Shown piece by piece: positions 1 through 64,000 of a stretch of DNA of 64,000 nucleotides. Each line of letters begins with the position of its first letter. The first letter of the stretch is position 1. Source of the stretch: Melioribacteraceae bacterium (GTDB lineage Bacteria; Bacteroidota; Ignavibacteria; Ignavibacteriales; Melioribacteraceae); contig JALSTB010000038.1 in NCBI GenBank assembly GCA_026983955.1, positions 1 to 64,000 of the forward strand. The letters run 5' to 3'. The translations under genes and the position numbers were made by a program. Below the pieces are notes generated by a model. It was not told the DNA's origin. It did no database searches and saw nothing but the letters and a program-made list of their open reading frames with translations.

Positions 1-40
1 ATTTAATAGCATCTCAGAATAATGCAAATTAATCCGGATG

Positions 41-72
41 AAGCCCGTCTTTCTTTAAGAAACGACGGGCTT
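41..72. terminator. Rho-independent-type hairpin
   Basis: The 9-base arms AAGCCCGTC (41-49) and GACGGGCTT (64-72) are perfect inverted repeats. The spacer itself is nearly palindromic (TTTCTT / AAGAAA), so one long stem with a single bulged C is possible. It is followed on the plus strand by a short T-rich stretch. It probably ends a plus-strand gene outside the window and may also serve the minus-strand CYTH gene that ends at 92. Confidence 0.7.
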
Positions 73-91
73 TCATTTCCGCATAAATTAT

Positions 92-607
92 TCAGCTGCC
101 GGTAATTTTTTCCAGTAGCAAATCTTTATAAGATTTTTTTATTTGATTATCAAAATCCAGTTTCAAAAATTTTACAATTTCTCCGAATTCTTTTTTTGCT
201 TCTTCGTCCGTTATTCCATCGGCAACCGTTTCCAACTCCAAGAACAAACCTAAATTTTTAACATCGTCCAAGTGAATACGTGTATGATTGAAAATGTAAA
301 GAGTCCTCTTTTTTTCAACTGTAACAAGCTCTTCAAAAAGTCCGGTAAGATATTCAACCGGATCATCGCCCGATAAATAAAGTAAATTATAATTGCTCCA
401 TCTTTCCGGATTTTTTTCATCTCTGTTATACTTTATCAAACAGTATGTTCCGTTTTCAATCCGCAGCTTTAAAATTCCTCCGGAAACTTTATAGTAAATA
501 TCTTTCTGAACCAAAATTCCTTTGTAGTCGGCGTTCTTACTTTTTAATATCTCAATCAAATTTTCGTGTGAAGGTGTTTTTACCTTGATTTCCAAATTTT
601 TTCCCAT
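92..607 (-). CDS. CYTH domain protein (class IV adenylate cyclase-like fold)
   Basis: A 171-residue protein that fits the single-domain CYTH (CyaB/thiamine triphosphatase) family. It opens with an EIKVK motif at about residues 5-9, the family's EXEXK-type strand with Lys in place of the second Glu, as in many EIKAR-type members. It continues with alternating charged strands suited to a triphosphate tunnel. CYTH proteins bind triphosphates or polyphosphate with divalent metal; the actual substrate cannot be read from the sequence. The open frame extends upstream, but the ATG at 605-607 is chosen because the motif sits directly after it and the upstream translation is not CYTH-like and runs into the divergent neighbour. 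Function beyond the fold is unknown. Confidence 0.8.
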   Translation of the reverse strand: MGKNLEIKVKTPSHENLIEILKSKNADYKGILVQKDIYYKVSGGILKLRIENGTYCLIKYNRDEKNPERWSNYNLLYLSGDDPVEYLTGLFEELVTVEKKRTLYIFNHTRIHLDDVKNLGLFLELETVADGITDEEAKKEFGEIVKFLKLDFDNQIKKSYKDLLLEKITGS

Positions 608-696
608 AATTTTTATTCCTTCCGTGGTACGGATTATAACATTGATATTAAATTGAAAATAATTATTTTTATAACTCAAATGAACCGGACAAAAAT

Positions 697-1341
697 ATGA
701 AAAAACTACTATTAATACTTTTTCTATTACCGTTAATAACCGCTTTTCCGCAACGAATTGGTAAACTTGCGCCGGAAAAACCCCACGTAAAATTTCCACC
801 GAATGCTTGGGGTGTCGATTTACTATTCGGTGAAGGCGGCTTCGGTTTGGGTACTTTTTACAGATATTCATTCACCGAAACATTAACGGGCTTTGTCGAT
901 TTTTCAATTTCGGAATCCAAAGACGAACGTGAATTCGAAAGATTCGATATTTTCGGACGTCCACTTCCGGTCTTTGGCAAAAAGAACAGGGTTTTTCTTT
1001 TACCTTTGAATGCCGGAATTCAGAAGCGCTTGTTTTATGATGATCTGACCGATAATCTTCGTCCATATTTTACGCTTGGAGCCGGACCTGTGATGGTTGT
1101 TACCACGCCGGCAGATGAAGAATTTTTTACTTCGTTCGAAAGGGCTCAGGCAAAATTCGGGGTTGGCGGCTACATCGGAATCGGTGCTAATTTCGGGTTG
1201 AGTACAAGTAATTTGCTGGGAATAAATTTCCGTTATTCAATAGCTCATCTCTTTGACGAAGGTGTGGAAAATTTTTACGGAACTTTTCTTAAAAACATCG
1301 GAAGTTTTTACTTTGCAATAAATTTGGGAATGATGTATTGA
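697..1341 (+). CDS. Predicted outer-membrane beta-barrel protein
   Basis: A 214-residue protein with a clear Sec signal peptide (MKKLLLILFLLPLITAF, then Gln). The mature part has alternating glycine- and aromatic-rich strands (GFGLGTFYRYSF, YFTLGAGPVMVV, GVGGYIGIGANFG) and ends on an aromatic residue (NLGMMY). These are hallmarks of a small 8-stranded OmpW/OmpA-like barrel. No specific family is recognised. The stop codon overlaps the TTG start of the next gene (TTGA at 1338-1341), so the two are probably co-transcribed. It lies divergent from the CYTH gene, with an AT-rich 89-base spacer that must hold the promoters. Confidence 0.75.
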   Translation: MKKLLLILFLLPLITAFPQRIGKLAPEKPHVKFPPNAWGVDLLFGEGGFGLGTFYRYSFTETLTGFVDFSISESKDEREFERFDIFGRPLPVFGKKNRVFLLPLNAGIQKRLFYDDLTDNLRPYFTLGAGPVMVVTTPADEEFFTSFERAQAKFGVGGYIGIGANFGLSTSNLLGINFRYSIAHLFDEGVENFYGTFLKNIGSFYFAINLGMMY

Positions 1342-2054
1342 GTAATTTCAACGGATTCAGTGATGAATTATTTACTTTCTTTCGCGATCTTGAGAAAAAC
1401 AACAATAGAAACTGGTTCCAAGAAAACAAAATACGGTATGATGAATTTTTAGTTAAACCCGCCAAAGCCTTTGTTGAAGCTATCGCACCTTTTTTCAATA
1501 ATCTGGATCCGCAAATAAGAACAGCTCCGAAATTCAATCAAACTTTAATGCGGATAAATCACGATATGAGATTTCATAAGGGAAATCCGTATCGCACATA
1601 CTTTCTGATTCATTTCGGTAAGTTTAAATTGGACAGCGAATTTTATGTTTATTTCGATTCCAGCTCTGTGCAAACCGGACTTTTTATTAATAATTCAACC
1701 AAAGGGAAAAATTATTTTAAAAGAAATGCACTCCAATTCCGGAAAGAAATTGAAAATGTTTTTACCGAATACAAATTGAACAACAACTATTCTTTATTTA
1801 AATTGGAAAAAGAACCCGTGTTGCTGAAAACCCATATCAATATTCAGAAACATTTGGATCTACTATTAAATGAAAAAATGATATTAATACAAAAAGTAAA
1901 ACCTCCAACAAAAATAAAACTGCATTCCGCCTCATTTTTACCGGCAACAATGAAAATTTTCCACAATTTATTTCCGCTATATTGCTTTGCGGTTTCACCC
2001 GAGCCTTTAAAAAAAATTAAACATTTCGAAGATTACTCATGGGAAATTTTGTAA
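1338..2054 (+). CDS. DUF2461 family protein
   Basis: 238 residues matching the DUF2461/TIGR02453 family. The N-terminal part has the family's FxxFFRDLEKNNNRNWFQ block (about 10-28), followed by LMRINHDMRFHKGNPYRTYF (about 66-85) and a GKFKLDSEFYVYFD block. The biochemical role of the family is not known. The start is a TTG at 1338 that overlaps the preceding stop codon by three bases, pointing to translational coupling with the outer-membrane protein gene. The C-terminal third is less conserved with what I recall of the family. No transmembrane segment or signal peptide is visible, so a cytoplasmic protein is expected. Confidence 0.8.
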   Translation: MSNFNGFSDELFTFFRDLEKNNNRNWFQENKIRYDEFLVKPAKAFVEAIAPFFNNLDPQIRTAPKFNQTLMRINHDMRFHKGNPYRTYFLIHFGKFKLDSEFYVYFDSSSVQTGLFINNSTKGKNYFKRNALQFRKEIENVFTEYKLNNNYSLFKLEKEPVLLKTHINIQKHLDLLLNEKMILIQKVKPPTKIKLHSASFLPATMKIFHNLFPLYCFAVSPEPLKKIKHFEDYSWEIL

Positions 2055-2173
2055 TCGACCCGCATATTTTGATATGAATCACAGTTAAACGTATTATCAT
2101 CATTAGATTTGAACCATAACAAAACAGACTGTAAAGCAATTCGCTTTAATCAAGATTGCGGGAGGCAAAAAAA

Positions 2174-2587
2174 ATGAACACTGATTTATTCGATAGAAAA
2201 GTATATTTAAGCGGCAATACAATGCAGATGGACAAACGTGATTGGTTCTCATCTGTCTATCGCAAAGCAATAGGTTATACAATCGTAAAAATCAATACTC
2301 CGAGGGCAACAAGCAACGAAGCCGAGAATTTCAAAAGGTTTTTGGAACTGGAAGTAAAAAACAACAGCCTCAATTTTATTATTGATTTCGGTCAATGTGA
2401 ATTTATCGATTCAACTTTTATCGGAACAATTGTTAAAATATTCAACAAAGTTAAAAAAGGTAATAAAAATTTAATTCTGGTAGTACCCAACAAAAAACAA
2501 GCGTCCATATTGACGATAAATAAACTGGACAGACTGTTCAAGATTTTTCCGTCGATTGAGAATGCCATTTCGTTTGTATCTGCGTAA
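2174..2587 (+). CDS. STAS-domain protein, anti-anti-sigma-factor type
   Basis: 137 residues forming a single STAS domain. The segment FIIDFGQCEFIDSTFIGTIV (about 76-95) carries the serine (in IDST) that is phosphorylated by a partner kinase in SpoIIAA/RsbV proteins. The ATG at 2174 is chosen over an upstream TTG because a strong GGAGG ribosome-binding site lies at 2161-2165. No RsbW/SpoIIAB-like kinase or PP2C phosphatase is encoded nearby, so the partners are elsewhere. A TAGATTTG element at 2104-2111 resembles a Bacteroidota -7 box but has no convincing -33 partner. It converges with parA, leaving 14 bases between the stops. Confidence 0.8.
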   Translation: MNTDLFDRKVYLSGNTMQMDKRDWFSSVYRKAIGYTIVKINTPRATSNEAENFKRFLELEVKNNSLNFIIDFGQCEFIDSTFIGTIVKIFNKVKKGNKNLILVVPNKKQASILTINKLDRLFKIFPSIENAISFVSA

Positions 2588-2601
2588 GAAAGTTCGGATA
2601 C

Positions 2602-3387
2602 TTAACCGGCTTTAATTGAATTATAAGAAGTCCGTTCAATTATTTCTTTGGCAAGATTCATATATGCTTTGGAGGCTTTGGCTTTCGGATTTATCGAAAT
2701 TATCGGTTTGCCTAAAAATGTCGATTCACTCACTTCAACATTCTTCGGTATGGAAGTTTTAAACATAAAATTCGGATAACGTAACATCAACTCCTTTTTA
2801 ATCCTGAACGCCACTTTGGTATTATATTCGTACATCGTTACCAGAATACCTTCCACTTCAATCTTTTCGTTGTAATTCTTTTTTATGTATCCGATGTGCT
2901 CCATTATCCTTTCCACTTCGTTGAGTGAAAACTTTGCGGGTTTAACCGGAATGATAACCGAATCGGATGCAATTAACACATTTGTTGTAGTACCTATTAA
3001 CGTTGGCGGGCAATCAAAAATCACATAGTTATAACCGTAAACTTCCGAACCCATCAAATCGCTTAAAATCGATTCCCTTGAAGAAAGGTTTGCCAAGCGT
3101 TTCTCATCTGTGTACGAAAGTTTACGCATCGGAATAAAATCCAAATCCGGGTTATCCGTGCGGTGAATTACCGATTTAAAAGATTTATTAAAACTTAAAA
3201 CATCAAGCAAGTCACCTTTAATATCATTATCGGAAAAACCCAGAGCAGAGGCACATTGACCGGAAGAATCTACATCAATTAAGAGCGTTCGTTTTTTGTT
3301 CTGGGCAAGCGCGTACGAAAGGTTAATTGCCGTTATCGTCTTCCCAACTCCGCCTTTGGGTATAACTACCGCTATTATTTTGCCCAT
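2602..3387 (-). CDS. ParA/MinD-family ATPase (orphan)
   Basis: 261 residues with the deviant Walker A motif of ParA/Soj proteins (KGGVGKT, residues 11-17), the Walker A' region LLIDVDSSGQ and the Walker B strand VIFDCPPT. The family uses ATP-dependent dimerisation to segregate or position cargo such as chromosomes, plasmids, chemoreceptor arrays or carboxysomes. No ParB, parS cluster or cargo gene is next to it, and the neighbour is a STAS regulator. This argues for an orphan ParA positioning some other cellular structure, but the cargo is unknown. It is divergent from the membrane-protein gene at 3514. Confidence 0.85.
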   Translation of the reverse strand: MGKIIAVVIPKGGVGKTITAINLSYALAQNKKRTLLIDVDSSGQCASALGFSDNDIKGDLLDVLSFNKSFKSVIHRTDNPDLDFIPMRKLSYTDEKRLANLSSRESILSDLMGSEVYGYNYVIFDCPPTLIGTTTNVLIASDSVIIPVKPAKFSLNEVERIMEHIGYIKKNYNEKIEVEGILVTMYEYNTKVAFRIKKELMLRYPNFMFKTSIPKNVEVSESTFLGKPIISINPKAKASKAYMNLAKEIIERTSYNSIKAG

Positions 3388-3513
3388 GAACGTTTAATCT
3401 TGATTTTTAGAAACACTACCCTAATGGAGGTATTTAGAAATCAAATTTAATAAGAAGTAGAAAGAAAAAAAAGATATATTTGACTTTTGGAAAACAATTT
3501 TTATTTTTTCGTA
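3388..3513. promoter_or_regulatory. Divergent intergenic spacer with two possible -7 boxes
   Basis: This AT-rich spacer separates parA (minus) from the membrane-protein gene (plus). It contains TATATTTG at 3475-3482 on the plus strand and TAAATTTG on the minus strand (3442-3449). Both fit the Bacteroidota TAnnTTTG -7 consensus. Neither has a clear TTTG at -33, so these are tentative promoters. Confidence 0.3.
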
Positions 3514-4563
3514 ATGACAAGCCAAACGCTACAGATAGATAAATCTCTCACCGTAAAGAGGATAACCGCACTTTGGGCATTCAGTGAAGCGGCACTAGGT
3601 GGAATTCTTCACGCATTCAAAGTACCTTTTACTGGACTTTTTATCGGCGGTTTCGCAGTAATTTTTATCAGCCTTATTGCATATTATTCCGGTAACCCCA
3701 AAGAAATTGTAAAAGCTACATTTATAGTTATGTCGGTTAAATTCCTTGCAAGTCCGCATACACCTTTGACGGCTTATTTTTCGGTTATGTTGCAAGGTCT
3801 TACGGGATACGTGCTTTTTTACAAAAAAACTTTTTTCCGTTTGTCCGCTTTTGCATTGGGAACTTTAACATTATTGTTTTCATCCCTCCAAAAAATAATT
3901 ATCTCAACCCTTCTGTTTGGAATGACTTTGTGGGAATCCGTGGATTTATATTACCGTTTTATCATTAAACAATTTGCCAAAACATCCACAGCGTTAAGCG
4001 ACGTAAGTTTCAGTTTGGTACTAATTTCCGCATACACCGGTTTGCATTTATTAGCCGGAATGTTTTTGGGCATTATTGCGGGAAAATTGCCCGGTTGGAT
4101 AAACGACAATCATTCCGAATTGAAGCTGAAACTGATTGACGATAATTTTAACTTTAACAATTCAACAAGAAGAAAAAAAAGGAAATTCTGGTGGCAAAAA
4201 AAATCGGGTATTTTTTTGCTTTTCTTTTTAGTACAAATTGTCATAATTTCCTACTTCACTCCCGGTGCAGAGAAAAATTTTGCCGTTAGAATTGGATTGA
4301 TGCTTCTACGCGTTACGTTAATTTTATTTGTGTGGTTAAAATTCATTGCTCCTTTAATCTTAAAATTCCTTCAGAAACTTCTGCAAAAATACAATTATAA
4401 ATATTCTTCCGACATTGACTTAATCATTTCTTTGTTTCCGAATCTGAAAAAAATTCTTATTAGCAGTTATACTTATGCAAAAACCGAAAAAGGTTTGTTA
4501 AAAGTAAAATATTTCTTTGTTTATCTTTTCGTTATTCTTTTGGTAATGGATTTACATGAATGA
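3514..4563 (+). CDS. Polytopic membrane protein of unknown function
   Basis: About 349 residues from the ATG at 3514; a TTG at 3487 would add nine. Roughly eight hydrophobic segments are visible: five or six in the first 190 residues, then a basic cytoplasmic stretch (RRKKRKFWWQKK), then two or three more. The N-terminal half begins with ITALWAFSEAALGGILHAFKVPFTG, which gives an impression of an ECF S-component-like helix bundle; this is a guess. The stop codon overlaps the start of the NTPase gene (ATGA at 4560-4563). The pair is therefore translationally coupled and probably acts together, perhaps as a transporter or membrane complex with a nucleotide-hydrolysing partner. Confidence 0.65.
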   Translation: MTSQTLQIDKSLTVKRITALWAFSEAALGGILHAFKVPFTGLFIGGFAVIFISLIAYYSGNPKEIVKATFIVMSVKFLASPHTPLTAYFSVMLQGLTGYVLFYKKTFFRLSAFALGTLTLLFSSLQKIIISTLLFGMTLWESVDLYYRFIIKQFAKTSTALSDVSFSLVLISAYTGLHLLAGMFLGIIAGKLPGWINDNHSELKLKLIDDNFNFNNSTRRKKRKFWWQKKSGIFLLFFLVQIVIISYFTPGAEKNFAVRIGLMLLRVTLILFVWLKFIAPLILKFLQKLLQKYNYKYSSDIDLIISLFPNLKKILISSYTYAKTEKGLLKVKYFFVYLFVILLVMDLHE

Positions 4564-5054
4564 ATAGCGGCAAAATTTATATTCTCACCGGTGAAGTTAA
4601 TTCGGGTAAAACTACTGCATTACGCAAATGGTGCAACAACATAAAAAGATGCGGAGGGATACTTCAACCGAAAATAAACGGTGAACGCTACATTACTAAT
4701 ATCCGTACCGGTGAAAAAAAACTTCTATCCGTTTCAAAAAAAACAACAAACCAAAATGTTATTTCCGTTGGAAATTATACCTTTTCCAATTTAACATTTA
4801 CTTGGGCAAGAAATGTTTTATTAAACGAGGTTAAAAAAAATCCACCGTGGTTTATTGTAGATGAGTTCGGTAAATTGGAATTAAAAGGTTTGGGACTGGA
4901 GCCCGCAGTGGGCACTCTAATAAATTCCGTCTCAGCTGATACAAAAACAAATATGATTATTGTTATTCGTGATTATTTGGTTGGTGAGTTTCAAAAAAAA
5001 TACAGGCTACCGGTTGAAATAATTGACAAAGACAACTTATCCAAATTGTTTTAG
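4560..5054 (+). CDS. P-loop NTPase, THEP1-like
   Basis: 164 residues. The Walker A motif GEVNSGKT sits at about residues 10-17, and a Walker B-like strand WFIVDEFGKLELKG lies near 98-111. DExGxLEL is typical of the nucleoside-triphosphatase THEP1 (NTPase_1) family and its DUF2478-like relatives. Such proteins hydrolyse NTPs slowly and their cellular role is generally unknown. The four-base overlap with the upstream membrane-protein gene suggests a functional pair. A gap of 70 bases separates it from the phosphatase gene. I am confident of the P-loop fold and less so of the subfamily. Confidence 0.75.
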   Translation: MNSGKIYILTGEVNSGKTTALRKWCNNIKRCGGILQPKINGERYITNIRTGEKKLLSVSKKTTNQNVISVGNYTFSNLTFTWARNVLLNEVKKNPPWFIVDEFGKLELKGLGLEPAVGTLINSVSADTKTNMIIVIRDYLVGEFQKKYRLPVEIIDKDNLSKLF

Positions 5055-5124
5055 AACACATCAATGCATTCATAAAAAGAAAAGTTTTATTAACTTTACA
5101 GACTTATTAATTGAGAGGAACATT

Positions 5125-6756
5125 TTGAAAAAAGTACAATACGTTTTACTTCTTATTGCAATTTCCGTTCTGCATACTTACGGTGCAAACAAATATAACA
5201 ACGGAAGTATAAAGCTTGTAGTGCAAATTGTGGTTGATCAACTTCGCGGCGACGTTATAAATAAATTCCGCAAAAATTTAAGTGATGACGGGTTTTTACG
5301 ATTGGAAGCAAACGGTTTAAATTTTACTAATGCAAATTTTATCCATTCCGTTACCAAAACGGCTCCGGGACACGCGACAATTGCAACGGGCTCGGTTCCC
5401 GCTTTACATGGAATTATCGGGAATGACTGGTACGACGTTAAATTAGCCAAACAGGTTTACGCTTGTGAAGATCCCAATGCAAAAGTGTTCGGAGAAAGCA
5501 AAGGTTTATCCCCGAAAAACCTTGTTGTATCCACAATTTCAGATGAAATTTTCCTTGCAACCGGAGGCAAAGCTAAAATCTTCGGCGTTTCATTCAAAGA
5601 CAGAGGAGCAATATTTCTAGCGGGGCATTCCGGTAAAGCATTCTGGTTTTCCAAACGCAATAACGGTTTTACTTCAAGCTCATATTATTATAAAGAACCC
5701 CCCGGCTTTTTGAACTATTTTAATAATTTGAATTTAGTTCATAAATATTATAAAAGTAATTGGGAACTGCTTCTGCCGGAAGAAAATTATATTTACAAAA
5801 GCAAAGACAAAAACAAATATGAACGGACGGAAGGAAATTTGGGTAAAACCTTTCCACACAGTTTTGCAAACATCAAAGAAAATGAGTTTGGCGGTGTAAT
5901 TCCGTTTACACCGTACGGAGATAAAATAACATCCGATTTTGCTAAAGTTATTATTGATAAAAACGGACTTGGCAAGGATGACATTGTGGACTATTTATCC
6001 GTAAGTTTTTCTTCAACCGATTATATCGGTCACCGCTTCAGTCCAAATTCCCTTGAATACGAAGATCAAATTTACCGGCTGGATAGAGTAATTGCGGATT
6101 TTCTAAAATTTTTGGATGGTAAAATTGGTTTGGAAAATATCCTGGTTGTATTCACAGCCGATCATGGTGTTGCCGAATCCCCCGAATTTCTGGCAATGCA
6201 AAAGCAACCGGCGGGAGTACTTTCAACTTCAAGCTTTGTTGAAATGTGTAACGATTTCGGACGCAAAGAATATAAAATCAATTTCAACTTGGTTAAAAAT
6301 TTAATTCCGCCTTACATATACTTGGATGAAAACAGAATATTGAAAGCCGGATTAAAACTTTGCGAAGTGGAAAACGATTTGAGAACAATAATTCTGAAAG
6401 ACGAAGGAATTTACGACGTAATCACAAAATGCTTGGTAGAACGGAATGATATTATTACCAATCAAGTAACAATAAAAGTTGCAAATTCATTTTATCCGGG
6501 CCGCTCGGGCAATTTATACCTTGTAAATATGCCGGGGTGGTTTATGAGTTACAGCAAAGAAGAACGGGAAAACAGCGCCACACACGGTTCGCCTTGGAAT
6601 TACGATACTTTCGTGCCCTTAATTTTTATGGGTCCCGGAATACCAACCGGTTTAGATTCTTCCGAAAGCGGTCCGCAAGATATAGCTCCCACAATAGCAA
6701 ATCTTCTTGGAATTAAAAAACCTTCGGGCAGCGTAGGCCGTGTTTTGATAAAATAA
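5125..6756 (+). CDS. pafA: PafA-type alkaline phosphatase (phosphate monoesterase)
   Basis: 543 residues with a Sec signal peptide, exported to the periplasm or surface. From the TTG start at 5125, key residues fall almost exactly where Elizabethkingia PafA has them: metal ligand D38 (VVDQLRGD), nucleophile T79 (TKTAPGHATIATG), N100 (GNDW), and a K158/R160 pair (SFKDRGA) corresponding to PafA K162/R164. Further metal ligands are visible in STDYIGHRF, FTADHGV and the C-terminal ATHGS. The TTG start is preferred because it is preceded by GAGAGGA and gives a clean signal peptide; the frame extends upstream to an ATG inside the NTPase gene. It should release phosphate from monoesters. No phosphate-regulon element is evident. 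Confidence 0.88.
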   Translation: MKKVQYVLLLIAISVLHTYGANKYNNGSIKLVVQIVVDQLRGDVINKFRKNLSDDGFLRLEANGLNFTNANFIHSVTKTAPGHATIATGSVPALHGIIGNDWYDVKLAKQVYACEDPNAKVFGESKGLSPKNLVVSTISDEIFLATGGKAKIFGVSFKDRGAIFLAGHSGKAFWFSKRNNGFTSSSYYYKEPPGFLNYFNNLNLVHKYYKSNWELLLPEENYIYKSKDKNKYERTEGNLGKTFPHSFANIKENEFGGVIPFTPYGDKITSDFAKVIIDKNGLGKDDIVDYLSVSFSSTDYIGHRFSPNSLEYEDQIYRLDRVIADFLKFLDGKIGLENILVVFTADHGVAESPEFLAMQKQPAGVLSTSSFVEMCNDFGRKEYKINFNLVKNLIPPYIYLDENRILKAGLKLCEVENDLRTIILKDEGIYDVITKCLVERNDIITNQVTIKVANSFYPGRSGNLYLVNMPGWFMSYSKEERENSATHGSPWNYDTFVPLIFMGPGIPTGLDSSESGPQDIAPTIANLLGIKKPSGSVGRVLIK

Positions 6757-6877
6757 TCCGTTATGAAGCAACCGGCTTTAACTGAATATTCTTGTTAAAA
6801 TTAACTCCAAGAATTCCCAGCTTTTCACTATTTTATTATTCATTTTTCGAATTATTTGCAGATTAACAGGAGATTAT
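6757..6877 (+). other. Leader region of the purine/ureide-type operon
   Basis: A 121-base AT-rich spacer in front of the five-gene operon. It must hold the operon promoter, but no convincing -33/-7 pair can be seen. An AGGAG ribosome-binding site at about 6868-6872 serves the ATG at 6878. No riboswitch-like fold was recognised. Confidence 0.35.
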
Positions 6878-8344
6878 ATGGAAAATTGGAATTGGGATAT
6901 TCAAAATGAAGAATACCTCAAACGAACCATCCGGCGAGCCAAAGAAAGAAAAATTATACTACCGACATTCAAACAATTGAAACACCCCGAAACCATTCCA
7001 AATGAAATTCAAGAAAAATTAAGAGAGATAGGACTTTGGGACGTGCACCCGTTGAATTTGTTCAGAATAAACTGGGCAAACGATTATAAAACCGGTGGTA
7101 TTGGAGATATAAATTTTCTGGAAATTCCGCAAGAAATTACCGGAGTTAAAGCCAGGATAATCGGACTTGTGGGAAAGTTTTTCCCGACCGGCGCGCATAA
7201 GGTCGGCGCTACTTACGGTTGTTTGGTTCCGTATTTGGTTACCGGAAGATTCAATCCCGATTACCACAAAGCCGTTTGGCCTTCTACCGGAAACTATTGC
7301 CGTGGCGGAGCTTTTAATTCCGCATTGCTCGATGTTCATGCCGTGGCAATTCTGCCGGAAGAAATGAGCAAGGAAAGATTTGACTGGCTGAAAGAAATAG
7401 GTGCCGAAATTTATGCCACGCCGGGTTGCGAAAGCAACGTAAAAGAAATATATGACAAATGCCACGAACTTGAAGCCGAAAGCGATGAATATGTAATCTT
7501 CAATCAATTCGATCAATTCGGCAATGCCGTTTGGCATTACGAAATTACCGGTTACACAATTGAAAAACTTTTCAATCAGATTAAAAGCGGAAAACAAAGA
7601 TTAAGCGCTTACGTTAGTGCTACCGGTTCCGCGGGAACAATTGCCGCCGGAGATTATTTGAGAAAAGTAAACCCGCAGATTAAAGTCCTTGCTTCCGAAG
7701 CATTGCAATGCCCCACACTTTTGATGAACGGATTCGGTGGACACAGAATTGAAGGCATTGGCGACAAACACGTTCCGTGGATCCACAACGTTAAAAACAC
7801 CGATGCTGTTGCGGCTATTGATGATGAAGACCCTCTTAGAATCTTACGCCTGTTTAACGAACCCGCCGGTTCGGAATTTCTTAAAAGCCTGGGCGTGGAT
7901 TCCAATACGATTGAAAAGTTACCGTACCTCGGAATTTCCTCGGCAGCAAATCTACTGAGTTCTATTAAATTGGCAAAGTATTTCGAGATGAACGAAAATG
8001 ATGTGATCTTCACAATTTTTACCGACTCAAAAGAAATGTACAACTCACGCCTGCAAGAAATGAGGGAAGAATGGGGTCCGTACACCAATGTGCAAGCCGA
8101 AATCGATTGGAATTCGGTGATTAAAAAACAATCGGTGGATTACTTTAAAGAACTTTCCTACTACGACAAAAAGGCAATACACAACTTGAAATATTTCACT
8201 TGGGTCGAACAACAAGGAAAAGATGTTGAGGAACTTAATGCACAATGGTACGATGAAAATTACTGGGAAGAACGTTTCAACATTGCCGGTACGTGGGATA
8301 AATTAATAGCGGACTTCAATAAAAAAGTCCAAAAGGATAATTAA
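6878..8344 (+). CDS. PLP-dependent fold-type II enzyme in the YgeX position
   Basis: 488 residues, larger than YgeX (about 400). Fold-type II (TrpB/cysteine synthase-like) features are clear: a probable Schiff-base lysine K108 in TGAHKVGA, an asparagine loop STGNY (136-140), and a glycine-rich phosphate loop ATGSAGT near residue 248. The sequence does not resemble E. coli diaminopropionate ammonia-lyase YgeX outside these motifs. It is the first gene of an operon with HyuA, SsnA, YgeY and YgeW homologues, with only eight bases to the next gene. A role in an amino-acid or ammonia-releasing step of purine/ureide breakdown is inferred from context; the substrate is unknown. It could also be described as a cysteine-synthase-family protein. 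Confidence 0.8.
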   Translation: MENWNWDIQNEEYLKRTIRRAKERKIILPTFKQLKHPETIPNEIQEKLREIGLWDVHPLNLFRINWANDYKTGGIGDINFLEIPQEITGVKARIIGLVGKFFPTGAHKVGATYGCLVPYLVTGRFNPDYHKAVWPSTGNYCRGGAFNSALLDVHAVAILPEEMSKERFDWLKEIGAEIYATPGCESNVKEIYDKCHELEAESDEYVIFNQFDQFGNAVWHYEITGYTIEKLFNQIKSGKQRLSAYVSATGSAGTIAAGDYLRKVNPQIKVLASEALQCPTLLMNGFGGHRIEGIGDKHVPWIHNVKNTDAVAAIDDEDPLRILRLFNEPAGSEFLKSLGVDSNTIEKLPYLGISSAANLLSSIKLAKYFEMNENDVIFTIFTDSKEMYNSRLQEMREEWGPYTNVQAEIDWNSVIKKQSVDYFKELSYYDKKAIHNLKYFTWVEQQGKDVEELNAQWYDENYWEERFNIAGTWDKLIADFNKKVQKDN

Positions 8345-8352
8345 ACGCTAAC

Positions 8353-9807
8353 ATGAAAAGAGTACTGAAAAATATTTTCATCAACACAACGGGAAACAAA
8401 GTACGCTTGGGTGAAATACATTTTACCGGTAAAATTCTTGAAATAAAATTCCTTTCCGGTGAAATAGATTGGTCGGAAATTTCAACTATAGAAAAGAAGA
8501 ACGGATTTTTAAGAAACTTAAATGTTCCCGGATCCGCGGGAAGTATTGATTTTATTGACGGAAATTACAATTTAGTAATTCCCGGTGCCATCGATCCTCA
8601 TGTTCACTTCGATACACCGGGTTTTGAATTCAGAGATGACTTTGAACATGGTTCAACAGCTGCAGCGCACGGCGGTGTAACAACAATAATTGATATGCCG
8701 TGTACTTCGCTTCCTCCCGTAACAAACGGGAAAAACTTTGAACTTAAACTAAATGCCGTGCGAAACAGAAGTTTAATCGATTTTGCATTTTGGGGTGGGA
8801 TTCGTGGAAACGATTTTTGTAAAACAATCGACATTGAAAAGCAGATTTACGAACTGATTGATTCGGGTGTAGCCGCTTTCAAAGTATATGTAATTTCCGG
8901 TATGGACACGTTTACCGATTTAACTTATGATAGAATTCGTGAAGTTGCAACAATTTTGGCAAAAACAAACATACCAATGGGAGTCCATGCCGAAGATAAA
9001 AACCTGGTTGTTACACGCCGCAAACAATTTAAACTGGAAGGTAAAAACGATTGGCGTGCCTATTGTGCTGCAAGGGATATAGAAGCCGAAGTTACAGCCG
9101 TTTCGGAAATCATAAAAATCGTACGGGAAACCGGTGTGCGGGCACACATTGTTCATTTAAGTTCTGGTGAAGGATTACGCAAAATTGCCCAAGCAAAGCA
9201 AAACGGGATAAGCATTTCCGCTGAAACTTGTCCGCATTATTTGTTCTTTACACAAAAGGATTTTGAAAACACCAGCATACGCAATTACTTGAAAACAGCA
9301 CCCCCCGTGAAGTTTGAAAACGATAAAGAACAATTGTGGAACGGCTTGGCTACTGGTAATCTGAACTTTGTTACAACCGATCACGCCGGCTGTATTCCGG
9401 AAAAAGAAAAATCCTCAGGGAATTTTTGGGAAGTTTACGGCGGAATTCCCGGGGTTGAACATCGTGTCCCCTTCTTATTTTCCGAAGGATTTCTAAAAAA
9501 TAAACTTACTTTGGAACAAACTGTCAATTTACTTTCAACAAATGTGGCGGAGTATTTCGGACTTACCTCAAAAGGTAAATTGGAAACAGGCAAAGATGCT
9601 GATTTTGCTTTAATAAATTTGTGGAAAACCCAAACTGTCAATTCAACTGAAATGCACAGCATGGGGAAATACACTCCATTTGAAAATATTAAATTCAATG
9701 CAATTGTTGAAGCAACCGTGTTACGGGGAAAAACTGTGATGGATAAGAATAAAGAGAGTGAAGAGAAAACAGGTTACGGTCAACTTATTAAAATTAAAAA
9801 TATATAA
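8353..9807 (+). CDS. hyuA: Dihydropyrimidinase/allantoinase-family cyclic amidohydrolase (HyuA-like)
   Basis: 484 residues of the cyclic amidohydrolase family. Binuclear-metal residues are all in place: H83 and H85 (DPHVHF), the carboxylated lysine K177 (AAFKVYV), H212 (GVHAED), H268 (IVHLSS) and the Asp of TTDHAG near 345. It would open a hydantoin, dihydropyrimidine or allantoin-type ring. Its companions are those of E. coli hyuA (ygeZ), namely ssnA, ygeY and ygeW, so a step in the anaerobic purine/ureide route is the best assignment. Allantoinase and hydantoinase remain alternatives. The spacing of 16 bases to ssnA supports one transcript. Confidence 0.85.
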   Translation: MKRVLKNIFINTTGNKVRLGEIHFTGKILEIKFLSGEIDWSEISTIEKKNGFLRNLNVPGSAGSIDFIDGNYNLVIPGAIDPHVHFDTPGFEFRDDFEHGSTAAAHGGVTTIIDMPCTSLPPVTNGKNFELKLNAVRNRSLIDFAFWGGIRGNDFCKTIDIEKQIYELIDSGVAAFKVYVISGMDTFTDLTYDRIREVATILAKTNIPMGVHAEDKNLVVTRRKQFKLEGKNDWRAYCAARDIEAEVTAVSEIIKIVRETGVRAHIVHLSSGEGLRKIAQAKQNGISISAETCPHYLFFTQKDFENTSIRNYLKTAPPVKFENDKEQLWNGLATGNLNFVTTDHAGCIPEKEKSSGNFWEVYGGIPGVEHRVPFLFSEGFLKNKLTLEQTVNLLSTNVAEYFGLTSKGKLETGKDADFALINLWKTQTVNSTEMHSMGKYTPFENIKFNAIVEATVLRGKTVMDKNKESEEKTGYGQLIKIKNI

Positions 9808-9823
9808 TTATGGTATTTTCAAT

Positions 9824-11149
9824 ATGAATTATAAAGTTTGTAACGCATGGATATGCCAAATTACCGGTGAAAACATCAAACCGGTTTTCGGTGATTTGAC
9901 TGTTGAAAACGGAAGAATCGGACAGATAACCGAAAGGAGATTTCCCGGATTCCTTACCGTTAACAATGATGACAATGTTATTGATGCCGGTGGAAGAGTT
10001 TTAACGGTTCCCCTTGTAAATTTCCACGATCATATTTATTCACGCTTGGCAAAAGGTTTGCCGCTTGAAGGAGACTTCGGTAATTTCCAAAACATACTGA
10101 AAAACCTTTGGTGGAAACTCGATCTTGCATTGGAACCGGAAATGGTTAAGGCATCTGCAGAAATGGCGGCAATGGAATCAATTAGAAACGGAGTAACTTA
10201 TATTTTCGACCATCATGCATCCCCTTCAGCAACAACTAACAGTTTGGAAACAATTGCCGGTGTGTTGGAAGATTTTAATTTACGTGGAGTTTTATGCTTT
10301 GAAACATCCGACAGAAACGGTAAGGAAAAAACCGCAGTAGCTTTTGAAGAAAACTATAATTTTTTTAAAAACAGAACGAATGAAAATATTAAAAGTATGC
10401 TCGGGTTACATGCATCATTTACTTTGGACGACGATAGTTTTGCCATAGCTGAAAAATACTTGCGGGAAAACGATTGGGCAATTCACATTCATCTTTGTGA
10501 GGATGTATCCGATAGAACAATCAGCCGGGAGATCGGCAATGATTTTCCTGTACAACGTTTGAAAAAATTCAATTTACTTAACGCAAAATCGATTCTTGCG
10601 CACGGAATTTACTTGAACGAATCAGATTATCAAATCATCAAAGAAAGCGGAAGCGCAATAGTATACAATATTGATTCAAACTTAAACAATTCCGTCGGAC
10701 TGCCCGGTTACGCAAAAGTTCCGCAATCAATTCCAATTCTTACCGGTACCGACGGTATGCACGCCAACGTTGCACGTGCACAAAAGCAATTGTTTTTGAT
10801 ATACCGGCACCAAAATAATTCCTTCGATAAAACTTTCGAATATTTCAAAAAGGTGTACTTTGATCAATTTAATTTTGTGAAAAAGTATTTCCCCGATTTC
10901 GGAAATCTTGCAACCGGAGACCGGGCGGACTTTATAATTTGGGATTACGTTCCGCCAACACCTTTTAACGAAGAAAATTTTTGGGGACACTACATTTACG
11001 GCATCCTGGAAAGAACGGTAAAAACCGTGGTTCAAAAAGGAAACATATTGATGAACAATTTCCAATTGATAGAGGTAGATGAACATCAAATACATTTAAA
11101 TATTTTTAATCAAGGTATAAAATTATTTAACAAATTCAAAAACAGTTAA
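9824..11149 (+). CDS. ssnA: SsnA-like amidohydrolase/aminohydrolase
   Basis: 441 residues of the metallo-dependent hydrolase superfamily. The metal-binding HXH is at H68/H70 (VNFHDHIYSR). It is followed by the IHIHLCED histidine, AHGIYL and a late Asp in LTGTDGMHANVARAQ. This arrangement and the neighbourhood match the putative aminohydrolase SsnA, which occurs with purine-catabolism genes in E. coli and anaerobes. The frame is open further upstream, but the ATG at 9824 is chosen because it lies just after the preceding stop and the family N-terminus (YKVCNAWI) follows. The reaction of SsnA is not settled; deamination of a guanidino or purine-derived group is a reasonable guess. Confidence 0.82.
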   Translation: MNYKVCNAWICQITGENIKPVFGDLTVENGRIGQITERRFPGFLTVNNDDNVIDAGGRVLTVPLVNFHDHIYSRLAKGLPLEGDFGNFQNILKNLWWKLDLALEPEMVKASAEMAAMESIRNGVTYIFDHHASPSATTNSLETIAGVLEDFNLRGVLCFETSDRNGKEKTAVAFEENYNFFKNRTNENIKSMLGLHASFTLDDDSFAIAEKYLRENDWAIHIHLCEDVSDRTISREIGNDFPVQRLKKFNLLNAKSILAHGIYLNESDYQIIKESGSAIVYNIDSNLNNSVGLPGYAKVPQSIPILTGTDGMHANVARAQKQLFLIYRHQNNSFDKTFEYFKKVYFDQFNFVKKYFPDFGNLATGDRADFIIWDYVPPTPFNEENFWGHYIYGILERTVKTVVQKGNILMNNFQLIEVDEHQIHLNIFNQGIKLFNKFKNS

Positions 11150-11161
11150 TGCGGGTATACT

Positions 11162-12346
11162 ATGGAAACAAATGAAAAAATTTTGGAGCTTGCACAAAAG
11201 TACGAAACTTACACAGCTGAAAATCTTTCGAAATTAATCAAACACAAATCATTAAGTAAACAAGAAGAAAGTGCGGCAAACGAATTAAAACGGCAAATGG
11301 AGGAAGCCGGGTTCGATGAAGTCCGCATTGACAAACTTGGCAACGTAACCGGCAGAATCGGGAACGGCAGTAAAGTTATTGCAATCGACGGACACATAGA
11401 CGTTGTCGATTTGGGTAATTTGGATAATTGGGAATTCGATCCGCTTGGCGGCGAAATTAAAGATGGATTTGTGCACGGCAGGGGCAGCGTTGACCAAAAA
11501 GGCGGACCGGTAGCGGCGGTTACAGCAGGCAGAATATTAAAAGAAACAGGAATGCCCGAAGATGTAACTTTACTCGTTACGGGAACCGTTATGGAAGAAG
11601 ATTGCGACGGTCTATGCTGGAAATATTTGGTAGAAGAAGAAAATATTAAACCCGAGGCGGTAATAATAACAGAGCCGACAAACCTCAATATTTATAGGGG
11701 TCACAGAGGACGTATGGAAATTGAAGTTGAATTTTTCGGTGTTTCTTCACACGGCTCGGCGCCCGAGCGCGGTCAGAATGCAATTTATATGGCATCCAAA
11801 GCAGCCCTGGAAATTGAGAAACTTCACGAAAGATTGGCTTTCGACGAATTTCTCGGCAAAGGTTCAGTTACCGTAACCGAATTCGTTTCCAAAAGTCCCT
11901 CACTTTGTGCCGTTTCCGATTACGCTAAAATTCATCTCGACCGCAGACTTACCTGGGGAGAAGATAAGGAACTTGCATTAAACCAAATACGTGAAATTGT
12001 GAAAGATATGAATGCGACCGTAACTCTTCTGCAATATGAAGAAACAGCCTACACGGGCTTCAAGTACGGAATGGAAAAATATTACCCGACTTGGAAACTT
12101 GAAGAAAATCATCCGTTGGTAATCAAAGGCGCCGATACATTCCGGAAACTTTTTAAAAGCGAACCCAAAATTGACAAGTGGACATTTTCAACCAATGGCG
12201 TAACCATTAACGGATATTACGGGATTCCTGTAATTGGATTCGGACCGGGGAACGAAGTTTTGGCTCATGCACCTAACGAGAAAGTTCCCGTTGAACATTT
12301 GGTGAAAGCATCGGCTTTTTATGCAATGTTTGTTAAAAACTATTAG
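11162..12346 (+). CDS. ygeY: YgeY-like M20-family peptidase/deacylase
   Basis: 394 residues of the M20/ArgE/DapE family. Metal ligands are visible: H78 and the catalytic D80 (GHIDVVD), D111 (GRGSVDQKGG), E145/E146 (TVMEEDCDG), an Asp/Glu region at TEPTNL, and the C-terminal histidine in LAHAPNE. YgeY proteins are annotated as selenium-metabolism hydrolases and are consistently found with ygeW, hyuA and ssnA. The substrate is thought to be an acylated or carbamoylated amino acid released from the opened ring, which is inference. It is 12 bases downstream of ssnA. A 63-base spacer separates it from ygeW. Confidence 0.85.
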   Translation: METNEKILELAQKYETYTAENLSKLIKHKSLSKQEESAANELKRQMEEAGFDEVRIDKLGNVTGRIGNGSKVIAIDGHIDVVDLGNLDNWEFDPLGGEIKDGFVHGRGSVDQKGGPVAAVTAGRILKETGMPEDVTLLVTGTVMEEDCDGLCWKYLVEEENIKPEAVIITEPTNLNIYRGHRGRMEIEVEFFGVSSHGSAPERGQNAIYMASKAALEIEKLHERLAFDEFLGKGSVTVTEFVSKSPSLCAVSDYAKIHLDRRLTWGEDKELALNQIREIVKDMNATVTLLQYEETAYTGFKYGMEKYYPTWKLEENHPLVIKGADTFRKLFKSEPKIDKWTFSTNGVTINGYYGIPVIGFGPGNEVLAHAPNEKVPVEHLVKASAFYAMFVKNY

Positions 12347-12409
12347 AATATTGTAAATTTAATTTATAATATTATCGATTTTTATTAATCTATTCCGGAG
12401 ATATAAACA

Positions 12410-13420
12410 ATGGTCACACAATTAAAAGGAAAACACTTTTTAACTACCGACGACTGGACAAAACAAGAGCTCGATACCGTTTTCGAGACTGCATTCGATT
12501 TAAAAAGAAAATTTGCTTTGGAAGAACCGACGATTTATCTTCCGCATAAAACATTGTTTATGTTATTCTTTGAGCAATCGACAAGAACCCGTAATTCGAT
12601 GGAGGCGGGAATGACGCAACTTGGCGGACATGCTCACGATTTAACACCCGACAAAATGCAGCTTTCCCACGGCGAATCGGCTAAAGATACGGCGATTATT
12701 TTGTCTCGAATGGGACATGGCATAGCTTCGCGAAATTGTTTTTACGGTATTGGCAAAGATTATTTGGCTGAAATGGCAAAGTATTCCACACGCCCCGTAA
12801 TGTCGCTTCAAGATGATGTTTACCATCCGTTCCAAGGTTTAGCCGATTTGATGACCATTTTCGAGTATTTCGGGAAAAACACAAAAGGATTAAAAGTTAC
12901 CGTAAGTTGGGCTTACGCCGATACTCACGCAAAACCCCTTTCGGTTCCGCAAACACAAATACTACTTTTTCCCCGATACGGAATTGATGTTACGGTTGCA
13001 CACCCTAAAGAGTTTCCGTTAAGTAAAAATATAATTGAAAAAGCAAAACAGAATGCCGGGAAAGGCGGTGGATCGTTAAAGTTTACAAACAACATGGACG
13101 AAGCTTTCGAAGGCGCACACATTGTGATACCTAAAAACTGGGGCGGCTTCGGTTATTACGGAGTTCAAGAATTTTTGGATAACGAAGAAGAAATATCGAA
13201 GCAAATGAAAGCCGATTTGGAAAAATATCATGATTGGATTTGTGACGAAAGAAGAATTAAATTAGCCGACAAACAGGTAAAACTTATGCACGCATTACCT
13301 GCCGACCGGAACCACGAAGTAACCGATGCGGTTATCGATAACCCCGGTATCTCAATTGTTTTCGACGAAGCGGAAAACAGATTACATACGGCTAAAGCAA
13401 TAATGGCATTAACCATGTAA
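12410..13420 (+). CDS. ygeW: YgeW-like knotted carbamoyltransferase
   Basis: 336 residues against 396 for E. coli YgeW, mostly because of a shorter N-terminus and shorter loops. The carbamoyl-phosphate motif STRTR is at 57-61 and HPFQ (139-142) corresponds to HPTQ of E. coli YgeW. WAYADTHAKPLSVPQ (167-181) matches the distinctive WAYSPSYGKPLSVPQ of that family, and AHPKEF and LPADRNHEVTD follow. YgeW belongs to the ATCase/OTCase fold; its natural substrate is not established. In a degradative context it would phosphorolyse a carbamoylated product to carbamoyl phosphate. No carbamate kinase (YqeA-like) follows, so ATP recovery would need a gene elsewhere. A CCGGAG site precedes the ATG. Confidence 0.9.
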   Translation: MVTQLKGKHFLTTDDWTKQELDTVFETAFDLKRKFALEEPTIYLPHKTLFMLFFEQSTRTRNSMEAGMTQLGGHAHDLTPDKMQLSHGESAKDTAIILSRMGHGIASRNCFYGIGKDYLAEMAKYSTRPVMSLQDDVYHPFQGLADLMTIFEYFGKNTKGLKVTVSWAYADTHAKPLSVPQTQILLFPRYGIDVTVAHPKEFPLSKNIIEKAKQNAGKGGGSLKFTNNMDEAFEGAHIVIPKNWGGFGYYGVQEFLDNEEEISKQMKADLEKYHDWICDERRIKLADKQVKLMHALPADRNHEVTDAVIDNPGISIVFDEAENRLHTAKAIMALTM

Positions 13421-13424
13421 AAAC

Positions 13425-13449
13425 AAAGGGGCTCTTCACAAGCCCCTTT
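13425..13449. terminator. Terminator of the purine/ureide-type operon
   Basis: Arms AAAGGGGCT (13425-13433) and AGCCCCTTT (13441-13449) form a perfect 9-bp stem with a 7-base loop, five bases after the ygeW stop codon. The A and T ends make it usable in both directions, so it also separates the minus-strand pseudogene from the operon. Confidence 0.85.
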
Positions 13450-13478
13450 ATACTTTCTTCCCAATTCACTTTATATTA

Positions 13479-13792
13479 CTATCTCAATAAAGTCATTTTC
13501 TTACTTTGGTATGCTCACCGGTAATGGAATAGATTTCCAAAGTAACTTGAGTGGTTGCGGGTAACGCGAATTTTATAGTGGTACTCGGATTAAACGGATC
13601 GGGATAATTTTGACTTAGTGAAAATTCCGCAGGTAAAGTTTCGGTATTTTGTACACCGACAATTCCGTTGGTATGAATATCTTCGGCGAAGGATGCAGCC
13701 CACGCCACATCTTCATCCGTATGGCAACGCAAGCAAGCGAAATCAAGTGTTACTGCCGGTTGTAAATCTCTGGGTTAACCGGAATTTTTCAT
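13479..13792 (-). pseudogene. Decayed T9SS-targeted haem protein
   Basis: Reading the minus strand from an ATG at 13790-13792 gives MKNSG and then a stop (13775-13777). In the same frame it continues with [17 protein letters not shown], which has a CXXCH haem-binding motif, and then a type IX secretion sorting domain, [19 protein letters not shown]. That domain breaks off after SITGEHTK and stops at 13493-13495. One frame over, the expected domain end KKMTLLR followed by a stop (13479-13481) is present. About 40-50 residues of the normal 80-100-residue sorting domain are missing. The reading is of a secreted c-type cytochrome-like gene reduced by internal deletion, frameshift and a nonsense codon. 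It sits just downstream of ccmF. Confidence 0.75.
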
Positions 13793-13793
13793 T

Positions 13794-16181
13794 TTAAGTT
13801 TCTTTCGTCCGGCGTACAATTGAAATAGCAAAACCCAAAACGGTAACAATAACTCCAAGCCATACCAATCCGATAAAAGGTTTAATACTGGCTTCAACTG
13901 TAAACTTTTCAACTTTCTTTTGCGGTACCGGTGTTTCATCCAAAGTTGACAAAGCCAGCGTTATTGTACCGGCATTCAATCCGGTAAGTTCAATTCTTAA
14001 ATCCGCATCCTTCAAAGTTACATTTTGGAACGAACGTTTTCCGTTGACCGTTACCAGTTTCGGTTCCACGTTGTAGTTTTGCTTTCCGTCAACTACCGAA
14101 ATTTTGGCTCCTATGGTAAAATTTCCGCCGGCTCTCATTTTTGCCATTTCGGATTTAGGAAAATCGAACTCAACAAATTTTACCGTTTTACCTTTGAATT
14201 CTACTTCTTCCCCTTCTTTTAGTGTATATTCGGTACCGCTATGATTATGTTCATCTTCCCCGGTTGAATAACTCAAAGGTGTAACATAAAAATCTTTTGT
14301 TAACATGTTTAATATATCGGGTTCGCGCATAAGACTGTTATTAAAATCCGCCCGGTACATCACCGGCTCAATTATTTTAACGTCATCCCCGTTTTTTAAT
14401 TGTACGTTAAAGGCAAACTTCTTACCGTTTTCTATAGGCTTATATCCCAAAAATGTAATTTCATATCCGAAGGCTTCAACCGGTTTGCCTTTTTCCAATT
14501 CAATTTGTTTCTCTTTTGTGAAACCGCCAGTTGCAATTACGCCAAGCATAAACAAAGCCAAACCCGTATGCGCCACATACGCCCCGGCGTGCAATGATTT
14601 GTTTTTGATTATTTTCAGCAAAATCTCAAGATTTACAACCAAAGCAAAAATTGATGTGAAAGTCATTATTGCAAGCATGAGATCATCTATCTTACCGAGA
14701 ACAATTACTACTGCGGAAAGAATTACCGAAACGGCAAAAGAAAAACGCGTGCGTTTCCAAAAACTTTTTCCTTTTGTTAATTTCCAGCTTAGGAGTAAAC
14801 TGAGTGCGTTTAAAAATCCGATAATGATTGCTATAGGCAAATTCAATTCGTTGTAGAATCTTGTTTCTACTGCTTGCCCCCAAATAGGTGCAGATGTTCC
14901 AACAAGAATTATTATTGCCGAGGCAATAAGAGCAACCGATCCGGTAAACAGAGCCAATTCGCGGGAAAGAAAATGGTCTTCGAAGTTTTCAAATTTTTCC
15001 AAATATTTCCAACGTATTGCCAAACCAATAATCCCAATTAAAAAGAATGTAAGCATTAAAATGATTAAGAAAAGATAAACCAACATTCCCGGCGCAACAA
15101 AAGAATGAACGGACGAATCACCTAAAATTCCGCTTCGTGTTAAAAACGTACTGTACAGTACCATAATAAACATCATAATCGAAAGGATGAGATTCGTTTT
15201 CACAAATCTTCCGTTCCCGCCTTTTGCCTGGTATTTTTTCTGAATTAAGAATGTATGGATGGCTGCAGCACCTATAATCCAAGGAATAAGGCTCGAATTT
15301 TCCACAGGATCCCAGCCCCAATATCCGCCCCAACCAAGCACCCCGTAAGCCCAATAACCTCCAAGCATAATTGCAAGGCCCAAAACCATTGTAGCGCCAA
15401 GCAACCACGGGAAAGATTGTTTCACCCAATCCTTGTAATCGTTTTTTATCAATGCAGCAATTGCAAATGAATACGGAACAGCCGACATTGCAAATCCTGT
15501 GAACAAAAACGGCGGATGAATCTGCATCCAGAAGTTTTGAAGCAGCGGATTAAGTCCTTTCCCTTCTATTATGAATTCATTTATTGGAATACCGCTTGTG
15601 TGCAAAATAGCATAAAGATCACTGCTCATCTTAACAAAACTTTGATTATTCGTCGTATCGGTAAAAATAAAATTTCGCATAAACGGCATGGAAATGTAAG
15701 TAGGATTTATATTTTTTATATCTATAAAGACCGGATCAACCCAAATGTAATTGAACGGACTTTTTAATGTGGGGTTAACTAAAATCAATAAGAAAAACAC
15801 GACCAACATGTAAACCATCATTACCCGGGTTTCAAGGTCGCCACGTTTTGAAGTATAATCGAGTAATACCAAACCTACCATAACAGAAAAGAACACCCAC
15901 AACATAAAACTTCCTTGCTGCCCCGCCCAGAAAGTCGAAAGTAACAGTCCGGTAGAAAGCCCGCTACCGCTGTATTCATAAACATATTTGTATTGATATT
16001 GATGGGTTAATATTGCGTGGAACAGAAGTACCGCGGCTGCAATTACGAAAATTGTTGTAGTGTGAACACCAAACCTTGCATAAAGTTTGGCATTGGTATA
16101 ACCTTTAAAATCGAGGTAATACATTAAAACGGTAAAGATACTTGCCGCCAATGCCAGCGTAAGTAATATATTGCCAATCAT
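13794..16181 (-). CDS. ccmF: CcmF-type cytochrome c haem lyase subunit
   Basis: 795 residues with about 14-15 membrane segments. The haem-handling WWD segment GWGGYWGWDPVENSS lies at about 283-297, with flanking conserved histidines (IHPPF, IHTFLI). A second hydrophobic block follows, then a periplasmic C-terminal domain of about 170 residues and a final transmembrane helix. CcmF attaches haem delivered by CcmE to CXXCH motifs of apocytochromes on the outer face of the inner membrane. It is the last gene of ccmC-ccmD-ccmE-ccmF; no CcmH homologue follows, only a pseudogene. The length is longer than E. coli CcmF (about 650), mainly because of the C-terminal domain. Confidence 0.93.
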   Translation of the reverse strand: MIGNILLTLALAASIFTVLMYYLDFKGYTNAKLYARFGVHTTTIFVIAAAVLLFHAILTHQYQYKYVYEYSGSGLSTGLLLSTFWAGQQGSFMLWVFFSVMVGLVLLDYTSKRGDLETRVMMVYMLVVFFLLILVNPTLKSPFNYIWVDPVFIDIKNINPTYISMPFMRNFIFTDTTNNQSFVKMSSDLYAILHTSGIPINEFIIEGKGLNPLLQNFWMQIHPPFLFTGFAMSAVPYSFAIAALIKNDYKDWVKQSFPWLLGATMVLGLAIMLGGYWAYGVLGWGGYWGWDPVENSSLIPWIIGAAAIHTFLIQKKYQAKGGNGRFVKTNLILSIMMFIMVLYSTFLTRSGILGDSSVHSFVAPGMLVYLFLIILMLTFFLIGIIGLAIRWKYLEKFENFEDHFLSRELALFTGSVALIASAIIILVGTSAPIWGQAVETRFYNELNLPIAIIIGFLNALSLLLSWKLTKGKSFWKRTRFSFAVSVILSAVVIVLGKIDDLMLAIMTFTSIFALVVNLEILLKIIKNKSLHAGAYVAHTGLALFMLGVIATGGFTKEKQIELEKGKPVEAFGYEITFLGYKPIENGKKFAFNVQLKNGDDVKIIEPVMYRADFNNSLMREPDILNMLTKDFYVTPLSYSTGEDEHNHSGTEYTLKEGEEVEFKGKTVKFVEFDFPKSEMAKMRAGGNFTIGAKISVVDGKQNYNVEPKLVTVNGKRSFQNVTLKDADLRIELTGLNAGTITLALSTLDETPVPQKKVEKFTVEASIKPFIGLVWLGVIVTVLGFAISIVRRTKET

Positions 16182-16206
16182 AATTTCCCTTTCCGGTTAA
16201 ATTGTT

Positions 16207-16590
16207 TTAGCTTCCGGCAACCGCTTGTTCTTGATATTTAGACGGACATTTGGTTAAAATATCGGAGGCATGAAAATATCCGTCTTTGTACTTGCCGGTA
16301 ACAACAACACTTGTGGCAGATTCGAAATTGTTGGGTATGCTGCCCTTGTAAACCACTTTCATTAAATTTCCGTTTTCATCGCGCATGGTGAACATGAAAA
16401 GGTTTTTATCTTTATCGTATTTGTAATTCTGCTCTCTTACCCAACTTCCCGTTACCTTCAATGTTTTATGGGAATTCATCACTTTCGTAAAGTTGTTTTC
16501 GTAAGAAATATTTGTTTGGGTAAACAGATATGCCATAAAAGAAAAGAATATTAAAATGATTATTCCACCGAAAATATATTTATTTTTCAT
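16207..16590 (-). CDS. ccmE: CcmE haem chaperone, CXXXY type
   Basis: 127 residues: one N-terminal transmembrane helix, then an OB-fold with the family signature VTGKYKDGYFHASDIL. The usual haem-binding HXXXY (H130 in E. coli) is replaced by C115-P-S-K-Y119 (LTKCPSKY). CXXXY CcmE proteins are known from some archaea and from Desulfovibrio-like bacteria and bind haem through cysteine. They are associated with a variant (system I*) lacking CcmH. The ccmD-like stop overlaps its start by 11 bases. The change is within a conserved window, so it is not simple decay. Confidence 0.92.
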   Translation of the reverse strand: MKNKYIFGGIIILIFFSFMAYLFTQTNISYENNFTKVMNSHKTLKVTGSWVREQNYKYDKDKNLFMFTMRDENGNLMKVVYKGSIPNNFESATSVVVTGKYKDGYFHASDILTKCPSKYQEQAVAGS

Positions 16591-16741
16591 CTTCGTTTAT
16601 CTCCCTTATTTCCTTTTGAATTTGCTTTAACCTTTTATCTACCGAGAGCAGATGAAGAAAAATGCCAATCCATATAGTTAATGTAATGAACAAAACGATG
16701 TATAACGAATTTTTTTCCAGAAAATCAAAAAAACTTTCCAC
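16580..16741 (-). CDS. ccmD: CcmD-like small membrane protein
   Basis: A 53-residue protein starting with GTG at 16739-16741. It has one hydrophobic helix (SLYIVLFITLTIWIGIFLHLL) followed by a charged amphipathic tail (VDKRLKQIQKEIREINEDEK). This is the size and shape of CcmD, which holds the CcmC-CcmE haem complex together. A GAGG ribosome-binding site made from the end of ccmC lies six bases before the GTG. The gene lies exactly between ccmC and ccmE and overlaps ccmE by 11 bases. It is short and starts with GTG, so automated calls could miss it. Confidence 0.85.
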   Translation of the reverse strand: MESFFDFLEKNSLYIVLFITLTIWIGIFLHLLSVDKRLKQIQKEIREINEDEK

Positions 16742-16749
16742 AATAATCC

Positions 16750-17454
16750 TCAATCGTATTCTTTAACTAACTGATGTTTAAACAAAATAGATTTATATCC
16801 GAGTTTCCAAATCCACACAAACAAAATTGTAAAAGCAATGAGTGATATATAAAAAATCACTTGCATTGTTGAATTCATTTGGAAATCGACAACCGGTCCG
16901 GCATTTGTATCATCAGCCGAACCCGGGTGTAAACCGGCCATAATTCTCGGCATAATAAATACGAAGAAAGGAACGGTAAGAAATGCAAATATTGAATAAA
17001 CCGCCGATAACTTTGCGCGTTTTTCTTCATTTTCAATTGCCGAACGCAGTGCGAAAAGTGAACCGTAAATTAAAAGCAATATAAAAATGCTTGTTTCCCG
17101 CGGATCCCAATGCCAAAATGCCCCCCAAGTAAATTTAGCCCAAATCGAACCGGTTATCGTTGCAAGTATTGTAAATACCATCCCGATTTGCAATGCCGAA
17201 TTCGATTTTGCATCGTGCTCAAAATTATTTGTCCGCAAATACTTTATTCCTTGAACCATTGCGGTTAAAAACGCTATTACCGCCAACCAAGCGGTTGGAA
17301 CATGAAAAAATATTATTTTTGCTTTTTCTTCCAAACCCGGAATGTTCGGTAATTCGTACCACACCGAGGGACTTTTCACAATCGGCAGTGTTATCCCGGC
17401 AATTATTACAATTGTCATTAAAACAAATAATGTAGCTTTCCAGAATGTATTCAT
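16750..17454 (-). CDS. ccmC: CcmC haem exporter/delivery protein
   Basis: 234 residues with six transmembrane helices and the tryptophan-rich WWD motif WGAFWHWDPRETS (about 122-134) between conserved histidines (FFHVPTAW near 50; ARIMAGLHPGS). CcmC loads haem onto CcmE at the periplasmic face. It is the first gene of the minus-strand ccm operon. The ABC components CcmA and CcmB, which often precede it, are not in the window; the 353 bases upstream carry no gene. The start ATG at 17452-17454 gives a normal N-terminal helix. Confidence 0.95.
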   Translation of the reverse strand: MNTFWKATLFVLMTIVIIAGITLPIVKSPSVWYELPNIPGLEEKAKIIFFHVPTAWLAVIAFLTAMVQGIKYLRTNNFEHDAKSNSALQIGMVFTILATITGSIWAKFTWGAFWHWDPRETSIFILLLIYGSLFALRSAIENEEKRAKLSAVYSIFAFLTVPFFVFIMPRIMAGLHPGSADDTNAGPVVDFQMNSTMQVIFYISLIAFTILFVWIWKLGYKSILFKHQLVKEYD

Positions 17455-17808
17455 TTGTAAAAAAGATCTTTATTAATTCGGCTTCACCGCTAACGAAAGA
17501 TAAGAAAGTTAACTCTAAAACTCAAAAAAAGATATTCAAGTTTTATTTAATTTGTTATACATCTTAAGTATAATTTTGTTACAAATTTTCAAAGTTGTGT
17601 TTTAAAAATTTATGGCAAACAGAACGGAAAAAACTGTCCGTAAATACATTTTTTGAAAATATTAATGAAATTTTACGTATTTTCTCATTATCCCGAGGGA
17701 ACAATAAGACGGTTTCCTTGTAAAAGAAAAAAGTTTCATAATTTCCGGAGGACTGCTTAGCGCGAAACAGTTACTGATTAATTTTCCAACAATCTAAAAG
17801 GGGGCAAT
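17455..17808. other. 353-base intergenic region, ccmC / small-protein gene
   Basis: No gene of normal size is seen. The region is AT-rich and must hold divergent promoters. A 14-codon frame (ATG at 17612, stop ending at 17656) has no ribosome-binding site or coding signature and is not called. The last 100 bases are less AT-rich and end in a strong AAAGGGGGC ribosome-binding site for the 17809 gene. No tRNA, riboswitch or clear hairpin was recognised. Confidence 0.5.
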
Positions 17809-18060
17809 ATGTCCGTTACCAAAAATGAAAAAATGCACAATCCTCTTTCGGAATTAATCAGTGACGAGATTTTCGAAATGCTCCAGAGCAGAGGATTAAT
17901 AAACAAAAAATCCCTCCGCGATTATGAAATCAGAAAAAAATTCAAACAAATGCGAAATGCAAACATTAGCGCCGCAGAGGCAATTAACCGCTTGCGGGAC
18001 GAATATCCTTATCTTCAATTCGATACAATTAGAAAAATTGTTTATCACATTTATAAATAA
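17809..18060 (+). CDS. Small conserved-looking protein, unknown function
   Basis: 83 residues, strongly charged and helical, with no membrane segment. The second half (ISAAEAINRLRDEYPYLQFDTIRKIVYHIY) reads like a helix-turn-helix or winged-helix-like tail (ISAAEA ... DTIRKIV). This gives a weak impression of a nucleic-acid-binding protein. A strong AAAGGGGGC ribosome-binding site seven bases upstream makes it likely to be a real, well-translated gene. It is transcribed separately from the downstream promoter-terminator unit. No family name is offered. Confidence 0.65.
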   Translation: MSVTKNEKMHNPLSELISDEIFEMLQSRGLINKKSLRDYEIRKKFKQMRNANISAAEAINRLRDEYPYLQFDTIRKIVYHIYK

Positions 18061-18066
18061 TTGTGC

Positions 18067-18095
18067 TTGACAAAAATTACAGCTACGTGTATATT
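18067..18095 (+). promoter_or_regulatory. Strong promoter-like element
   Basis: TTGACA (18067-18072), a 17-base spacer and TATATT (18090-18095) form a near-consensus sigma-70 promoter. The same bases also read as TTG-N20-TATATTTA, close to the Bacteroidota TTG-N19-21-TAnnTTTG form. Transcription would begin near 18102. It is the only clear promoter between the 17809 gene and the DUF3098-eutN-dprA operon. Confidence 0.65.
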
Positions 18096-18101
18096 TATAA
18101 A

Positions 18102-18169
18102 TAATACTTCGGAGGTTTTTATCTCCGATGATTACTTAGCCCAGTGTCTCCCCCAACACTGGGCTTTTT
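18102..18169 (+). ncRNA. Candidate ~68-nt small RNA or attenuator leader
   Basis: Between the promoter and the terminator there is no reading frame of note. There are two hairpins: TCGGAG (18109-18114) with CTCCGA (18123-18128), and the terminator stem at 18138-18165. The terminator loop is C-rich (CTCCCCCA), a feature of small RNAs that pair with Shine-Dalgarno sequences. The GGAG of hairpin 1 could alternatively pair with CTCC in that loop. Either this is a free-standing small RNA, or it is a leader that controls read-through into the DUF3098 gene starting 22 bases past the T-run. The sequence family was not recognised. Confidence 0.55.
18138..18169 (+). terminator. Strong Rho-independent terminator
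   Basis: A perfect 10-bp stem, AGCCCAGTGT (18138-18147) with ACACTGGGCT (18156-18165), an 8-base C-rich loop and a T-run from 18165 to 18169. It lies between the promoter at 18067 and the start codon at 18191. Confidence 0.9.
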
Positions 18170-18190
18170 GATAATTTAATCGGGAATATT

Positions 18191-18463
18191 ATGGCACAAG
18201 TTAAAAGAAGAATCCGTTCACAGAAAAAAGTATTAAAATCACCTTTCAAGGATTACTGGACAAAAGAAAATTATTACATCTTGGGTTTCGGTTTCATTCT
18301 ATTGATAATTGGAAACATTTTGCTTGCTCAAAGTCCTTATGAAAACCCGCTTTCCCTTTCCGTTGCACCTGTTGTTTTGTTACTCGCTTACCTTGTTGTA
18401 TTCCCGTTTGCAATTTTATATCGTAAAAATAACAACGACAACTCGGAAAATGTTTCTGGCTAA
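18191..18463 (+). CDS. DUF3098-like small membrane protein
   Basis: 90 residues: a basic N-terminus (KRRIRSQKKVLK), then two transmembrane helices (NYYILGFGFILLIIGNILLA and VAPVVLLLAYLVVFPFAILY) separated by a short polar loop, and a polar tail. This two-helix layout with a conserved KEN-YYILG-type opening resembles DUF3098 proteins of Bacteroidota. The function is unknown. Its 3' end overlaps the eutN start by 14 bases, so the two are probably translated from one message. Confidence 0.7.
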   Translation: MAQVKRRIRSQKKVLKSPFKDYWTKENYYILGFGFILLIIGNILLAQSPYENPLSLSVAPVVLLLAYLVVFPFAILYRKNNNDNSENVSG

Positions 18464-18725
18464 AATAACCGGCAATGTTGTTGCCACACAAAAAAACAAA
18501 TATTTGCAAGGACATAAACTTCTCCTTTTTCAACAAATCGATTTGAACGGAAACTTCATCGGGAAAGAGAATCAGATAGCACTTGATTTAACAGATGCCG
18601 GAATTGGCGATACCGTGCTGGTTGTAAAAGAAGGTGCCGCGGTGCAACAAATTTTAGGTCATAAAAACGCACCCGTGAACACAATGGTTGTTGCCGTGGT
18701 TGACGATATCGATATTCAAGAATAA
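18450..18725 (+). CDS. eutN: EutN/CcmL-type microcompartment vertex protein (BMC-P)
   Basis: 91 residues matching the EutN/CcmL family. The N-terminus MFLAKITGNVVATQKNKYLQG is the classic BMC-P opening. It is followed by LLLFQQIDLNG, a DxxGAGxGDxVLVV-type turn (LDLTDAGIGDTVLVVKEG) and a C-terminal VVAVVDDIDI strand. Pentamers of this family close the vertices of bacterial microcompartment shells. The ATG at 18450 is chosen because the family sequence starts exactly there; the frame stays open upstream. No hexameric BMC shell gene is in the window, so this is an orphan pentamer between DUF3098 and dprA. Two tagged enzymes at 22464 and 30429 may belong to the same compartment. Confidence 0.92.
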   Translation: MFLAKITGNVVATQKNKYLQGHKLLLFQQIDLNGNFIGKENQIALDLTDAGIGDTVLVVKEGAAVQQILGHKNAPVNTMVVAVVDDIDIQE

Positions 18726-18738
18726 TAATTCCGTAAAA

Positions 18739-19860
18739 TTGACTGACGATAAGCTAAAGAATCTGGTTTACCTCAAATTACTTCTTAGTATCGAAGGTAT
18801 TGGTCCGCACAAACTCTTGAACCTCTACGCGAAATTCAACAGCTTCGAAAAAATTTTGGAAGCCGATTTATTTTCTTTGATGAAAACGGACGGCATAAGT
18901 GAAATTCTTGCTAAAAAAATTCTGAATTCACAAACAAAATTATCCGTAACCAAAGACGAAACTTTACTGGAATTGGAAAAACTTCAAAAACTCGATACCA
19001 AGTTGATAACGTTTTGGGACGAAGAATACCCGGAATTACTAAAATCCATTTTTTCGCCCCCGTTAATTTTATATATTCGCGGAAATTTGACAGAGCAAGA
19101 CGAATTTTCCGTAGCAATAGTTGGAACCCGGCGCGCGACGAATTACGGGAAATGGGCGGCCGAATATTTTGCTGGAAATTTGGCAGAACAAAAAATCACT
19201 ATAGTCAGCGGCATGGCACGTGGTATCGATTCCATAGCTCACCGTGCAGCTTTGAAAAAGAACGGACGGACAATCGCCGTAACCGGTTCGGGTCCCGATG
19301 TTATTTATCCCCCCGAAAATAAAAAATTGTTTTACGAAATAATTGAGAACGGCGCAGTAATAACCGAGTACCCGCCGGGTACAAAACCGGATGCTCAAAA
19401 TTTCCCGAAGCGAAACAGAATAATTTCCGGACTTTCACTCGGTACGATAGTGATCGAAACCAAAATAAACGGCGGAGCAATCCAAACCGCAAACTTTGCC
19501 TTGGATCAAAACAGAGAAGTATTTGCCGTTCCGGGAAGTTTGAATATTCCGCAAAGTGAGGGAACCAATACCTTAATAAAAAAAGGTGAAGCAAAACTGA
19601 TAATGAATGCCGCAGATGTTTTGGACGAATTGGAAATTAAACTAAAACCCGTAGTTGGTAAAAACATTCCAAAACCTTCCGTTGAATTGAATCTGTTTGA
19701 AGAAAAAATTATGGATGTTCTTAATTACGAACCCAAACAAATCGATACAATTTCAAGCCAATCCGGAATAAACACAGCCGAGTGTTTAGTCCATTTGCTT
19801 TCTTTGGAATTTAAAGGATTGGTGAAACAATTGCCGGGTAAGAACTTCATGCTGGTTTAA
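18739..19860 (+). CDS. dprA: DNA-processing protein DprA
   Basis: About 373 residues. An N-terminal helix-hairpin-helix-like segment (SIEGIGPHKLLNLY) is followed by the Rossmann-like DprA domain with VAIVGTRRATNYG, IVSGMARGIDSIAHRAAL and TGSGPDVIYPPEN, and a C-terminal winged helix (near 310-373). DprA binds incoming single-stranded DNA and loads RecA during transformation. The TTG at 18739 is chosen; an ATG at 18688 would add 17 residues translated from within the conserved end of eutN. It ends one base before the convergent rarA stop, with no room for a terminator. Confidence 0.92.
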   Translation: MTDDKLKNLVYLKLLLSIEGIGPHKLLNLYAKFNSFEKILEADLFSLMKTDGISEILAKKILNSQTKLSVTKDETLLELEKLQKLDTKLITFWDEEYPELLKSIFSPPLILYIRGNLTEQDEFSVAIVGTRRATNYGKWAAEYFAGNLAEQKITIVSGMARGIDSIAHRAALKKNGRTIAVTGSGPDVIYPPENKKLFYEIIENGAVITEYPPGTKPDAQNFPKRNRIISGLSLGTIVIETKINGGAIQTANFALDQNREVFAVPGSLNIPQSEGTNTLIKKGEAKLIMNAADVLDELEIKLKPVVGKNIPKPSVELNLFEEKIMDVLNYEPKQIDTISSQSGINTAECLVHLLSLEFKGLVKQLPGKNFMLV

Positions 19861-21159
19861 CTAATATTTCTTTTTCCCTTTCCACAATTTTTTCAATCTT
19901 TCCCTGATGTTTTTTTCTTGTCCGTTTTCACCCGGGAAATAATATTGCGCGTTTTTCATCTCTTCAGGAAAATAATTTTCGAGAACAAAGTTATTTTCAA
20001 ATTGGTGAGGGTATTTATAGTTTTCAGCATAACCGAGCTCTTTCATTAATTTAGTAGGCGCATTCCGCAAATGCAAAGGAACTTTATACACCGGTTTGGA
20101 TTTTACATCGGCAATTGCACGTTCTATTCCTTTGTATGCAGCATTGCTTTTGGGCGCAGCGGCCAAATAAGTGGTACATTGTGCAAGAATTATTCTACCT
20201 TCGGGCATACCGATTTTTTCAATTGCATTAAATGTATTTACAGCCAAAACCAAAGCATTCGGTGAAGCGTTGCCTACATCTTCCGAAGCAAAAATTATCA
20301 TTCTCCTTGCAATGAATAAAGGATCTTCCCCGCCTTCCAGCATACGGGCAAGCCAATACAAAGCGGCATCGGGGTCGCTGCCGCGCATACTTTTTATAAA
20401 AGCCGAAATTACATTGTAATGCTCTTCGCCGGCTTTATCGTATAACGTGTCTTTCTGTTGAACAATATTTTGTAAAACTTCTTTGGTCAGATTAATTTCG
20501 GGTTGATTTAATTCTTGAATGACCGCCGCTTCCAAAATATTCAGCATAATTCGAGCATCACCCCCCGAAAGATAAATTAAATATTCTTTATCAATATTTT
20601 TTATATTTAATTTTGAAAGAAATTCATCTTTCTTCAAAGCCGTATTTAATATTTCTTCCAAATCTTTTTTGGAAAGCTCTTCCAGTACATAAACCCTTGC
20701 TCTGGAGCGTAAAGCGGGAATTACTTCAAAAGAAGGGTTTTCCGTCGTAGCGCCAATTAAAATAATCTCGCCCGATTCAACCGAAGATAAAAGTGCATCT
20801 TGCTGGGCTTTGTTGAATCTGTGAATTTCATCGATAAACAAAATTGTCTTCTTGTTGTAAAACGCATTCTCTTTTGCCAGTTCAATAATTTTACGGATAT
20901 CTTTTACACCGGCGGACACCGCATTTATTTGATAAAACTCCGATTTGGTTTGTGAGGAAATAATTTTAGCCAAAGTTGTTTTACCGGTTCCGGGCGGACC
21001 CCACAAAATGAAAGAGCTTAACGAATCGTTCTCAATCATCAAGCGGAGCGGTTTGCCCTTTCCCACAAGCTTGTTTTGTCCTTTGAATTCATCAAGTGTT
21101 TTGGGTCTTATTCTTTCCGCCAGAGGGGTTGCGGGTATTTCAACTTCGTTCGGGCTCAT
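19861..21159 (-). CDS. rarA: Replication-associated recombination protein RarA (MgsA)
   Basis: 432 residues, full length for the family. The AAA+ core has Walker [13 protein letters not shown] (about 54-65), Walker [17 protein letters not shown] and sensor 1 ATTENPSFE, followed by the RarA tetramerisation domain ([15 protein letters not shown] and later). RarA acts at stalled replication forks. Its ATG overlaps the stop of the DivIC gene (four bases). It is last in a six-gene minus-strand operon beginning with metF. Confidence 0.95.
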
Positions 21160-21458
21160 TGCTTTTCAATCAAAAGTTCTTCTTCGTTTGGTCTTTTCAT
21201 GTGATATTTTTCGCGGGCAATTTTCTCTATTTTTTTATCGCTGTGTTTGAGTGAATCGATTTCCATCGTCAGGCGTTTTATTTCTTTTTGCGATTTTACT
21301 ATCTCTTCATCAAGTTCGTTTATTTCCGCTTTTAATTTAAAATATTTAATTATGCCTTGATTGTTAAACAATAAAAACAGAATGGCAATAATTAACAACG
21401 CCAAGTAAATACTTTTAAGAAGTTTTCTATCCTTCCGTATTTTTTTTTGCTTTGCCAT
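21156..21458 (-). CDS. Septum formation initiator protein (FtsB/DivIC family)
   Basis: 100 residues: a basic cytoplasmic start (MAKQKKIRKDRKLL), one transmembrane helix (SIYLALLIIAILFLLF) and a coiled coil (KLKAEINELDEEIVKSQKEI) ending in the family signature EKIAREKYHMKRPNEE. The protein would sit in the divisome with FtsL/FtsQ-type partners. Its start overlaps the ddl stop (TAATG) and its end overlaps the rarA start, so it is translationally coupled on both sides. Placement next to ddl fits a cell-wall and division cluster. Confidence 0.9.
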   Translation of the reverse strand: MAKQKKIRKDRKLLKSIYLALLIIAILFLLFNNQGIIKYFKLKAEINELDEEIVKSQKEIKRLTMEIDSLKHSDKKIEKIAREKYHMKRPNEEELLIEKQ

Positions 21459-22459
21459 TACAATGCAGTTAAAATTAATTGTTCAACAAGTTCTTCAAAA
21501 CTTTTCCCTTCGGCTTCTGCCATTTTGGGCACCAGGCTGTGTGAAGTCATTCCCGGCAAAGTATTCACTTCAAGGCAATATGAGTAATAATTTTCATCCA
21601 AACGGAAATCCACCCTGCCGTAATTGGTACAACCCAAAGCATTAAAAGCCAACATGGCTTGCTGTTGCAATTGCCCTGTTACATCTGCCGGTAATTTTGC
21701 CGGAACAACATATTCACTCATACCATCTGTATATTTGCATTCGTAATCATACAATTCGTGTTTCGGAATAATTTCCAAAACCGGTAAAACATGGCTTCCG
21801 ATAATACCCACAGCCAATTCCCGCCCGGGAATGAATTCTTCGACCAGAACCGTGTCCGAAAATTTAAAAGCGAGAGAAAGAGCGCCTTGAATTTCATCAC
21901 GGGTTCTGCATATCGAAAGTCCGATTGTAGAACCTTGATCGTTAGGTTTCAATATACAAGGGAATCCGAAATATTCTTCAATGCGTTTAACAACCGAACT
22001 TGCATCTTTGTTTTTATCATTTACAACAAACCATTGCGGGGTTTTCACATCGAAGTGCTGGAATAATATTTTGGAAGTTGCTTTGTTCATTGAAAGAGCG
22101 CTGGGCAAAACACCAGAGCCTGTGTACTTCACACCTTTTAAATCCAGCAGCGATTGAACCGTTCCGTCTTCGCCGTATTTTCCGTGCAATGCAATTACAA
22201 CCAAGTCAATGTTATCTAATAAACCGGAATTAACCGCTTCAATTACGTTTTGGTTACTGATTCCGGTATAATCTTTCTCCGCGAAATAATCTTCGATGTT
22301 GACGGGTTGATTTTTTCCGTATGCAGGATCAATCAATTTAACATCGTAGCCCAACGAAAGGAGTGCGTTGTAAATTGCTTTACCCGATTGCTTGGAAACT
22401 TCACGTTCGGGTGAGGTGCCACCCAGCATCACTGCAATTTTCTTTTGTTGCTTAACCAT
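21458..22459 (-). CDS. ddl: D-alanine--D-alanine ligase
   Basis: 333 residues with the ATP-grasp layout: N-terminal AVMLGGTSPEREVSKQSG, LVVIALHGKYGEDGTVQSLLDL, the central ATP-binding part (CILKPNDQGSTIGLS) and the C-terminal metal site (RVDFRLDENYYSYCLEVNTLPGMTSHSLVPKMA). It joins two D-alanines for peptidoglycan precursors in the cytoplasm. Only four bases separate it from the aldolase gene upstream. Confidence 0.95.
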   Translation of the reverse strand: MVKQQKKIAVMLGGTSPEREVSKQSGKAIYNALLSLGYDVKLIDPAYGKNQPVNIEDYFAEKDYTGISNQNVIEAVNSGLLDNIDLVVIALHGKYGEDGTVQSLLDLKGVKYTGSGVLPSALSMNKATSKILFQHFDVKTPQWFVVNDKNKDASSVVKRIEEYFGFPCILKPNDQGSTIGLSICRTRDEIQGALSLAFKFSDTVLVEEFIPGRELAVGIIGSHVLPVLEIIPKHELYDYECKYTDGMSEYVVPAKLPADVTGQLQQQAMLAFNALGCTNYGRVDFRLDENYYSYCLEVNTLPGMTSHSLVPKMAEAEGKSFEELVEQLILTAL

Positions 22460-22463
22460 ACTG

Positions 22464-23333
22464 TTAGAACTTAAATTCTTTAATTATTTTGTTAATTTCT
22501 TCGGTGTTAATTGTATTCCGCTGATTTTGTTCATTTGAAGTAAAACGGGATTTCACATCGAAAGGATTTACTTTGGGATTACCGGCTCTCGATTTTAATC
22601 TGTTTTCAATTATTTCGGTATATGTTCCGGATTCTGAAGCGCCGGTTATACTTTTTTCGTTCCGGTTTGTAACAGCGGATACGTTCAATTTGAATTTCGG
22701 TTTAATCCCGTAAGTTTTTTCCGCAATGTTCAACAACTTTACCACATTTTCCCGGGAAAGCGGATGTGCACCTCCCAAAATTTTCGCTACGAAAATTGTT
22801 TGTGCGGCATGTTCCAGTTTTTCCATTTTGTAATATGCATCTTCAATTGAAACACCAAGCGTAACAGCACCGTGGTTTTGGAGCAAAAACGCCCACGCAT
22901 AATTAATATACGGTTTCATGGAAGCAGGTAATTCATCGGTGGAGGGCGTGCCGTATTTACAAAGCGGGATTTCCCCAAGCGACAGAATCACTTCGGGGAA
23001 AACGGGTTCCGACAAATCTATACCGGCAGTTGCAAACGCTGTTGCATAAACAGGATGGCAGTGAACCACTGCATTTACTTCGGGTCTGGAATTGTAAGCT
23101 AGAAGATGAATTTTAGCTTCGGTGGAAACTTTACCGTTGCCATCGAGTTTACGACCGTAATTATCGATAGTAAGCAAATCTTCCGGCTTAACTTCCCCTT
23201 TGTTTTTTCCGGATGGAGTAATAAGTATCCTTTTGGAATCAAGCCTCAACGAAAGGTTTCCATCAGTAGCGGATACAAATCCTTTTTCATAAACTTTATG
23301 GCAAAATTTTACAAGCTCTAATCTTTTTTCCAC
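22464..23333 (-). CDS. Class II aldolase, fuculose-phosphate type, with C-terminal encapsulation-like tail
   Basis: 289 residues. The first 220 form a FucA/RhaD-type aldolase with Zn ligands H91, H93 (VHCHP) and H154 (QNHGAV) and catalytic E73 (STEAK), nearly the same numbering as E. coli FucA (E73, H92, H94, H155). It should cleave a 6-deoxyketose-1-phosphate to dihydroxyacetone phosphate and lactaldehyde. The extra C-terminus carries TEIIENRLKSRAGNP (239-253) and ends in INTEEINKIIKEFKF (275-289). Both blocks recur at the end of the aldehyde dehydrogenase at 30429. Such amphipathic tails are typical microcompartment-targeting peptides. It overlaps the upstream oxidoreductase gene by 16 bases. 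Confidence 0.9.
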   Translation of the reverse strand: MEKRLELVKFCHKVYEKGFVSATDGNLSLRLDSKRILITPSGKNKGEVKPEDLLTIDNYGRKLDGNGKVSTEAKIHLLAYNSRPEVNAVVHCHPVYATAFATAGIDLSEPVFPEVILSLGEIPLCKYGTPSTDELPASMKPYINYAWAFLLQNHGAVTLGVSIEDAYYKMEKLEHAAQTIFVAKILGGAHPLSRENVVKLLNIAEKTYGIKPKFKLNVSAVTNRNEKSITGASESGTYTEIIENRLKSRAGNPKVNPFDVKSRFTSNEQNQRNTINTEEINKIIKEFKF

Positions 23334-24334
23334 TGCCGTTCCAGTTCCTCCATAAATTTTATGTTAATGTAGCCGTCGTATCCGGTTACTTGAAGCGGTT
23401 GATTTTTGAAATACGATTTTTGAACGGAGCGGATTAAATACAACAACTTGTTCGCTCTTTTTCTGAAGATCTTTCTCGATTCGCCGTCGAGATCAATTAT
23501 TAGTTTCGCCGGAACATTTTTCTTCCCGACAAGGTTTTCGATACTGATTGAGCCTTTGTAACCGGTGATTTCAATTCTGTTAAAAGATTTTTTCGAACTG
23601 TACGAAACTTGAAATCCACCGTAACCGCCTTTTTCGAATTTTACCAGACCTGTTGCAAAATCTTCCACTTCGCTGGTGTAAATCACATTATCGAGGAAGC
23701 CGGTAATTTCACTAATCTCCCCGCCGAAAAATCTCAGTAAATCTATCATGTGTGTTCCCAAATCCCGCAGTGCGCCGCCGCCGCTCAGTTCTTTCTTAAA
23801 TCTGAAATTATCGTTCGGTGGAAAATCAATATTGAACTGGGTTGATATCGATAATATTTTACCAAGTAAATTGTTTTCAACCAAATCCTTGGCTTTAACA
23901 ATTAACGGATGAAACCGGTAAACATAATTAACGGTAAGAAAAACATTGTTGGCTTCACAAATATCAACCATTTCCTTCGCTTGACCGGAAGTTAAAGCCA
24001 ACGGTTTTTCACACAAAATGTTTTTTCCCGCCTTTGCCGCTTTAATTACCTGCTCATAGTGATGTGCATTTGCACTGGAAATGTAAAGAATTTCAAAATC
24101 GCTTTTCAAAAACTCATCATAGTCGGAATATGCCCCATCGGCCATAAATTTGGATGCAATAAAATCCGCACGTTCGGCTGAAGAGCTGTAAACCGAAACC
24201 AGATGGCTTCTTTTAACTTGTTGCAAAGTAGGTAAGAACGTGTTTTCCAGAAAATGTCCGCATCCGGCAACACCCCATCGCAGTCTTCTTAACCTTTTCG
24301 GAATTTTTATCTTTTTCTTTTCTTTTTTAATCAT
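23318..24334 (-). CDS. Gfo/Idh/MocA-family oxidoreductase
   Basis: 338 residues. After a very basic start (MIKKEKKKIKIPKRLRRL) comes the Rossmann motif WGVAGCGHFLENTF (about 20-33) and the family block LCEKPLALT (about 115-123). The C-terminal substrate domain includes GGALRDLGTHMIDLLRFFGG with its catalytic-type DxxxH. It would oxidise or reduce a sugar or polyol using NAD(P); the substrate is unknown. Its operon position directly before the fuculose-type aldolase suggests a role in deoxysugar metabolism, but housekeeping genes share the operon. Confidence 0.85.
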   Translation of the reverse strand: MIKKEKKKIKIPKRLRRLRWGVAGCGHFLENTFLPTLQQVKRSHLVSVYSSSAERADFIASKFMADGAYSDYDEFLKSDFEILYISSANAHHYEQVIKAAKAGKNILCEKPLALTSGQAKEMVDICEANNVFLTVNYVYRFHPLIVKAKDLVENNLLGKILSISTQFNIDFPPNDNFRFKKELSGGGALRDLGTHMIDLLRFFGGEISEITGFLDNVIYTSEVEDFATGLVKFEKGGYGGFQVSYSSKKSFNRIEITGYKGSISIENLVGKKNVPAKLIIDLDGESRKIFRKRANKLLYLIRSVQKSYFKNQPLQVTGYDGYINIKFMEELERQWKKD

Positions 24335-24340
24335 TGTAAG

Positions 24341-25294
24341 TTAAATATTTAATTTTTGCATTAATTTTTTAATGGGCAACGTATTTTGCATTACGTAAAA
24401 ATGGACTGCGGGAACATTTGCATTAATCAATTCTTCAACTTGCTTTAGAGCCCATTCCACACCGATATCCACAACGTGTTCGGGTTTTGCTTTGGCTACT
24501 TCCTCGGCCAGATCGCTAGGAATATCGACATGAAAATTTTTGGGAATCGAACTGAGTTGTTTTTGTGAAGTAATAAGTTTCAAACCCGGAATGATGGGAA
24601 CACCGATACCATGCTGCCTGCACAAATCGACGTAATTGAAATATCTTTCATTGTCGTAAAACATTTGTGTAACTATGTAATCTGCACCCGCATCAATTTT
24701 GGCTTTTGTATGACGGATATCCATTTCGATATTCGGAGCTTCGAAATGTTTTTCCGGATATCCTCCCACGCCGATACAAAAATCGGTTGGTTGTGCATCG
24801 AGCAATGTATCTTCCAGATATTTTCCCTTATTTAAATCAGAGACTTGCTTTACGAGATCGATTGCATATTCGTTCACACTTCTGTTGAATTTAACTGGCT
24901 TCTCGTATCCGCTTTCATCACCTCGAACAACAAGTACATTATCTATACCGAGATAATGTAATTCGATCAGAAAGTCTTCCGTTTCTTCCTTTGTAAAACC
25001 CTTGCATATTACATGCGGTACTGCATCAATATGGTATTTGTTTTGAACGAGGGCACAAATTCCCAATGTTCCGGGTCTTTTTCTTTTAACTTTAATTTTA
25101 TACCCGCCCCCGGGTAGTTCCTCGTATTCCACTTCCGCTGCGTGACTGGTTATATCAATAAACGGCGGGTTGTATTTCACCAAATCATCAAGAGCCGACA
25201 TCAATTGCTGAAAATTGCCGCCGCGTTTCGGCGGAATTATTTCAAAGCTAATTAACGTTTCGCTTGCTTTTTCCAGGTGTTCGGTAATTTTCAT
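24341..25294 (-). CDS. metF: Methylenetetrahydrofolate reductase
   Basis: 317 residues with the MTHFR TIM-barrel motifs: FEIIPPKRGG at the N-terminus, HVICKGFTKEETEDFLIELHYLGIDNVLVVRGDE in the middle, VGGYPEKH and GADYIVTQMFYDN, and a C-terminal VPAVHFYVMQN. It reduces 5,10-methylene-THF to 5-methyl-THF for methionine synthesis, using FAD. It is the first gene of the six-gene minus-strand operon, six bases before the oxidoreductase gene. The leader is only 63 bases to the next upstream gene and no SAM riboswitch is visible. Confidence 0.93.
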   Translation of the reverse strand: MKITEHLEKASETLISFEIIPPKRGGNFQQLMSALDDLVKYNPPFIDITSHAAEVEYEELPGGGYKIKVKRKRPGTLGICALVQNKYHIDAVPHVICKGFTKEETEDFLIELHYLGIDNVLVVRGDESGYEKPVKFNRSVNEYAIDLVKQVSDLNKGKYLEDTLLDAQPTDFCIGVGGYPEKHFEAPNIEMDIRHTKAKIDAGADYIVTQMFYDNERYFNYVDLCRQHGIGVPIIPGLKLITSQKQLSSIPKNFHVDIPSDLAEEVAKAKPEHVVDIGVEWALKQVEELINANVPAVHFYVMQNTLPIKKLMQKLNI

Positions 25295-25357
25295 CTTAAT
25301 TTCTTTTTGTTCATTCCAAATTTAACATATTTTAAGTAAACTTCCTTTGCCGCAGGT

Positions 25358-27778
25358 TTATTCCGGTTCAATCCGCAGCAAATCGTAGCCGGAAGACGTT
25401 ATGGTTTTAATATCCGTTTTAACTTTAATTAATTCACCATTCAACCATTTTTCCGTCATGTCTTTATAATGATCGCTGTAAAAATTTCCCGATTGACCGG
25501 TTGGCAAAATAAAATGAAATTCACCGGGTTTGGCAAAATCGTAGATGTAACGCATCGAAGGTCCTAAATTATTTGTGTACGGTTTGGTGAAAGAATACTC
25601 GGTGTTAAAGATTGTTGTTCCGTCTCCGCCAATCGGAAAGGGACCAATGTTTACAACTTTGGCAACCAGCGGTGAAGCTTTTTCAAACAAATGTTTAAAA
25701 ACCACTTGATGCAGCTTGCCCCATTGCCAATAGGTTATATCATCACCGAAACGTTTGCTAAGTTCTTGTATTGCTTCATTCAAACTTTTCTTTATTATAT
25801 CATCCCTAGTTTCAATTTCCGGCGTATTAACATCATCGAACCAGCCGGATTTGTTTTCTTCGAGCAAAACCGGAATGTTTCTGAATGGAACGTTTGCAAG
25901 GAAAACATATTCCATCATTAAATTTTTACCCATTTCGTCTTGGTAAATGTTCTTTATAAGATTTTGGAAAAATACGGCGTAAATTGTGGGGACTTGACTG
26001 TGTTCATCCATTACAAAATCCCAATTCCGGAATAGCTCGAGCGCCAATTTTATTTTTTCGTCCGTAACATTCGTATTTTCATAAGCTTGTAAAATATATT
26101 TCGTTATGTTTTTTGCATAGTGTGAAAAAAAATCGGTCTGGAATTTTCTGAAATCGTCAACATTAAATTTTTCTTTTGAACTCAACAGTTCCGTTATTCT
26201 CTCAATTCGCGACGGCGGTTCCCACACATTTGATATATGATATTTAAAATTTTTAACTGTTTTATTGTTTGCAGAAGCAATAAAGTTCTGTTTGGGATTA
26301 AACAACTTGGGCATCTCGCTATAGGGTACGAATCCGAGCCAATCGTATTTATCGGTAGTTCCGTCGAACACCAGTGTTGGACTGTAAAATTTACGTTTGG
26401 GTAACCTGGTTCCGCAAATATAACCGATATTGCCATCTTTATCGCCGTAAACGAAATTTTGTCCGGGCACTGCAAAATGTTTAACCCCTTTTTTAAATTC
26501 ATTCCAATTCATACTTCTGTTAATGAGATAAAAAGCATACATTTCATCACTGAACTCATAAGCCGTCCATCTAATGCTTAAATCCGCTTTACTTTGCTGT
26601 TCATTGGGAAACAGCTTGTTATATGTATGAATTCCGCTTATTATTGGACCGCGATGAGTTTTCCGAACGGTTAAAATTACGTCGGAAGAATCTTTTACCT
26701 TAATAGTATCGTTATGAATTTCGAGCGGTCGCCATTCGTTTTTGAAAAGATAATGTTGTTTGGAAGAATCCAATTTCTCAACATAAAAATCACAATCGTC
26801 CGTCATAACGTTGGTAAGAACCCACGATATGTTGCCGTTGTTACCAATTACCACTCCGGGAATGCCGGGCAAAGTAAATCCTTCAACATTAAAGTTGTTA
26901 CTTCTGATTACCGCCACCACCCACTTCCCGGGCGCTTGGAAAGCAAGGTGCGGATCGTTTGCTATCAGAACTTTTCCCGATTCCGATAATTTTCCGTTTA
27001 CAACCCAATTGTTCGAACCGATATGCGTACCTACGAACCCGGTGAATTTTCTGAATTCCTTATCGACTTGAATCAAATCGAGCGGAATTTCAGCAAATTT
27101 TTTTATTTCTTGCGGGATAATGGTTGGTGCATTTTCATCGTAAGACGGCATAATCTCCTGTGCTTTTTCCAGTCCTAATTTCTGAACCAAATGGGTAAAC
27201 GCCAAATCGCTCCACCAACTGATATTTAACTCCCAAGCCATTAATTTTACCAAAAGCAAACTATGTTCCGGTTGCCACGGTTCCGGATCATAACCCAACA
27301 CGTCGAATTCGATTTGATATTTCCCCTTTGCTTCTTTAATATAAGCGTTCACACCTCTTGCATAAGCTTCGAGCATTGCACGCGATTCCTTATGCAACTT
27401 TGGATAAAACCGTTTAACCGTTTGATACAAGCCGAGCGTCCGGAACATTTTATCGAAAGCAAGGGTTTTACTTCCCAACACTTCACTTAACCTGCCCAAT
27501 CCTGCGCGGCGTGTTATATCCATCTGGAACAGCCTTTCCTGTGCATGTACGTAACCCAAAGCGAAATATGCATCCATATCATCCTTGGCAACGATATATG
27601 CCACTGCATTTGAATCCCTGTAAATATTTACTCCGGAAGAAATACCCTTCGCCTTAACCTTTCCGTTGTATTGCGGCAAAGTTTGATTGAGCAAATAATA
27701 TGAGAGAAAAACAATAAAAACAATTAATGCAAAAATTACGGAGGCGGCTCCGATAAGTATTTTCAGCCACTTTTTCAT
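25358..27778 (-). CDS. Penicillin acylase-family (Ntn-hydrolase) protein
   Basis: 806 residues. An N-terminal membrane anchor (residues 7-31) is followed by the alpha part (FALGYVHAQERLFQMDITRR). The autocleavage site is G254-S255 (THIGSNNWVV), where Ser255 becomes the N-terminal nucleophile of the beta chain. Further family blocks are ANDPHL, LPGIPGVVIGNNGNISW and the C-terminal LPTGQSGNFYSDHYKDM. The enzyme cleaves amide bonds of small molecules, possibly acyl-homoserine lactones or modified amino acids, on the periplasmic side. It stands alone, divergent from rmuC with 157 bases between. Confidence 0.92.
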   Translation of the reverse strand: MKKWLKILIGAASVIFALIVFIVFLSYYLLNQTLPQYNGKVKAKGISSGVNIYRDSNAVAYIVAKDDMDAYFALGYVHAQERLFQMDITRRAGLGRLSEVLGSKTLAFDKMFRTLGLYQTVKRFYPKLHKESRAMLEAYARGVNAYIKEAKGKYQIEFDVLGYDPEPWQPEHSLLLVKLMAWELNISWWSDLAFTHLVQKLGLEKAQEIMPSYDENAPTIIPQEIKKFAEIPLDLIQVDKEFRKFTGFVGTHIGSNNWVVNGKLSESGKVLIANDPHLAFQAPGKWVVAVIRSNNFNVEGFTLPGIPGVVIGNNGNISWVLTNVMTDDCDFYVEKLDSSKQHYLFKNEWRPLEIHNDTIKVKDSSDVILTVRKTHRGPIISGIHTYNKLFPNEQQSKADLSIRWTAYEFSDEMYAFYLINRSMNWNEFKKGVKHFAVPGQNFVYGDKDGNIGYICGTRLPKRKFYSPTLVFDGTTDKYDWLGFVPYSEMPKLFNPKQNFIASANNKTVKNFKYHISNVWEPPSRIERITELLSSKEKFNVDDFRKFQTDFFSHYAKNITKYILQAYENTNVTDEKIKLALELFRNWDFVMDEHSQVPTIYAVFFQNLIKNIYQDEMGKNLMMEYVFLANVPFRNIPVLLEENKSGWFDDVNTPEIETRDDIIKKSLNEAIQELSKRFGDDITYWQWGKLHQVVFKHLFEKASPLVAKVVNIGPFPIGGDGTTIFNTEYSFTKPYTNNLGPSMRYIYDFAKPGEFHFILPTGQSGNFYSDHYKDMTEKWLNGELIKVKTDIKTITSSGYDLLRIEPE

Positions 27779-27935
27779 TTTTTACCGTTGTTAATGAATA
27801 AATGCGTATTACTTCCAAAAAACAATAAGAAATAAAAGTAGAAGTTTAGAAGTTGAAATGCAAGATTTTAAGTATACATAATTAATATCCGCATTTTAGT
27901 AGAATTGATTATATTTCGGAAAAGGACAGAATAAA

Positions 27936-29249
27936 ATGGAAATTCTAATTTTAAATATTGTAATTTTAATTTTTGTAATTATAAGCGTTGTCTTTTTATT
28001 CCTCATTTACCGGAAGCTGAATATATTCGGTCCTTCCCGGTTGTTTGAAGAACTCTCGGCAAAGCTTAACGGATATTACAAGCAAACCGATGAACAAATT
28101 GAAAATGAATTTCAGAAAAACCGTGAGGAGTATCAAAAAAATTCAAAGTTAACCAGAGAAGAAATCAGCGGATCGTTCAAAACCTTGGGCGATCAACTTT
28201 CCGACAGAATCAAGGAAATTGCCGGAAGACAAAAAGATCAACTTAATATAATTGAAAACCGGATGGAAAAATTAACCAAAACAAACGAAGAGAAATTCGA
28301 AAAATTGAAAGATCAGATATCTTTGCAGCTGACTGGCATTCAGGAAAGCAATGAGAAAAAGCTGGAAGAAATGAGGCGCACTGTTGACGAAAAACTGCAT
28401 GAAACATTGGAGAAAAGATTGGGAGAATCTTTCAAACAAGTAAGCGAACGGTTGGAACTGGTGCACAAAGGTTTGGGTGAAATGCAAAATTTGGCAAGCG
28501 GTGTGGGCGATTTGAAAAAAGTGCTTACAAACGTTAAAACACGCGGCACTTGGGGCGAGGTGCAATTGGGCAACTTAATAGAACAAATACTTGCACCAAA
28601 TCAATATGAGAAAAATGTTAAAACTAAAAAAGGCAGTTCCGAAATTGTGGAGTTTGCGGTTAAGTTACCCGGCAAAACAGGTAATGAGAACGAAACCGTT
28701 TGGCTACCGATAGATGCCAAATTCCCGTTGGAAGATTACCAACGGTTGCTTGCCGCACAAGAAGCGGCCGATCCGGTGCAAGTTGAAAAAGCGGCAAAGG
28801 AAATTGAGAAAAAAATAAGAGCCGAAGCAGCAAATATCGCGGCGAAATATTTAAATCCACCGGCCACAACCGATTTTGCAATCATGTTTTTGCCCGTCGA
28901 GGGATTGTATGCCGAAGTATTGAGAATACCCGGACTTGCAGAACGTATTCAACGTGAAAACAGAGTGATAATTACCGGACCGACCAACTTGGCTGCATTG
29001 TTAAACAGTTTGCAAATGGGCTTCCGTACTTTGGCAATCGAAAAACGCTCGAGCGAAGTTTGGAAATTACTGGGTGTGGTTAAAACGGAATTCCATAAAT
29101 TCGGAAACATACTGGAAAAAACAAAACAGAAAATCGATCAAGCAAGCAATACTTTGGGTGATGCTGCGCGGAAATCGAGAACAATAGAACGGAAATTGCG
29201 GGATGTGGAAGAATTACCGGAAGATAAAGAATTAAATCTTTTGGATTAA
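27936..29249 (+). CDS. rmuC: DNA recombination protein RmuC
   Basis: 437 residues: an N-terminal transmembrane helix (about 3-25), a long coiled coil (about 40-170) and the RmuC nuclease-like core with KTRGTWGEVQLGNLIEQIL, LPIDAKFPLEDYQRL, FAIMFLPVEGLYAEVL and TGPTNLAALLNSLQMGFRTL. RmuC limits recombination between short inverted repeats. A TATATTTC element at 27910-27917 could be a -7 box. It converges with the K+ channel gene, leaving 20 bases between stops. Confidence 0.93.
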   Translation: MEILILNIVILIFVIISVVFLFLIYRKLNIFGPSRLFEELSAKLNGYYKQTDEQIENEFQKNREEYQKNSKLTREEISGSFKTLGDQLSDRIKEIAGRQKDQLNIIENRMEKLTKTNEEKFEKLKDQISLQLTGIQESNEKKLEEMRRTVDEKLHETLEKRLGESFKQVSERLELVHKGLGEMQNLASGVGDLKKVLTNVKTRGTWGEVQLGNLIEQILAPNQYEKNVKTKKGSSEIVEFAVKLPGKTGNENETVWLPIDAKFPLEDYQRLLAAQEAADPVQVEKAAKEIEKKIRAEAANIAAKYLNPPATTDFAIMFLPVEGLYAEVLRIPGLAERIQRENRVIITGPTNLAALLNSLQMGFRTLAIEKRSSEVWKLLGVVKTEFHKFGNILEKTKQKIDQASNTLGDAARKSRTIERKLRDVEELPEDKELNLLD

Positions 29250-29269
29250 AATTTTTAATGTTATGTTTA

Positions 29270-30295
29270 TCAATTTTCCGTTGCAGCCAAATCGTCCATC
29301 TCACAAGATTCGGTTAATTTTGCCAAACTTTCGGATGGACCTATTGCTATCAATTTATCGTTTTCTTCTATTACCGTATTTGCACTTGGATTGTAAATTA
29401 ACTTACCGGTATTTTTAATTATTGCTACTATAATAATATTCCAATCCTTTCTCAAAGGTGAATCTTTCAGTGTTTTATTTACAAGTCTGGAATTCTTTGA
29501 AATGTTTACTTCTTCCAAACTGATTTCAACGTCCCGGCTTTTGGCGACACCGTCAATAAAATCAATTACTCCCGGTTTGAGCAACAAATTAACCATTCTG
29601 CTTCCGCCAAGTTCGATAGGTTTTACCACACGGTCTGCACCCGCTCTTTTTAATTTGGATTCGGTTCCCTCTTCGATTGCACGTGCCACTACAAAAATTT
29701 CCGGGTTAATTCCTTTGGCGGAAAGTACTGCAAACACATTTTGAGCATCGGTTGCAATAACTGCAACCAAGCCTTTTGCTTTTTTAATTCCCGCTTGCAA
29801 AAGTATATCATCGTGGGTTGCGTCTCCTTCAATAAACAAATATCCGATTTCAAGTAATTCTTCAATTTTTCTCGGATTGTTTTCTATCACCACGAAAGGC
29901 GTATTGTTATGTGCCAAATCCTCACAAATCACCTTTCCCATTCTACCGTAGCCGCAAATGATGTAGTGCCCGGTCAAACCGTCTATTTGTTTGTTCATTT
30001 TTCTCCTCCTGAAAAATTGCGTTTCCAAGAGCAATTGTACCGCCCTACCGCCGGTGTAAGCAATTGCCAGTACTCCGAAAATTATCAACATAATTGTGAG
30101 CACACGACCCGGAACGGTTAACGGACGCAGTTCCTTGAAGCCTGTTGTAGATATCGTAATTACTGTCATGTAAAAAGAATCGAATAAGCTCCATCCTTCA
30201 ACAACAGTATAACCAAGCGTTCCGAATAGAATTACACCGATGATAAGAGCAAATCCTGCCCTCAGATGGGATAAAGAAGCCTGAGTTTTATTCAT
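29270..30295 (-). CDS. Two-helix potassium channel with RCK (TrkA-N/TrkA-C) domains
   Basis: 341 residues. Two transmembrane helices (about 12-33 and 64-88) flank a pore loop with the filter-like STTGFKEL (49-56). A cytoplasmic RCK_N domain follows, with the nucleotide-binding YIICGYGRMGK (about 111-121), and then a RCK_C domain (about 255-335). The architecture is that of MthK/Kch-type channels gated by ligand. The filter differs from the usual TVGYGD: position 2 is Thr and GD is replaced by KE, as in a bacterial subgroup with VGF/VGFGE-like filters. Ion selectivity is therefore uncertain. Confidence 0.88.
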   Translation of the reverse strand: MNKTQASLSHLRAGFALIIGVILFGTLGYTVVEGWSLFDSFYMTVITISTTGFKELRPLTVPGRVLTIMLIIFGVLAIAYTGGRAVQLLLETQFFRRRKMNKQIDGLTGHYIICGYGRMGKVICEDLAHNNTPFVVIENNPRKIEELLEIGYLFIEGDATHDDILLQAGIKKAKGLVAVIATDAQNVFAVLSAKGINPEIFVVARAIEEGTESKLKRAGADRVVKPIELGGSRMVNLLLKPGVIDFIDGVAKSRDVEISLEEVNISKNSRLVNKTLKDSPLRKDWNIIIVAIIKNTGKLIYNPSANTVIEENDKLIAIGPSESLAKLTESCEMDDLAATEN

Positions 30296-30374
30296 TGTAA
30301 AAATTTTATTTTTTCACATAAAGTTAGTTTCTTTGCCGACCGATATCAACCTGGTTAGGGCGGTTATCATCAAA

Positions 30375-30406
30375 TTTGCGGTTTTTATTTGCTATTTTTA
30401 TATTGG
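30375..30406 (+). promoter_or_regulatory. Possible promoter of the aldehyde dehydrogenase gene
   Basis: TTTG (30375-30378), a 20-base spacer and TATATTGG (30399-30406) match the Bacteroidota -33/-7 pattern TTTG-N19-21-TAnnTTTG at all but one position. It lies 22 bases before the ATG at 30429, in the correct orientation. Confidence 0.4.
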
Positions 30407-30428
30407 AAATAAATTTTAAGAGGTGAAG

Positions 30429-32015
30429 ATGAACATTGACAAGGATATCCGTTCAATTCAGGAAATGCGGGATTTGGTAAAAACCGCTAAAGAAGCCCAA
30501 CTTGAATTTAAACATTATAATCAAAAACAAGTTGACGAGATAGTAAAAGCCATGGCCGAAGCAGGTTACCGCGAATCGGAAAGACTTGCTAAAATGGCAC
30601 ACGAAGAAACCGGATTCGGCAAGTGGGAAGATAAAGTAATAAAAAATCAATTCGGTACCAAATCGGTTTACGAATCGATAAAGGATTTGAAAACGGTTGG
30701 AGTGATAAACATCGAAAAAGGTGGCAAAGTTATTCAAATAGCCGAACCGATGGGAGTTGTTGCCGCATTGATTCCATCGACCAATCCCACTTCAACGGCA
30801 ATGTTCAAAGCGATAATTTCTTTGAAAAGCAGGAATGCTATTGTTGCAAGTCCGCACCCGAAAGCCGTAAATTGTACAATGGAAGCAATGAAAGTAATGG
30901 CTGATGCGGCGGAAAGGGCAGGAGCGCCGAAAGGTTTGGTTCAATGTATGTCTTTACCGACCTTGGAAGGCACACACGAATTAATGAAACATAAAGATGT
31001 GTCGGTAATATTGGCAACCGGCAGCACGCCGATGGTTAAAGCGGCATACAGCACTGGTACGCCCGCCTACGGTGTAGGCTCGGGTAACGTGCCGGCATTT
31101 ATTGAAAAAACTGCCGATTACAAAAAGGCTGTTGCGGATATTATCGCAGGTACCACTTTCGACAACGGCACTCTTTGCTCATCCGAACAATCGATGATTG
31201 TTGACCGTCCGATACTTGAAAAAGTAAAAGAAGAAGTGAGAAAAAACGGCGGATATTTTGTAACCCCGGAAGAAAAAGCCAAATTGGAAAAGGCGATTCA
31301 GAAAAACGGGCGGATTAACCCGGAAATTGTCGGCAAACCCGCAACGTTCATTGCTGAATATGCAGGATTCGAAGTACCACCCGATACAAAAGTACTACTT
31401 GCCGAATGCACTAAAGTCGGGAAAGACGAACCTTTCTCGATGGAAAAACTCTCCCCCACTCTCGCATTTTATGTTGTTGACGGCTGGCTGGAAGGATGCC
31501 ATAAATGTATCGACCTGTTGAGGTTCGGAGGAATCGGGCACACGATGGTGATACACTCGAATGACAAGGAAATCATTATGAAATTTGCAATGGAGAAACC
31601 GGCATTCAGAATTATAGTAAACTCCGTGGCATCGTTGGGAGCCGTAGGTTATACAACCGATTTGGATCCTTCACTCACGTTAGGAGTCGGTACATGGGGC
31701 GGTTCGATAATTTCCCAAAATGTAACCGCAAAGCATTTGTTGAACATAAAAACCGTAGCGTTCGAAACTCGTCCGTTAAACAAAGGCGAAAGTGTTAATT
31801 CTTTCGACGGTGTGGCAATCGGTGCAACGGATTATTCACGTACCGGAAGTTTTACGGAAATAATTGAAGAACGGTTAAGGGCGCGGGCTGGAAATCCGGC
31901 CGTTCCACCTGAAATCACAACTTCGAATGTTGGAACTGGCACTGCTCAAAACAAGCTAGGCAAAAATATTACTCCTGCGGAAGTTGAAAAAATAATAAGA
32001 GAATTTAAATTATAA
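30429..32015 (+). CDS. CoA-acylating-type aldehyde dehydrogenase with C-terminal encapsulation-like tail
   Basis: 528 residues of the PduP/EutE/AdhE-N type. Catalytic C250 lies in FDNGTLCSSEQ, with the family's LIPSTNPTSTAMFKAI and ATGSTPMVKAAY blocks. It would convert an aldehyde plus CoA and NAD+ to acyl-CoA. The C-terminus carries TEIIEERLRARAGNP (476-490) and ends with ITPAEVEKIIREFKL (514-528). Both blocks are shared with the otherwise unrelated aldolase at 22464. This indicates targeting to a common microcompartment. The ATG at 30429 is preferred over the GTG at 30423, which lies inside the AGAGGTG ribosome-binding site. It is a single-gene unit. Confidence 0.92.
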   Translation: MNIDKDIRSIQEMRDLVKTAKEAQLEFKHYNQKQVDEIVKAMAEAGYRESERLAKMAHEETGFGKWEDKVIKNQFGTKSVYESIKDLKTVGVINIEKGGKVIQIAEPMGVVAALIPSTNPTSTAMFKAIISLKSRNAIVASPHPKAVNCTMEAMKVMADAAERAGAPKGLVQCMSLPTLEGTHELMKHKDVSVILATGSTPMVKAAYSTGTPAYGVGSGNVPAFIEKTADYKKAVADIIAGTTFDNGTLCSSEQSMIVDRPILEKVKEEVRKNGGYFVTPEEKAKLEKAIQKNGRINPEIVGKPATFIAEYAGFEVPPDTKVLLAECTKVGKDEPFSMEKLSPTLAFYVVDGWLEGCHKCIDLLRFGGIGHTMVIHSNDKEIIMKFAMEKPAFRIIVNSVASLGAVGYTTDLDPSLTLGVGTWGGSIISQNVTAKHLLNIKTVAFETRPLNKGESVNSFDGVAIGATDYSRTGSFTEIIEERLRARAGNPAVPPEITTSNVGTGTAQNKLGKNITPAEVEKIIREFKL

Positions 32016-32018
32016 TAA

Positions 32019-32056
32019 TTAAATATTAAGCTATCCGGTTTCATATTAATATTTAA
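32019..32056. terminator. AT-only inverted repeat between convergent genes
   Basis: TTAAATATTAA (32019-32029) and TTAATATTTAA (32046-32056) are perfect 11-base inverted repeats around a 16-base loop. They lie just after the aldehyde dehydrogenase stop and overlap the stop of the convergent DUF3108 gene. They could act as a weak bidirectional terminator; an all-AT stem is less stable than a normal one. Confidence 0.4.
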
Positions 32057-32853
32057 GAACCGTTTTTATCGGGTAGTTTTGCTTTCAATTCTCCTGCCAA
32101 TCCTTTGTAAGCGGTAAGTTCGGCATCAATCGAACCGATGATTACTTTTGTTTTAACTTTAACGGGAATTTTCAAATCGTCATCCGTCAGCCAAATTATA
32201 ATATTCCCTTCGCTTTTAAAAAGACCACCCTCAACAACCAGAGGTTCAACCATAATGCAATTGAATGTACCGGCTTCCACGGTAATTGTTTCTTTACCAA
32301 GATAAACCACATCGAGCGGATAAACTTTATCTTTGTAAAAATTTTCCAAGTGGACACGGTCTCCAACTTTTTTATCCGAATAATCGAAAGTACGGGCGAG
32401 GTAAAACGCCGAGACGATATCGTTAACGTAAGGGGGAATTTTATAGGTCCCTTCGCTGGTTTTTGCAATTCCCCGTCGTTGGTCAAAGAACGCCGAAAAA
32501 TCCCGTTTAAATCCGCCTTCGCGTATATGCTGTTCGAACCGCCAAGGGAACAACCCTTCCTTGTCCAAATAAGTTTCGTAACGGTCGCGCACTTTGTAAA
32601 ACGGATCGAACGCCGGAACGGAATTTACTCTGAATACAACGTGGTAAACATCGCGGCCAAAAATACGTTTCATTTTCGGAATTGCCATTATTGCGGTGCC
32701 TGCGGTTACAAATCCGTACCGGACATCAAACGTTAATTTTTCACCAACGGCAAATGCTTTGTTTTCAACTTTCCTGAACTTTTTGTTTTGTGCAATGGAA
32801 ACACTTCCCAAAACAAATGCAATAATTAAATATTTAACTACTATATTTTTCAT
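32053..32853 (-). CDS. DUF3108 family exported protein
   Basis: 266 residues with a signal peptide (MKNIVVKYLIIAFVLGSVSIA, then Gln). The mature part matches DUF3108: FAVGEKLTFDVRYGFVTAGTA at its start, YHVVFRVNSVPAFDPFYKVRDRYETYLD, and the C-terminal IIWLTDDDLKIPVKVKTKVIIGSIDAEL. A periplasmic beta-rich fold is expected. The function is unknown. Its ATG overlaps the stop of the glycosyltransferase gene by one base, placing it in an envelope-biogenesis operon. Confidence 0.85.
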   Translation of the reverse strand: MKNIVVKYLIIAFVLGSVSIAQNKKFRKVENKAFAVGEKLTFDVRYGFVTAGTAIMAIPKMKRIFGRDVYHVVFRVNSVPAFDPFYKVRDRYETYLDKEGLFPWRFEQHIREGGFKRDFSAFFDQRRGIAKTSEGTYKIPPYVNDIVSAFYLARTFDYSDKKVGDRVHLENFYKDKVYPLDVVYLGKETITVEAGTFNCIMVEPLVVEGGLFKSEGNIIIWLTDDDLKIPVKVKTKVIIGSIDAELTAYKGLAGELKAKLPDKNGS

Positions 32854-33887
32854 TAATTCCTCTTTAATATTTGTTTAACCGCTTTTACCACATCTTCAAT
32901 TTCAATTGTATTCATACAATCCAGTTCTTCGCATTTTTTTCTTGTGCAATTTTCACAATCCACATTTGGTGTGAAAATTTTTTTCTTTTTTGTATAAGGT
33001 CCCCATCTTTTGGGCGACAGGGCGGGTATTTGCGGATAAAATCCGATAACATACTTACCCAACGCACCCGCAATGTGAATGGGTCCGGTTGAATTTGCAA
33101 TTAATATATCCGATTTGTTAATTAAAGCAATAAGTTCCCGTAAGTTAAATTTACCGGATAAATCGATACTTTTTGAATTTCCTTTTACATCATTGCAAAT
33201 ATGTTTTTCTTTATCCGAACCCGTAATCAATAAATTCAAGTTCAATTCGCGTGCCAAAACCTCTGCCAAACGCCGGAATTTGTGAACAGGCCAGTCAATC
33301 GCACTTCCACCGCTTCCGGGATGAATAATTACAGTAGGTATTTTCGGATTAAATCCGGTTTTTTGTAGTAAATCGTTTACTTTTTGTTCACTTTTATCGT
33401 CAATCCGGATATCGAACGAAATATCTTTTTCCGGATCAATTTTGTCAATACCGATTAATTTCAGCAGGTTAATATTATATTCAAGTTCGTGTTTTTCGCC
33501 GTATTTTCTGTGTTCGTAAAATCTTTTATTAAAGAGAAATGAATACCACCGGTAGCCGGTACCTATTCTGTTTTTTATTCCGGCAAAAAAAAGAATGAGA
33601 GAAATTTTAAATGTCGGATAAACTACAATAGATGTATCGAATTTATAATTTTTAATTTTTGTTATATTCTTTTTAAATAATACGGTTCCGTTTTCTTCTT
33701 CCAAAAGAATCAATTCATCTATGTATGGGTGGTTGAATGCCAAATCTTTTGTATAGTTTTTCAACAAATAGGTGATTTTTGCACCCGGAAATTTTTCTTT
33801 TATTATTTTTGCCAACGGTAGAGACAGAACGACATCGCCGATTCTATCGGTACGGACAATTAAAATATTTTCCGGTTTCTTAATCAT
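32853..33887 (-). CDS. Glycosyltransferase family 9 (heptosyltransferase-like)
   Basis: 344 residues of the GT9/RfaF type: N-terminal ILIVRTDRIGDVVLSLPLA, the central VIIHPGSGGSAIDWPVHKFRRLAEVL and LLITGSDKEK, and the donor-site region LIANSTGPIHIAGALGKYVIGFYP. These enzymes add heptose or related sugars to the lipopolysaccharide core at the inner membrane. A C-terminal cysteine cluster (DCENCTRKKCEELDC) is typical of many family members. It overlaps the mpg stop by four bases. Confidence 0.9.
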   Translation of the reverse strand: MIKKPENILIVRTDRIGDVVLSLPLAKIIKEKFPGAKITYLLKNYTKDLAFNHPYIDELILLEEENGTVLFKKNITKIKNYKFDTSIVVYPTFKISLILFFAGIKNRIGTGYRWYSFLFNKRFYEHRKYGEKHELEYNINLLKLIGIDKIDPEKDISFDIRIDDKSEQKVNDLLQKTGFNPKIPTVIIHPGSGGSAIDWPVHKFRRLAEVLARELNLNLLITGSDKEKHICNDVKGNSKSIDLSGKFNLRELIALINKSDILIANSTGPIHIAGALGKYVIGFYPQIPALSPKRWGPYTKKKKIFTPNVDCENCTRKKCEELDCMNTIEIEDVVKAVKQILKRN

Positions 33888-34507
33888 TTTTTGGATACGA
33901 ACGGATTATTCCTGATGTAAAACCGCCACGGTAATTCCGTTGATTTTTTTATTCCTATTCTTGTTGTTTGAACTGTCATCCCATCACTTACCGGCTCGGA
34001 ATTAAGAATGTAAATTTGATTGCCCAAGAGTGAAATTCCGTTTTCGGATCGCTTAATGTTGAAAGCCTGGCAAATTTTTCCGGGTCCGTTTGTCAAATTA
34101 AGTTTTTCCTTTTCCGTTATATCGCTTTTGTTAAAACGCCTTTCTGCAAGCAAATCGAAATTATTTAGCGGTTCGAAAGCACGGAGCAAAACCGCCGTTC
34201 CTTCGTCCTTTTGCCCGGTTACAACGTTGGCGCAAAAGTGCACACCGTAAGTAAAATAAACATAAAGTACTCCGCCTTCTTCAAACATTACGGCATTCCG
34301 TTTGGTTTTCCCGTTGTAAGAATGCGCCGATTCGTCGGTCGCTCCGTCGTAGGCTTCCGTTTCAACAATTTTCCCCAGCAAGGTAATGCCGTTTTCACGT
34401 CTTACAAAAATTTTACCGAGCAATTCACGCGCTACGGTTAGCGGATCGCGTGTATAAAAATTTTTATCAAGCTTTTCGGCTTTTTTAATTTTGTTGAGTT
34501 CCATCAT
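33884..34507 (-). CDS. mpg: DNA-3-methyladenine glycosylase (AAG/MPG family)
   Basis: 207 residues of the AAG family. The start region LARELLGKIF is followed by the catalytic glutamate in VETEAYDGATDESAHSY (about 49-65). Then come RNAVMFEEGGVLYVYFTYGVHFCANVV and the C-terminal RIGI...LPWRFYI. It excises alkylated purines. The first two codons are both ATG, so the start may be three bases later. It sits oddly between a TPR gene (68-base spacer) and the GT9 gene, with a four-base overlap with the latter. Confidence 0.93.
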   Translation of the reverse strand: MMELNKIKKAEKLDKNFYTRDPLTVARELLGKIFVRRENGITLLGKIVETEAYDGATDESAHSYNGKTKRNAVMFEEGGVLYVYFTYGVHFCANVVTGQKDEGTAVLLRAFEPLNNFDLLAERRFNKSDITEKEKLNLTNGPGKICQAFNIKRSENGISLLGNQIYILNSEPVSDGMTVQTTRIGIKKSTELPWRFYIRNNPFVSKK

Positions 34508-34575
34508 TTCCGTAAAATTAACAAACCGGAAAGAAAATAACGGAAAAATAAATAAAATAAAGGGCAGGTTGTAAA

Positions 34576-35262
34576 TTAATCTTTTTTTCTTTTTGCAATT
34601 ATTTCCTCAATCCTGGCAATTTTTTGGCGATAGAAACCGGCTTTTTCCGGACGGATATTAATCAATTCTTTGTAAATTTCGAGCGCTTTATCCCAAACGT
34701 TTTGATCCAAGTAAATACCGGCTAATGTTTCGGTAATAATTTTATTGTTCGAGTCCGTTAATTTTTTATGTTTTTCAATTACTTCCGCTGGAATATCGAC
34801 AGCTTTAATTTTTGCGGTTTCAAGTTCTTTTGCCAATATTTCCAAATTGTCTTCAAACTCGGTTTGGTCTTTCTCATTACCGGATGTTGTGGCTTCAAAT
34901 TTATCCGGAGTTGTTCCGGTTTTGTCCTGACTTTGAATCCGGGTATCGAAAATTTCATTCACCAAATTTTTATACCGTTCCCCGCTCTCATCATAACCAA
35001 GTAAAGCGGTGGCTTTGCCCAACGCCCCGTAGGCTTCTTGTTTTTTCCCGGCTGCGGCAAGTACTTTTGCATAAATCAAATAAGCGGTTGGATAATCGGG
35101 ATATTTTGCCAAACCTTTTTCCAAAATATCAATTGCTTTTTCCACGTTACCGGCTTTCAAAGTTTTATCGGCAGCGTAAGCAAAAAGTGGCGACTCATTG
35201 TTAATTTCATAGATAAGAATAAACTTATCGGGTTGATTAACCAATTCAGTGTTATTTTCCAT
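34576..35262 (-). CDS. Tetratricopeptide-repeat protein
   Basis: 228 residues with two or three TPR-like units: ADKTLKAGNVEKAIDILEKGLAKYPDYPTAYLIYAKVLAAAG near 30-75, and AGIYLDQNVWDKALEIYKELINIRPEK near 182-210. A charged, low-complexity linker lies between them (about 110-165). No signal peptide is visible, so it is likely cytoplasmic or membrane-associated through a partner. The gene begins one base after the GT2 stop. This suggests it assists the glycosyltransferase or its product, which is an inference from context only. Confidence 0.8.
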   Translation of the reverse strand: MENNTELVNQPDKFILIYEINNESPLFAYAADKTLKAGNVEKAIDILEKGLAKYPDYPTAYLIYAKVLAAAGKKQEAYGALGKATALLGYDESGERYKNLVNEIFDTRIQSQDKTGTTPDKFEATTSGNEKDQTEFEDNLEILAKELETAKIKAVDIPAEVIEKHKKLTDSNNKIITETLAGIYLDQNVWDKALEIYKELINIRPEKAGFYRQKIARIEEIIAKRKKD

Positions 35263-36732
35263 TTATTTAAATCTGCCTTTTAATTTTGCTTGTTTCAGAG
35301 AAAGAGCTGCAACCGAGCTAAAGCCAAGGAAAAACATCAAGTGAAACGGCAATGCCGCAATTTCCATAAAATAGATTGAAGCAACAACCCCAATAAAACA
35401 GTATGCAGCTAAAATTATTTCAATAATTGTTGATGAATCGAGTCTGCCTACCGTTAGATATTTATTCTTCATAAAAGAATCGTTTTTATTTACAATTCTA
35501 AATTTCGGGGTTCTTACAAATTCGCTTTTACGGTCGAGCAAGCCTTCGACCACGGCACGGGAATTATTCACAGCAAATCCCATACTTCCCGCCATAAAAA
35601 TAGGAAACAGAGCCATTTTTTTCCGCCAATCTTTGGAAATATCTTTTTGAGCGTAAAGATAAAACAGAAAGGAGCTTATGAAAGCCAAAACGAAAACGGA
35701 CATTAAATTGAAGAACGGTTCGTAAGGTCCGCTGTTTTTGATGAAAACCAGCGGTACGTTCAAAATTCCCGCAAGCAAAATAAACGGGAAAACGATATTG
35801 TTGGTAAGATGGAAAGTTGATTGCAATTTAATTCTAAAAGGCAATTTCGATTTCCAAACTTCGGGGAGCAGTTTTTTAGCGGTTTCGATAGCGCCTTTAG
35901 TCCATCTGAATTGTTGTGCTTTCAGAGCGTTAATTTCCGAAGGTAACTCAGCAGGAGTGGTAAAATCTTTCAAGTAAACGAACTTCCAGCCTTTAAGTTG
36001 TGCGCGGTAACTCAAATCCAAATCTTCCGTAATCGTATCGTCGTGCCAGTTTCCGGCATTAATAATACATTCTTTTCTCCAAACTCCGCCGGTTCCGTTA
36101 AAGTTTATGAAAAATCCCGCTTTGTTCCGCACAGCCTGTTCAATAACAAAATGTCCGTTCAAAGCAAGGGCTTGAATTTTGGTTAAAATGGAATAATCTT
36201 CATTCAGATGTTCCCATCTGGTTTGCACCATTCCGATGTTGGGTTTAACAAAATATCTCAAAGTGTTTTTCAGGAAATCTTTTTGGGGGACGAAATCGGC
36301 ATCGAAAATTGCAATGAATTCACCTTTGGCGGTTTTAAGTCCTTCTTTCAAAGCTCCGGCTTTAAATCCTTTCCGGTTTGTGCGGTGAATATGTTTTATG
36401 TCGAAACCTTCCTTCTTTTTTTCCGCAACCAATTTTTTCAGAAGGTCGTATGTTTCGTCGGTCGAATCGTCCAATACTTGAATTTCAAGTTTGTCTTTCG
36501 GGTAATCTATTTCGCAAACGGCATTAATTAGCCTGTCAACAACATAATATTCGTTGTAGATGGGTAGTTGAATGGTTACGGTTTTGTCAAATTTTTCCGT
36601 ATCAACTGCGTCGTGTGCATGTTTGAAATATTTCCGGTAATAGTAAAGCATAATGAAACCGTGGCTTGCAAAAATTAAAAGCACGGTGAGGGAAATTATA
36701 TATGTGATTAAAACAATTTCGTCAAGTAACAT
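35263..36732 (-). CDS. Membrane glycosyltransferase family 2 (cellulose synthase-like)
   Basis: 489 residues: an N-terminal transmembrane helix, a cytoplasmic GT-A domain with DDST (88-91), DAD (144-146), TED (235-237) and the processive motif QQFRW (273-277), then four or five C-terminal helices. The D,D,D,QxxRW set marks a processive beta-glycosyltransferase like CESA/mannan or ceramide-glucosyl relatives. The polysaccharide is unknown. No BcsB or PilZ domain is present. It starts the minus-strand operon GT2-TPR-mpg-GT9-DUF3108. The 153 bases upstream (36733-36885) hold no gene and presumably its promoter. Confidence 0.9.
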   Translation of the reverse strand: MLLDEIVLITYIISLTVLLIFASHGFIMLYYYRKYFKHAHDAVDTEKFDKTVTIQLPIYNEYYVVDRLINAVCEIDYPKDKLEIQVLDDSTDETYDLLKKLVAEKKKEGFDIKHIHRTNRKGFKAGALKEGLKTAKGEFIAIFDADFVPQKDFLKNTLRYFVKPNIGMVQTRWEHLNEDYSILTKIQALALNGHFVIEQAVRNKAGFFINFNGTGGVWRKECIINAGNWHDDTITEDLDLSYRAQLKGWKFVYLKDFTTPAELPSEINALKAQQFRWTKGAIETAKKLLPEVWKSKLPFRIKLQSTFHLTNNIVFPFILLAGILNVPLVFIKNSGPYEPFFNLMSVFVLAFISSFLFYLYAQKDISKDWRKKMALFPIFMAGSMGFAVNNSRAVVEGLLDRKSEFVRTPKFRIVNKNDSFMKNKYLTVGRLDSSTIIEIILAAYCFIGVVASIYFMEIAALPFHLMFFLGFSSVAALSLKQAKLKGRFK

Positions 36733-36885
36733 TTTTCCTTCTAAAAATTAGTTAGTAAATAAGAACAACAACGGTAAGAGGAACAAGTTCAATATAAATT
36801 TGGATGAAGTGCAAACATTCGAAAATCTTTAAAATGATAATCTTAAATATAACAATTTAACAGATATTTTATCTTATTTTAATTT

Positions 36886-37413
36886 TCACCAATCGGATAC
36901 GACACCCAGCAAAATATCTTCGGTAATTTTATCTATTGCATTTTTTATTGCCTCGTTACGCTGGGAAAGAATATCGCCGGTGTTATTGTAATCGCTGTAG
37001 TTGGAAAAGGTTCTTTCGAAAATTTTTTTCTTTTTTACCAAATCTTTATAAACTGCTCTCACATTAATTTTCACCCTTCGTTTTGTAACATCCTCGCCGC
37101 CGGCAATAACCACCGGTTGGTCGGTTAAAGATACTATTGTACATTCGAGCAAGGCATCGGCATTGGTTTTGCTTGTTACCTGAAGCGAATTATCGTTGAG
37201 GAATTTTTGAATCAATTCATTCGTAAAATCGTCGCGCAAATTCGGTTCGCCCGAGCCGCTTCTATCGATGGCATTAGGAATTGCAATGGTTTTCAGATGC
37301 GGCGGAACCGAAGCACCGGTAAACGAATAACTGCACGAGGAAAGGACGATTGCCATTCCGGCAATCACAAATTTTATAATTTTACGTTTAATGTAGTCTT
37401 TACGATATTCCAT
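36886..37413 (-). CDS. lptE: LptE-like outer-membrane lipoprotein
   Basis: 175 residues with a lipoprotein signal ending in LSSC (Cys27). The mature protein matches the Bacteroidota-type LptE: CSYSFTGASVPPHLKTIAIP, then an LRDDFTNELIQKFLND helix, a VTKRRVKINVRAVYKD strand and a final helix. With LptD it inserts lipopolysaccharide in the outer membrane. Its start overlaps the end of the sigma-54 activator gene by 14 bases. Confidence 0.87.
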   Translation of the reverse strand: MEYRKDYIKRKIIKFVIAGMAIVLSSCSYSFTGASVPPHLKTIAIPNAIDRSGSGEPNLRDDFTNELIQKFLNDNSLQVTSKTNADALLECTIVSLTDQPVVIAGGEDVTKRRVKINVRAVYKDLVKKKKIFERTFSNYSDYNNTGDILSQRNEAIKNAIDKITEDILLGVVSDW

Positions 37414-38506
37414 ATTCTTTGATTTTCCGGTAAAGTGTTCTTTCGCTTATTTTTAACAATTGCGCCGCTTTCCGTTTATTTCCCTTTGTAAATTTCAATG
37501 CTTTTTTGATTGCGTTTTTTTCCAATTCATCCAACGGAATTATTTCTTCAACCTCTACATCATGGTTTCCGTTTTCATTTATGTTTTGATTTTTATAAGC
37601 AAAACCTTTCAATTCATTTAAGTCTTTTTTGATTTCAATCAGTGCACCAAGAATCATTTCACGGTCCATCGATTCGGCCGATTTGTAAACTTGCATCGGC
37701 AGATGACGCGGATCGTCTTCAATCTGTCTGCTTGTAAGCAAGGGCAGAAAAGCGCTTGAATCCAAAATTCCGTTTTTAGTTAATGCAATTGCCGATTCGA
37801 TTGTGTTTTTCAATTCCCTTATGTTTCCGGGCCACGGGTATTCCATCAGTAATTCCAAAGCATCATGTGTAAGTGTAGGAAGCGGGATTTTGTTTTTTTC
37901 AGAATATTGTTTGAGAAAATGTTCCACTAATGCGGGAATATCTTCCTTCCTTTCACGGAGTGGTGGAATAACAAGTGTAACGGCTTTTAGCCGGAAATAC
38001 AAATCTTGTCTGAATCTTTTTGCATCTACTTCCTTTTGCAAATCGCGGTTGGAAGCAGCAATAATTCTAACATCTACTTTTTTAACGGTTTCACTTCCGA
38101 CGGGCATAATTTCCTGGGTTTCGAGAACACGCAAAAGTTTCACTTGAGTGGTAAGGGGCATCTCACCAATTTCATCGAGGAACAAGGTGCCACCGTCGGC
38201 AAGTTCGAAGTAACCTTTTCTGTCGTCCACCGCTCCGGTAAACGAACCTTTTTTATGGCCGAACAATTCACTTTCCAAAATTCCTTCGGGTATGGCACCG
38301 CAGTTAATCGAAAGCAGCGGTTTATCAGCCCGCTTGCTCGCTTTGTGAATAACTTTAGCAAAAACTTCCTTGCCTACGCCACTTTCACCGTAAAGCAGAA
38401 CGGAAATATCCGATTGTGCAACCTGGAGGGCAATATCCACCAAGTCGCGCATTTTTCTGGATTTGAAAATTATACCGAAATTCTCTTTTTGCAAATCACT
38501 TTGCAT
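37400..38506 (-). CDS. Sigma-54-dependent transcriptional activator without receiver domain
   Basis: 368 residues: almost no N-terminal regulatory domain (about 15 residues), an AAA+ domain with Walker A GESGVGKE (40-47), the sigma-54 contact loop GSFTGA (87-92), Walker B GTLFLDEIGEM, and a C-terminal Fis-type helix-turn-helix (about 334-368, KRKAAQLLKISERTLYRKIKE). The GAFTGA loop with Ser at the second position is common. Without a sensor domain it may be constitutively active or controlled by a partner, like PspF. It overlaps lptE, so an envelope-related regulon is possible but unproven. Confidence 0.92.
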   Translation of the reverse strand: MQSDLQKENFGIIFKSRKMRDLVDIALQVAQSDISVLLYGESGVGKEVFAKVIHKASKRADKPLLSINCGAIPEGILESELFGHKKGSFTGAVDDRKGYFELADGGTLFLDEIGEMPLTTQVKLLRVLETQEIMPVGSETVKKVDVRIIAASNRDLQKEVDAKRFRQDLYFRLKAVTLVIPPLRERKEDIPALVEHFLKQYSEKNKIPLPTLTHDALELLMEYPWPGNIRELKNTIESAIALTKNGILDSSAFLPLLTSRQIEDDPRHLPMQVYKSAESMDREMILGALIEIKKDLNELKGFAYKNQNINENGNHDVEVEEIIPLDELEKNAIKKALKFTKGNKRKAAQLLKISERTLYRKIKEYGIS

Positions 38507-38615
38507 TACCGTTACCCAGCGTTAACCGATTGAATATTTAATTTACAACAAAATAAAATTAAAAAAACAATAATATATCAACCGGAAAACGAAAATGTTC
38601 CAAAATTAATTTCAT

Positions 38616-39374
38616 TTACAAAAGGAATTCTTTCCGGTCTTCCGCAAGAATATATTTACCGTCGTTAATTTTGCTCAACCAATTGATTAAATCGGCTTCA
38701 TCTTCTTCATCTATGTGTGTAAGAAAAACTTTTGCGGGTTTAAGTATTTCCACAGCCGTTTGAATATCGGCGGTTGTCACGTGTGTAGTTTCCGTAATAA
38801 ACCAATCTATTTTTTGATTTTCAAACATCAATAAATCTCTTGGGTCTCCAACGTCGGAAGTATAGAAAATTTTCTTTCCGCCGGTTTCGAATAAAAAACC
38901 GGAGGAAACAAAGCTGACATTTTCAGTGGGAAGTCCGTGTGAATTTTTTACGTGGTTGTTTTGTTTCGCAATTATATTCAGGTCGTTTGTAATTTCAAAT
39001 TTTTCCCCAAATTCGAACCCGTAAGTTTCAACTTCGAATCCTGCGGTTTCAAAAAACAGATAAGTTGAATTCAAATAATTGACCAACGGTTCAACGAGTG
39101 ATTTATGAGTAAAAAATTTTAATTTTTCCGTTCTGCCATGCAATTTCATTTGTGTAAACAGAGAAGCTATTCCTCCGAAATGATCGGCATGATAATGGGA
39201 AAACAGTATTGCATCAATGGAATTAAAATCCACATTTGCCAAAAGTAAAGCTTTGGAGACCCCGTCACCCGCATCGACCAACAAATTAAATCCGTCGATT
39301 GAAAAAAGCAGGGAAGAATGGAAACGATCGATTCGTGTTTTACCCGAACCGGTTCCTATAAAAGTAAGTTTCAT
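38616..39374 (-). CDS. MBL-fold metallo-hydrolase (RNase Z-like)
   Basis: 252 residues with the binuclear zinc motif H60-Y-H62-A-D64-H65 (LFSHYHADHFGG), a GTGSG strand at the N-terminus, VKNSHGL and a late TSDVGDPRDL histidine/aspartate region, and FLTHIDEEDE near the end. The pattern resembles the ElaC/RNase Z and ribonuclease-like branch but lacks the long exosite arm, so a tRNA 3'-processing role is not certain. It lies one base after the SPOR gene and 109 bases before the sigma-54 activator gene. Confidence 0.8.
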   Translation of the reverse strand: MKLTFIGTGSGKTRIDRFHSSLLFSIDGFNLLVDAGDGVSKALLLANVDFNSIDAILFSHYHADHFGGIASLFTQMKLHGRTEKLKFFTHKSLVEPLVNYLNSTYLFFETAGFEVETYGFEFGEKFEITNDLNIIAKQNNHVKNSHGLPTENVSFVSSGFLFETGGKKIFYTSDVGDPRDLLMFENQKIDWFITETTHVTTADIQTAVEILKPAKVFLTHIDEEDEADLINWLSKINDGKYILAEDRKEFLL

Positions 39375-39375
39375 T

Positions 39376-40083
39376 TTATTTGCCGACTTTTTTTATCCTG
39401 CCTTCGAGCGAGAAATCACGTTTCAGAATTTTAAGAAATTTTTCGGCTTCCTTACGGGAAGAATATTTTCCTACAGTTACAATATTGAGAAATGAACCGC
39501 CAACTTGTTTCGAAGTGATTTTCGATACATAACCGGCAGAAGTTAATTTTTTTTGTAACTTTTTTGCATTTTCGTAATTAGTGAAAGCTCCGGCTTGAAT
39601 AGTGAAATATTCTTTTGTTTGCAAACCTTGCTTTTCCTTCACAGGCTTATCCGATTCGACTGGCGAAACTTCATCATCACTCGGAATTGTTCTGTCAGCA
39701 GCTTTAATGTACGGGGAAGCTGGATACCGGGTTTTTAGTTCGTTCAAATATTTTTGCGCCCTTTTGTAAGAACCAACAGCATAATAATAAGAAAACATCC
39801 TGTAAAGTGAAGCGTCGGCATATTTGCTTCCGGGATAGTTTTCGTAAACCGTTTTGTATTTTTCCAATGCTTTGTTTCCGTCGCCAATCAACACTCCTTC
39901 CAGAAAAATAACGGAAGGATCGGACGGAGATTGTTTTTTCAGTTTTTCCAATTTGCTTTTCGCTCCGGAAATGTTTCCGTTTTCAATATCGTGCAATGCA
40001 GCCGTAACGTTTGTGTTTTGGGCAAAAAGCACAATTGTTAAAAGCAAAATTATTAAAATTGTAATTTTAGACTTGGTTTTCAT
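39376..40083 (-). CDS. SPOR-domain protein with TPR-like N-terminal part
   Basis: 235 residues. A signal peptide (ITILIILLLTIVLFA) is followed by a tetratricopeptide-like part (about 25-125) and a C-terminal SPOR domain (about 155-232: YFTIQAGAFTNYENAKKLQKKL, VTVGKYSSRKEAEKFLKIL). SPOR domains bind denuded glycan strands at the division septum. It would act in the periplasm. It is four bases downstream of miaB. Confidence 0.87.
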   Translation of the reverse strand: MKTKSKITILIILLLTIVLFAQNTNVTAALHDIENGNISGAKSKLEKLKKQSPSDPSVIFLEGVLIGDGNKALEKYKTVYENYPGSKYADASLYRMFSYYYAVGSYKRAQKYLNELKTRYPASPYIKAADRTIPSDDEVSPVESDKPVKEKQGLQTKEYFTIQAGAFTNYENAKKLQKKLTSAGYVSKITSKQVGGSFLNIVTVGKYSSRKEAEKFLKILKRDFSLEGRIKKVGK

Positions 40084-40087
40084 TTTA

Positions 40088-41437
40088 TTACCCGGTTTTT
40101 GTAATGCTTGTTTTTTCTATTGCCAATATTTTTTCCACTTCCCCGAACAGGGTAGCGGAAGTTGCCCGGTTTATTTTCACACTGACGTAATCCCCTGCTT
40201 TAACTCCGTTCATTACGGGGAAAATTACCACTTTGTTTGTTCCGGTTCTTCCCGAATGGAATTCATCGGATTTCCGGCTGAAACCTTCAACCAAAACCGT
40301 TTCTGTAGTGTTTATTAACGTTTGGTTTATTTCATAGGAGATTTTTTGCTGCAAATCTATAATTTCACTCAATCTTCTTCCCTTTACTTCTTCGGGAACG
40401 TCGTCTTTCATTTTGTACGCTTTGGTGCCTTCGCGGGGCGAATATTTAAACATGTAAGCGCCGTCGTACCGGACTTTCCTCATTACTTCCAAAGTCATTT
40501 TATGGTCTTCTTCCGTTTCGGTCGGGAAACCGGCAATTATATCGGTTGAAAAACTTACACCCGGAATTATCTTTCGTGCTTTTTCGATAAGATTCAAATA
40601 ATGCTCAATAGTGTAAGTGCGGTTCATCAACTCCAAAATCCTATCGGAACCGGATTGAACCGGTAAGTGAATATAATTGCATAGATTCTCATGCTCGGCA
40701 ATGGTGTACAAAAGTTTATCCGATAAATCTTGCGGATGCGAGGTAGTAAACCTTATGCGCATGGAGCTATCGACAACTGCAACGGCAGCAAGTAGATCGG
40801 CAAAATCCCTTCCGTTATCGTTGTAAGAGTTTACGTTTTGACCCAGTAACGTAACTTCTTTAAATCCTCTTCCGGAAAGTTGTTTTACTTCATTAACCAC
40901 CGAATCGAGGTTACGGCTTCTTTCCCTTCCGCGTGTGAACGGAACGACACAAAAAGTACAAAATTTATCGCAACCGCGCATAACCGAAATCCATGCACTC
41001 AAACCGTCTTCGCGGTATGGAATTATATCATCGTATGTTTCGGTTTTGGAAAGTTTGACACCGATTCCTTTTTCTCCTGCATAAGCCGTATCGATAAATT
41101 CGGGAAGTCTGCGGTATTCGTCGGGCCCAACAACCAAATCGACGATTTGTTTTTCTTCGATTAAATCTTTTCTCAAGCGTTCGGCCATACATCCGAGAAT
41201 GCCGATAACCGTACCGGGATTGTTATCTTTTTGTTTTTTAATGTTTCCAAGGCGACCGTAAATACGTTGCTCTGCATTATCACGCACGCTGCATGTATTA
41301 AGCAAAATAACGTTAGCGGAATTCAAATCGTCGGTAAAACCATAACCTTTGTCTTTCAAAATGCTTTTAACTATTTCCGAATCCGCCAAGTTCATCTGGC
41401 AGCCGTAAGTTTCTATATATACTTTATTTTTTTCCAT
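40088..41437 (-). CDS. miaB: tRNA-2-methylthio-N6-isopentenyladenosine synthase MiaB
   Basis: 449 residues. An N-terminal UPF0004 domain has the second iron-sulphur cluster cysteines (TYGCQMN, NTCSVRDNAEQR, GCMAERL). The radical-SAM CX3CX2C (CDKFCTFC, about 155-162) follows, and a C-terminal TRAM domain ends near 440. It adds a methylthio group to i6A37 of tRNAs reading U-starting codons. NTCSVRDNAEQRIYGRLG is diagnostic of MiaB over RimO. It heads the minus-strand set miaB-SPOR-MBL-EBP-lptE. Confidence 0.96.
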   Translation of the reverse strand: MEKNKVYIETYGCQMNLADSEIVKSILKDKGYGFTDDLNSANVILLNTCSVRDNAEQRIYGRLGNIKKQKDNNPGTVIGILGCMAERLRKDLIEEKQIVDLVVGPDEYRRLPEFIDTAYAGEKGIGVKLSKTETYDDIIPYREDGLSAWISVMRGCDKFCTFCVVPFTRGRERSRNLDSVVNEVKQLSGRGFKEVTLLGQNVNSYNDNGRDFADLLAAVAVVDSSMRIRFTTSHPQDLSDKLLYTIAEHENLCNYIHLPVQSGSDRILELMNRTYTIEHYLNLIEKARKIIPGVSFSTDIIAGFPTETEEDHKMTLEVMRKVRYDGAYMFKYSPREGTKAYKMKDDVPEEVKGRRLSEIIDLQQKISYEINQTLINTTETVLVEGFSRKSDEFHSGRTGTNKVVIFPVMNGVKAGDYVSVKINRATSATLFGEVEKILAIEKTSITKTG

Positions 41438-41570
41438 TTATTTACTTTATGCATTAATAAAAATTTGAGTCCGAAATTTAATTATATTGCGTTCTAATAA
41501 CAAGGTTAATGAATTTTCCCTATTTTAGTAAAATAAAATATTTTTTTAACTATTTCCAATAGAGGATTAA

Positions 41571-42260
41571 ATGAATTCTGAAGAATTAAAGAGAATTGCA
41601 GCCGAAAAAGCCGTTTCATTCGTTCAGCCGGGAATGATAATCGGATTGGGCACGGGAAGCACAACCAAATATGCTCTGTTGAAAATTTCGGAAAAATTAA
41701 AATCGGGTGAACTTCACGATATAACGGGCATTCCTACATCCGGAAAAACGGAAACTTTGGCAAAAGAATTGGGAATTCCGTTAACAAATCTTAACCGTAA
41801 TCCGGAAATCGATTTAACGATAGACGGAGCCGACGAGGTTGATGAGAATCTTAACTTAATCAAAGGCGGAGGTGGCGCACTGTTACGAGAAAAAGTGGTG
41901 GCGCAAGCAAGTAAAGCGGAAATTATAATAGTTGACGAGACCAAAATATCCGTAAATTTGGGTGAAAAGTGGGCAGTGCCGGTGGAAGTTCTTCAGTTTG
42001 CATTAGAACCGGAAAGAAATTTTTTATCCCGTTTGGGCGGAAAACCCCGGTTGAGATTAAACGGAAACGGGGAACCTTATGTAACCGATGAAGAAAATTT
42101 TATTTTGGATACGGATTTCGGAACGATAGAAAACCCCGCAGCTCTTGCGCAAAAACTTGAAGCACGCGCCGGTATAGTTGAGCACGGTTTGTTCATAGGG
42201 CTGGCAAGCAAAGTGATTGTTGCCAAAAGTGAAGGTGTTGAAATTTTGCGAAAAGGTTAA
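41571..42260 (+). CDS. rpiA: Ribose-5-phosphate isomerase A
   Basis: 229 residues of the RpiA family: GLGTGSTTKYALLKI (about 23-37), TIDGADEVDENLNLIKGGGGALLREKVVA (catalytic D and E, about 83-111) and the C-terminal GIVEHGLFIGLASKVIVA. It interconverts ribose-5-phosphate and ribulose-5-phosphate in the pentose phosphate pathway. A GAGG site precedes the ATG. It is a single-gene unit divergent from miaB; the 133-base spacer holds both promoters. Confidence 0.96.
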   Translation: MNSEELKRIAAEKAVSFVQPGMIIGLGTGSTTKYALLKISEKLKSGELHDITGIPTSGKTETLAKELGIPLTNLNRNPEIDLTIDGADEVDENLNLIKGGGGALLREKVVAQASKAEIIIVDETKISVNLGEKWAVPVEVLQFALEPERNFLSRLGGKPRLRLNGNGEPYVTDEENFILDTDFGTIENPAALAQKLEARAGIVEHGLFIGLASKVIVAKSEGVEILRKG

Positions 42261-42358
42261 ATAAAAACCGCTATAAGAAGTTAACTCCGCTTGTTCTTAA
42301 TTTTTCAAACTTTCGAAAATTTGTTTTACGAAATAAATTTTTCGGGTATGCTTATTAA

Positions 42359-42724
42359 TTATCCGCCAAATTTATTTTTTATTTCTTTCTCCACCTTCAT
42401 TATCAAAGCAATTACAATTACCATAAAAATAAAAATCATCACACCGGTACCAATTAACGTTTCAGCACCTTTTTCCGGTTGAAAAATTATTCCCACCAGC
42501 GAAATTAACAATAAAACCCAACCGTACTTTATCATTTCTTTGGCAGAATACGTTTGAGCGAAATCCCACCTTGCTTGATTTTTCATTGAATTGGCGGTAC
42601 GGTATCCGTAAAAATAATTGATTTTTTTCGGAGGGAACTTCAACATCACAAAACCGGTAACCACAAAAATCAATCCAGTGGTTAGCGGAATTAAAAAGAG
42701 CGGATTATTCAACAAATTGTTCAT
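42359..42724 (-). CDS. SdpI-family membrane protein
   Basis: 121 residues with three transmembrane helices. The SdpI/YhfL family signature lies between helix 1 and helix 2: FPPKKINYFYGYRTANSMKNQARWDFAQ (about 31-58). SdpI gives immunity against the SdpC toxin in Bacillus, but most relatives have unknown roles. It stands alone, convergent with rpiA. Confidence 0.83.
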   Translation of the reverse strand: MNNLLNNPLFLIPLTTGLIFVVTGFVMLKFPPKKINYFYGYRTANSMKNQARWDFAQTYSAKEMIKYGWVLLLISLVGIIFQPEKGAETLIGTGVMIFIFMVIVIALIMKVEKEIKNKFGG

Positions 42725-42850
42725 TTTAACAAACCTAAAAATTTAATGAACCGGGCGGAACACTTCAATAAAAAATCTATTTTATTTTTTGTACAAGTAT
42801 TTCCGGGTTATGTTTCCTGCACAGCAGTTATTATGCTTTACAAGCGACGG

Positions 42851-44254
42851 TTATTCAAGGTTTATTTTATCTAAAATATTTTTCAAAGAATTTTCACTTT
42901 TAAAATACTTTTCCTCAATCCGTTTCAGCAGTTTATCATTTTGCAACACACTCTTCAAAGTAGAGACCAAAAAATTATAACCGGTTAAAACGTTGCCGCT
43001 CCGTACGATTTCACTCAACCATTGCCACATTTTGTTTTCACCGATTTCTTTTTCCACAGCCAAGAAAACAACGGGCACATAAACGTAAGCATAAACACCC
43101 GTATTTTTGTAATCTTTTTCGGAACGGATTTCTGAAATGGGAACGGCATTGAAATTTTGGAGTGTTTTGATTTTCTTCAAAACAATTTGTTCATAAACCT
43201 GCCGGTCAATCAAATTTTTGGTTAACAAAGAAGACGAATATTCGGCAAGACCTTCCAAAAGTGCGTAGCTCAATGGCGAATTGAAAGTTTTGTAAGTTCC
43301 GAAATAGTAATGCGCCAGTTCGTGTGCGAGAAATGCCCGGTACATGTTTTGAAGTTTCGAGCCGTCTATAATCACTCTGAATTTATTATCCCAACCAACG
43401 CTTATGAAAGAAGGAAACGAGACAAAAAGCCATGATTGTTTTTTGGAAACCGGAGTTGTATTAATAAAAGATATAGTATTTCCCCCGTAAGGAATTTTTA
43501 ACTTTTCCGAATAATAATTTTTGAAGGAATCTACAACTTCCGAAAATCTTTTCATTTCATCACGGGAAAAATCCGTGTTCAGAAAATATGTGTTTTTACT
43601 TCCGGAGAAATTATAGTTACCGCAAAACAATGCAAGTTCGAACGGTAATTGACTCTTGAAATTACTACTTTTCAGTTTCACCGGCGGCGAGCCGTTAAGG
43701 TACAATACAGTGCAGTCTTCACAGGTTATGGTAAGGTCATACCTAACTTTGTAAAATGCCTTATCGTTCTTAACGTCGTACAATACCGGATACCAACAAG
43801 ATTGCATTCCGTCCGTTCTAACCGAATAACCGTTAAAGGCAATGTTCCCTTTCCAATCCACTAACATATAATCGCGTGCGGTATCTTTAACAACAGGATA
43901 TTTTCCCACATACTTAAATCGTAGAGCGGAGGGAAGATATTTCCCTTTCCCGTTTTTACCGGGAAAATAGTAAGCGGCAGATTCACCGGTCGATAAAGTA
44001 TCAACCAAAGATTTTTCATAATATAAAAGTGAATCATCATCCGCAACGCTTTTAATGTTGAGCAAATTCATTCCCGAATTGAGCCGGATAAAATAATCTT
44101 CCACATCCGGCAAATCGCTTAAAGTCAAATCGCATGAAAATGTACCTTTGGTTATTGAAATATTTACCGTGCCTGTTAGTAACGGTGAACGGTTTTGGGC
44201 TAAAACTGAAATTACCGGTAGTAATGAAATTAATATTGTAATGATGCTTTTCAT
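42851..44254 (-). CDS. M1-type (gluzincin) zinc metallopeptidase, exported
   Basis: 467 residues with a signal peptide (MKSIITILISLLPVISVLA, then Gln). The zinc site is HELAH (311-315) with the third ligand E334 in LLEGLAEYSS, exactly 18 residues after the motif as in M1 aminopeptidases. The GAMEN exopeptidase motif of canonical M1 enzymes is not obvious, so a specialised or divergent member is likely. It would be periplasmic. It stands alone; 215 bases separate it from the divergent CPBP gene, and no gene is seen in that spacer. Confidence 0.82.
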   Translation of the reverse strand: MKSIITILISLLPVISVLAQNRSPLLTGTVNISITKGTFSCDLTLSDLPDVEDYFIRLNSGMNLLNIKSVADDDSLLYYEKSLVDTLSTGESAAYYFPGKNGKGKYLPSALRFKYVGKYPVVKDTARDYMLVDWKGNIAFNGYSVRTDGMQSCWYPVLYDVKNDKAFYKVRYDLTITCEDCTVLYLNGSPPVKLKSSNFKSQLPFELALFCGNYNFSGSKNTYFLNTDFSRDEMKRFSEVVDSFKNYYSEKLKIPYGGNTISFINTTPVSKKQSWLFVSFPSFISVGWDNKFRVIIDGSKLQNMYRAFLAHELAHYYFGTYKTFNSPLSYALLEGLAEYSSSLLTKNLIDRQVYEQIVLKKIKTLQNFNAVPISEIRSEKDYKNTGVYAYVYVPVVFLAVEKEIGENKMWQWLSEIVRSGNVLTGYNFLVSTLKSVLQNDKLLKRIEEKYFKSENSLKNILDKINLE

Positions 44255-44469
44255 GATATTTTTATTTTAAAATTGCAAAAAATTGTTTACCTGCTCCGAT
44301 ATTTTCAAATGTTCTTACTTTTTTGAAAGTATCAATTCCTTTCCGGTTACAAAGTACTAGATCCGGAAAACTATGTTTTCTACAATTAAAATTTAATAAT
44401 ATCTTCCTTCAATCACCCATTATTTCAACATCAAGCAATTATCAAGCGTTTTTTTTATTTTTCCGTACG

Positions 44470-45402
44470 ATGAATAACGATTCGTTCAAATATGGAAACG
44501 AACCGGAACTCCATCCGTCCGTATCACCCGTAACCGCAGCGGTAACGGGATTAATCGGGGTTTTTATCCTTTACCAATTGGTTGGCGGAATACTAACCCT
44601 TCTGATTTTCGGAATGGATTTCCAAAATGCGGACATTAACGCTGTAAGATTAATGACCATGGGCGGTCAAATTCTTTTCATACTTTTCCCCGCATTGCTC
44701 CTGTCCAAAATGGTTTATGAAGACGTTACCACAGTGATCCGTTTTCGTTATCCTTCGAAAGAACAAATTGTTCTTTTTTCTGCCGGAATAATAATTCTAA
44801 TTCCGCTGCTTCAAAATTATTTGTATATACAAAATTATTTTATCGAACAGTTGGCACAAAACAACCAACTGGTTCAACATACAAAACAAATTTTGGATAA
44901 ACTTGATAAACTTGTTGAAGAAACTTACGGACAAATCCTTACGGCAAACAATTTTATTGATGCGCTTTTAATAGTGGTTGTGGTGGCAATTACGCCTGCT
45001 ATATGCGAAGAAGTGTTTTTCCGGGGTTTTGTTCAAAAAAGTTTCGAGCAAAGGCTTAAACCGTATTGGTCTGCTTTAATTACCGCAATTTTTTTCGGAC
45101 TGTATCATTTTAATCCGTACGGTTTGCTGCCGCTAATTGCACTTGGATTTTATTTAGGTTGGGCGGCTTATACTACAAATTCTATTTTCATCCCGATGAT
45201 TTTACATTTCATCAACAATTTTACAGCCGTAACGGCTTACTTTCTTTTCGGGGAAGAAGATTTAATCGAATCGAACGTAGTTCCGGAAAGTGGGATAACG
45301 GAACCACTAATTATTTTCTTTTTCCTGTTGATTTTATTCGGCGGATTGGTATTTTATATTAAGAAAAAATATCCTCAAACAAACAAACGGAGCTATCAAT
45401 GA
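44470..45402 (+). CDS. CPBP-family intramembrane metalloprotease
   Basis: 310 residues with about eight transmembrane helices and the Abi/CPBP motifs: EEVFFRGFVQ (motif 1, near 178-188), GLYHFNPYG (motif 2) and HFINNF (motif 3). Such proteins are related to the CAAX protease Rce1. The ATG at 44470 is chosen; the upstream in-frame stretch reads as non-coding AT-rich sequence. The stop overlaps the start of the DUF2007 gene (ATGA). Confidence 0.87.
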   Translation: MNNDSFKYGNEPELHPSVSPVTAAVTGLIGVFILYQLVGGILTLLIFGMDFQNADINAVRLMTMGGQILFILFPALLLSKMVYEDVTTVIRFRYPSKEQIVLFSAGIIILIPLLQNYLYIQNYFIEQLAQNNQLVQHTKQILDKLDKLVEETYGQILTANNFIDALLIVVVVAITPAICEEVFFRGFVQKSFEQRLKPYWSALITAIFFGLYHFNPYGLLPLIALGFYLGWAAYTTNSIFIPMILHFINNFTAVTAYFLFGEEDLIESNVVPESGITEPLIIFFFLLILFGGLVFYIKKKYPQTNKRSYQ

Positions 45403-45740
45403 TTTGTCCGAAATGCGAAGCCGAATATGTTGACGGAATAACCGTGTGTGCCGACTGTGGAGTGGAGCTGATTCCCGTTGAAGAATTCGAAGGGCATCTG
45501 GTTAAACCGGAAGACTGGATTATAATTTACACCACCGATAATTCTATTGAAGCTGATATGCTAAAAGCAAATCTGGAAAGCGCAGGAATTGAAACACTGG
45601 TGCTTTCGCAAAAAGACCAAAGCTTTCCTGCGGTTGGCGATTTGGCCGTAATTAAAGTATTGGTCAGACGTAACGACCTGAAGACGGCATCCGAAATAAT
45701 TAACGATATTAACAAAGAAAATAATCCGGATACAAAATAG
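45399..45740 (+). CDS. Zinc-ribbon plus DUF2007 protein
   Basis: 113 residues. An N-terminal zinc ribbon with two CXXC knuckles (CPKC at 3-6, CADC at 17-20) is followed by a DUF2007 domain (about 38-105: IIIYTTDNSIEADMLKANLESAGIETLV ... IKVLVRRNDLKTASEII). DUF2007 is a ferredoxin-like putative signal-transducing domain related to PII-like folds. It is coupled to its neighbours by overlaps at both ends. Confidence 0.83.
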   Translation: MICPKCEAEYVDGITVCADCGVELIPVEEFEGHLVKPEDWIIIYTTDNSIEADMLKANLESAGIETLVLSQKDQSFPAVGDLAVIKVLVRRNDLKTASEIINDINKENNPDTK

Positions 45741-46558
45741 TGGCATTATCAAACCGGCTCACCAGAATACTCGTTTCCATTGTGGCAATTCCGTTGATAA
45801 TCGGCGTATCGTATTACGGAAAAATTCCGTTTCTCGTTTTTGTTTTGGGCATAGGACTTATCGCATTCCACGAATTTGCCATAATGGTTAACAACAAATC
45901 TGCAAATGTGAATATAAAAGTCGGTTTAGCTTCTGTGTTTTTGATAATAACCAATTCATATTTCAATTATTTTAATTTTAAATTATTGGCATTGTTGATT
46001 GTTATCATAATTCTCATTAATGAATTGTTCCGCAACGAAGGTTCGGCGATACTGAATTTGGGCACAACGCTTACCGGAATTTTTTATATTGGATTTTTCG
46101 CCGGAGCAATAGTTGAATTGCGCGAATTGTTTAACATAACACAAAGCAGCTATACCGGCGGCGGATATTTAATAATTACATTATTCGCTTCCATTTGGAT
46201 TTGTGATTCGGCTGCATATTTTTTAGGAACTGCTTTCGGTAAACATAAACTGTTCCCCCGCGTTAGTCCGAAAAAAAGTTGGGAAGGTGCAATTGCCGGA
46301 TTCGTTTTCGCAATTGTTACAATGATTGCGGCAAAATTTTTAGGATTGAACATTTTAAGTTGGAAAGATGCCATCGTAACCGGGATGATTGTGGGAATTA
46401 TCGGGCAAATTGGTGATCTGGTTGAAAGTTTAATTAAACGTGACGCCGGTGTGAAAGATTCATCTTCCATTATTCCCGGGCACGGAGGAATATTCGACAG
46501 ATTCGACTCATTGCTTTTTACTGCTCCGGCAGTGTATTTGTATTTTACTTTATTCTAG
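45740..46558 (+). CDS. cdsA: Phosphatidate cytidylyltransferase
   Basis: 272 residues with about seven or eight transmembrane helices and the CdsA signature near the end: SPKKSWEGAIAGFVFA (about 175-190) and GDLVESLIKRDAGVKDSSSIIPGHGGIFDRFDSLLF (about 222-257). It makes CDP-diacylglycerol for phospholipid synthesis. The start is a GTG sharing its first base with the stop of the DUF2007 gene. The next gene follows after 61 bases. Confidence 0.95.
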   Translation: MALSNRLTRILVSIVAIPLIIGVSYYGKIPFLVFVLGIGLIAFHEFAIMVNNKSANVNIKVGLASVFLIITNSYFNYFNFKLLALLIVIIILINELFRNEGSAILNLGTTLTGIFYIGFFAGAIVELRELFNITQSSYTGGGYLIITLFASIWICDSAAYFLGTAFGKHKLFPRVSPKKSWEGAIAGFVFAIVTMIAAKFLGLNILSWKDAIVTGMIVGIIGQIGDLVESLIKRDAGVKDSSSIIPGHGGIFDRFDSLLFTAPAVYLYFTLF

Positions 46559-46619
46559 TTCTGTTATTGCTACTCCTCAAACTGAAACCGGCTAACAATT
46601 AAAATAAGAGAAGGCAAAA

Positions 46620-47333
46620 ATGAAAAAGTACCGGAACAAAACTCCCGAAGAAGTTATGAAAATGGTTACCACCGAAATTATTGAACGTGCAATCAAATTG
46701 GGGAAAAAACAAAACCGCACAATTTTTATCAGTAAAACTTCGGGCGGAAAGGGTACGGACGTAAACACTTTGAACCCCCGCACACAAGAAGGAAGGGAAA
46801 ATCTGGAAAAATTTTTAACTCCCGTGCGGAGACATTACACTTTCTCCGGTTTGGGCGATGCGGAAGAAAAAAATTCAATCAATTGGCGCAAACTTAATTT
46901 ACCGTTCTGCCGAAGAGCATTATTGTTATTTCAAGTTGCCGTTTCCTTTTTCTTGAAAGGCACACCTGCAAAAAACAAATTTCTGCGTTGGATGGGTGTG
47001 CACGTTGGCAAAGGAGCCGAAATTATGCAATTGGTGTGGCTCGATCATTTCAGACCGGAGTTGATTTTCATCGGCGACAATACTTTGATGGGGGCTTTCA
47101 CACGCGTGACGGTTCATGCATACGAAGGCGCCGGTAAATTCAGATACGGTTTGGTCGAAATCGGTAACAATTGCAAAATCGGTGCCGGTACGGGAATAGG
47201 ACCCATTCAATTGGAAAACAACGTGAGAACTTTACCAGGTACAACACTTTCACCCTATCTGGCAAAAGTAAAAGAAGGTTCTGTTGTGGGATGGAATCCG
47301 CCACCGGTAAAAACTCCGGTAAAAAAAGACTAA
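46620..47333 (+). CDS. Left-handed beta-helix (hexapeptide) acyltransferase-like protein
   Basis: 237 residues. A charged N-terminal half with a hydrophobic helix (ALLLFQVAVSFFL, about 100-112) leads into a LbH region (about 122-225) with hexapeptide-like turns: LRWMGVHVGKGAEI, IFIGDNTLMGAFTRVTVH, VEIGNNCKIGAGTGIGPIQLENN. This suggests a trimeric acyltransferase of the maltose/galactoside O-acetyltransferase kind. The substrate is unknown. It follows cdsA after 61 bases and may belong to the same message. Confidence 0.75.
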   Translation: MKKYRNKTPEEVMKMVTTEIIERAIKLGKKQNRTIFISKTSGGKGTDVNTLNPRTQEGRENLEKFLTPVRRHYTFSGLGDAEEKNSINWRKLNLPFCRRALLLFQVAVSFFLKGTPAKNKFLRWMGVHVGKGAEIMQLVWLDHFRPELIFIGDNTLMGAFTRVTVHAYEGAGKFRYGLVEIGNNCKIGAGTGIGPIQLENNVRTLPGTTLSPYLAKVKEGSVVGWNPPPVKTPVKKD

Positions 47334-47407
47334 TTTCTTTACGTATTTGATTTTCAAATATTTTAAAAATATTTTTTGTTATCAGTCTTATAAAATTGGG
47401 AATATTT

Positions 47408-48220
47408 ATGAATAAAGCGTTAAAACATTTCGGGATTTTTTTATCCGTTATCTTATTCGTCTATTCATGCAGCACGGTTCCATTGACCGGCAGAAAACAA
47501 TTGAGTTTGATTCCAAGCTCATCACTTCTTTCAATGAGTTTCCAGCAATACGATTCGTTTCTGAAAGAACATAAATTAAGCAACGACAAAAAGAAAACGG
47601 CATTAATAAAAAATGTAGGGAAACGGATTAAAACAGCCGTCGAAAAATATTTAAATGAAAAAGGAATGGCGGACAGGTTGCAAGGATACGATTGGGAATT
47701 CAATCTGGTGGAAAGCCCTAAAGCAAACGCTTGGTGCATGCCGGGTGGCAAAGTGGTGTTTTACACCGGAATTTTACCAATATGTAAAGACGAAAACGGA
47801 ATTGCCGTTGTAATGGGTCATGAAATTTCGCATGCAATTGCCGAGCATGGAGCCGAGAGAATGTCTCAAGCATTACTTGCACAACTTGGTGGCGTAGGTC
47901 TCGCTTATGCATTACGCAACAAACCGGAACAAACCCAGCAACTTTGGATGGCGGCATATGGAATAGGCGCTCAAGTTGGTGTATTACTTCCATTCAGCAG
48001 ATTGCAAGAGAGCGAAGCCGATCATCTAGGATTAATTTTCATGGCAATTGCCGGATACAATCCAAATAACGCATTAACATTTTGGCAACGGATGGCAAAA
48101 ATGAAAAAGGGACAAGCTCCGCCCGAATTTTTAAGCACGCATCCGTCCGATGAAACCCGAATTGCCGATATCAAAAAACTTCTTCCCGAGGCAATGAATT
48201 ATTACAAAGGTTCAAAATAA
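47408..48220 (+). CDS. M48-family metalloprotease lipoprotein (YggG/LoiP-like)
   Basis: 270 residues. A lipoprotein-like signal ends at Cys21 (FVYSCSTVPLTGRKQLSLIP, where CSTVPLTGRKQL is typical of this subgroup). The zinc motif HEISH is at 138-142 and ESEAD at 201-205 provides the third ligand. This protease group works in the periplasm at the outer membrane. The ATG at 47408 is preferred over a TTG at 47396. Downstream it is followed by a strong hairpin terminator. Confidence 0.88.
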   Translation: MNKALKHFGIFLSVILFVYSCSTVPLTGRKQLSLIPSSSLLSMSFQQYDSFLKEHKLSNDKKKTALIKNVGKRIKTAVEKYLNEKGMADRLQGYDWEFNLVESPKANAWCMPGGKVVFYTGILPICKDENGIAVVMGHEISHAIAEHGAERMSQALLAQLGGVGLAYALRNKPEQTQQLWMAAYGIGAQVGVLLPFSRLQESEADHLGLIFMAIAGYNPNNALTFWQRMAKMKKGQAPPEFLSTHPSDETRIADIKKLLPEAMNYYKGSK

Positions 48221-48254
48221 TTTCTGATTTGCTTAACTATTATTTAAGTTTGAA

Positions 48255-48290
48255 AACCGCTTTTCATTTTTTTGGAAGCGGTTATTTTTT
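48255..48290 (+). terminator. Rho-independent terminator after the M48 protease gene
   Basis: AACCGCTT (48255-48262) pairs with AAGCGGTT (48276-48283), possibly extended by two T-G pairs, with a T-run at 48285-48290. It lies 35 bases after the stop codon and 17 before rimO. Confidence 0.8.
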
Positions 48291-48306
48291 ATAATGAAAG
48301 GAAACA

Positions 48307-49602
48307 ATGAAAAACAAAAAGAACATAGAAGTTATAACTCTCGGTTGTGCAAAGAACATTGTCGATTCGGAAAGATTAATCAGGCAATTAAATGCACACG
48401 ATTTTAATATAGTTTCGAACCCGGACGAAGCCGATACAATCATTATCAATACTTGCGGATTCATCAATCCCGCCAAAGAGGAATCGATTAATACGATTTT
48501 AAATGCAATCGAATTAAAAAAGAATAAGAAAATCGGAAAAGTAATTGTAGCCGGTTGTCTTTCCGCCCGATATTCAAAAGAATTGAAGAAAGAAATTCCG
48601 GAAGTCGATGCATTTTTAGGCACTGAAGATTACGAGGGAATTTTGAAAGAACTGAATCTCGATTTAAAAAACAATCTTTTGGGCGAGCGGATTATCACCA
48701 CACCGAAGCATTATGCATATTTGAAAATTTCGGAAGGGTGCGACAACCCGTGCTCGTTTTGCGCAATTCCTCTCATGCGGGGCGGACATAAATCATTTCC
48801 GGTGGATAAACTGAAAGCCGAAGCCGAATCGCTTGTTTCGAAAGGCGTTAAAGAGTTGATAATTATCGGGCAAGATACTACGGATTACGGAAAAGATATT
48901 TACGGCAAACGGAACCTGGCGGAACTTTTACATCAACTGAGTGAAATTGAAAATTTGGAATGGATACGCTTGCTCTATGCTTATCCGTCACACTTTCCTG
49001 TTGATGTGATGAAGGAAATCCGTGATAATCCGAAAATATGTAACTACATCGATCTTCCGCTTCAACATATTTCCGACCCGGTACTCAAATCGATGCGGCG
49101 CGGAATCACAAAGAAATCGACTATTAACTTAATTGAAAAATTGCGTACTGAAATTCCGGAATTAACACTCCGCACAACTTTTATCGTCGGATATCCGAAC
49201 GAGGGAGAAAAAGAGTTTAATGAATTGTATAATTTTATAGAAGAAACCGGATTCGACCGGATTGGAATTTTCAAATATTCGCAAGAAGACGATACATACA
49301 GCTACGCTATGGGCGATCCGGTTCCGGACGAAACAAAAGAAGAACGGTTGGCTCAATTAATGGAATTGCAAAGTAAAATATCTCTTAACAAAAACAAAAA
49401 ATTGATTGGAAAAGAGCTTAAAATTGTCATTGACGAAGTTCAAGATAATTATTACATTGGAAGAAGTGAACGTGATACCCCGGAAGTTGACGGAGAAATT
49501 CTGGTTTCCAAAGATAAAATTAAATTGCAAGAAGGTGAGTTTTATACCATAAAAGTAACCGATGCGGACGAGTACGATTTATACGGGGAGATACCTTCTT
49601 AG
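48307..49602 (+). CDS. rimO: Ribosomal protein S12 methylthiotransferase RimO
   Basis: 431 residues. An N-terminal UPF0004 domain (TLGCAKNIVDSERL, NTCGFINPAKEESI, AGCLSARY), a radical-SAM CX3CX2C (CDNPCSFC, about 144-151) and a C-terminal TRAM domain. GCAKNIVDSE and GFI distinguish RimO from MiaB. It methylthiolates Asp88 of ribosomal protein S12. It heads a long plus-strand series ending at mlaD; 13 bases separate it from the GWxTD gene. Confidence 0.95.
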   Translation: MKNKKNIEVITLGCAKNIVDSERLIRQLNAHDFNIVSNPDEADTIIINTCGFINPAKEESINTILNAIELKKNKKIGKVIVAGCLSARYSKELKKEIPEVDAFLGTEDYEGILKELNLDLKNNLLGERIITTPKHYAYLKISEGCDNPCSFCAIPLMRGGHKSFPVDKLKAEAESLVSKGVKELIIIGQDTTDYGKDIYGKRNLAELLHQLSEIENLEWIRLLYAYPSHFPVDVMKEIRDNPKICNYIDLPLQHISDPVLKSMRRGITKKSTINLIEKLRTEIPELTLRTTFIVGYPNEGEKEFNELYNFIEETGFDRIGIFKYSQEDDTYSYAMGDPVPDETKEERLAQLMELQSKISLNKNKKLIGKELKIVIDEVQDNYYIGRSERDTPEVDGEILVSKDKIKLQEGEFYTIKVTDADEYDLYGEIPS

Positions 49603-49615
49603 CGGGAGATTAAAA

Positions 49616-50884
49616 ATGAAAAAATTATTAGCAATATTACTTCTGCTGGTAACATCGGTAATTTCCGCTCAAGTTGAAGCGTCCCAAAACGAGGTTGTTT
49701 TCCAGCCGCGCTTCTATTTCGATATTGCAAATTATAAAAGCGATAAGGTGGGCAAAACCAAAGTTGCCGTTTTTTTAGCCGTACCGTATTCGAATATCCA
49801 ATTTGTAAAATCCAGAGATCAATTTGAAGCTAACTATTTCGTAACGGTTACCTTCTACGACGAAGATGAAAAAATTGTTACCGAACGCACTTGGAAAGAG
49901 AAAATTGTTACTCCGTATTTTAACCGGACAATTTCGAAAAGCAGTTCGAATTTAAGTTATAAAACATTCGACTTGGTACCGGGAAAATATATTCTGGGTT
50001 GCACCATAGAAGATTACGATTCGAGAAAAAATTACCAAATTAAAACACCCATAGAAGTATTGAATTTCAAAGATTCGGTTGAAGTAAGCGATATAATTTT
50101 GGCCGACCGGATTGTCAGAACTAAATCGGGTGACCGGATATTGCCTAACATTTCGCAAATTATAACCACACGGGATTCCTCAATTATTTTCTTCTTCGAA
50201 GTCTATTCCGATAAAGAACGGACGATACAAATCGATTACTCATTAAGAAACCAGAAGAAAAAATTGGTTGCACAGAAAAGCGGTTCCTTAAAACTGGACA
50301 AAGGTAAAAATGTTATTTATCAAAGTTTTGAACATCAAAGTTTTACGCTTGGCAATTACGATTTACTTGTGCAGCTGAAAAACGAAGAGGGCAAAAATAT
50401 TAAGGGAATAGGTAAACGGTTCGTATCGAAAATTTACGGATTCCCAAGCAATATAACCGATTTGGATCAAGCAATAGAGCAAATGATTTACATCGCTTCG
50501 CACAATGAAATCAATTATATTAAGGAAGGGAAAACTTACGAAGATAAACTGAACCGGTTTATTGCATTTTGGAAGAAAAAAGATCCTTCTCCAAATACAA
50601 TCGAAAATGAAGTTTTGAACGAATATTTCAGACGGGTAGCGTATGCCAACGCCCACTTCAAGAGTTATTACGACGGTTGGAAAACGGACATGGGAATGAT
50701 ATACATTACTTTGGGTCCGCCCAACCAAGTTGAACGCCAACCAGTTGCCATCGACTCCAAGCCATACGAGGTTTGGTTATATTACGATTTGAACAAAACC
50801 TTTATATTTGTCGACAGAACCAATTTCGGCGATTATTATTTGGTTAACCCGGTCTTCGGCGATTGGTACAGATACAGACAATGA
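49616..50884 (+). CDS. GWxTD-domain exported protein
   Basis: 422 residues with a signal peptide (MKKLLAILLLLVTSVISA, then Gln). The C-terminal domain carries the defining GWKTD (354-358) followed by MGMIYITLGPP. The preceding 300 residues are beta-rich. GWxTD proteins occur mainly in Bacteroidota/Chlorobi and related phyla; the function is unknown. The ATG at 49616 has a GGGAGA site and yields the signal peptide; the frame extends further upstream into rimO. Confidence 0.87.
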   Translation: MKKLLAILLLLVTSVISAQVEASQNEVVFQPRFYFDIANYKSDKVGKTKVAVFLAVPYSNIQFVKSRDQFEANYFVTVTFYDEDEKIVTERTWKEKIVTPYFNRTISKSSSNLSYKTFDLVPGKYILGCTIEDYDSRKNYQIKTPIEVLNFKDSVEVSDIILADRIVRTKSGDRILPNISQIITTRDSSIIFFFEVYSDKERTIQIDYSLRNQKKKLVAQKSGSLKLDKGKNVIYQSFEHQSFTLGNYDLLVQLKNEEGKNIKGIGKRFVSKIYGFPSNITDLDQAIEQMIYIASHNEINYIKEGKTYEDKLNRFIAFWKKKDPSPNTIENEVLNEYFRRVAYANAHFKSYYDGWKTDMGMIYITLGPPNQVERQPVAIDSKPYEVWLYYDLNKTFIFVDRTNFGDYYLVNPVFGDWYRYRQ

Positions 50885-50903
50885 AAATTAAAACGACGGT
50901 TAA

Positions 50904-51872
50904 ATGATTCTCACGGTTACTCTCAATCCGCTTTTGGAACAACGCTTTGTTTACAAATCTATTTTGTGGGGTACTGAAAACCGCAATGCCGGTTTCAGGT
51001 ACGCAGCCGGCGGTAAAGGAATTAACGTTAGCAGGCAATTGAATAAATTAGGCGTTAAAAATCTTGCAATTACTTTCCTCGGTGGGTATAACGGTAAAAT
51101 TTTACGAAGGGTTCTTGAAACGGAAGGAATTAATCACTCCGTTGTTTCCACAAAATCGGAAACAAGAACCGCAGCGTTGATTATAGAAAAAGAGAAAAAA
51201 CAACTGACCACTTTTTTCGGTCCGGACTCCGGAATTACCGGAAAAGAAGTTTCCCATTTTATTGAAAAACTGGAAAAGGCAATAAGCAATTATTCAATAA
51301 TTGTATTTTCCGGTAGCTCGCCAAATGAATTAACTGATGAAATATTTCCGTACGGTATTGAACTTGCGAACAAATACGATAAAATTTCAATACTCGATAC
51401 TTACGGCAATCACCTTAAAACATGCTTGGAAAAAGGTCCTACAGTCTTTCACGGTAACATCGAAGAAATTTCCGGCTCGCTTCAGATTCCGCTTTCATCT
51501 GAAAAGGAAAAAATCGGTTTTCTTAATTATCTGTATTCACAAAATATCAAATTGGGTTTCCTTACCGACGGTGCAAATACCGGTTACGCAAGTAAATTTA
51601 ACTTTCATTACAAATTTGAAAACCCATCTGTAGCGGAAATTGACGGAACTGGAAGCGGAGACGCATTTGTTGCCGGAATAGTTTACGGTTTACACAAATC
51701 GATGGTGTTCGATGATTTTACAAAACTTGCTGCTGCACTTGGCGCCGTTAATGCTTCACAATGGAAAGTATGCTCGGTAAACCTTGAAGATGCTGAAAAA
51801 TTATCCGGTGACGTAAAATTGATGCCTGTCGGGAAAAAAATGAAATTGATTGATGACTCTCCAACAATTTAA
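50904..51872 (+). CDS. PfkB-family sugar kinase (1-phosphofructokinase/tagatose-6-P kinase-like)
   Basis: 322 residues. The start MILTVTLNPLLEQRF (LTVTLNP is typical of FruK/LacC) is followed by GGKGINVSRQLNKLG (about 37-51) and the catalytic GTGSGDAFVAG near 250. It phosphorylates a hexose phosphate at C1 or C6 using ATP. NPLLEQ replaces the family NPaiD, where the Asp contacts the substrate; this departure may change specificity. The gene overlaps the start of the BamA-like gene by 20 bases. Confidence 0.87.
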   Translation: MILTVTLNPLLEQRFVYKSILWGTENRNAGFRYAAGGKGINVSRQLNKLGVKNLAITFLGGYNGKILRRVLETEGINHSVVSTKSETRTAALIIEKEKKQLTTFFGPDSGITGKEVSHFIEKLEKAISNYSIIVFSGSSPNELTDEIFPYGIELANKYDKISILDTYGNHLKTCLEKGPTVFHGNIEEISGSLQIPLSSEKEKIGFLNYLYSQNIKLGFLTDGANTGYASKFNFHYKFENPSVAEIDGTGSGDAFVAGIVYGLHKSMVFDDFTKLAAALGAVNASQWKVCSVNLEDAEKLSGDVKLMPVGKKMKLIDDSPTI

Positions 51873-53628
51873 ATATTTAATATTTTTATTTTTTCTTCCG
51901 GTTTCTTTTTCAGCCCAAACCATTGGGAAATTTTCCGTAAAAGGGAATAAAATTTTTAAGACCGGAGATTATTTGAATTGGATTAAAATTCAAAATATTA
52001 AAAATATTAAAAATCAAAAATCGCTTCACGATACAATAGCAAACCGGATTTCAAAAAAATTGGCGGAAGAGGGGTTTTACAATTTTAAAATCGATTCAAT
52101 CTCAATTGATTCTCCGGCGGATTCCGGAAAAATAAATATCACACTAATTATAAACGAAGGGAAACCGACTTTAATTAAATCCACAAGCATACAAAATCCC
52201 CTTCCGGAAAAAGATTCGCTCAAAATCATGCCGGTGTTACGCTCGCTGCATGGTCAAATTTTCAGCAAGCAGATTATTGAAAACAGTATCTCACGGATAA
52301 TTAATTATTTTGAGAATTCGGGATTCCCTTTCGCAACCGTAAAAATTCATTCGGTAAATTTCTCATCCGGTCCACCGGGCAATGGGCATTATGCCGGTAT
52401 AGTATTTCTAATCAAAAAAAATCAACTCGGCAAAATCGATAAAATACAAATAGAAGGAAACACCAAAACCAAAGCCGGTGTAATAATCCGGACAGCCGGC
52501 ATTAAGCCCGGAGAACTTTATTCCGAATCGAAAATTGCCGGAATTCCACAAAGACTTAACCGCCTACGATTTTTCGAAAAAGTGGGGAAACCGGAATTTT
52601 ATTTTAATTCTAAAGGTAAAGGAATTTTATTAATTAAAGTTAAAGAAAAACAAACCAATTTCTTCGATGGTATTCTCGGCTACGTTCCGCCTAGCGGGAC
52701 GAACGGAAAAGGATATTTCACCGGTTTTGCGAATGTTAAATTGGGTAATTTATTCGGTACCGGGCGGGTATTTGCTTTTAAATGGCTTCAGGAAAACCGG
52801 TATTCGCAAGAACTGGAATTAAATTATCTTGAACCTTGGGTTCTCGATTATCCGGTTAATTTCAAAACCGGTTTATACCAACGCAAGCAAGATACAACTT
52901 ACATCAAAAGGAAAATCGGCGGAAATATTGAATATCTCACGACGGAGGAAATTTCGGCATCGGTATTTATTGTAAGCGAATCGACTATTCCGGTGCTCGG
53001 GAATAATAATAAATTTACGGTATTCAATTCAAATTCTATTTCCACCGGTATTGAATTAAAAATAGACACACGGGATAATCCGTTGGCGCCCAAATCGGGT
53101 TTGCTTTTTGTGAACTCATACAGTTACAGTTCAAAAAAGATTAACGGACCGGAACAATTTTTAACTCCACAAACTCAAACGGTAACCGGCTTGCAACGAT
53201 TACAGCTCGACTTTTCGTTTTATTACGAACTCTTCACAAACCAGGTGGTACAACTTTCCGTTCACGGTAAAGAACTGCGCGGAAACTCTCTTGAAGTAAG
53301 CGATTTATATAAATTCGGCGGGACGAACTCAATGCGCGGATACCGGGAAAAACAATTTTCCGCCAACCGCTTACTTTGGTCGAATTTGGAATACCGTTAT
53401 TTGATTTCGGAATTTTCGTATGCTTTTCTATTTTTCGACGCCGGCTATTACTTGCGGAACAAAGACGAACAAACCAACACACCGGAGGTTTCGGATGTAC
53501 TAAAAAGTTTCGGATTGGGTTTTAGTCTGGAATCCGCACTTGGAATACTTAACATAAGTTACGCCGTGCCGCAAGGCGCACCGGTCAGCAAAGGTTTAAT
53601 CCACTTCGGAATTTTAAATAATTTTTAA
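51853..53628 (+). CDS. BamA/TamA-like outer-membrane protein (Omp85 family)
   Basis: 591 residues: a signal peptide, two or three POTRA-like domains (about 20-255; an example is IQIEGNTKTKAGVIIRTAGIKPGELYSESKI), and a C-terminal barrel with the Omp85 motif FGGTNSMRGYREKQF (about 488-502; the RGY-type lock) and a final strand (GLIHFGILNNF). It is shorter than BamA (about 800) and has fewer POTRA domains, closer to TamA/FhaC-type transporters. Its role in outer-membrane assembly is not fixed by context. The ATG at 51853 lies inside the kinase gene. Confidence 0.85.
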   Translation: MTLQQFKYLIFLFFLPVSFSAQTIGKFSVKGNKIFKTGDYLNWIKIQNIKNIKNQKSLHDTIANRISKKLAEEGFYNFKIDSISIDSPADSGKINITLIINEGKPTLIKSTSIQNPLPEKDSLKIMPVLRSLHGQIFSKQIIENSISRIINYFENSGFPFATVKIHSVNFSSGPPGNGHYAGIVFLIKKNQLGKIDKIQIEGNTKTKAGVIIRTAGIKPGELYSESKIAGIPQRLNRLRFFEKVGKPEFYFNSKGKGILLIKVKEKQTNFFDGILGYVPPSGTNGKGYFTGFANVKLGNLFGTGRVFAFKWLQENRYSQELELNYLEPWVLDYPVNFKTGLYQRKQDTTYIKRKIGGNIEYLTTEEISASVFIVSESTIPVLGNNNKFTVFNSNSISTGIELKIDTRDNPLAPKSGLLFVNSYSYSSKKINGPEQFLTPQTQTVTGLQRLQLDFSFYYELFTNQVVQLSVHGKELRGNSLEVSDLYKFGGTNSMRGYREKQFSANRLLWSNLEYRYLISEFSYAFLFFDAGYYLRNKDEQTNTPEVSDVLKSFGLGFSLESALGILNISYAVPQGAPVSKGLIHFGILNNF

Positions 53629-53675
53629 TTCATTTTATTACATTACATCCAAATTTTTCAAGAGTAAATCTTAAA

Positions 53676-54533
53676 ATGAATTTCAAAAACAAAACCGCTG
53701 CGTACATTAAAATCACCAGACCGGTAAACGTATTAATTACCTTTGCCACTATATTTTTGGCGGGATTAATTTGCCCGGTTGACCAACTATTGATAAATAA
53801 AATCATTTTGGCATCGGTTTCCGGCGCTTTGGTTGCCGCCGCCGGAAATGTTATTAACGATTACTTTGATGTGGAAACGGATAAAATTAACCGTCCGCAT
53901 CGTGTTATTCCAAAAAAATTAATGACGAAAAAGGAAGCCCTGGCATTCTTTGCAATTCTTAAGTTTTTTGCTTTTTACCTTGCCCTGCAAATCAATAAAC
54001 CGGCATTTGCAATTGTATTAATCACGAGTTTTCTGCTTTTTATTTATTCCTTTAAACTTAAAAGGATTGCTTTGGTTGGAAATATTGTTGTAGGAATTCT
54101 TACGGGAATGGCATTCATATACGGAGCAGTAGCCGTAGGAAACTGGAAGGCGGGAATTTTCCCCGCTTTATTTGCTTTCATGGTTAACTTGGCACGTGAA
54201 GTTTTGAAAGACATTGAGGATATAGAAGGTGATGTAAAATCGGGCTTTTTAACATTTCCCGTCAAATTCGGAATAAAGCATAGCATCAACCTTATTGCCG
54301 GCATAATTATTTTGTTGATTATCTTTACAACTATTCCGTATTTTTTAGATATCTATAATATTAAATATTTCATATTTGTTTTAATAATTGTCGATTCTTT
54401 GTTCGTTTATTTTGTAAAAGAATTATTCAACAACGTAAAACCGGAGAATCTGAGAAGATTAAGCAACTTACTAAAAATCAATATGTTGCTCGGATTAACT
54501 GCTATTTATTTGGGAAGTAATATTTCAATTTGA
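53676..54533 (+). CDS. UbiA-family prenyltransferase, archaeal DGGGP synthase-like
   Basis: 285 residues with eight or nine transmembrane helices. The metal-binding prenyl-diphosphate motifs are NDYFDVETD (61-69) and DIEDIEGD (179-186). The first motif continues KINRPHRVIP and the second follows REVLK. This pattern closely resembles archaeal digeranylgeranylglyceryl phosphate synthase and its FCB-group homologues. It would transfer a polyprenyl chain to a glycerol or quinone-type acceptor. A menaquinone (MenA-like) role is the main alternative. It overlaps the rnhB region by a few bases. Confidence 0.87.
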   Translation: MNFKNKTAAYIKITRPVNVLITFATIFLAGLICPVDQLLINKIILASVSGALVAAAGNVINDYFDVETDKINRPHRVIPKKLMTKKEALAFFAILKFFAFYLALQINKPAFAIVLITSFLLFIYSFKLKRIALVGNIVVGILTGMAFIYGAVAVGNWKAGIFPALFAFMVNLAREVLKDIEDIEGDVKSGFLTFPVKFGIKHSINLIAGIIILLIIFTTIPYFLDIYNIKYFIFVLIIVDSLFVYFVKELFNNVKPENLRRLSNLLKINMLLGLTAIYLGSNISI

Positions 54534-54535
54534 AA

Positions 54536-55147
54536 ATGAAATCATTCGACAACAAATTTCTATCAAATGAGGTTCAAGCAATTGCCGGGGTTGATGAAGC
54601 GGGAAGAGGACCTTTAGCCGGACCCGTAGTAGCCGCTGCGGTTATTTTCGATAACGACTTTTTCCTTAAAGAAGTAAACGATTCGAAAAAATTAACTGAA
54701 AAAGCGCGCGAAGAAATTTTCCCCGAAATTATTAATAATGCCATGGCTTACGGTACGGGAATAGTTTGGCAAAATGAAATTGACAGAATAAATATTTTGC
54801 AAGCCACCCTCAAAGCCATGAAAATTGCTGTTTCCAAATTATCAGCTACCCCCGATTTAATTTTAATTGATGGTAATAAAACATTTTTCAGTGAAATAAA
54901 AACACAACCGGTTATCAAAGGCGATTCAAAATCTTTCGCAATTGCAGCGGCATCAATAATTGCCAAAGTTACCCGGGATAGAATTATGCTCGAAGCATCC
55001 GGCAAATTTCCCGAATACGGTTGGGAAAGAAATAAAGGTTACGGAACCAAGCAACACATTGCGGCAATTAAAAAATATGGCATAACTCCATATCACAGAA
55101 AAAGTTTTCTTAGCAGGATTTTAGATATTCAAGAATCAATAATTTAA
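54536..55147 (+). CDS. rnhB: Ribonuclease HII
   Basis: 203 residues with the RNase HII core: AGVDEAGRGPLAGPVVAAAVI (DEGR catalytic set), then DSKKLTEKARE, GDSKSFAIAAASIIAKVTRDRIM and ERNKGYGTKQH. It removes ribonucleotides from DNA and RNA primers. The ATG at 54536 is the second in-frame start; a TTG at 54530 sits across the UbiA stop. Confidence 0.95.
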   Translation: MKSFDNKFLSNEVQAIAGVDEAGRGPLAGPVVAAAVIFDNDFFLKEVNDSKKLTEKAREEIFPEIINNAMAYGTGIVWQNEIDRINILQATLKAMKIAVSKLSATPDLILIDGNKTFFSEIKTQPVIKGDSKSFAIAAASIIAKVTRDRIMLEASGKFPEYGWERNKGYGTKQHIAAIKKYGITPYHRKSFLSRILDIQESII

Positions 55148-55154
55148 TCTTATA

Positions 55155-55514
55155 ATGAGTAGATATAAAAAATCTTTCGGCGATAAGGGGGAAGATTTAG
55201 CAGTAAATTATTTAAAAAATCTCGGTTACGAAATTGTAACGAGAAATTACCGGTTCGGACACGGAGAAATCGACATTGTGGCAAAAGATAAAGACACATT
55301 GGTGTTTGTTGAGGTTAAAACCCGTGAAAATTTTAATTTCGGTCCGCCCGAACTTGCCGTAACAAAGCGTAAACAGCACCAAATAAAGAAAATTAGCGAA
55401 GCATATATTCACGAAAATAATATTTCCGGTACCGAATGCCGGATCGATGTAATTGCCATTTTAATGGAAAAAAACAAAAAGCCGGAAATTAATCATATCG
55501 TTAACGCATTTTAA
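55155..55514 (+). CDS. yraN: YraN-family protein (UPF0102, nuclease-like fold)
   Basis: 119 residues matching UPF0102: GDKGEDLAVNYLKNLGYEIVTRNYR near the start, GHGEIDIVAKDKDTLVFVEVKTR (about 35-57; the E/D-ExK-type set of PD-(D/E)XK nucleases) and CRIDVIAI near the end. The role is unclear, perhaps DNA repair. It follows rnhB by seven bases, as in many genomes. Confidence 0.9.
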   Translation: MSRYKKSFGDKGEDLAVNYLKNLGYEIVTRNYRFGHGEIDIVAKDKDTLVFVEVKTRENFNFGPPELAVTKRKQHQIKKISEAYIHENNISGTECRIDVIAILMEKNKKPEINHIVNAF

Positions 55515-55580
55515 CCGTAAACTGCGTAAAATCTTATTTCTATATTCGTTATATTAGTAAATAATAAAATTTTCGGTGAA

Positions 55581-56384
55581 ATGAATCTACCACGAATATT
55601 AACTAAGCGTAATCTTACATTTTCCGAGTTTTTATATAACTTCTTTGCAACCATAAGCGGATTGACGATATTCAATTTGCAATTCTTCAAGGAAGTTTTC
55701 CTTCCCCCTTACGAAATACCCGAAATTAAAAAACACATGAACGAGCTTGGAGTAAAAACGTTCCCGATTGTGAGCGTTACGGGGTTAATTATCGGGTTGG
55801 TTATGGCAATGCAAAGTTTACCGGTATTTATGCGCTTCGGTGCAACCGATTACCTCCCCGGCACTGTTGCCCTTTCCGTTGTAAGGGAATTGGGTCCGGT
55901 TATTACAGCGCTGATTTTTGCCGGAAGAGTAAGCTCCGGTATCGGAGCCGAGTTGGGATCGATGCGGGTAACCGAGCAAATTGATGCAATGGAGGTTTCC
56001 GGGATTAATCCGTTTAAGTATCTTGTTGTTACCAGAATTGTTGCCACAACTTTTACTTTGCCTTTGCTCACGATTTATGTTATAGCAATTGCATTATTCG
56101 GCAGTTTCTTTGCAATTACAATTGAGCAAGGGACCAATTTCGAATATTACAAAAATGCGGTTATCGATATGCTGCAGTTCAGCGATTTTATCCCCGGTGT
56201 TGCCAAAACTTTTGTTTTCGGTTACATCGTCGGATTAGTCGGCGCTTACAAAGGTTATACGGCAGAAGGCGGAACGGAAGGCGTGGGGAAAGCATCCACA
56301 ACTTCTGTGGTTCTTTCTTCCCTACTGATTTTATTATTCGATACCATTTTAGTAAAAATTACTTTGTGGTTATGGCCGACGTAA
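55581..56384 (+). CDS. mlaE: MlaE-type ABC transporter permease
   Basis: 267 residues with five or six transmembrane helices and MlaE signature stretches: GLVMAMQSLPVFMRFGA, VVRELGPVITALIFAGRVSSGIGAELGSMRVTEQIDAMEVSGINPFKYLVVTR, and late GYTAEGGTEGVGKASTTSVV. With MlaF and MlaD it moves phospholipids between inner and outer membranes. The stop overlaps the mlaF start by 13 bases. No STAS MlaB or MlaC gene is in this cluster. Confidence 0.94.
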   Translation: MNLPRILTKRNLTFSEFLYNFFATISGLTIFNLQFFKEVFLPPYEIPEIKKHMNELGVKTFPIVSVTGLIIGLVMAMQSLPVFMRFGATDYLPGTVALSVVRELGPVITALIFAGRVSSGIGAELGSMRVTEQIDAMEVSGINPFKYLVVTRIVATTFTLPLLTIYVIAIALFGSFFAITIEQGTNFEYYKNAVIDMLQFSDFIPGVAKTFVFGYIVGLVGAYKGYTAEGGTEGVGKASTTSVVLSSLLILLFDTILVKITLWLWPT

Positions 56385-57124
56385 ACATTATAAGAATCGA
56401 GAACCTTACCAAACGGTTCGATGATTTCACCGTTCTGGATAACGTTTCGATAAATGTAAAAGAAGGCGAAAATCTTATTGTGTTCGGCAGAAGCGGTACG
56501 GGCAAAAGCGTTCTTTTGAAATGCACAATCGGATTGCTCAAACCGGACGGTGGAAATATTTATATTAAAGATAAAAATATTTTGGAACTGTCAACCAAAG
56601 AATTGAATAAAGTCCGCAAACATACCAGCTTTCTGTTTCAAAGTGCGGCATTGTACGATTCGATGACGGTACGTGAAAATCTCGAATTTCCATTGCGTAA
56701 AGGCGGATATAATTTATCGGAAGAAGAAATTGAAGAACGTGTACACAAAAACCTGGAACTTGTTTCCCTTTCCGAAGCAATCGATAAAATGCCATCGGAA
56801 CTTTCGGGCGGAATGAGAAAACGTATCGGATTGGCAAGGGCAATAATTACCGAACCCGAAATTATGTTCTACGATGAACCTACAACCGGTCTCGACCCGA
56901 TTACTTCGAAGGAAATAAGCGAACTTATAATTAATTTACAAAAGCAACTTAACATGACTTCCATTGTTGTAACACACGATTTGATTTGTGCAAAAATTAT
57001 TGCCGACCGTGCAATATTTTTGAAAGATGCAAAAGTTGCTTACGAGGGAACCCTGGATGAATTGGTTAACTCAAAAGACAAATTTTTACAAAACTTTTTC
57101 AGCGTCGATTTAATAAATGCTTAA
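56372..57124 (+). CDS. mlaF: MlaF-type ABC transporter ATPase
   Basis: 250 residues: Walker A GRSGTGKS (39-46), the Q-loop FLFQSAALYDSMTV, the ABC signature LSGGMRKRIGLARAI and Walker B MFYDEPTTGLDP. This is the typical MlaF/Ttg2A order with SGGMRKR. The ATG at 56372 is chosen; a GTG at 56366 is possible. It is the energy-supplying subunit of the MlaE-F-D complex. Confidence 0.94.
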   Translation: MADVNIIRIENLTKRFDDFTVLDNVSINVKEGENLIVFGRSGTGKSVLLKCTIGLLKPDGGNIYIKDKNILELSTKELNKVRKHTSFLFQSAALYDSMTVRENLEFPLRKGGYNLSEEEIEERVHKNLELVSLSEAIDKMPSELSGGMRKRIGLARAIITEPEIMFYDEPTTGLDPITSKEISELIINLQKQLNMTSIVVTHDLICAKIIADRAIFLKDAKVAYEGTLDELVNSKDKFLQNFFSVDLINA

Positions 57125-57135
57125 AGGAAAAAATT

Positions 57136-58191
57136 ATGTTTAAACATTTGGAAGGTGCACGTCTCGGTATTTTCATATTTCTCGGTACCGTTTTATTTGT
57201 TGTAGCAATCTTTATGATTGGCAGTAAAAAGTCGATTTTCGTAAAAAGCTATACCGTGAAAACTTATTTCACAGACGTGCAAGGATTGAAAACCGGCGCA
57301 GCAGTGCGCTTGAGCGGTATAAATGTTGGAAGCGTAACAAGTATTAAGTTGACCGGAGATTCCGCAAGCGTGGTGGAAGTTACAATGAGTATCGATAAAG
57401 AATTAAGCAAATTCATACGATTGGATAGTGAAGCTTCCATCGAAACCGAAGGTTTAATCGGCAGCAAGATTGTTTCAATTACTCCCGGCTCACCCAATCT
57501 TGCAGAAATTGAAAACGGTGGTATAATCCAATCCAAAGCTCCGGTGAACTTCGGCAAAATAATCGAAGAAACCCAAGGCATTATGGCTTATACAAAAGAA
57601 ATAACCAAAAACTTTTCGGAAATTGTCGCGAAAGTAAATAAAGGAAACGGTACGTTGGGCAAAATTGTTAACGATGACAAACTCTATTACGCAAGTGTGG
57701 ACATCATCAAAACCGCAGATACAACCCTTACGGCTTTAACCGACCAATTCGACAAAGTTTCGGATATCATTTTGAAAATGGGCGAAGGAACTTACAGCAT
57801 TCTTGCCAACGTCGATAGTGTAACGGTAGATATCAAACGTTTGATTACTCATGTGGAAAACGGCGAAGGTGTTCTCGGCGCATTAATTTCCGACAGAAGC
57901 GCATACGATTCGATTAAAACCGTGATCAACAAACTTACCAGCGCTATGGAAGCCGCCAGATTGGGTACGGAAGCCTTCTGGGAAAACATGGAAGCGTTAA
58001 AACATAACTGGCTTTTCAAAAGTTATTTCGAAGAACGCGGGTACTGGGACAGACCCAAATATGAAAAAGAAATCGATTTAAAATTACAAAAATTGAAGGA
58101 ACAAGAAGAAAAAATCAACAAGAAGTTGGAAGAGCTCAAAACTCTTGAAGAAAAATTATCGGCATTACAAAACGGTAAAACAGGCGAATAA
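57136..58191 (+). CDS. mlaD: MlaD-type MCE-domain protein
   Basis: 351 residues: an N-terminal transmembrane helix (about 10-32), an MCE domain (about 38-125: TYFTDVQGLKTGAAVRLSGINVGSVTSIKL) and a long helical C-terminal part ending in a coiled coil (about 300-345, KLQKLKEQEEKINKKLEELK). It is the periplasmic substrate-binding ring of the Mla system. It is 11 bases downstream of mlaF. The extended coiled coil is longer than E. coli MlaD (183 residues). Confidence 0.93.
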   Translation: MFKHLEGARLGIFIFLGTVLFVVAIFMIGSKKSIFVKSYTVKTYFTDVQGLKTGAAVRLSGINVGSVTSIKLTGDSASVVEVTMSIDKELSKFIRLDSEASIETEGLIGSKIVSITPGSPNLAEIENGGIIQSKAPVNFGKIIEETQGIMAYTKEITKNFSEIVAKVNKGNGTLGKIVNDDKLYYASVDIIKTADTTLTALTDQFDKVSDIILKMGEGTYSILANVDSVTVDIKRLITHVENGEGVLGALISDRSAYDSIKTVINKLTSAMEAARLGTEAFWENMEALKHNWLFKSYFEERGYWDRPKYEKEIDLKLQKLKEQEEKINKKLEELKTLEEKLSALQNGKTGE

Positions 58192-58380
58192 TTTATTTAA
58201 TTCACCCTTTGCCGTTTTACCTTGTGCATTGTTTCAGGTAAACCGCTTGCCGTTTCCGCCAGCGCTTAATCCATAATTGCATCAACCGTGTTAACGCTTT
58301 AAAATTCACACTCCGAATTATTTTCACATATTAACGTTTTTTTGCTATTTTAATTGTTTGCGCAAATAAAAATTTTCATT
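58192..58380 (+). other. Intergenic region before uvrA
   Basis: A 189-base spacer with no gene. The first part is mixed in composition and the last part AT-rich. It must include the uvrA promoter, but no convincing -33/-7 pair and no LexA-type palindrome could be identified. Confidence 0.4.
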
Positions 58381-61161
58381 ATGGAAGCAAAACGGAAAAC
58401 ACATACAAAAGATAAAATAATAATAAAAGGTGCACGGCAACACAACTTAAAAAACCTTGATATTGAAATACCGAGAAACAATCTTGTTGTTTTCACCGGT
58501 GTGAGCGGAAGCGGGAAATCGTCTCTCGTTTTCGATACGCTTTATGCAGAAGGTCAACGCAGATTTGTTGAAAGTCTTTCTTCCTACGCAAGGCAATTTC
58601 TCGAAAGGATGAACAAACCGGATGTGGATTTCATTTCAGGCATTTCACCTGCAGTTGCCATTGAACAAAAATCGGGAGTTAAAAATCCCCGTTCAACTGT
58701 GGGAACAACCACGGAAATTTACGATTATCTGCGTTTATTATTTTCGCGTGTAGGAAAAACTATCTGCTTCAATTGCGGAAAAGTTGTTACGAAAGACACC
58801 GTTGGAACAATAAGCGGTTTCCTCGAAAAATTTAACGAAGGTAAAAAATTTTACATGGGTTTTCCGCTTCATTCCCATCCCGATAGAACCGTTGAGGAAG
58901 AACTTTCATTACTTAAACAAAGAGGCTTTTTCAGAATATTTTACAAAGATAAAATATTCAACCTCAACGAAAGTACGGAAATACCCGCCTCAAAAGATGA
59001 AATAAAGGTAATTGTTGACCGTTTTAAAATCCGGAAAAACCGGGTACGGGAAACACTTGCCGATTCCTTGGAAACTACATTCAAAGAAGGTGAAGGCAAA
59101 GTCTGCATAATTGATGTGGAAACAAACCAGATTTACAACTTCACCAACTCTTACGAGTGCTGCGGAATAAAATACGAAGAACCGGAGCCGAGATTTTTCT
59201 CATTCAATAATCCTTTCGGCGCTTGCCCCGTATGCCAAGGATTCGGTAGAACAATAGGATACGATATGAACCTTGTCGTACCAAATCCGAATTTGTCTAT
59301 CCTTGAAGGTGCAATTGCTCCGTGGCGGACGGTCAAGTTCAGCAAGTATCTGAGGGATTTAATCCGGGTAGCAAAAAACAAAAAAATTCCGCTCGATGTA
59401 CCTTTCAAAAATTTAACCGAAGAGCAGGTGAAATTGATTAAAGAAGGCTTCGACGGCTTTGCGGGGATTAATGGATACTTTGCCAAACTCGAGCAAAAAA
59501 CCTATAAAATGCACATCCGGATTTTATTAAGCAAATACAGAGGTTACACAACTTGTACCGCATGCAAAGGTTCCCGGTTAAGACGCGAAGCCCTTCAAGT
59601 GAAAATTAACGGTAAATCCATTCACGATATAGTCCGTATGTCTATTGAAGAAGCACGGAATTTTTTTAACAATATTGAACTTACTCCGCACGAACTTGAA
59701 ATAGCAAACAACATTTTAAAAGAAATCAGAAACAGATTGAACTTTCTGTATAATGTAGGATTAGGTTATTTAACATTAGACAGATTAAGTAATACGCTTT
59801 CCGGCGGTGAATCCCAAAGAATAAATCTTGCAACATCGCTCGGTGCTGCACTCATCGGCACATTATACGTTTTGGATGAACCGAGTATCGGCTTGCATCC
59901 GCGGGATAACAGCAAACTAATAAAAATATTGAAATCGTTACGCGACTTGGGCAATACCGTTGTGGTTGTTGAACACGATGCGGAAATGATCCGGGAAGCC
60001 GATTTGATTTTCGATATGGGTCCGGCTGCCGGAGTGCAAGGAGGTAAAATCGTTGCTTCGGGAACATTGGCAGATATTTTGGAATCGGAAAAATCACTTA
60101 CCGGAAAATACCTTTCGGGTAAAATGGAAATTCCGGTCCCTCAAAAAAGAAACACAAAGAAAACCAAATCGATATTAATAAAAGGTGCCCGCGAACATAA
60201 TTTGAAAAATATCGATGTTGAATTCCCGTTGAATAAATTTGTTGTTGTAACCGGAGTAAGCGGCTCCGGCAAAAGCACGCTTGTACACGATATTTTGTAC
60301 AGTGGAATAGCTAAAAATATGGGTTTGGCTCCCAAAAGGGTAGGAAAATTCGATTCGATTGAAGGAATAAAATATATATCGGATATTGAAATTGTCGATC
60401 AGTCCCCCATCGGTAAATCCCCCCGCTCAAATCCGATAAGCTACGTTAAGGGATTCGAAGCCATCCGTGAAATTTTTGCATCTACACCGCAAGCGCGGTT
60501 AAAAGGTTACAGACCCGGTTACTTTTCCTTTAACGTTCCCGGCGGCAGATGCGAAACATGTCAAGGTGAAGGTTACGTTAAAATCGAAATGCAGTTCCTT
60601 GCCGATCTTTACCTTGAATGCGAAGATTGTAAAGGCACACGATACAAAAAGGAAACCCGCGAAATAACCTACAAAGGTAAAAATATTGTTGATGTCCTTA
60701 ACTTCACGGTCGATGAAGCAATTGAATTTTTTGATAATAATCCCAACGTTCTGAAATATTTACAAGTGTTGGCGGATGTGGGATTAGGTTATATAAAATT
60801 GGGGCAACCTTCAAACACACTTTCCGGTGGCGAAGCGCAAAGAATCAAATTAGCAAAACATTTAATTGTTAAAAAGAAAAAGAAAAATACTTTATTCATA
60901 TTCGATGAGCCTACAACCGGTTTGCATTTCGACGACATTAAAAAATTGCTCGCTTGCTTCAACGCCCTGCTTGAAACCGGAAATTCCGTTGTCATTATAG
61001 AGCATAATCTGGATGTGATAAAATGCGCCGATCACATTATCGATTTGGGACCGGAAGCCGGGGATAAAGGCGGGCGTGTTGTAGCAACCGGAACTCCGGA
61101 GGAAATTGCAAAGAACAAAAAGTCGGTTACGGGAAAATATTTGCGCAAAGTATTAAATTAA
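58381..61161 (+). CDS. uvrA: Excinuclease ABC subunit A
   Basis: 926 residues with the UvrA double-ABC layout: Walker A GVSGSGKSSL (near 40) and GVSGSGKSTL (near 625), zinc modules (CPVCQGFG / CTACKG, and CETCQGEG / CEDCKGTRY), signatures LSGGESQR and LSGGEAQR, and Walker B LYVLDEPSIGLHP and LFIFDEPTTGLHF. It recognises bulky DNA damage in nucleotide excision repair. The ATG at 58381 fits the family start (KIIIKGARQHNLKNLD). It ends four bases into the convergent GHL10 gene. Confidence 0.97.
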   Translation: MEAKRKTHTKDKIIIKGARQHNLKNLDIEIPRNNLVVFTGVSGSGKSSLVFDTLYAEGQRRFVESLSSYARQFLERMNKPDVDFISGISPAVAIEQKSGVKNPRSTVGTTTEIYDYLRLLFSRVGKTICFNCGKVVTKDTVGTISGFLEKFNEGKKFYMGFPLHSHPDRTVEEELSLLKQRGFFRIFYKDKIFNLNESTEIPASKDEIKVIVDRFKIRKNRVRETLADSLETTFKEGEGKVCIIDVETNQIYNFTNSYECCGIKYEEPEPRFFSFNNPFGACPVCQGFGRTIGYDMNLVVPNPNLSILEGAIAPWRTVKFSKYLRDLIRVAKNKKIPLDVPFKNLTEEQVKLIKEGFDGFAGINGYFAKLEQKTYKMHIRILLSKYRGYTTCTACKGSRLRREALQVKINGKSIHDIVRMSIEEARNFFNNIELTPHELEIANNILKEIRNRLNFLYNVGLGYLTLDRLSNTLSGGESQRINLATSLGAALIGTLYVLDEPSIGLHPRDNSKLIKILKSLRDLGNTVVVVEHDAEMIREADLIFDMGPAAGVQGGKIVASGTLADILESEKSLTGKYLSGKMEIPVPQKRNTKKTKSILIKGAREHNLKNIDVEFPLNKFVVVTGVSGSGKSTLVHDILYSGIAKNMGLAPKRVGKFDSIEGIKYISDIEIVDQSPIGKSPRSNPISYVKGFEAIREIFASTPQARLKGYRPGYFSFNVPGGRCETCQGEGYVKIEMQFLADLYLECEDCKGTRYKKETREITYKGKNIVDVLNFTVDEAIEFFDNNPNVLKYLQVLADVGLGYIKLGQPSNTLSGGEAQRIKLAKHLIVKKKKKNTLFIFDEPTTGLHFDDIKKLLACFNALLETGNSVVIIEHNLDVIKCADHIIDLGPEAGDKGGRVVATGTPEEIAKNKKSVTGKYLRKVLN

Positions 61162-62810
61162 AATTTGAGAAGATATTCCCTTCCGCCCAGTAAAATCAAT
61201 ATCTCCTCGGTTCGAGAAGTTTTATTAATTGATAAAACGTTAATTCCCTTTTGAATTCCGGATTGTCTAACGAGATTAAATCCGTTACCGGTTTTGGAAT
61301 AAATCTTTACGCTTTCGTTACCTCCGGAGGTGATCACAATTTTTAACTTGTTACCCTTTTTGAGTAATACCGGTTTGTTAAACCCATGTCCGGCAGTTGA
61401 AAGTTTCAACAATTTATGATTGTAAACTTCCGCCATACCTCCGGAATTTTGAAGCGGTTTCCAAACGATATTTAATGGCAAAATTTTGAACCGGTAAACA
61501 AGCCGGTCAAATTTGTTAAACTCAATTCCAACCGAATCACAATCATTGTTTACAATTTTAACCGGTTGAAATCCGTTTTTATTATTCTTCACCAAAACCA
61601 AATAGGCACGAACTCCTCTTTTCAAACTGTCCGGATAACTCCACTTAATTCGCAATTTATTTCCTCTAAATCCGGTACTTGTAATTTTCAGAGATTCATT
61701 TTCCCCGTCGAAATCCGCAATTTCTTTTCTCGGCGGCAGAGTCAAATCATTAAAATCTGAAATTCTTAAATTTTTAATATTCTCATATCTGAACAATGCG
61801 TAACCGGTACCGGTTTTTCTGCGAACTATTTTTATTATATCGTCAATTTGGTTCAGTACCCAGGGCTTGTATGCGGCAATACCTGCAACAAGATTGATAT
61901 TTCCCGCAATTTTCAACCACTGGTTCAACACATCTTCAAATTTCGGATTGTTTTCAATATCCCAATAAATTTGCGGAGCTAAATAATCGACGATTCCCCG
62001 TGCTACCCATTCTTCCGAATCCTGGTAAACTTCATTATATCCTTCCATTCCCCGGATTGAACGCGTGTTCTTGTTTATGCCTACAGGTGTTACGCCGACT
62101 TCAATCAACGGATTTATATTTTTTACCGTGTGAAATATTTCTTCGAGAAGTTTTGTGATATTGTTTCTTCTCCAATCGCCGGTATCTTTTTCATTCCGGT
62201 TTTTTATTTTTCCGTCGTCAATCCCCAAATTAGAATACCGGAGAAAATCGAGATGTATGCCGTCCACATTGTAATTACGAACCAATTCAGCTATAAGATT
62301 AACAATATATTCACGTACTCCAGGCAAAGCAGGGTTAAGCCAATACGAAGTGATACCGTTTTCAACTACTTTGTAAATCCATTCCGGATGTTTGTTCAGC
62401 AGGTGTCTTTCCGATTCCGGTTTACGCTGAAACCTTGTACCGTAAATTTTCAAGACGTTAATCCATGCGTGAAGCTCAAGACTTCTTTCGCGTGCCAATT
62501 TTAAGGCATACTCAAGCGGATCGAATTCGGGCGGCTGTTTGGAAAATCCTGTAACCCTCGGTGAAAAATCTTCAAAAGATGAGCGAAAAAGAACATAACC
62601 GTTCCCCCGCACTTGAAAATACACGGTATTCAGGTTTTTCGCTTTTATCGAATCGAAAATTTCTTCCAGCGATTTTTTTTGTTCGGCGGGATTCGTTGTA
62701 TGCGGCCAATCCAAACCGTAATTTGTGGTCAGCCATACCGCCTTTGTTTCATAACGGATTTGTGCAGTAACGGAAATAGAAAAAATCAGTAAAAATAAAA
62801 ACTCTTTCAT
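61158..62810 (-). CDS. GHL10 (DUF187)-type glycoside hydrolase, exported
   Basis: 550 residues with a signal peptide (MKEFLFLLIFSISVTA). The GHL10/DUF187 domain (about 20-340) includes AVWLTTNYGLDWP, LNTVYFQVRGNGYVLFRSSFE, HAWINVLKIYGT, VDGIHLDFLRYS and a late YLAPQIYWDIEN. The C-terminal 200 residues look like beta-sandwich binding modules. YngK-like members act on cell-envelope or peptidoglycan-related glycans. The ATG at 62810 is preferred over one four codons upstream. It is separated from aroB by four bases, so it may be co-transcribed with it. Confidence 0.87.
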   Translation of the reverse strand: MKEFLFLLIFSISVTAQIRYETKAVWLTTNYGLDWPHTTNPAEQKKSLEEIFDSIKAKNLNTVYFQVRGNGYVLFRSSFEDFSPRVTGFSKQPPEFDPLEYALKLARERSLELHAWINVLKIYGTRFQRKPESERHLLNKHPEWIYKVVENGITSYWLNPALPGVREYIVNLIAELVRNYNVDGIHLDFLRYSNLGIDDGKIKNRNEKDTGDWRRNNITKLLEEIFHTVKNINPLIEVGVTPVGINKNTRSIRGMEGYNEVYQDSEEWVARGIVDYLAPQIYWDIENNPKFEDVLNQWLKIAGNINLVAGIAAYKPWVLNQIDDIIKIVRRKTGTGYALFRYENIKNLRISDFNDLTLPPRKEIADFDGENESLKITSTGFRGNKLRIKWSYPDSLKRGVRAYLVLVKNNKNGFQPVKIVNNDCDSVGIEFNKFDRLVYRFKILPLNIVWKPLQNSGGMAEVYNHKLLKLSTAGHGFNKPVLLKKGNKLKIVITSGGNESVKIYSKTGNGFNLVRQSGIQKGINVLSINKTSRTEEILILLGGREYLLKF

Positions 62811-62814
62811 CGGG

Positions 62815-63906
62815 TTACGCAAAAAACTCCAAACCTTTCTTTACCGCAAGCATCACTTGAGCTTTACCGGCTTTAACATCCAACAATAGATTGCCGAAAT
62901 CATTAAACAGAACAAAACGGATTTCATTTTGCCGGTTTTTCTTGTCATGCTTCATCACATTGTACATTTTGTTTGTGTTCAATTCCGGGAAATTAATGTA
63001 CGGTTTGAATTTCTCAAGCAACCGGAAGTATTTAAAAGCCTTATCTCCGTTTAATATTCCCAATTCCCCCGAAAGGTATAACGCCATTGCAATGCCGGCA
63101 ACTACAGCTTGACCGTGTTTTATTTTATGATTAAGTACTGATTCGATTGCATGGGCAAAAGTATGTCCCAAATTCAATATTTTACGCAGTCCGCTTTCCT
63201 TTTCGTCTTTTTCAACAACGTTTCTTTTGAAATTCACCGATTCACTTACAACACGGTTTAATATCGAATTATTCAGTTTCAAAATTTTATCAAAATTATG
63301 ATATACGTAATCATAAAATTTTTCATTCGTTAAAAACGCATATTTTGCAACCTCACCCATTCCGCAAATTAATTCGGTTTTATCCAAAGTATGTAAAAAT
63401 TCCAAATCGCAAAAAACACGCTGTGGCTGGTGGAATGCACCGATAATGTTTTTTGTTGTGTCCAAATTAATGCCGGTTTTACCGCCTACCGAACTGTCGA
63501 CCATCGCGAGCAAAGTTGTAGGTACTTGCACATACCGTACGCCCCGCATATATGTTGCCGCCGCAAACCCGGTAACATCTCCGGTAATTCCGCCACCGAT
63601 TGCCACAACGATGCAATCCCGCCCGCAACCCGATTTTATCATTCTGCGGTGAATTTTAATCAAACTTTCGTAGGTTTTGTTTTTCTCGGTTGCCGTCAAA
63701 AGCATTTTTACGCTTCGGTTCCCCGTTGAAGTTAAAACCTGATCGACTTTGGAGGTATTGCGCTTGTACATTTTCGAATCGATTATGAAAAACAAACGGT
63801 TTGTTTTAAATCCGGAATTCAAGTATGCGGGCAAAGATTTGAGAATGTTCTTGCCGGTTACTATTTCGTATTGATGTTGCGGAATGTTCACCGTGATTTT
63901 ACTCAT
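62815..63906 (-). CDS. aroB: 3-dehydroquinate synthase
   Basis: 363 residues with the AroB pattern: GGGITGDVTGFAAATYMRGVRYVQVPTTLLAMVDSSVGGKTGINL (about 104-148, NAD-binding and active site), GMGEVAKYAFL and GHTFAHAIESVLNHKIKHGQAVVAG (zinc histidines). It makes 3-dehydroquinate in the shikimate pathway. It overlaps the end of aroK by eight bases. Confidence 0.96.
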   Translation of the reverse strand: MSKITVNIPQHQYEIVTGKNILKSLPAYLNSGFKTNRLFFIIDSKMYKRNTSKVDQVLTSTGNRSVKMLLTATEKNKTYESLIKIHRRMIKSGCGRDCIVVAIGGGITGDVTGFAAATYMRGVRYVQVPTTLLAMVDSSVGGKTGINLDTTKNIIGAFHQPQRVFCDLEFLHTLDKTELICGMGEVAKYAFLTNEKFYDYVYHNFDKILKLNNSILNRVVSESVNFKRNVVEKDEKESGLRKILNLGHTFAHAIESVLNHKIKHGQAVVAGIAMALYLSGELGILNGDKAFKYFRLLEKFKPYINFPELNTNKMYNVMKHDKKNRQNEIRFVLFNDFGNLLLDVKAGKAQVMLAVKKGLEFFA

Positions 63907-64000
63907 AGATGTATCTCTTTACTAGTTTGGCTAATTTATCGACTGTTATTCCGACAGGACGGTTATCCGTATCAAGAATAATATCGGCTTTGTTGTAATA
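63899..64000 (-). CDS. aroK: Shikimate kinase, C-terminal end (partial)
   Basis: Thirty-three residues of the C-terminus are visible on the minus strand (YYNKADIILDTDNRPVGITV and onward to KRYIYE), ending in TAA at 63899-63901. The Y-x-x-AD-x-x-x-DTD pattern fits the end of shikimate kinase, and aroK-aroB is a common pair. The rest lies beyond the window. It shares eight bases with the aroB start. Confidence 0.75.
   Translation of the reverse strand, partial: YYNKADIILDTDNRPVGITVDKLAKLVKRYIYE

Follow-up and report, generated by a model that had tools for sequence, protein, structure and literature searches.

A two-block C-terminal tail shared by an aldolase and an aldehyde dehydrogenase as a candidate targeting signal of a dispersed microcompartment in Melioribacteraceae

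Why do two different enzymes encoded several kilobases apart end in the same two-part tail? The question is raised by the window, the whole 64,000-nucleotide stretch of Melioribacteraceae DNA analysed here. A class II (FucA-type) aldolase is encoded at 22464..23333 on the minus strand (PF00596, 1.8e-47), and an acylating aldehyde dehydrogenase (TIGR02518) at 30423..32015 on the plus strand. The dehydrogenase frame starts with GTG at 30423; an in-frame ATG at 30429 was taken as the start in the initial annotation. The catalytic core of the aldolase covers approximately residues 1–212. Its block 1 is TEIIENRLKSRAGNP (residues 239–253; 22575..22619, minus strand; predicted helix 238–250), and its block 2 is INTEEINKIIKEFKF (residues 275–289; 22467..22511, minus strand; predicted helix 277–287). 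The dehydrogenase carries block 1 as TEIIEERLRARAGNP (residues 478–492; 31854..31898, plus strand; predicted helix 477–488) and block 2 as ITPAEVEKIIREFKL (residues 516–530; 31968..32012, plus strand; predicted helix 518–529). Both block 2 helices are encapsulation-peptide-like. A variable linker joins the blocks in both enzymes, and the block 1 consensus upstream of block 2 is F..QIEERLRARAGNP. A Gfo/Idh/MocA oxidoreductase gene (23318..24334, minus strand) overlaps the aldolase start and is a conserved neighbour that marks synteny. A MetF-like gene, named from its sequence and not by family search, lies upstream of both (24341..25294, minus strand). Across the genus, the aldolase and dehydrogenase genes are 7–11 kb apart.

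The two C-terminal regions gave a local alignment score of 117, compared with 27 ± 5 (maximum 50) in 5,000 shuffles, and the catalytic parts scored just 35. The tail-versus-tail alignment had a Gumbel p of approximately 3e-11. A profile built from dehydrogenase tails only matched the aldolase tail with E = 9e-14 over positions 2–55 of 56. The match spans both blocks in order and the linker start NP.VNPF, which is also found in several dehydrogenases. Chance similarity was ruled out by the shuffles and by the profile built without aldolases. An assembly artefact was also ruled out, since separate assemblies of four species all encode the tailed aldolase.

The mean pairwise identity among the tailed aldolases was 0.71 in the core, 0.20 in the following linker, 0.80 in block 1, 0.18 in the second linker, and 0.60 in block 2. 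The blocks were kept while the linkers diverged after the aldolase gained the tail. I481, A489, G490, and N491 of the dehydrogenase block 1 were invariant in an alignment of 32 dehydrogenases from the phylum. In the models of both aldolase and dehydrogenase, the two blocks are helical and the linkers disordered; confidence in the tail helices is modest (pLDDT mostly ~42–76 by ten-residue block, from shallow alignments). The closest PDB dehydrogenase chains aligned only to residue 447–454, and the tail lies outside the solved structures compared. The alignments and predicted helices bear out the initial claim of two conserved helical islands in the tail and not one helix; the tail is therefore a variant of the encapsulation peptide and not a plain member. 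Block 2 resembles ordinary encapsulation peptides, such as those of PduP, PduD, PduL, and CcmN, in being a short terminal amphipathic helix with a poorly conserved linker (PMC12339742). The tail differs from these in having a second, more conserved helical block upstream, and in that both blocks move together. According to PMC12339742, a natural encapsulation peptide consists of one binding domain, and tandem copies were studied in the form of synthetic constructs.

A EutN/CcmL-type BMC-P vertex protein is encoded in the window at 18450..18725 (plus strand), and it is one of three in the genome (exactly three PF03319 matches). BMC-H and BMC-T are also encoded, and the shell genes lie at four scattered places. 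Contig C35 holds BMC-H and an extended BMC-H, C132 holds BMC-T adjoining a PduS/RnfC-like protein, C142 holds two BMC-P, and the window (C38) holds the third. No stretch of this genome holds BMC-H together with BMC-P, and all four genomes of the genus are fragmented assemblies. PduL (PF06130), which is usual in metabolosomes, was absent from the window's genome. Since shell genes are present and scattered, the dispersed microcompartment proposed in the initial annotation is very likely. Outside the order, shell genes were found in 28 of 29 tail-bearing genomes and in 1 of 15 tail-less ones (Fisher p 2e-9). Four tail-bearing genomes had no shell genes, and all of them are incomplete MAGs. Both objections foreseen in the initial annotation thus fail, as BMC-H is present and the tail is nearly confined to genomes with shell genes. 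Residues 56–65 of BMC-H read AATDAGAAAA; in PduA this helix has been reported to form the groove for encapsulation peptides (PMC11157265).

Across 164 genomes of the order, near-full-length matches to the dehydrogenase-tail profile were dehydrogenases and the four aldolases of this genus, and nothing else. In the 395 genomes analysed from the phylum, the tail likewise occurred on dehydrogenase-sized frames, with the aldolase of this genus as the sole exception. Each of the four species of the genus has the tailed aldolase. That both enzymes share a tail, as first described, is true within this genus; elsewhere in the order the dehydrogenase alone carries it. The suggested genome-wide check for shell genes and for other proteins ending in both blocks yielded the shell genes BMC-H and BMC-T and no further cargo; the tail profile found no third protein with the same tail in the window's genome. 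In three other genera the gene order MetF, Gfo/Idh, aldolase, Ddl is conserved, and the orthologous aldolase stops at ~220 residues. These tail-less syntenic orthologues indicate that one lineage joined the dehydrogenase tail to the neighbouring aldolase. The tailed aldolases formed one clade (91/95) among tail-less aldolases in the tree. On the dehydrogenase the two-block tail is old and found throughout the phylum, and the aldolase of one genus newly gained it.

The ancestral state of the tail on the dehydrogenase and its gain by the aldolase had been overlooked in the initial annotation. An ancestral tail lost by every other aldolase is unlikely because tail-less aldolases, two other families included, fill every remaining branch of the clade that was sampled. 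A recent copy from the dehydrogenase of the same genome via gene conversion was not supported: when aldolase tails were compared with dehydrogenase tails, the own-genome dehydrogenase ranked 2–17 of 29 and was never the closest.

The dehydrogenase passed the acetylating acetaldehyde dehydrogenase model TIGR02518 (642.2 bits, cut-off 620.1). The aldolase was below the cut-offs of the NCBIfam equivalogs NF005302 (107.8, cut-off 264) and TIGR01086 (75.1, cut-off 400) and passed no specific model. Its residues E72, H91, H93, and H154 were invariant in the alignment, and the FucA-type zinc ligands and catalytic glutamate are conserved. The aldolase model matched the fold of FucA structures (TMt ~0.9). 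Its best structural matches were 6btg and 6btd of a Bacillus thuringiensis aldolase, which we take to belong to the 5-deoxyribose pathway. In searches with the two isomerase families PF07881 and PF06134, none of the four species of the genus had a fucose isomerase and only one had a rhamnose isomerase; the window's genome matched neither family. The initial annotation had proposed a lactaldehyde-type organelle, that is, a fucose/rhamnose organelle of the PVM kind. The FucA-type fold and active site, the RhaA encoded by one member of the genus (G088), and the class II aldolase of PVM organelles (PMC8217296, PMC4207490) agree with such an organelle. However, the lack of these two isomerase families and of PduL and the acetaldehyde model passed by the dehydrogenase speak against it, as does the lack of a BMC-H plus BMC-P locus here, PVM-like loci elsewhere in the order being separate clusters. 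The lactaldehyde label is not supported, and an organelle of the PVM kind is considered unlikely. The aldolase may instead make acetaldehyde and DHAP from 5-deoxyribulose-1-phosphate, as in DrdA-like 5'-deoxyadenosine salvage, with the acetaldehyde contained by the shell. The top structural matches and the score of the dehydrogenase point this way, but the Foldseek E-values of FucA structures are nearly as good, and we hold this reading to be possible and rather doubtful.

The role and origin of the tail can also be read differently. If it served a purpose unrelated to an organelle, the two enzymes might form a cytosolic complex or be regulated through it; the aldolase gene indeed adjoins no shell gene, and its encapsulation is what we infer. 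However, tail and shell genes co-occur very tightly and block 2 has the known form of an encapsulation peptide, which makes such a function very unlikely. Independent evolution of similar peptides for the same shell is more improbable still. Encapsulation peptides are simple and arise readily, and a second, BMC-H-linked aldolase family evolved a different signal. Nevertheless, the aldolase-free profile matched the aldolase tails (E 2e-12 to 7e-15) over both blocks in order and the linker start, and two blocks matching that well make an independent origin implausible. A serious competitor, which we rate somewhat short of an even chance, holds that only block 2 is the organelle signal and that block 1 serves for docking or oligomerisation, tying the dehydrogenase and the aldolase to one another or to an unknown scaffold, the pair travelling as a complex. 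Block 1 is conserved beyond block 2 and the aldolase core, its invariant A, G, and N residues are superfluous for a generic amphipathic helix, and its hydrophobic moment is low (0.14–0.20 vs 0.46–0.54 for block 2). On the other hand, no scaffold was identified, and many genomes have block 1 on the dehydrogenase without a second protein bearing it, which removes the need for a docking partner that shares the motif.

We consider it probable that the shared tail is a two-helix signal that brings both enzymes into a dispersed, FRAG-like microcompartment, with block 2 packing between BMC-H hexamers, and that the aldolase gained both blocks. Block 2, at the C-terminal end, would act as an ordinary encapsulation peptide in the grooves between these hexamers. 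Block 1, the other conserved helix, carried by a flexible linker, would probably be a second "sticker" in cargo–cargo or cargo–shell contacts. Both blocks of the ancestral dehydrogenase tail would have passed together to the class II aldolase 7–11 kb away in the lineage of this genus. With the tail attached, the aldolase would sit with the dehydrogenase in the same shell, an aldehyde-making enzyme beside an aldehyde-oxidising one. Its product would most likely be acetaldehyde or another short aldehyde, plus DHAP. On balance, we favour a "tail capture": within one genus, a cytosolic aldolase encoded nearby would have received the whole two-part signal as a unit from the dehydrogenase at the core of a scattered microcompartment. 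The aldolase would be a new signature enzyme, and the signal would be bipartite, with a conserved IEERLRARAGNP helix distinct from known encapsulation peptides. In the literature searched, no matching account of shared or transferred encapsulation peptides was found.

The shell set resembles the FRAG class in gene set and layout. Sutter et al. 2021 report FRAG organelles from Ignavibacteriae, related phyla, and others; no signature enzyme is known for them, and the enzyme that makes their aldehyde is not obvious (PMC8217296). Dispersed shell genes, three BMC-P, and an aldehyde dehydrogenase apart from most shell genes are common to both (PMC8217296). What differs here is the candidate cargo and signature enzyme, a class II aldolase that bears the tail of the dehydrogenase. 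The shared tail points, with no gene clustering needed, to a candidate source of the aldehyde in a class of organelles that lacked one. An aldolase that normally has no tail bears, in this genus of uncultured Ignavibacteria-type bacteria, the two-helix tail of the organelle's aldehyde dehydrogenase, which looks like the natural capture of a targeting signal. Four tailed and many tail-less orthologues in one gene order offer a natural experiment on how protein organelles recruit enzymes. Should block 1 prove to be another binding element, the tail would be a bivalent targeting signal of natural origin that could help to load engineered shells.

In the same survey, the PVM and ACI organelles use class II aldolases, either in the role of signature enzyme or bearing a signal at the C-terminus (PMC8217296). 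PVM and PVM-like (fucose/rhamnose) systems share with the present one a class II aldolase and an aldehyde dehydrogenase, whereas this genome has no compact locus, PduL, fucose isomerase, or RhaA, and both enzymes carry the two-block tail. The ACI organelle of Acidobacteria likewise has a class II aldolase (PF00596) that ends in an encapsulation peptide, and a dehydrogenase on a satellite locus; it belongs to a different phylum, and a dehydrogenase-type two-block aldolase tail is unmentioned in the survey's passage on ACI (PMC8217296). A separate PVM-like locus is present in other members of the order (L079). Directly next to a BMC-H gene, other relatives encode another class II aldolase, whose C-terminal signal is a single helix of its own.

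In the window, a class II aldolase (22464-23333, minus strand) and an acylating aldehyde dehydrogenase (30423-32015, plus strand) each ended in a C-terminal tail of two conserved blocks separated by a linker. The common tail noticed in the initial annotation is real and tells more than was described there: the tails aligned with a score of 117 vs 27 ± 5 for shuffles, and the enzyme cores scored only 35. The comparisons point to a two-block targeting tail with a long history on the dehydrogenase, newly gained by the aldolase in one genus. The window genome is of Ignavibacteria type, and the nearest named record with a tailed aldolase was the Melioribacteraceae MAG JALVFE010000025.1.

A tail profile was built from 20 dehydrogenase tails (alignment A1). 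Across the 164 genomes of the order, it matched dehydrogenase frames; the only other full-length matches were four proteins, namely the window genus's aldolases, at E 2e-12 to 7e-15. In an evenly drawn phylum sample, 64 of 395 genomes had matches, all in dehydrogenase-sized frames except the window's aldolase. Both blocks were present in all seven dehydrogenase C-termini inspected outside the order. The dehydrogenase was found in 111 and BMC shell proteins in 151 of the 164 genomes of the order, and only three genomes (G007, G069, and G095, 66-89% complete) had the dehydrogenase but no BMC match. The initial annotation had named tail blocks in genomes lacking any shell protein as evidence against its reading. 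Outside the order, the tail was tied to shell-bearing genomes: BMC proteins occurred in 28/29 tail-bearing vs 1/15 tail-less genomes (Fisher p 2e-9), and the sole tail-bearing genome without them was 81% complete.

Genera g23 and g28 and a third family share the gene order MetF, Gfo/Idh, aldolase, Ddl, and the dehydrogenase lies several kilobases from it. The syntenic aldolases of these groups ended at 220-222 residues. Among named GTDB genomes, the aldolase of stretch L160 was tailed, and more than 12 Ignavibacteria and Melioribacteraceae orthologues were tail-less. In the maximum-likelihood tree of aldolase cores, the tailed sequences grouped in a single clade (91/95; 1 change) with tail-less ones around it. 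This is most simply explained by one gain, and the donor would be a tail of the dehydrogenase type. The dehydrogenase tails closest to the aldolase tails were not those of the same genome, so the transfer probably happened early in the genus, or else its traces have been lost. After the gain, the aldolase blocks were retained (mean identity 0.80 in block 1 and 0.60 in block 2) and the linkers diverged (0.20 and 0.18).

In stretch L148 (G071:C237), a DUF4160/DUF2442 gene pair (4277-4941) lies directly 3′ of the dehydrogenase stop, and after the pair the dehydrogenase 3′ end occurs a second time, block 2 included (55/66 bases identical). The layout would fit a mobile cassette that inserted at this 3′ end and regenerated it.

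The AlphaFold2 model of the aldolase showed a high-confidence class II core, poorly ordered linkers, and tail helices at 238-250 and 277-287. The dehydrogenase model placed tail helices at 477-488 and 518-529. Block 2 is modelled as an encapsulation-peptide-like amphipathic helix. The BMC-H of the window genome has AATDAGAAAA at residues 56-65; in PduA, the matching helix makes up the groove that binds the peptide (PMC11157265). Because its helical moment is low and its A, G, and N residues are invariant, block 1 is more likely to make a specific contact than to pack as a generic amphipathic helix. In synthetic tandem encapsulation peptides, more repeats gave stronger cargo partitioning (PMC12339742); by analogy, the two-block tail could strengthen partitioning. 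The two enzymes are candidate cargo of the microcompartment.

The dispersed microcompartment genes proposed initially were borne out. Shell genes, BMC-H among them, were located at four scattered places in the window genome. Contig C35 carries a BMC-H gene and an extended one; on C132, BMC-T adjoins a PduS/RnfC-like protein; C142 has two adjacent BMC-P genes; and the third BMC-P gene is in the window. FRAG microcompartments are reported from Ignavibacteriae without an obvious signature enzyme (PMC8217296). The spread over four places and the three BMC-P genes fit their description; formal membership would rest on shell-protein trees.

The BMC-T gene and the adjoining iron-sulphur flavoprotein (L012:335-2214) suggest electron transfer across the shell. 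The second BMC-H protein (L011:12793-13389) has a C-terminal extension of ~110 residues with a short basic end (MNVHQLRKLARSFENFPIHGRQISKANRQKLLDYFNSLR); the extension had no significant Pfam match. The genes immediately upstream of the BMC-P pair, at L013:6001-9819, were named from sequence only: DNA methyltransferase, restriction-like, and PIN-domain-like. Upstream of the window's BMC-P gene is a small 83-residue ORF (17809-18060), whose sole Pfam match, to Imm3, was weak and below the cut-off.

The dehydrogenase passed TIGR02518 (acetylating acetaldehyde dehydrogenase). The aldolase retained the class II active site, and its best structural matches were the Bacillus thuringiensis aldolase (6btg, 6btd) and YgbL, followed by FucA. 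The earlier lactaldehyde label is unproven because fucose isomerase (PF07881) was found in none of the window genus's four genomes, RhaA and PduL were absent from the window genome, and the aldolase passed no specific family model. The safe statement is that the aldolase would yield a short aldehyde and DHAP.

Six genomes from genera g8 and g16 (G099, G104, G105, G106, G109, and G118) have another class II aldolase gene that directly adjoins a BMC-H gene. In all five inspected, from five of the six genomes (L074-L078), this aldolase has its own single C-terminal helix, e.g. IPIKELIKKITDEVLGQIRK, which is unrelated to the tail. These sequences suggest a second, independent tie between class II aldolases and the shell, so organelle signals were apparently gained at least two times in the order. 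Each genome of the window genus had only one aldolase match.

Some genomes of the order also hold a separate PVM-like locus, of the kind reported for Melioribacter roseus (PMC4207490). In one such main locus (L079:646-8867), three BMC-P genes, BMC-H genes, a short dehydrogenase, and an aldolase with a C-terminal helix were found, together with acetate kinase and LUD proteins. The same genome also has the tailed dehydrogenase, possibly indicating two organelles in one cell.
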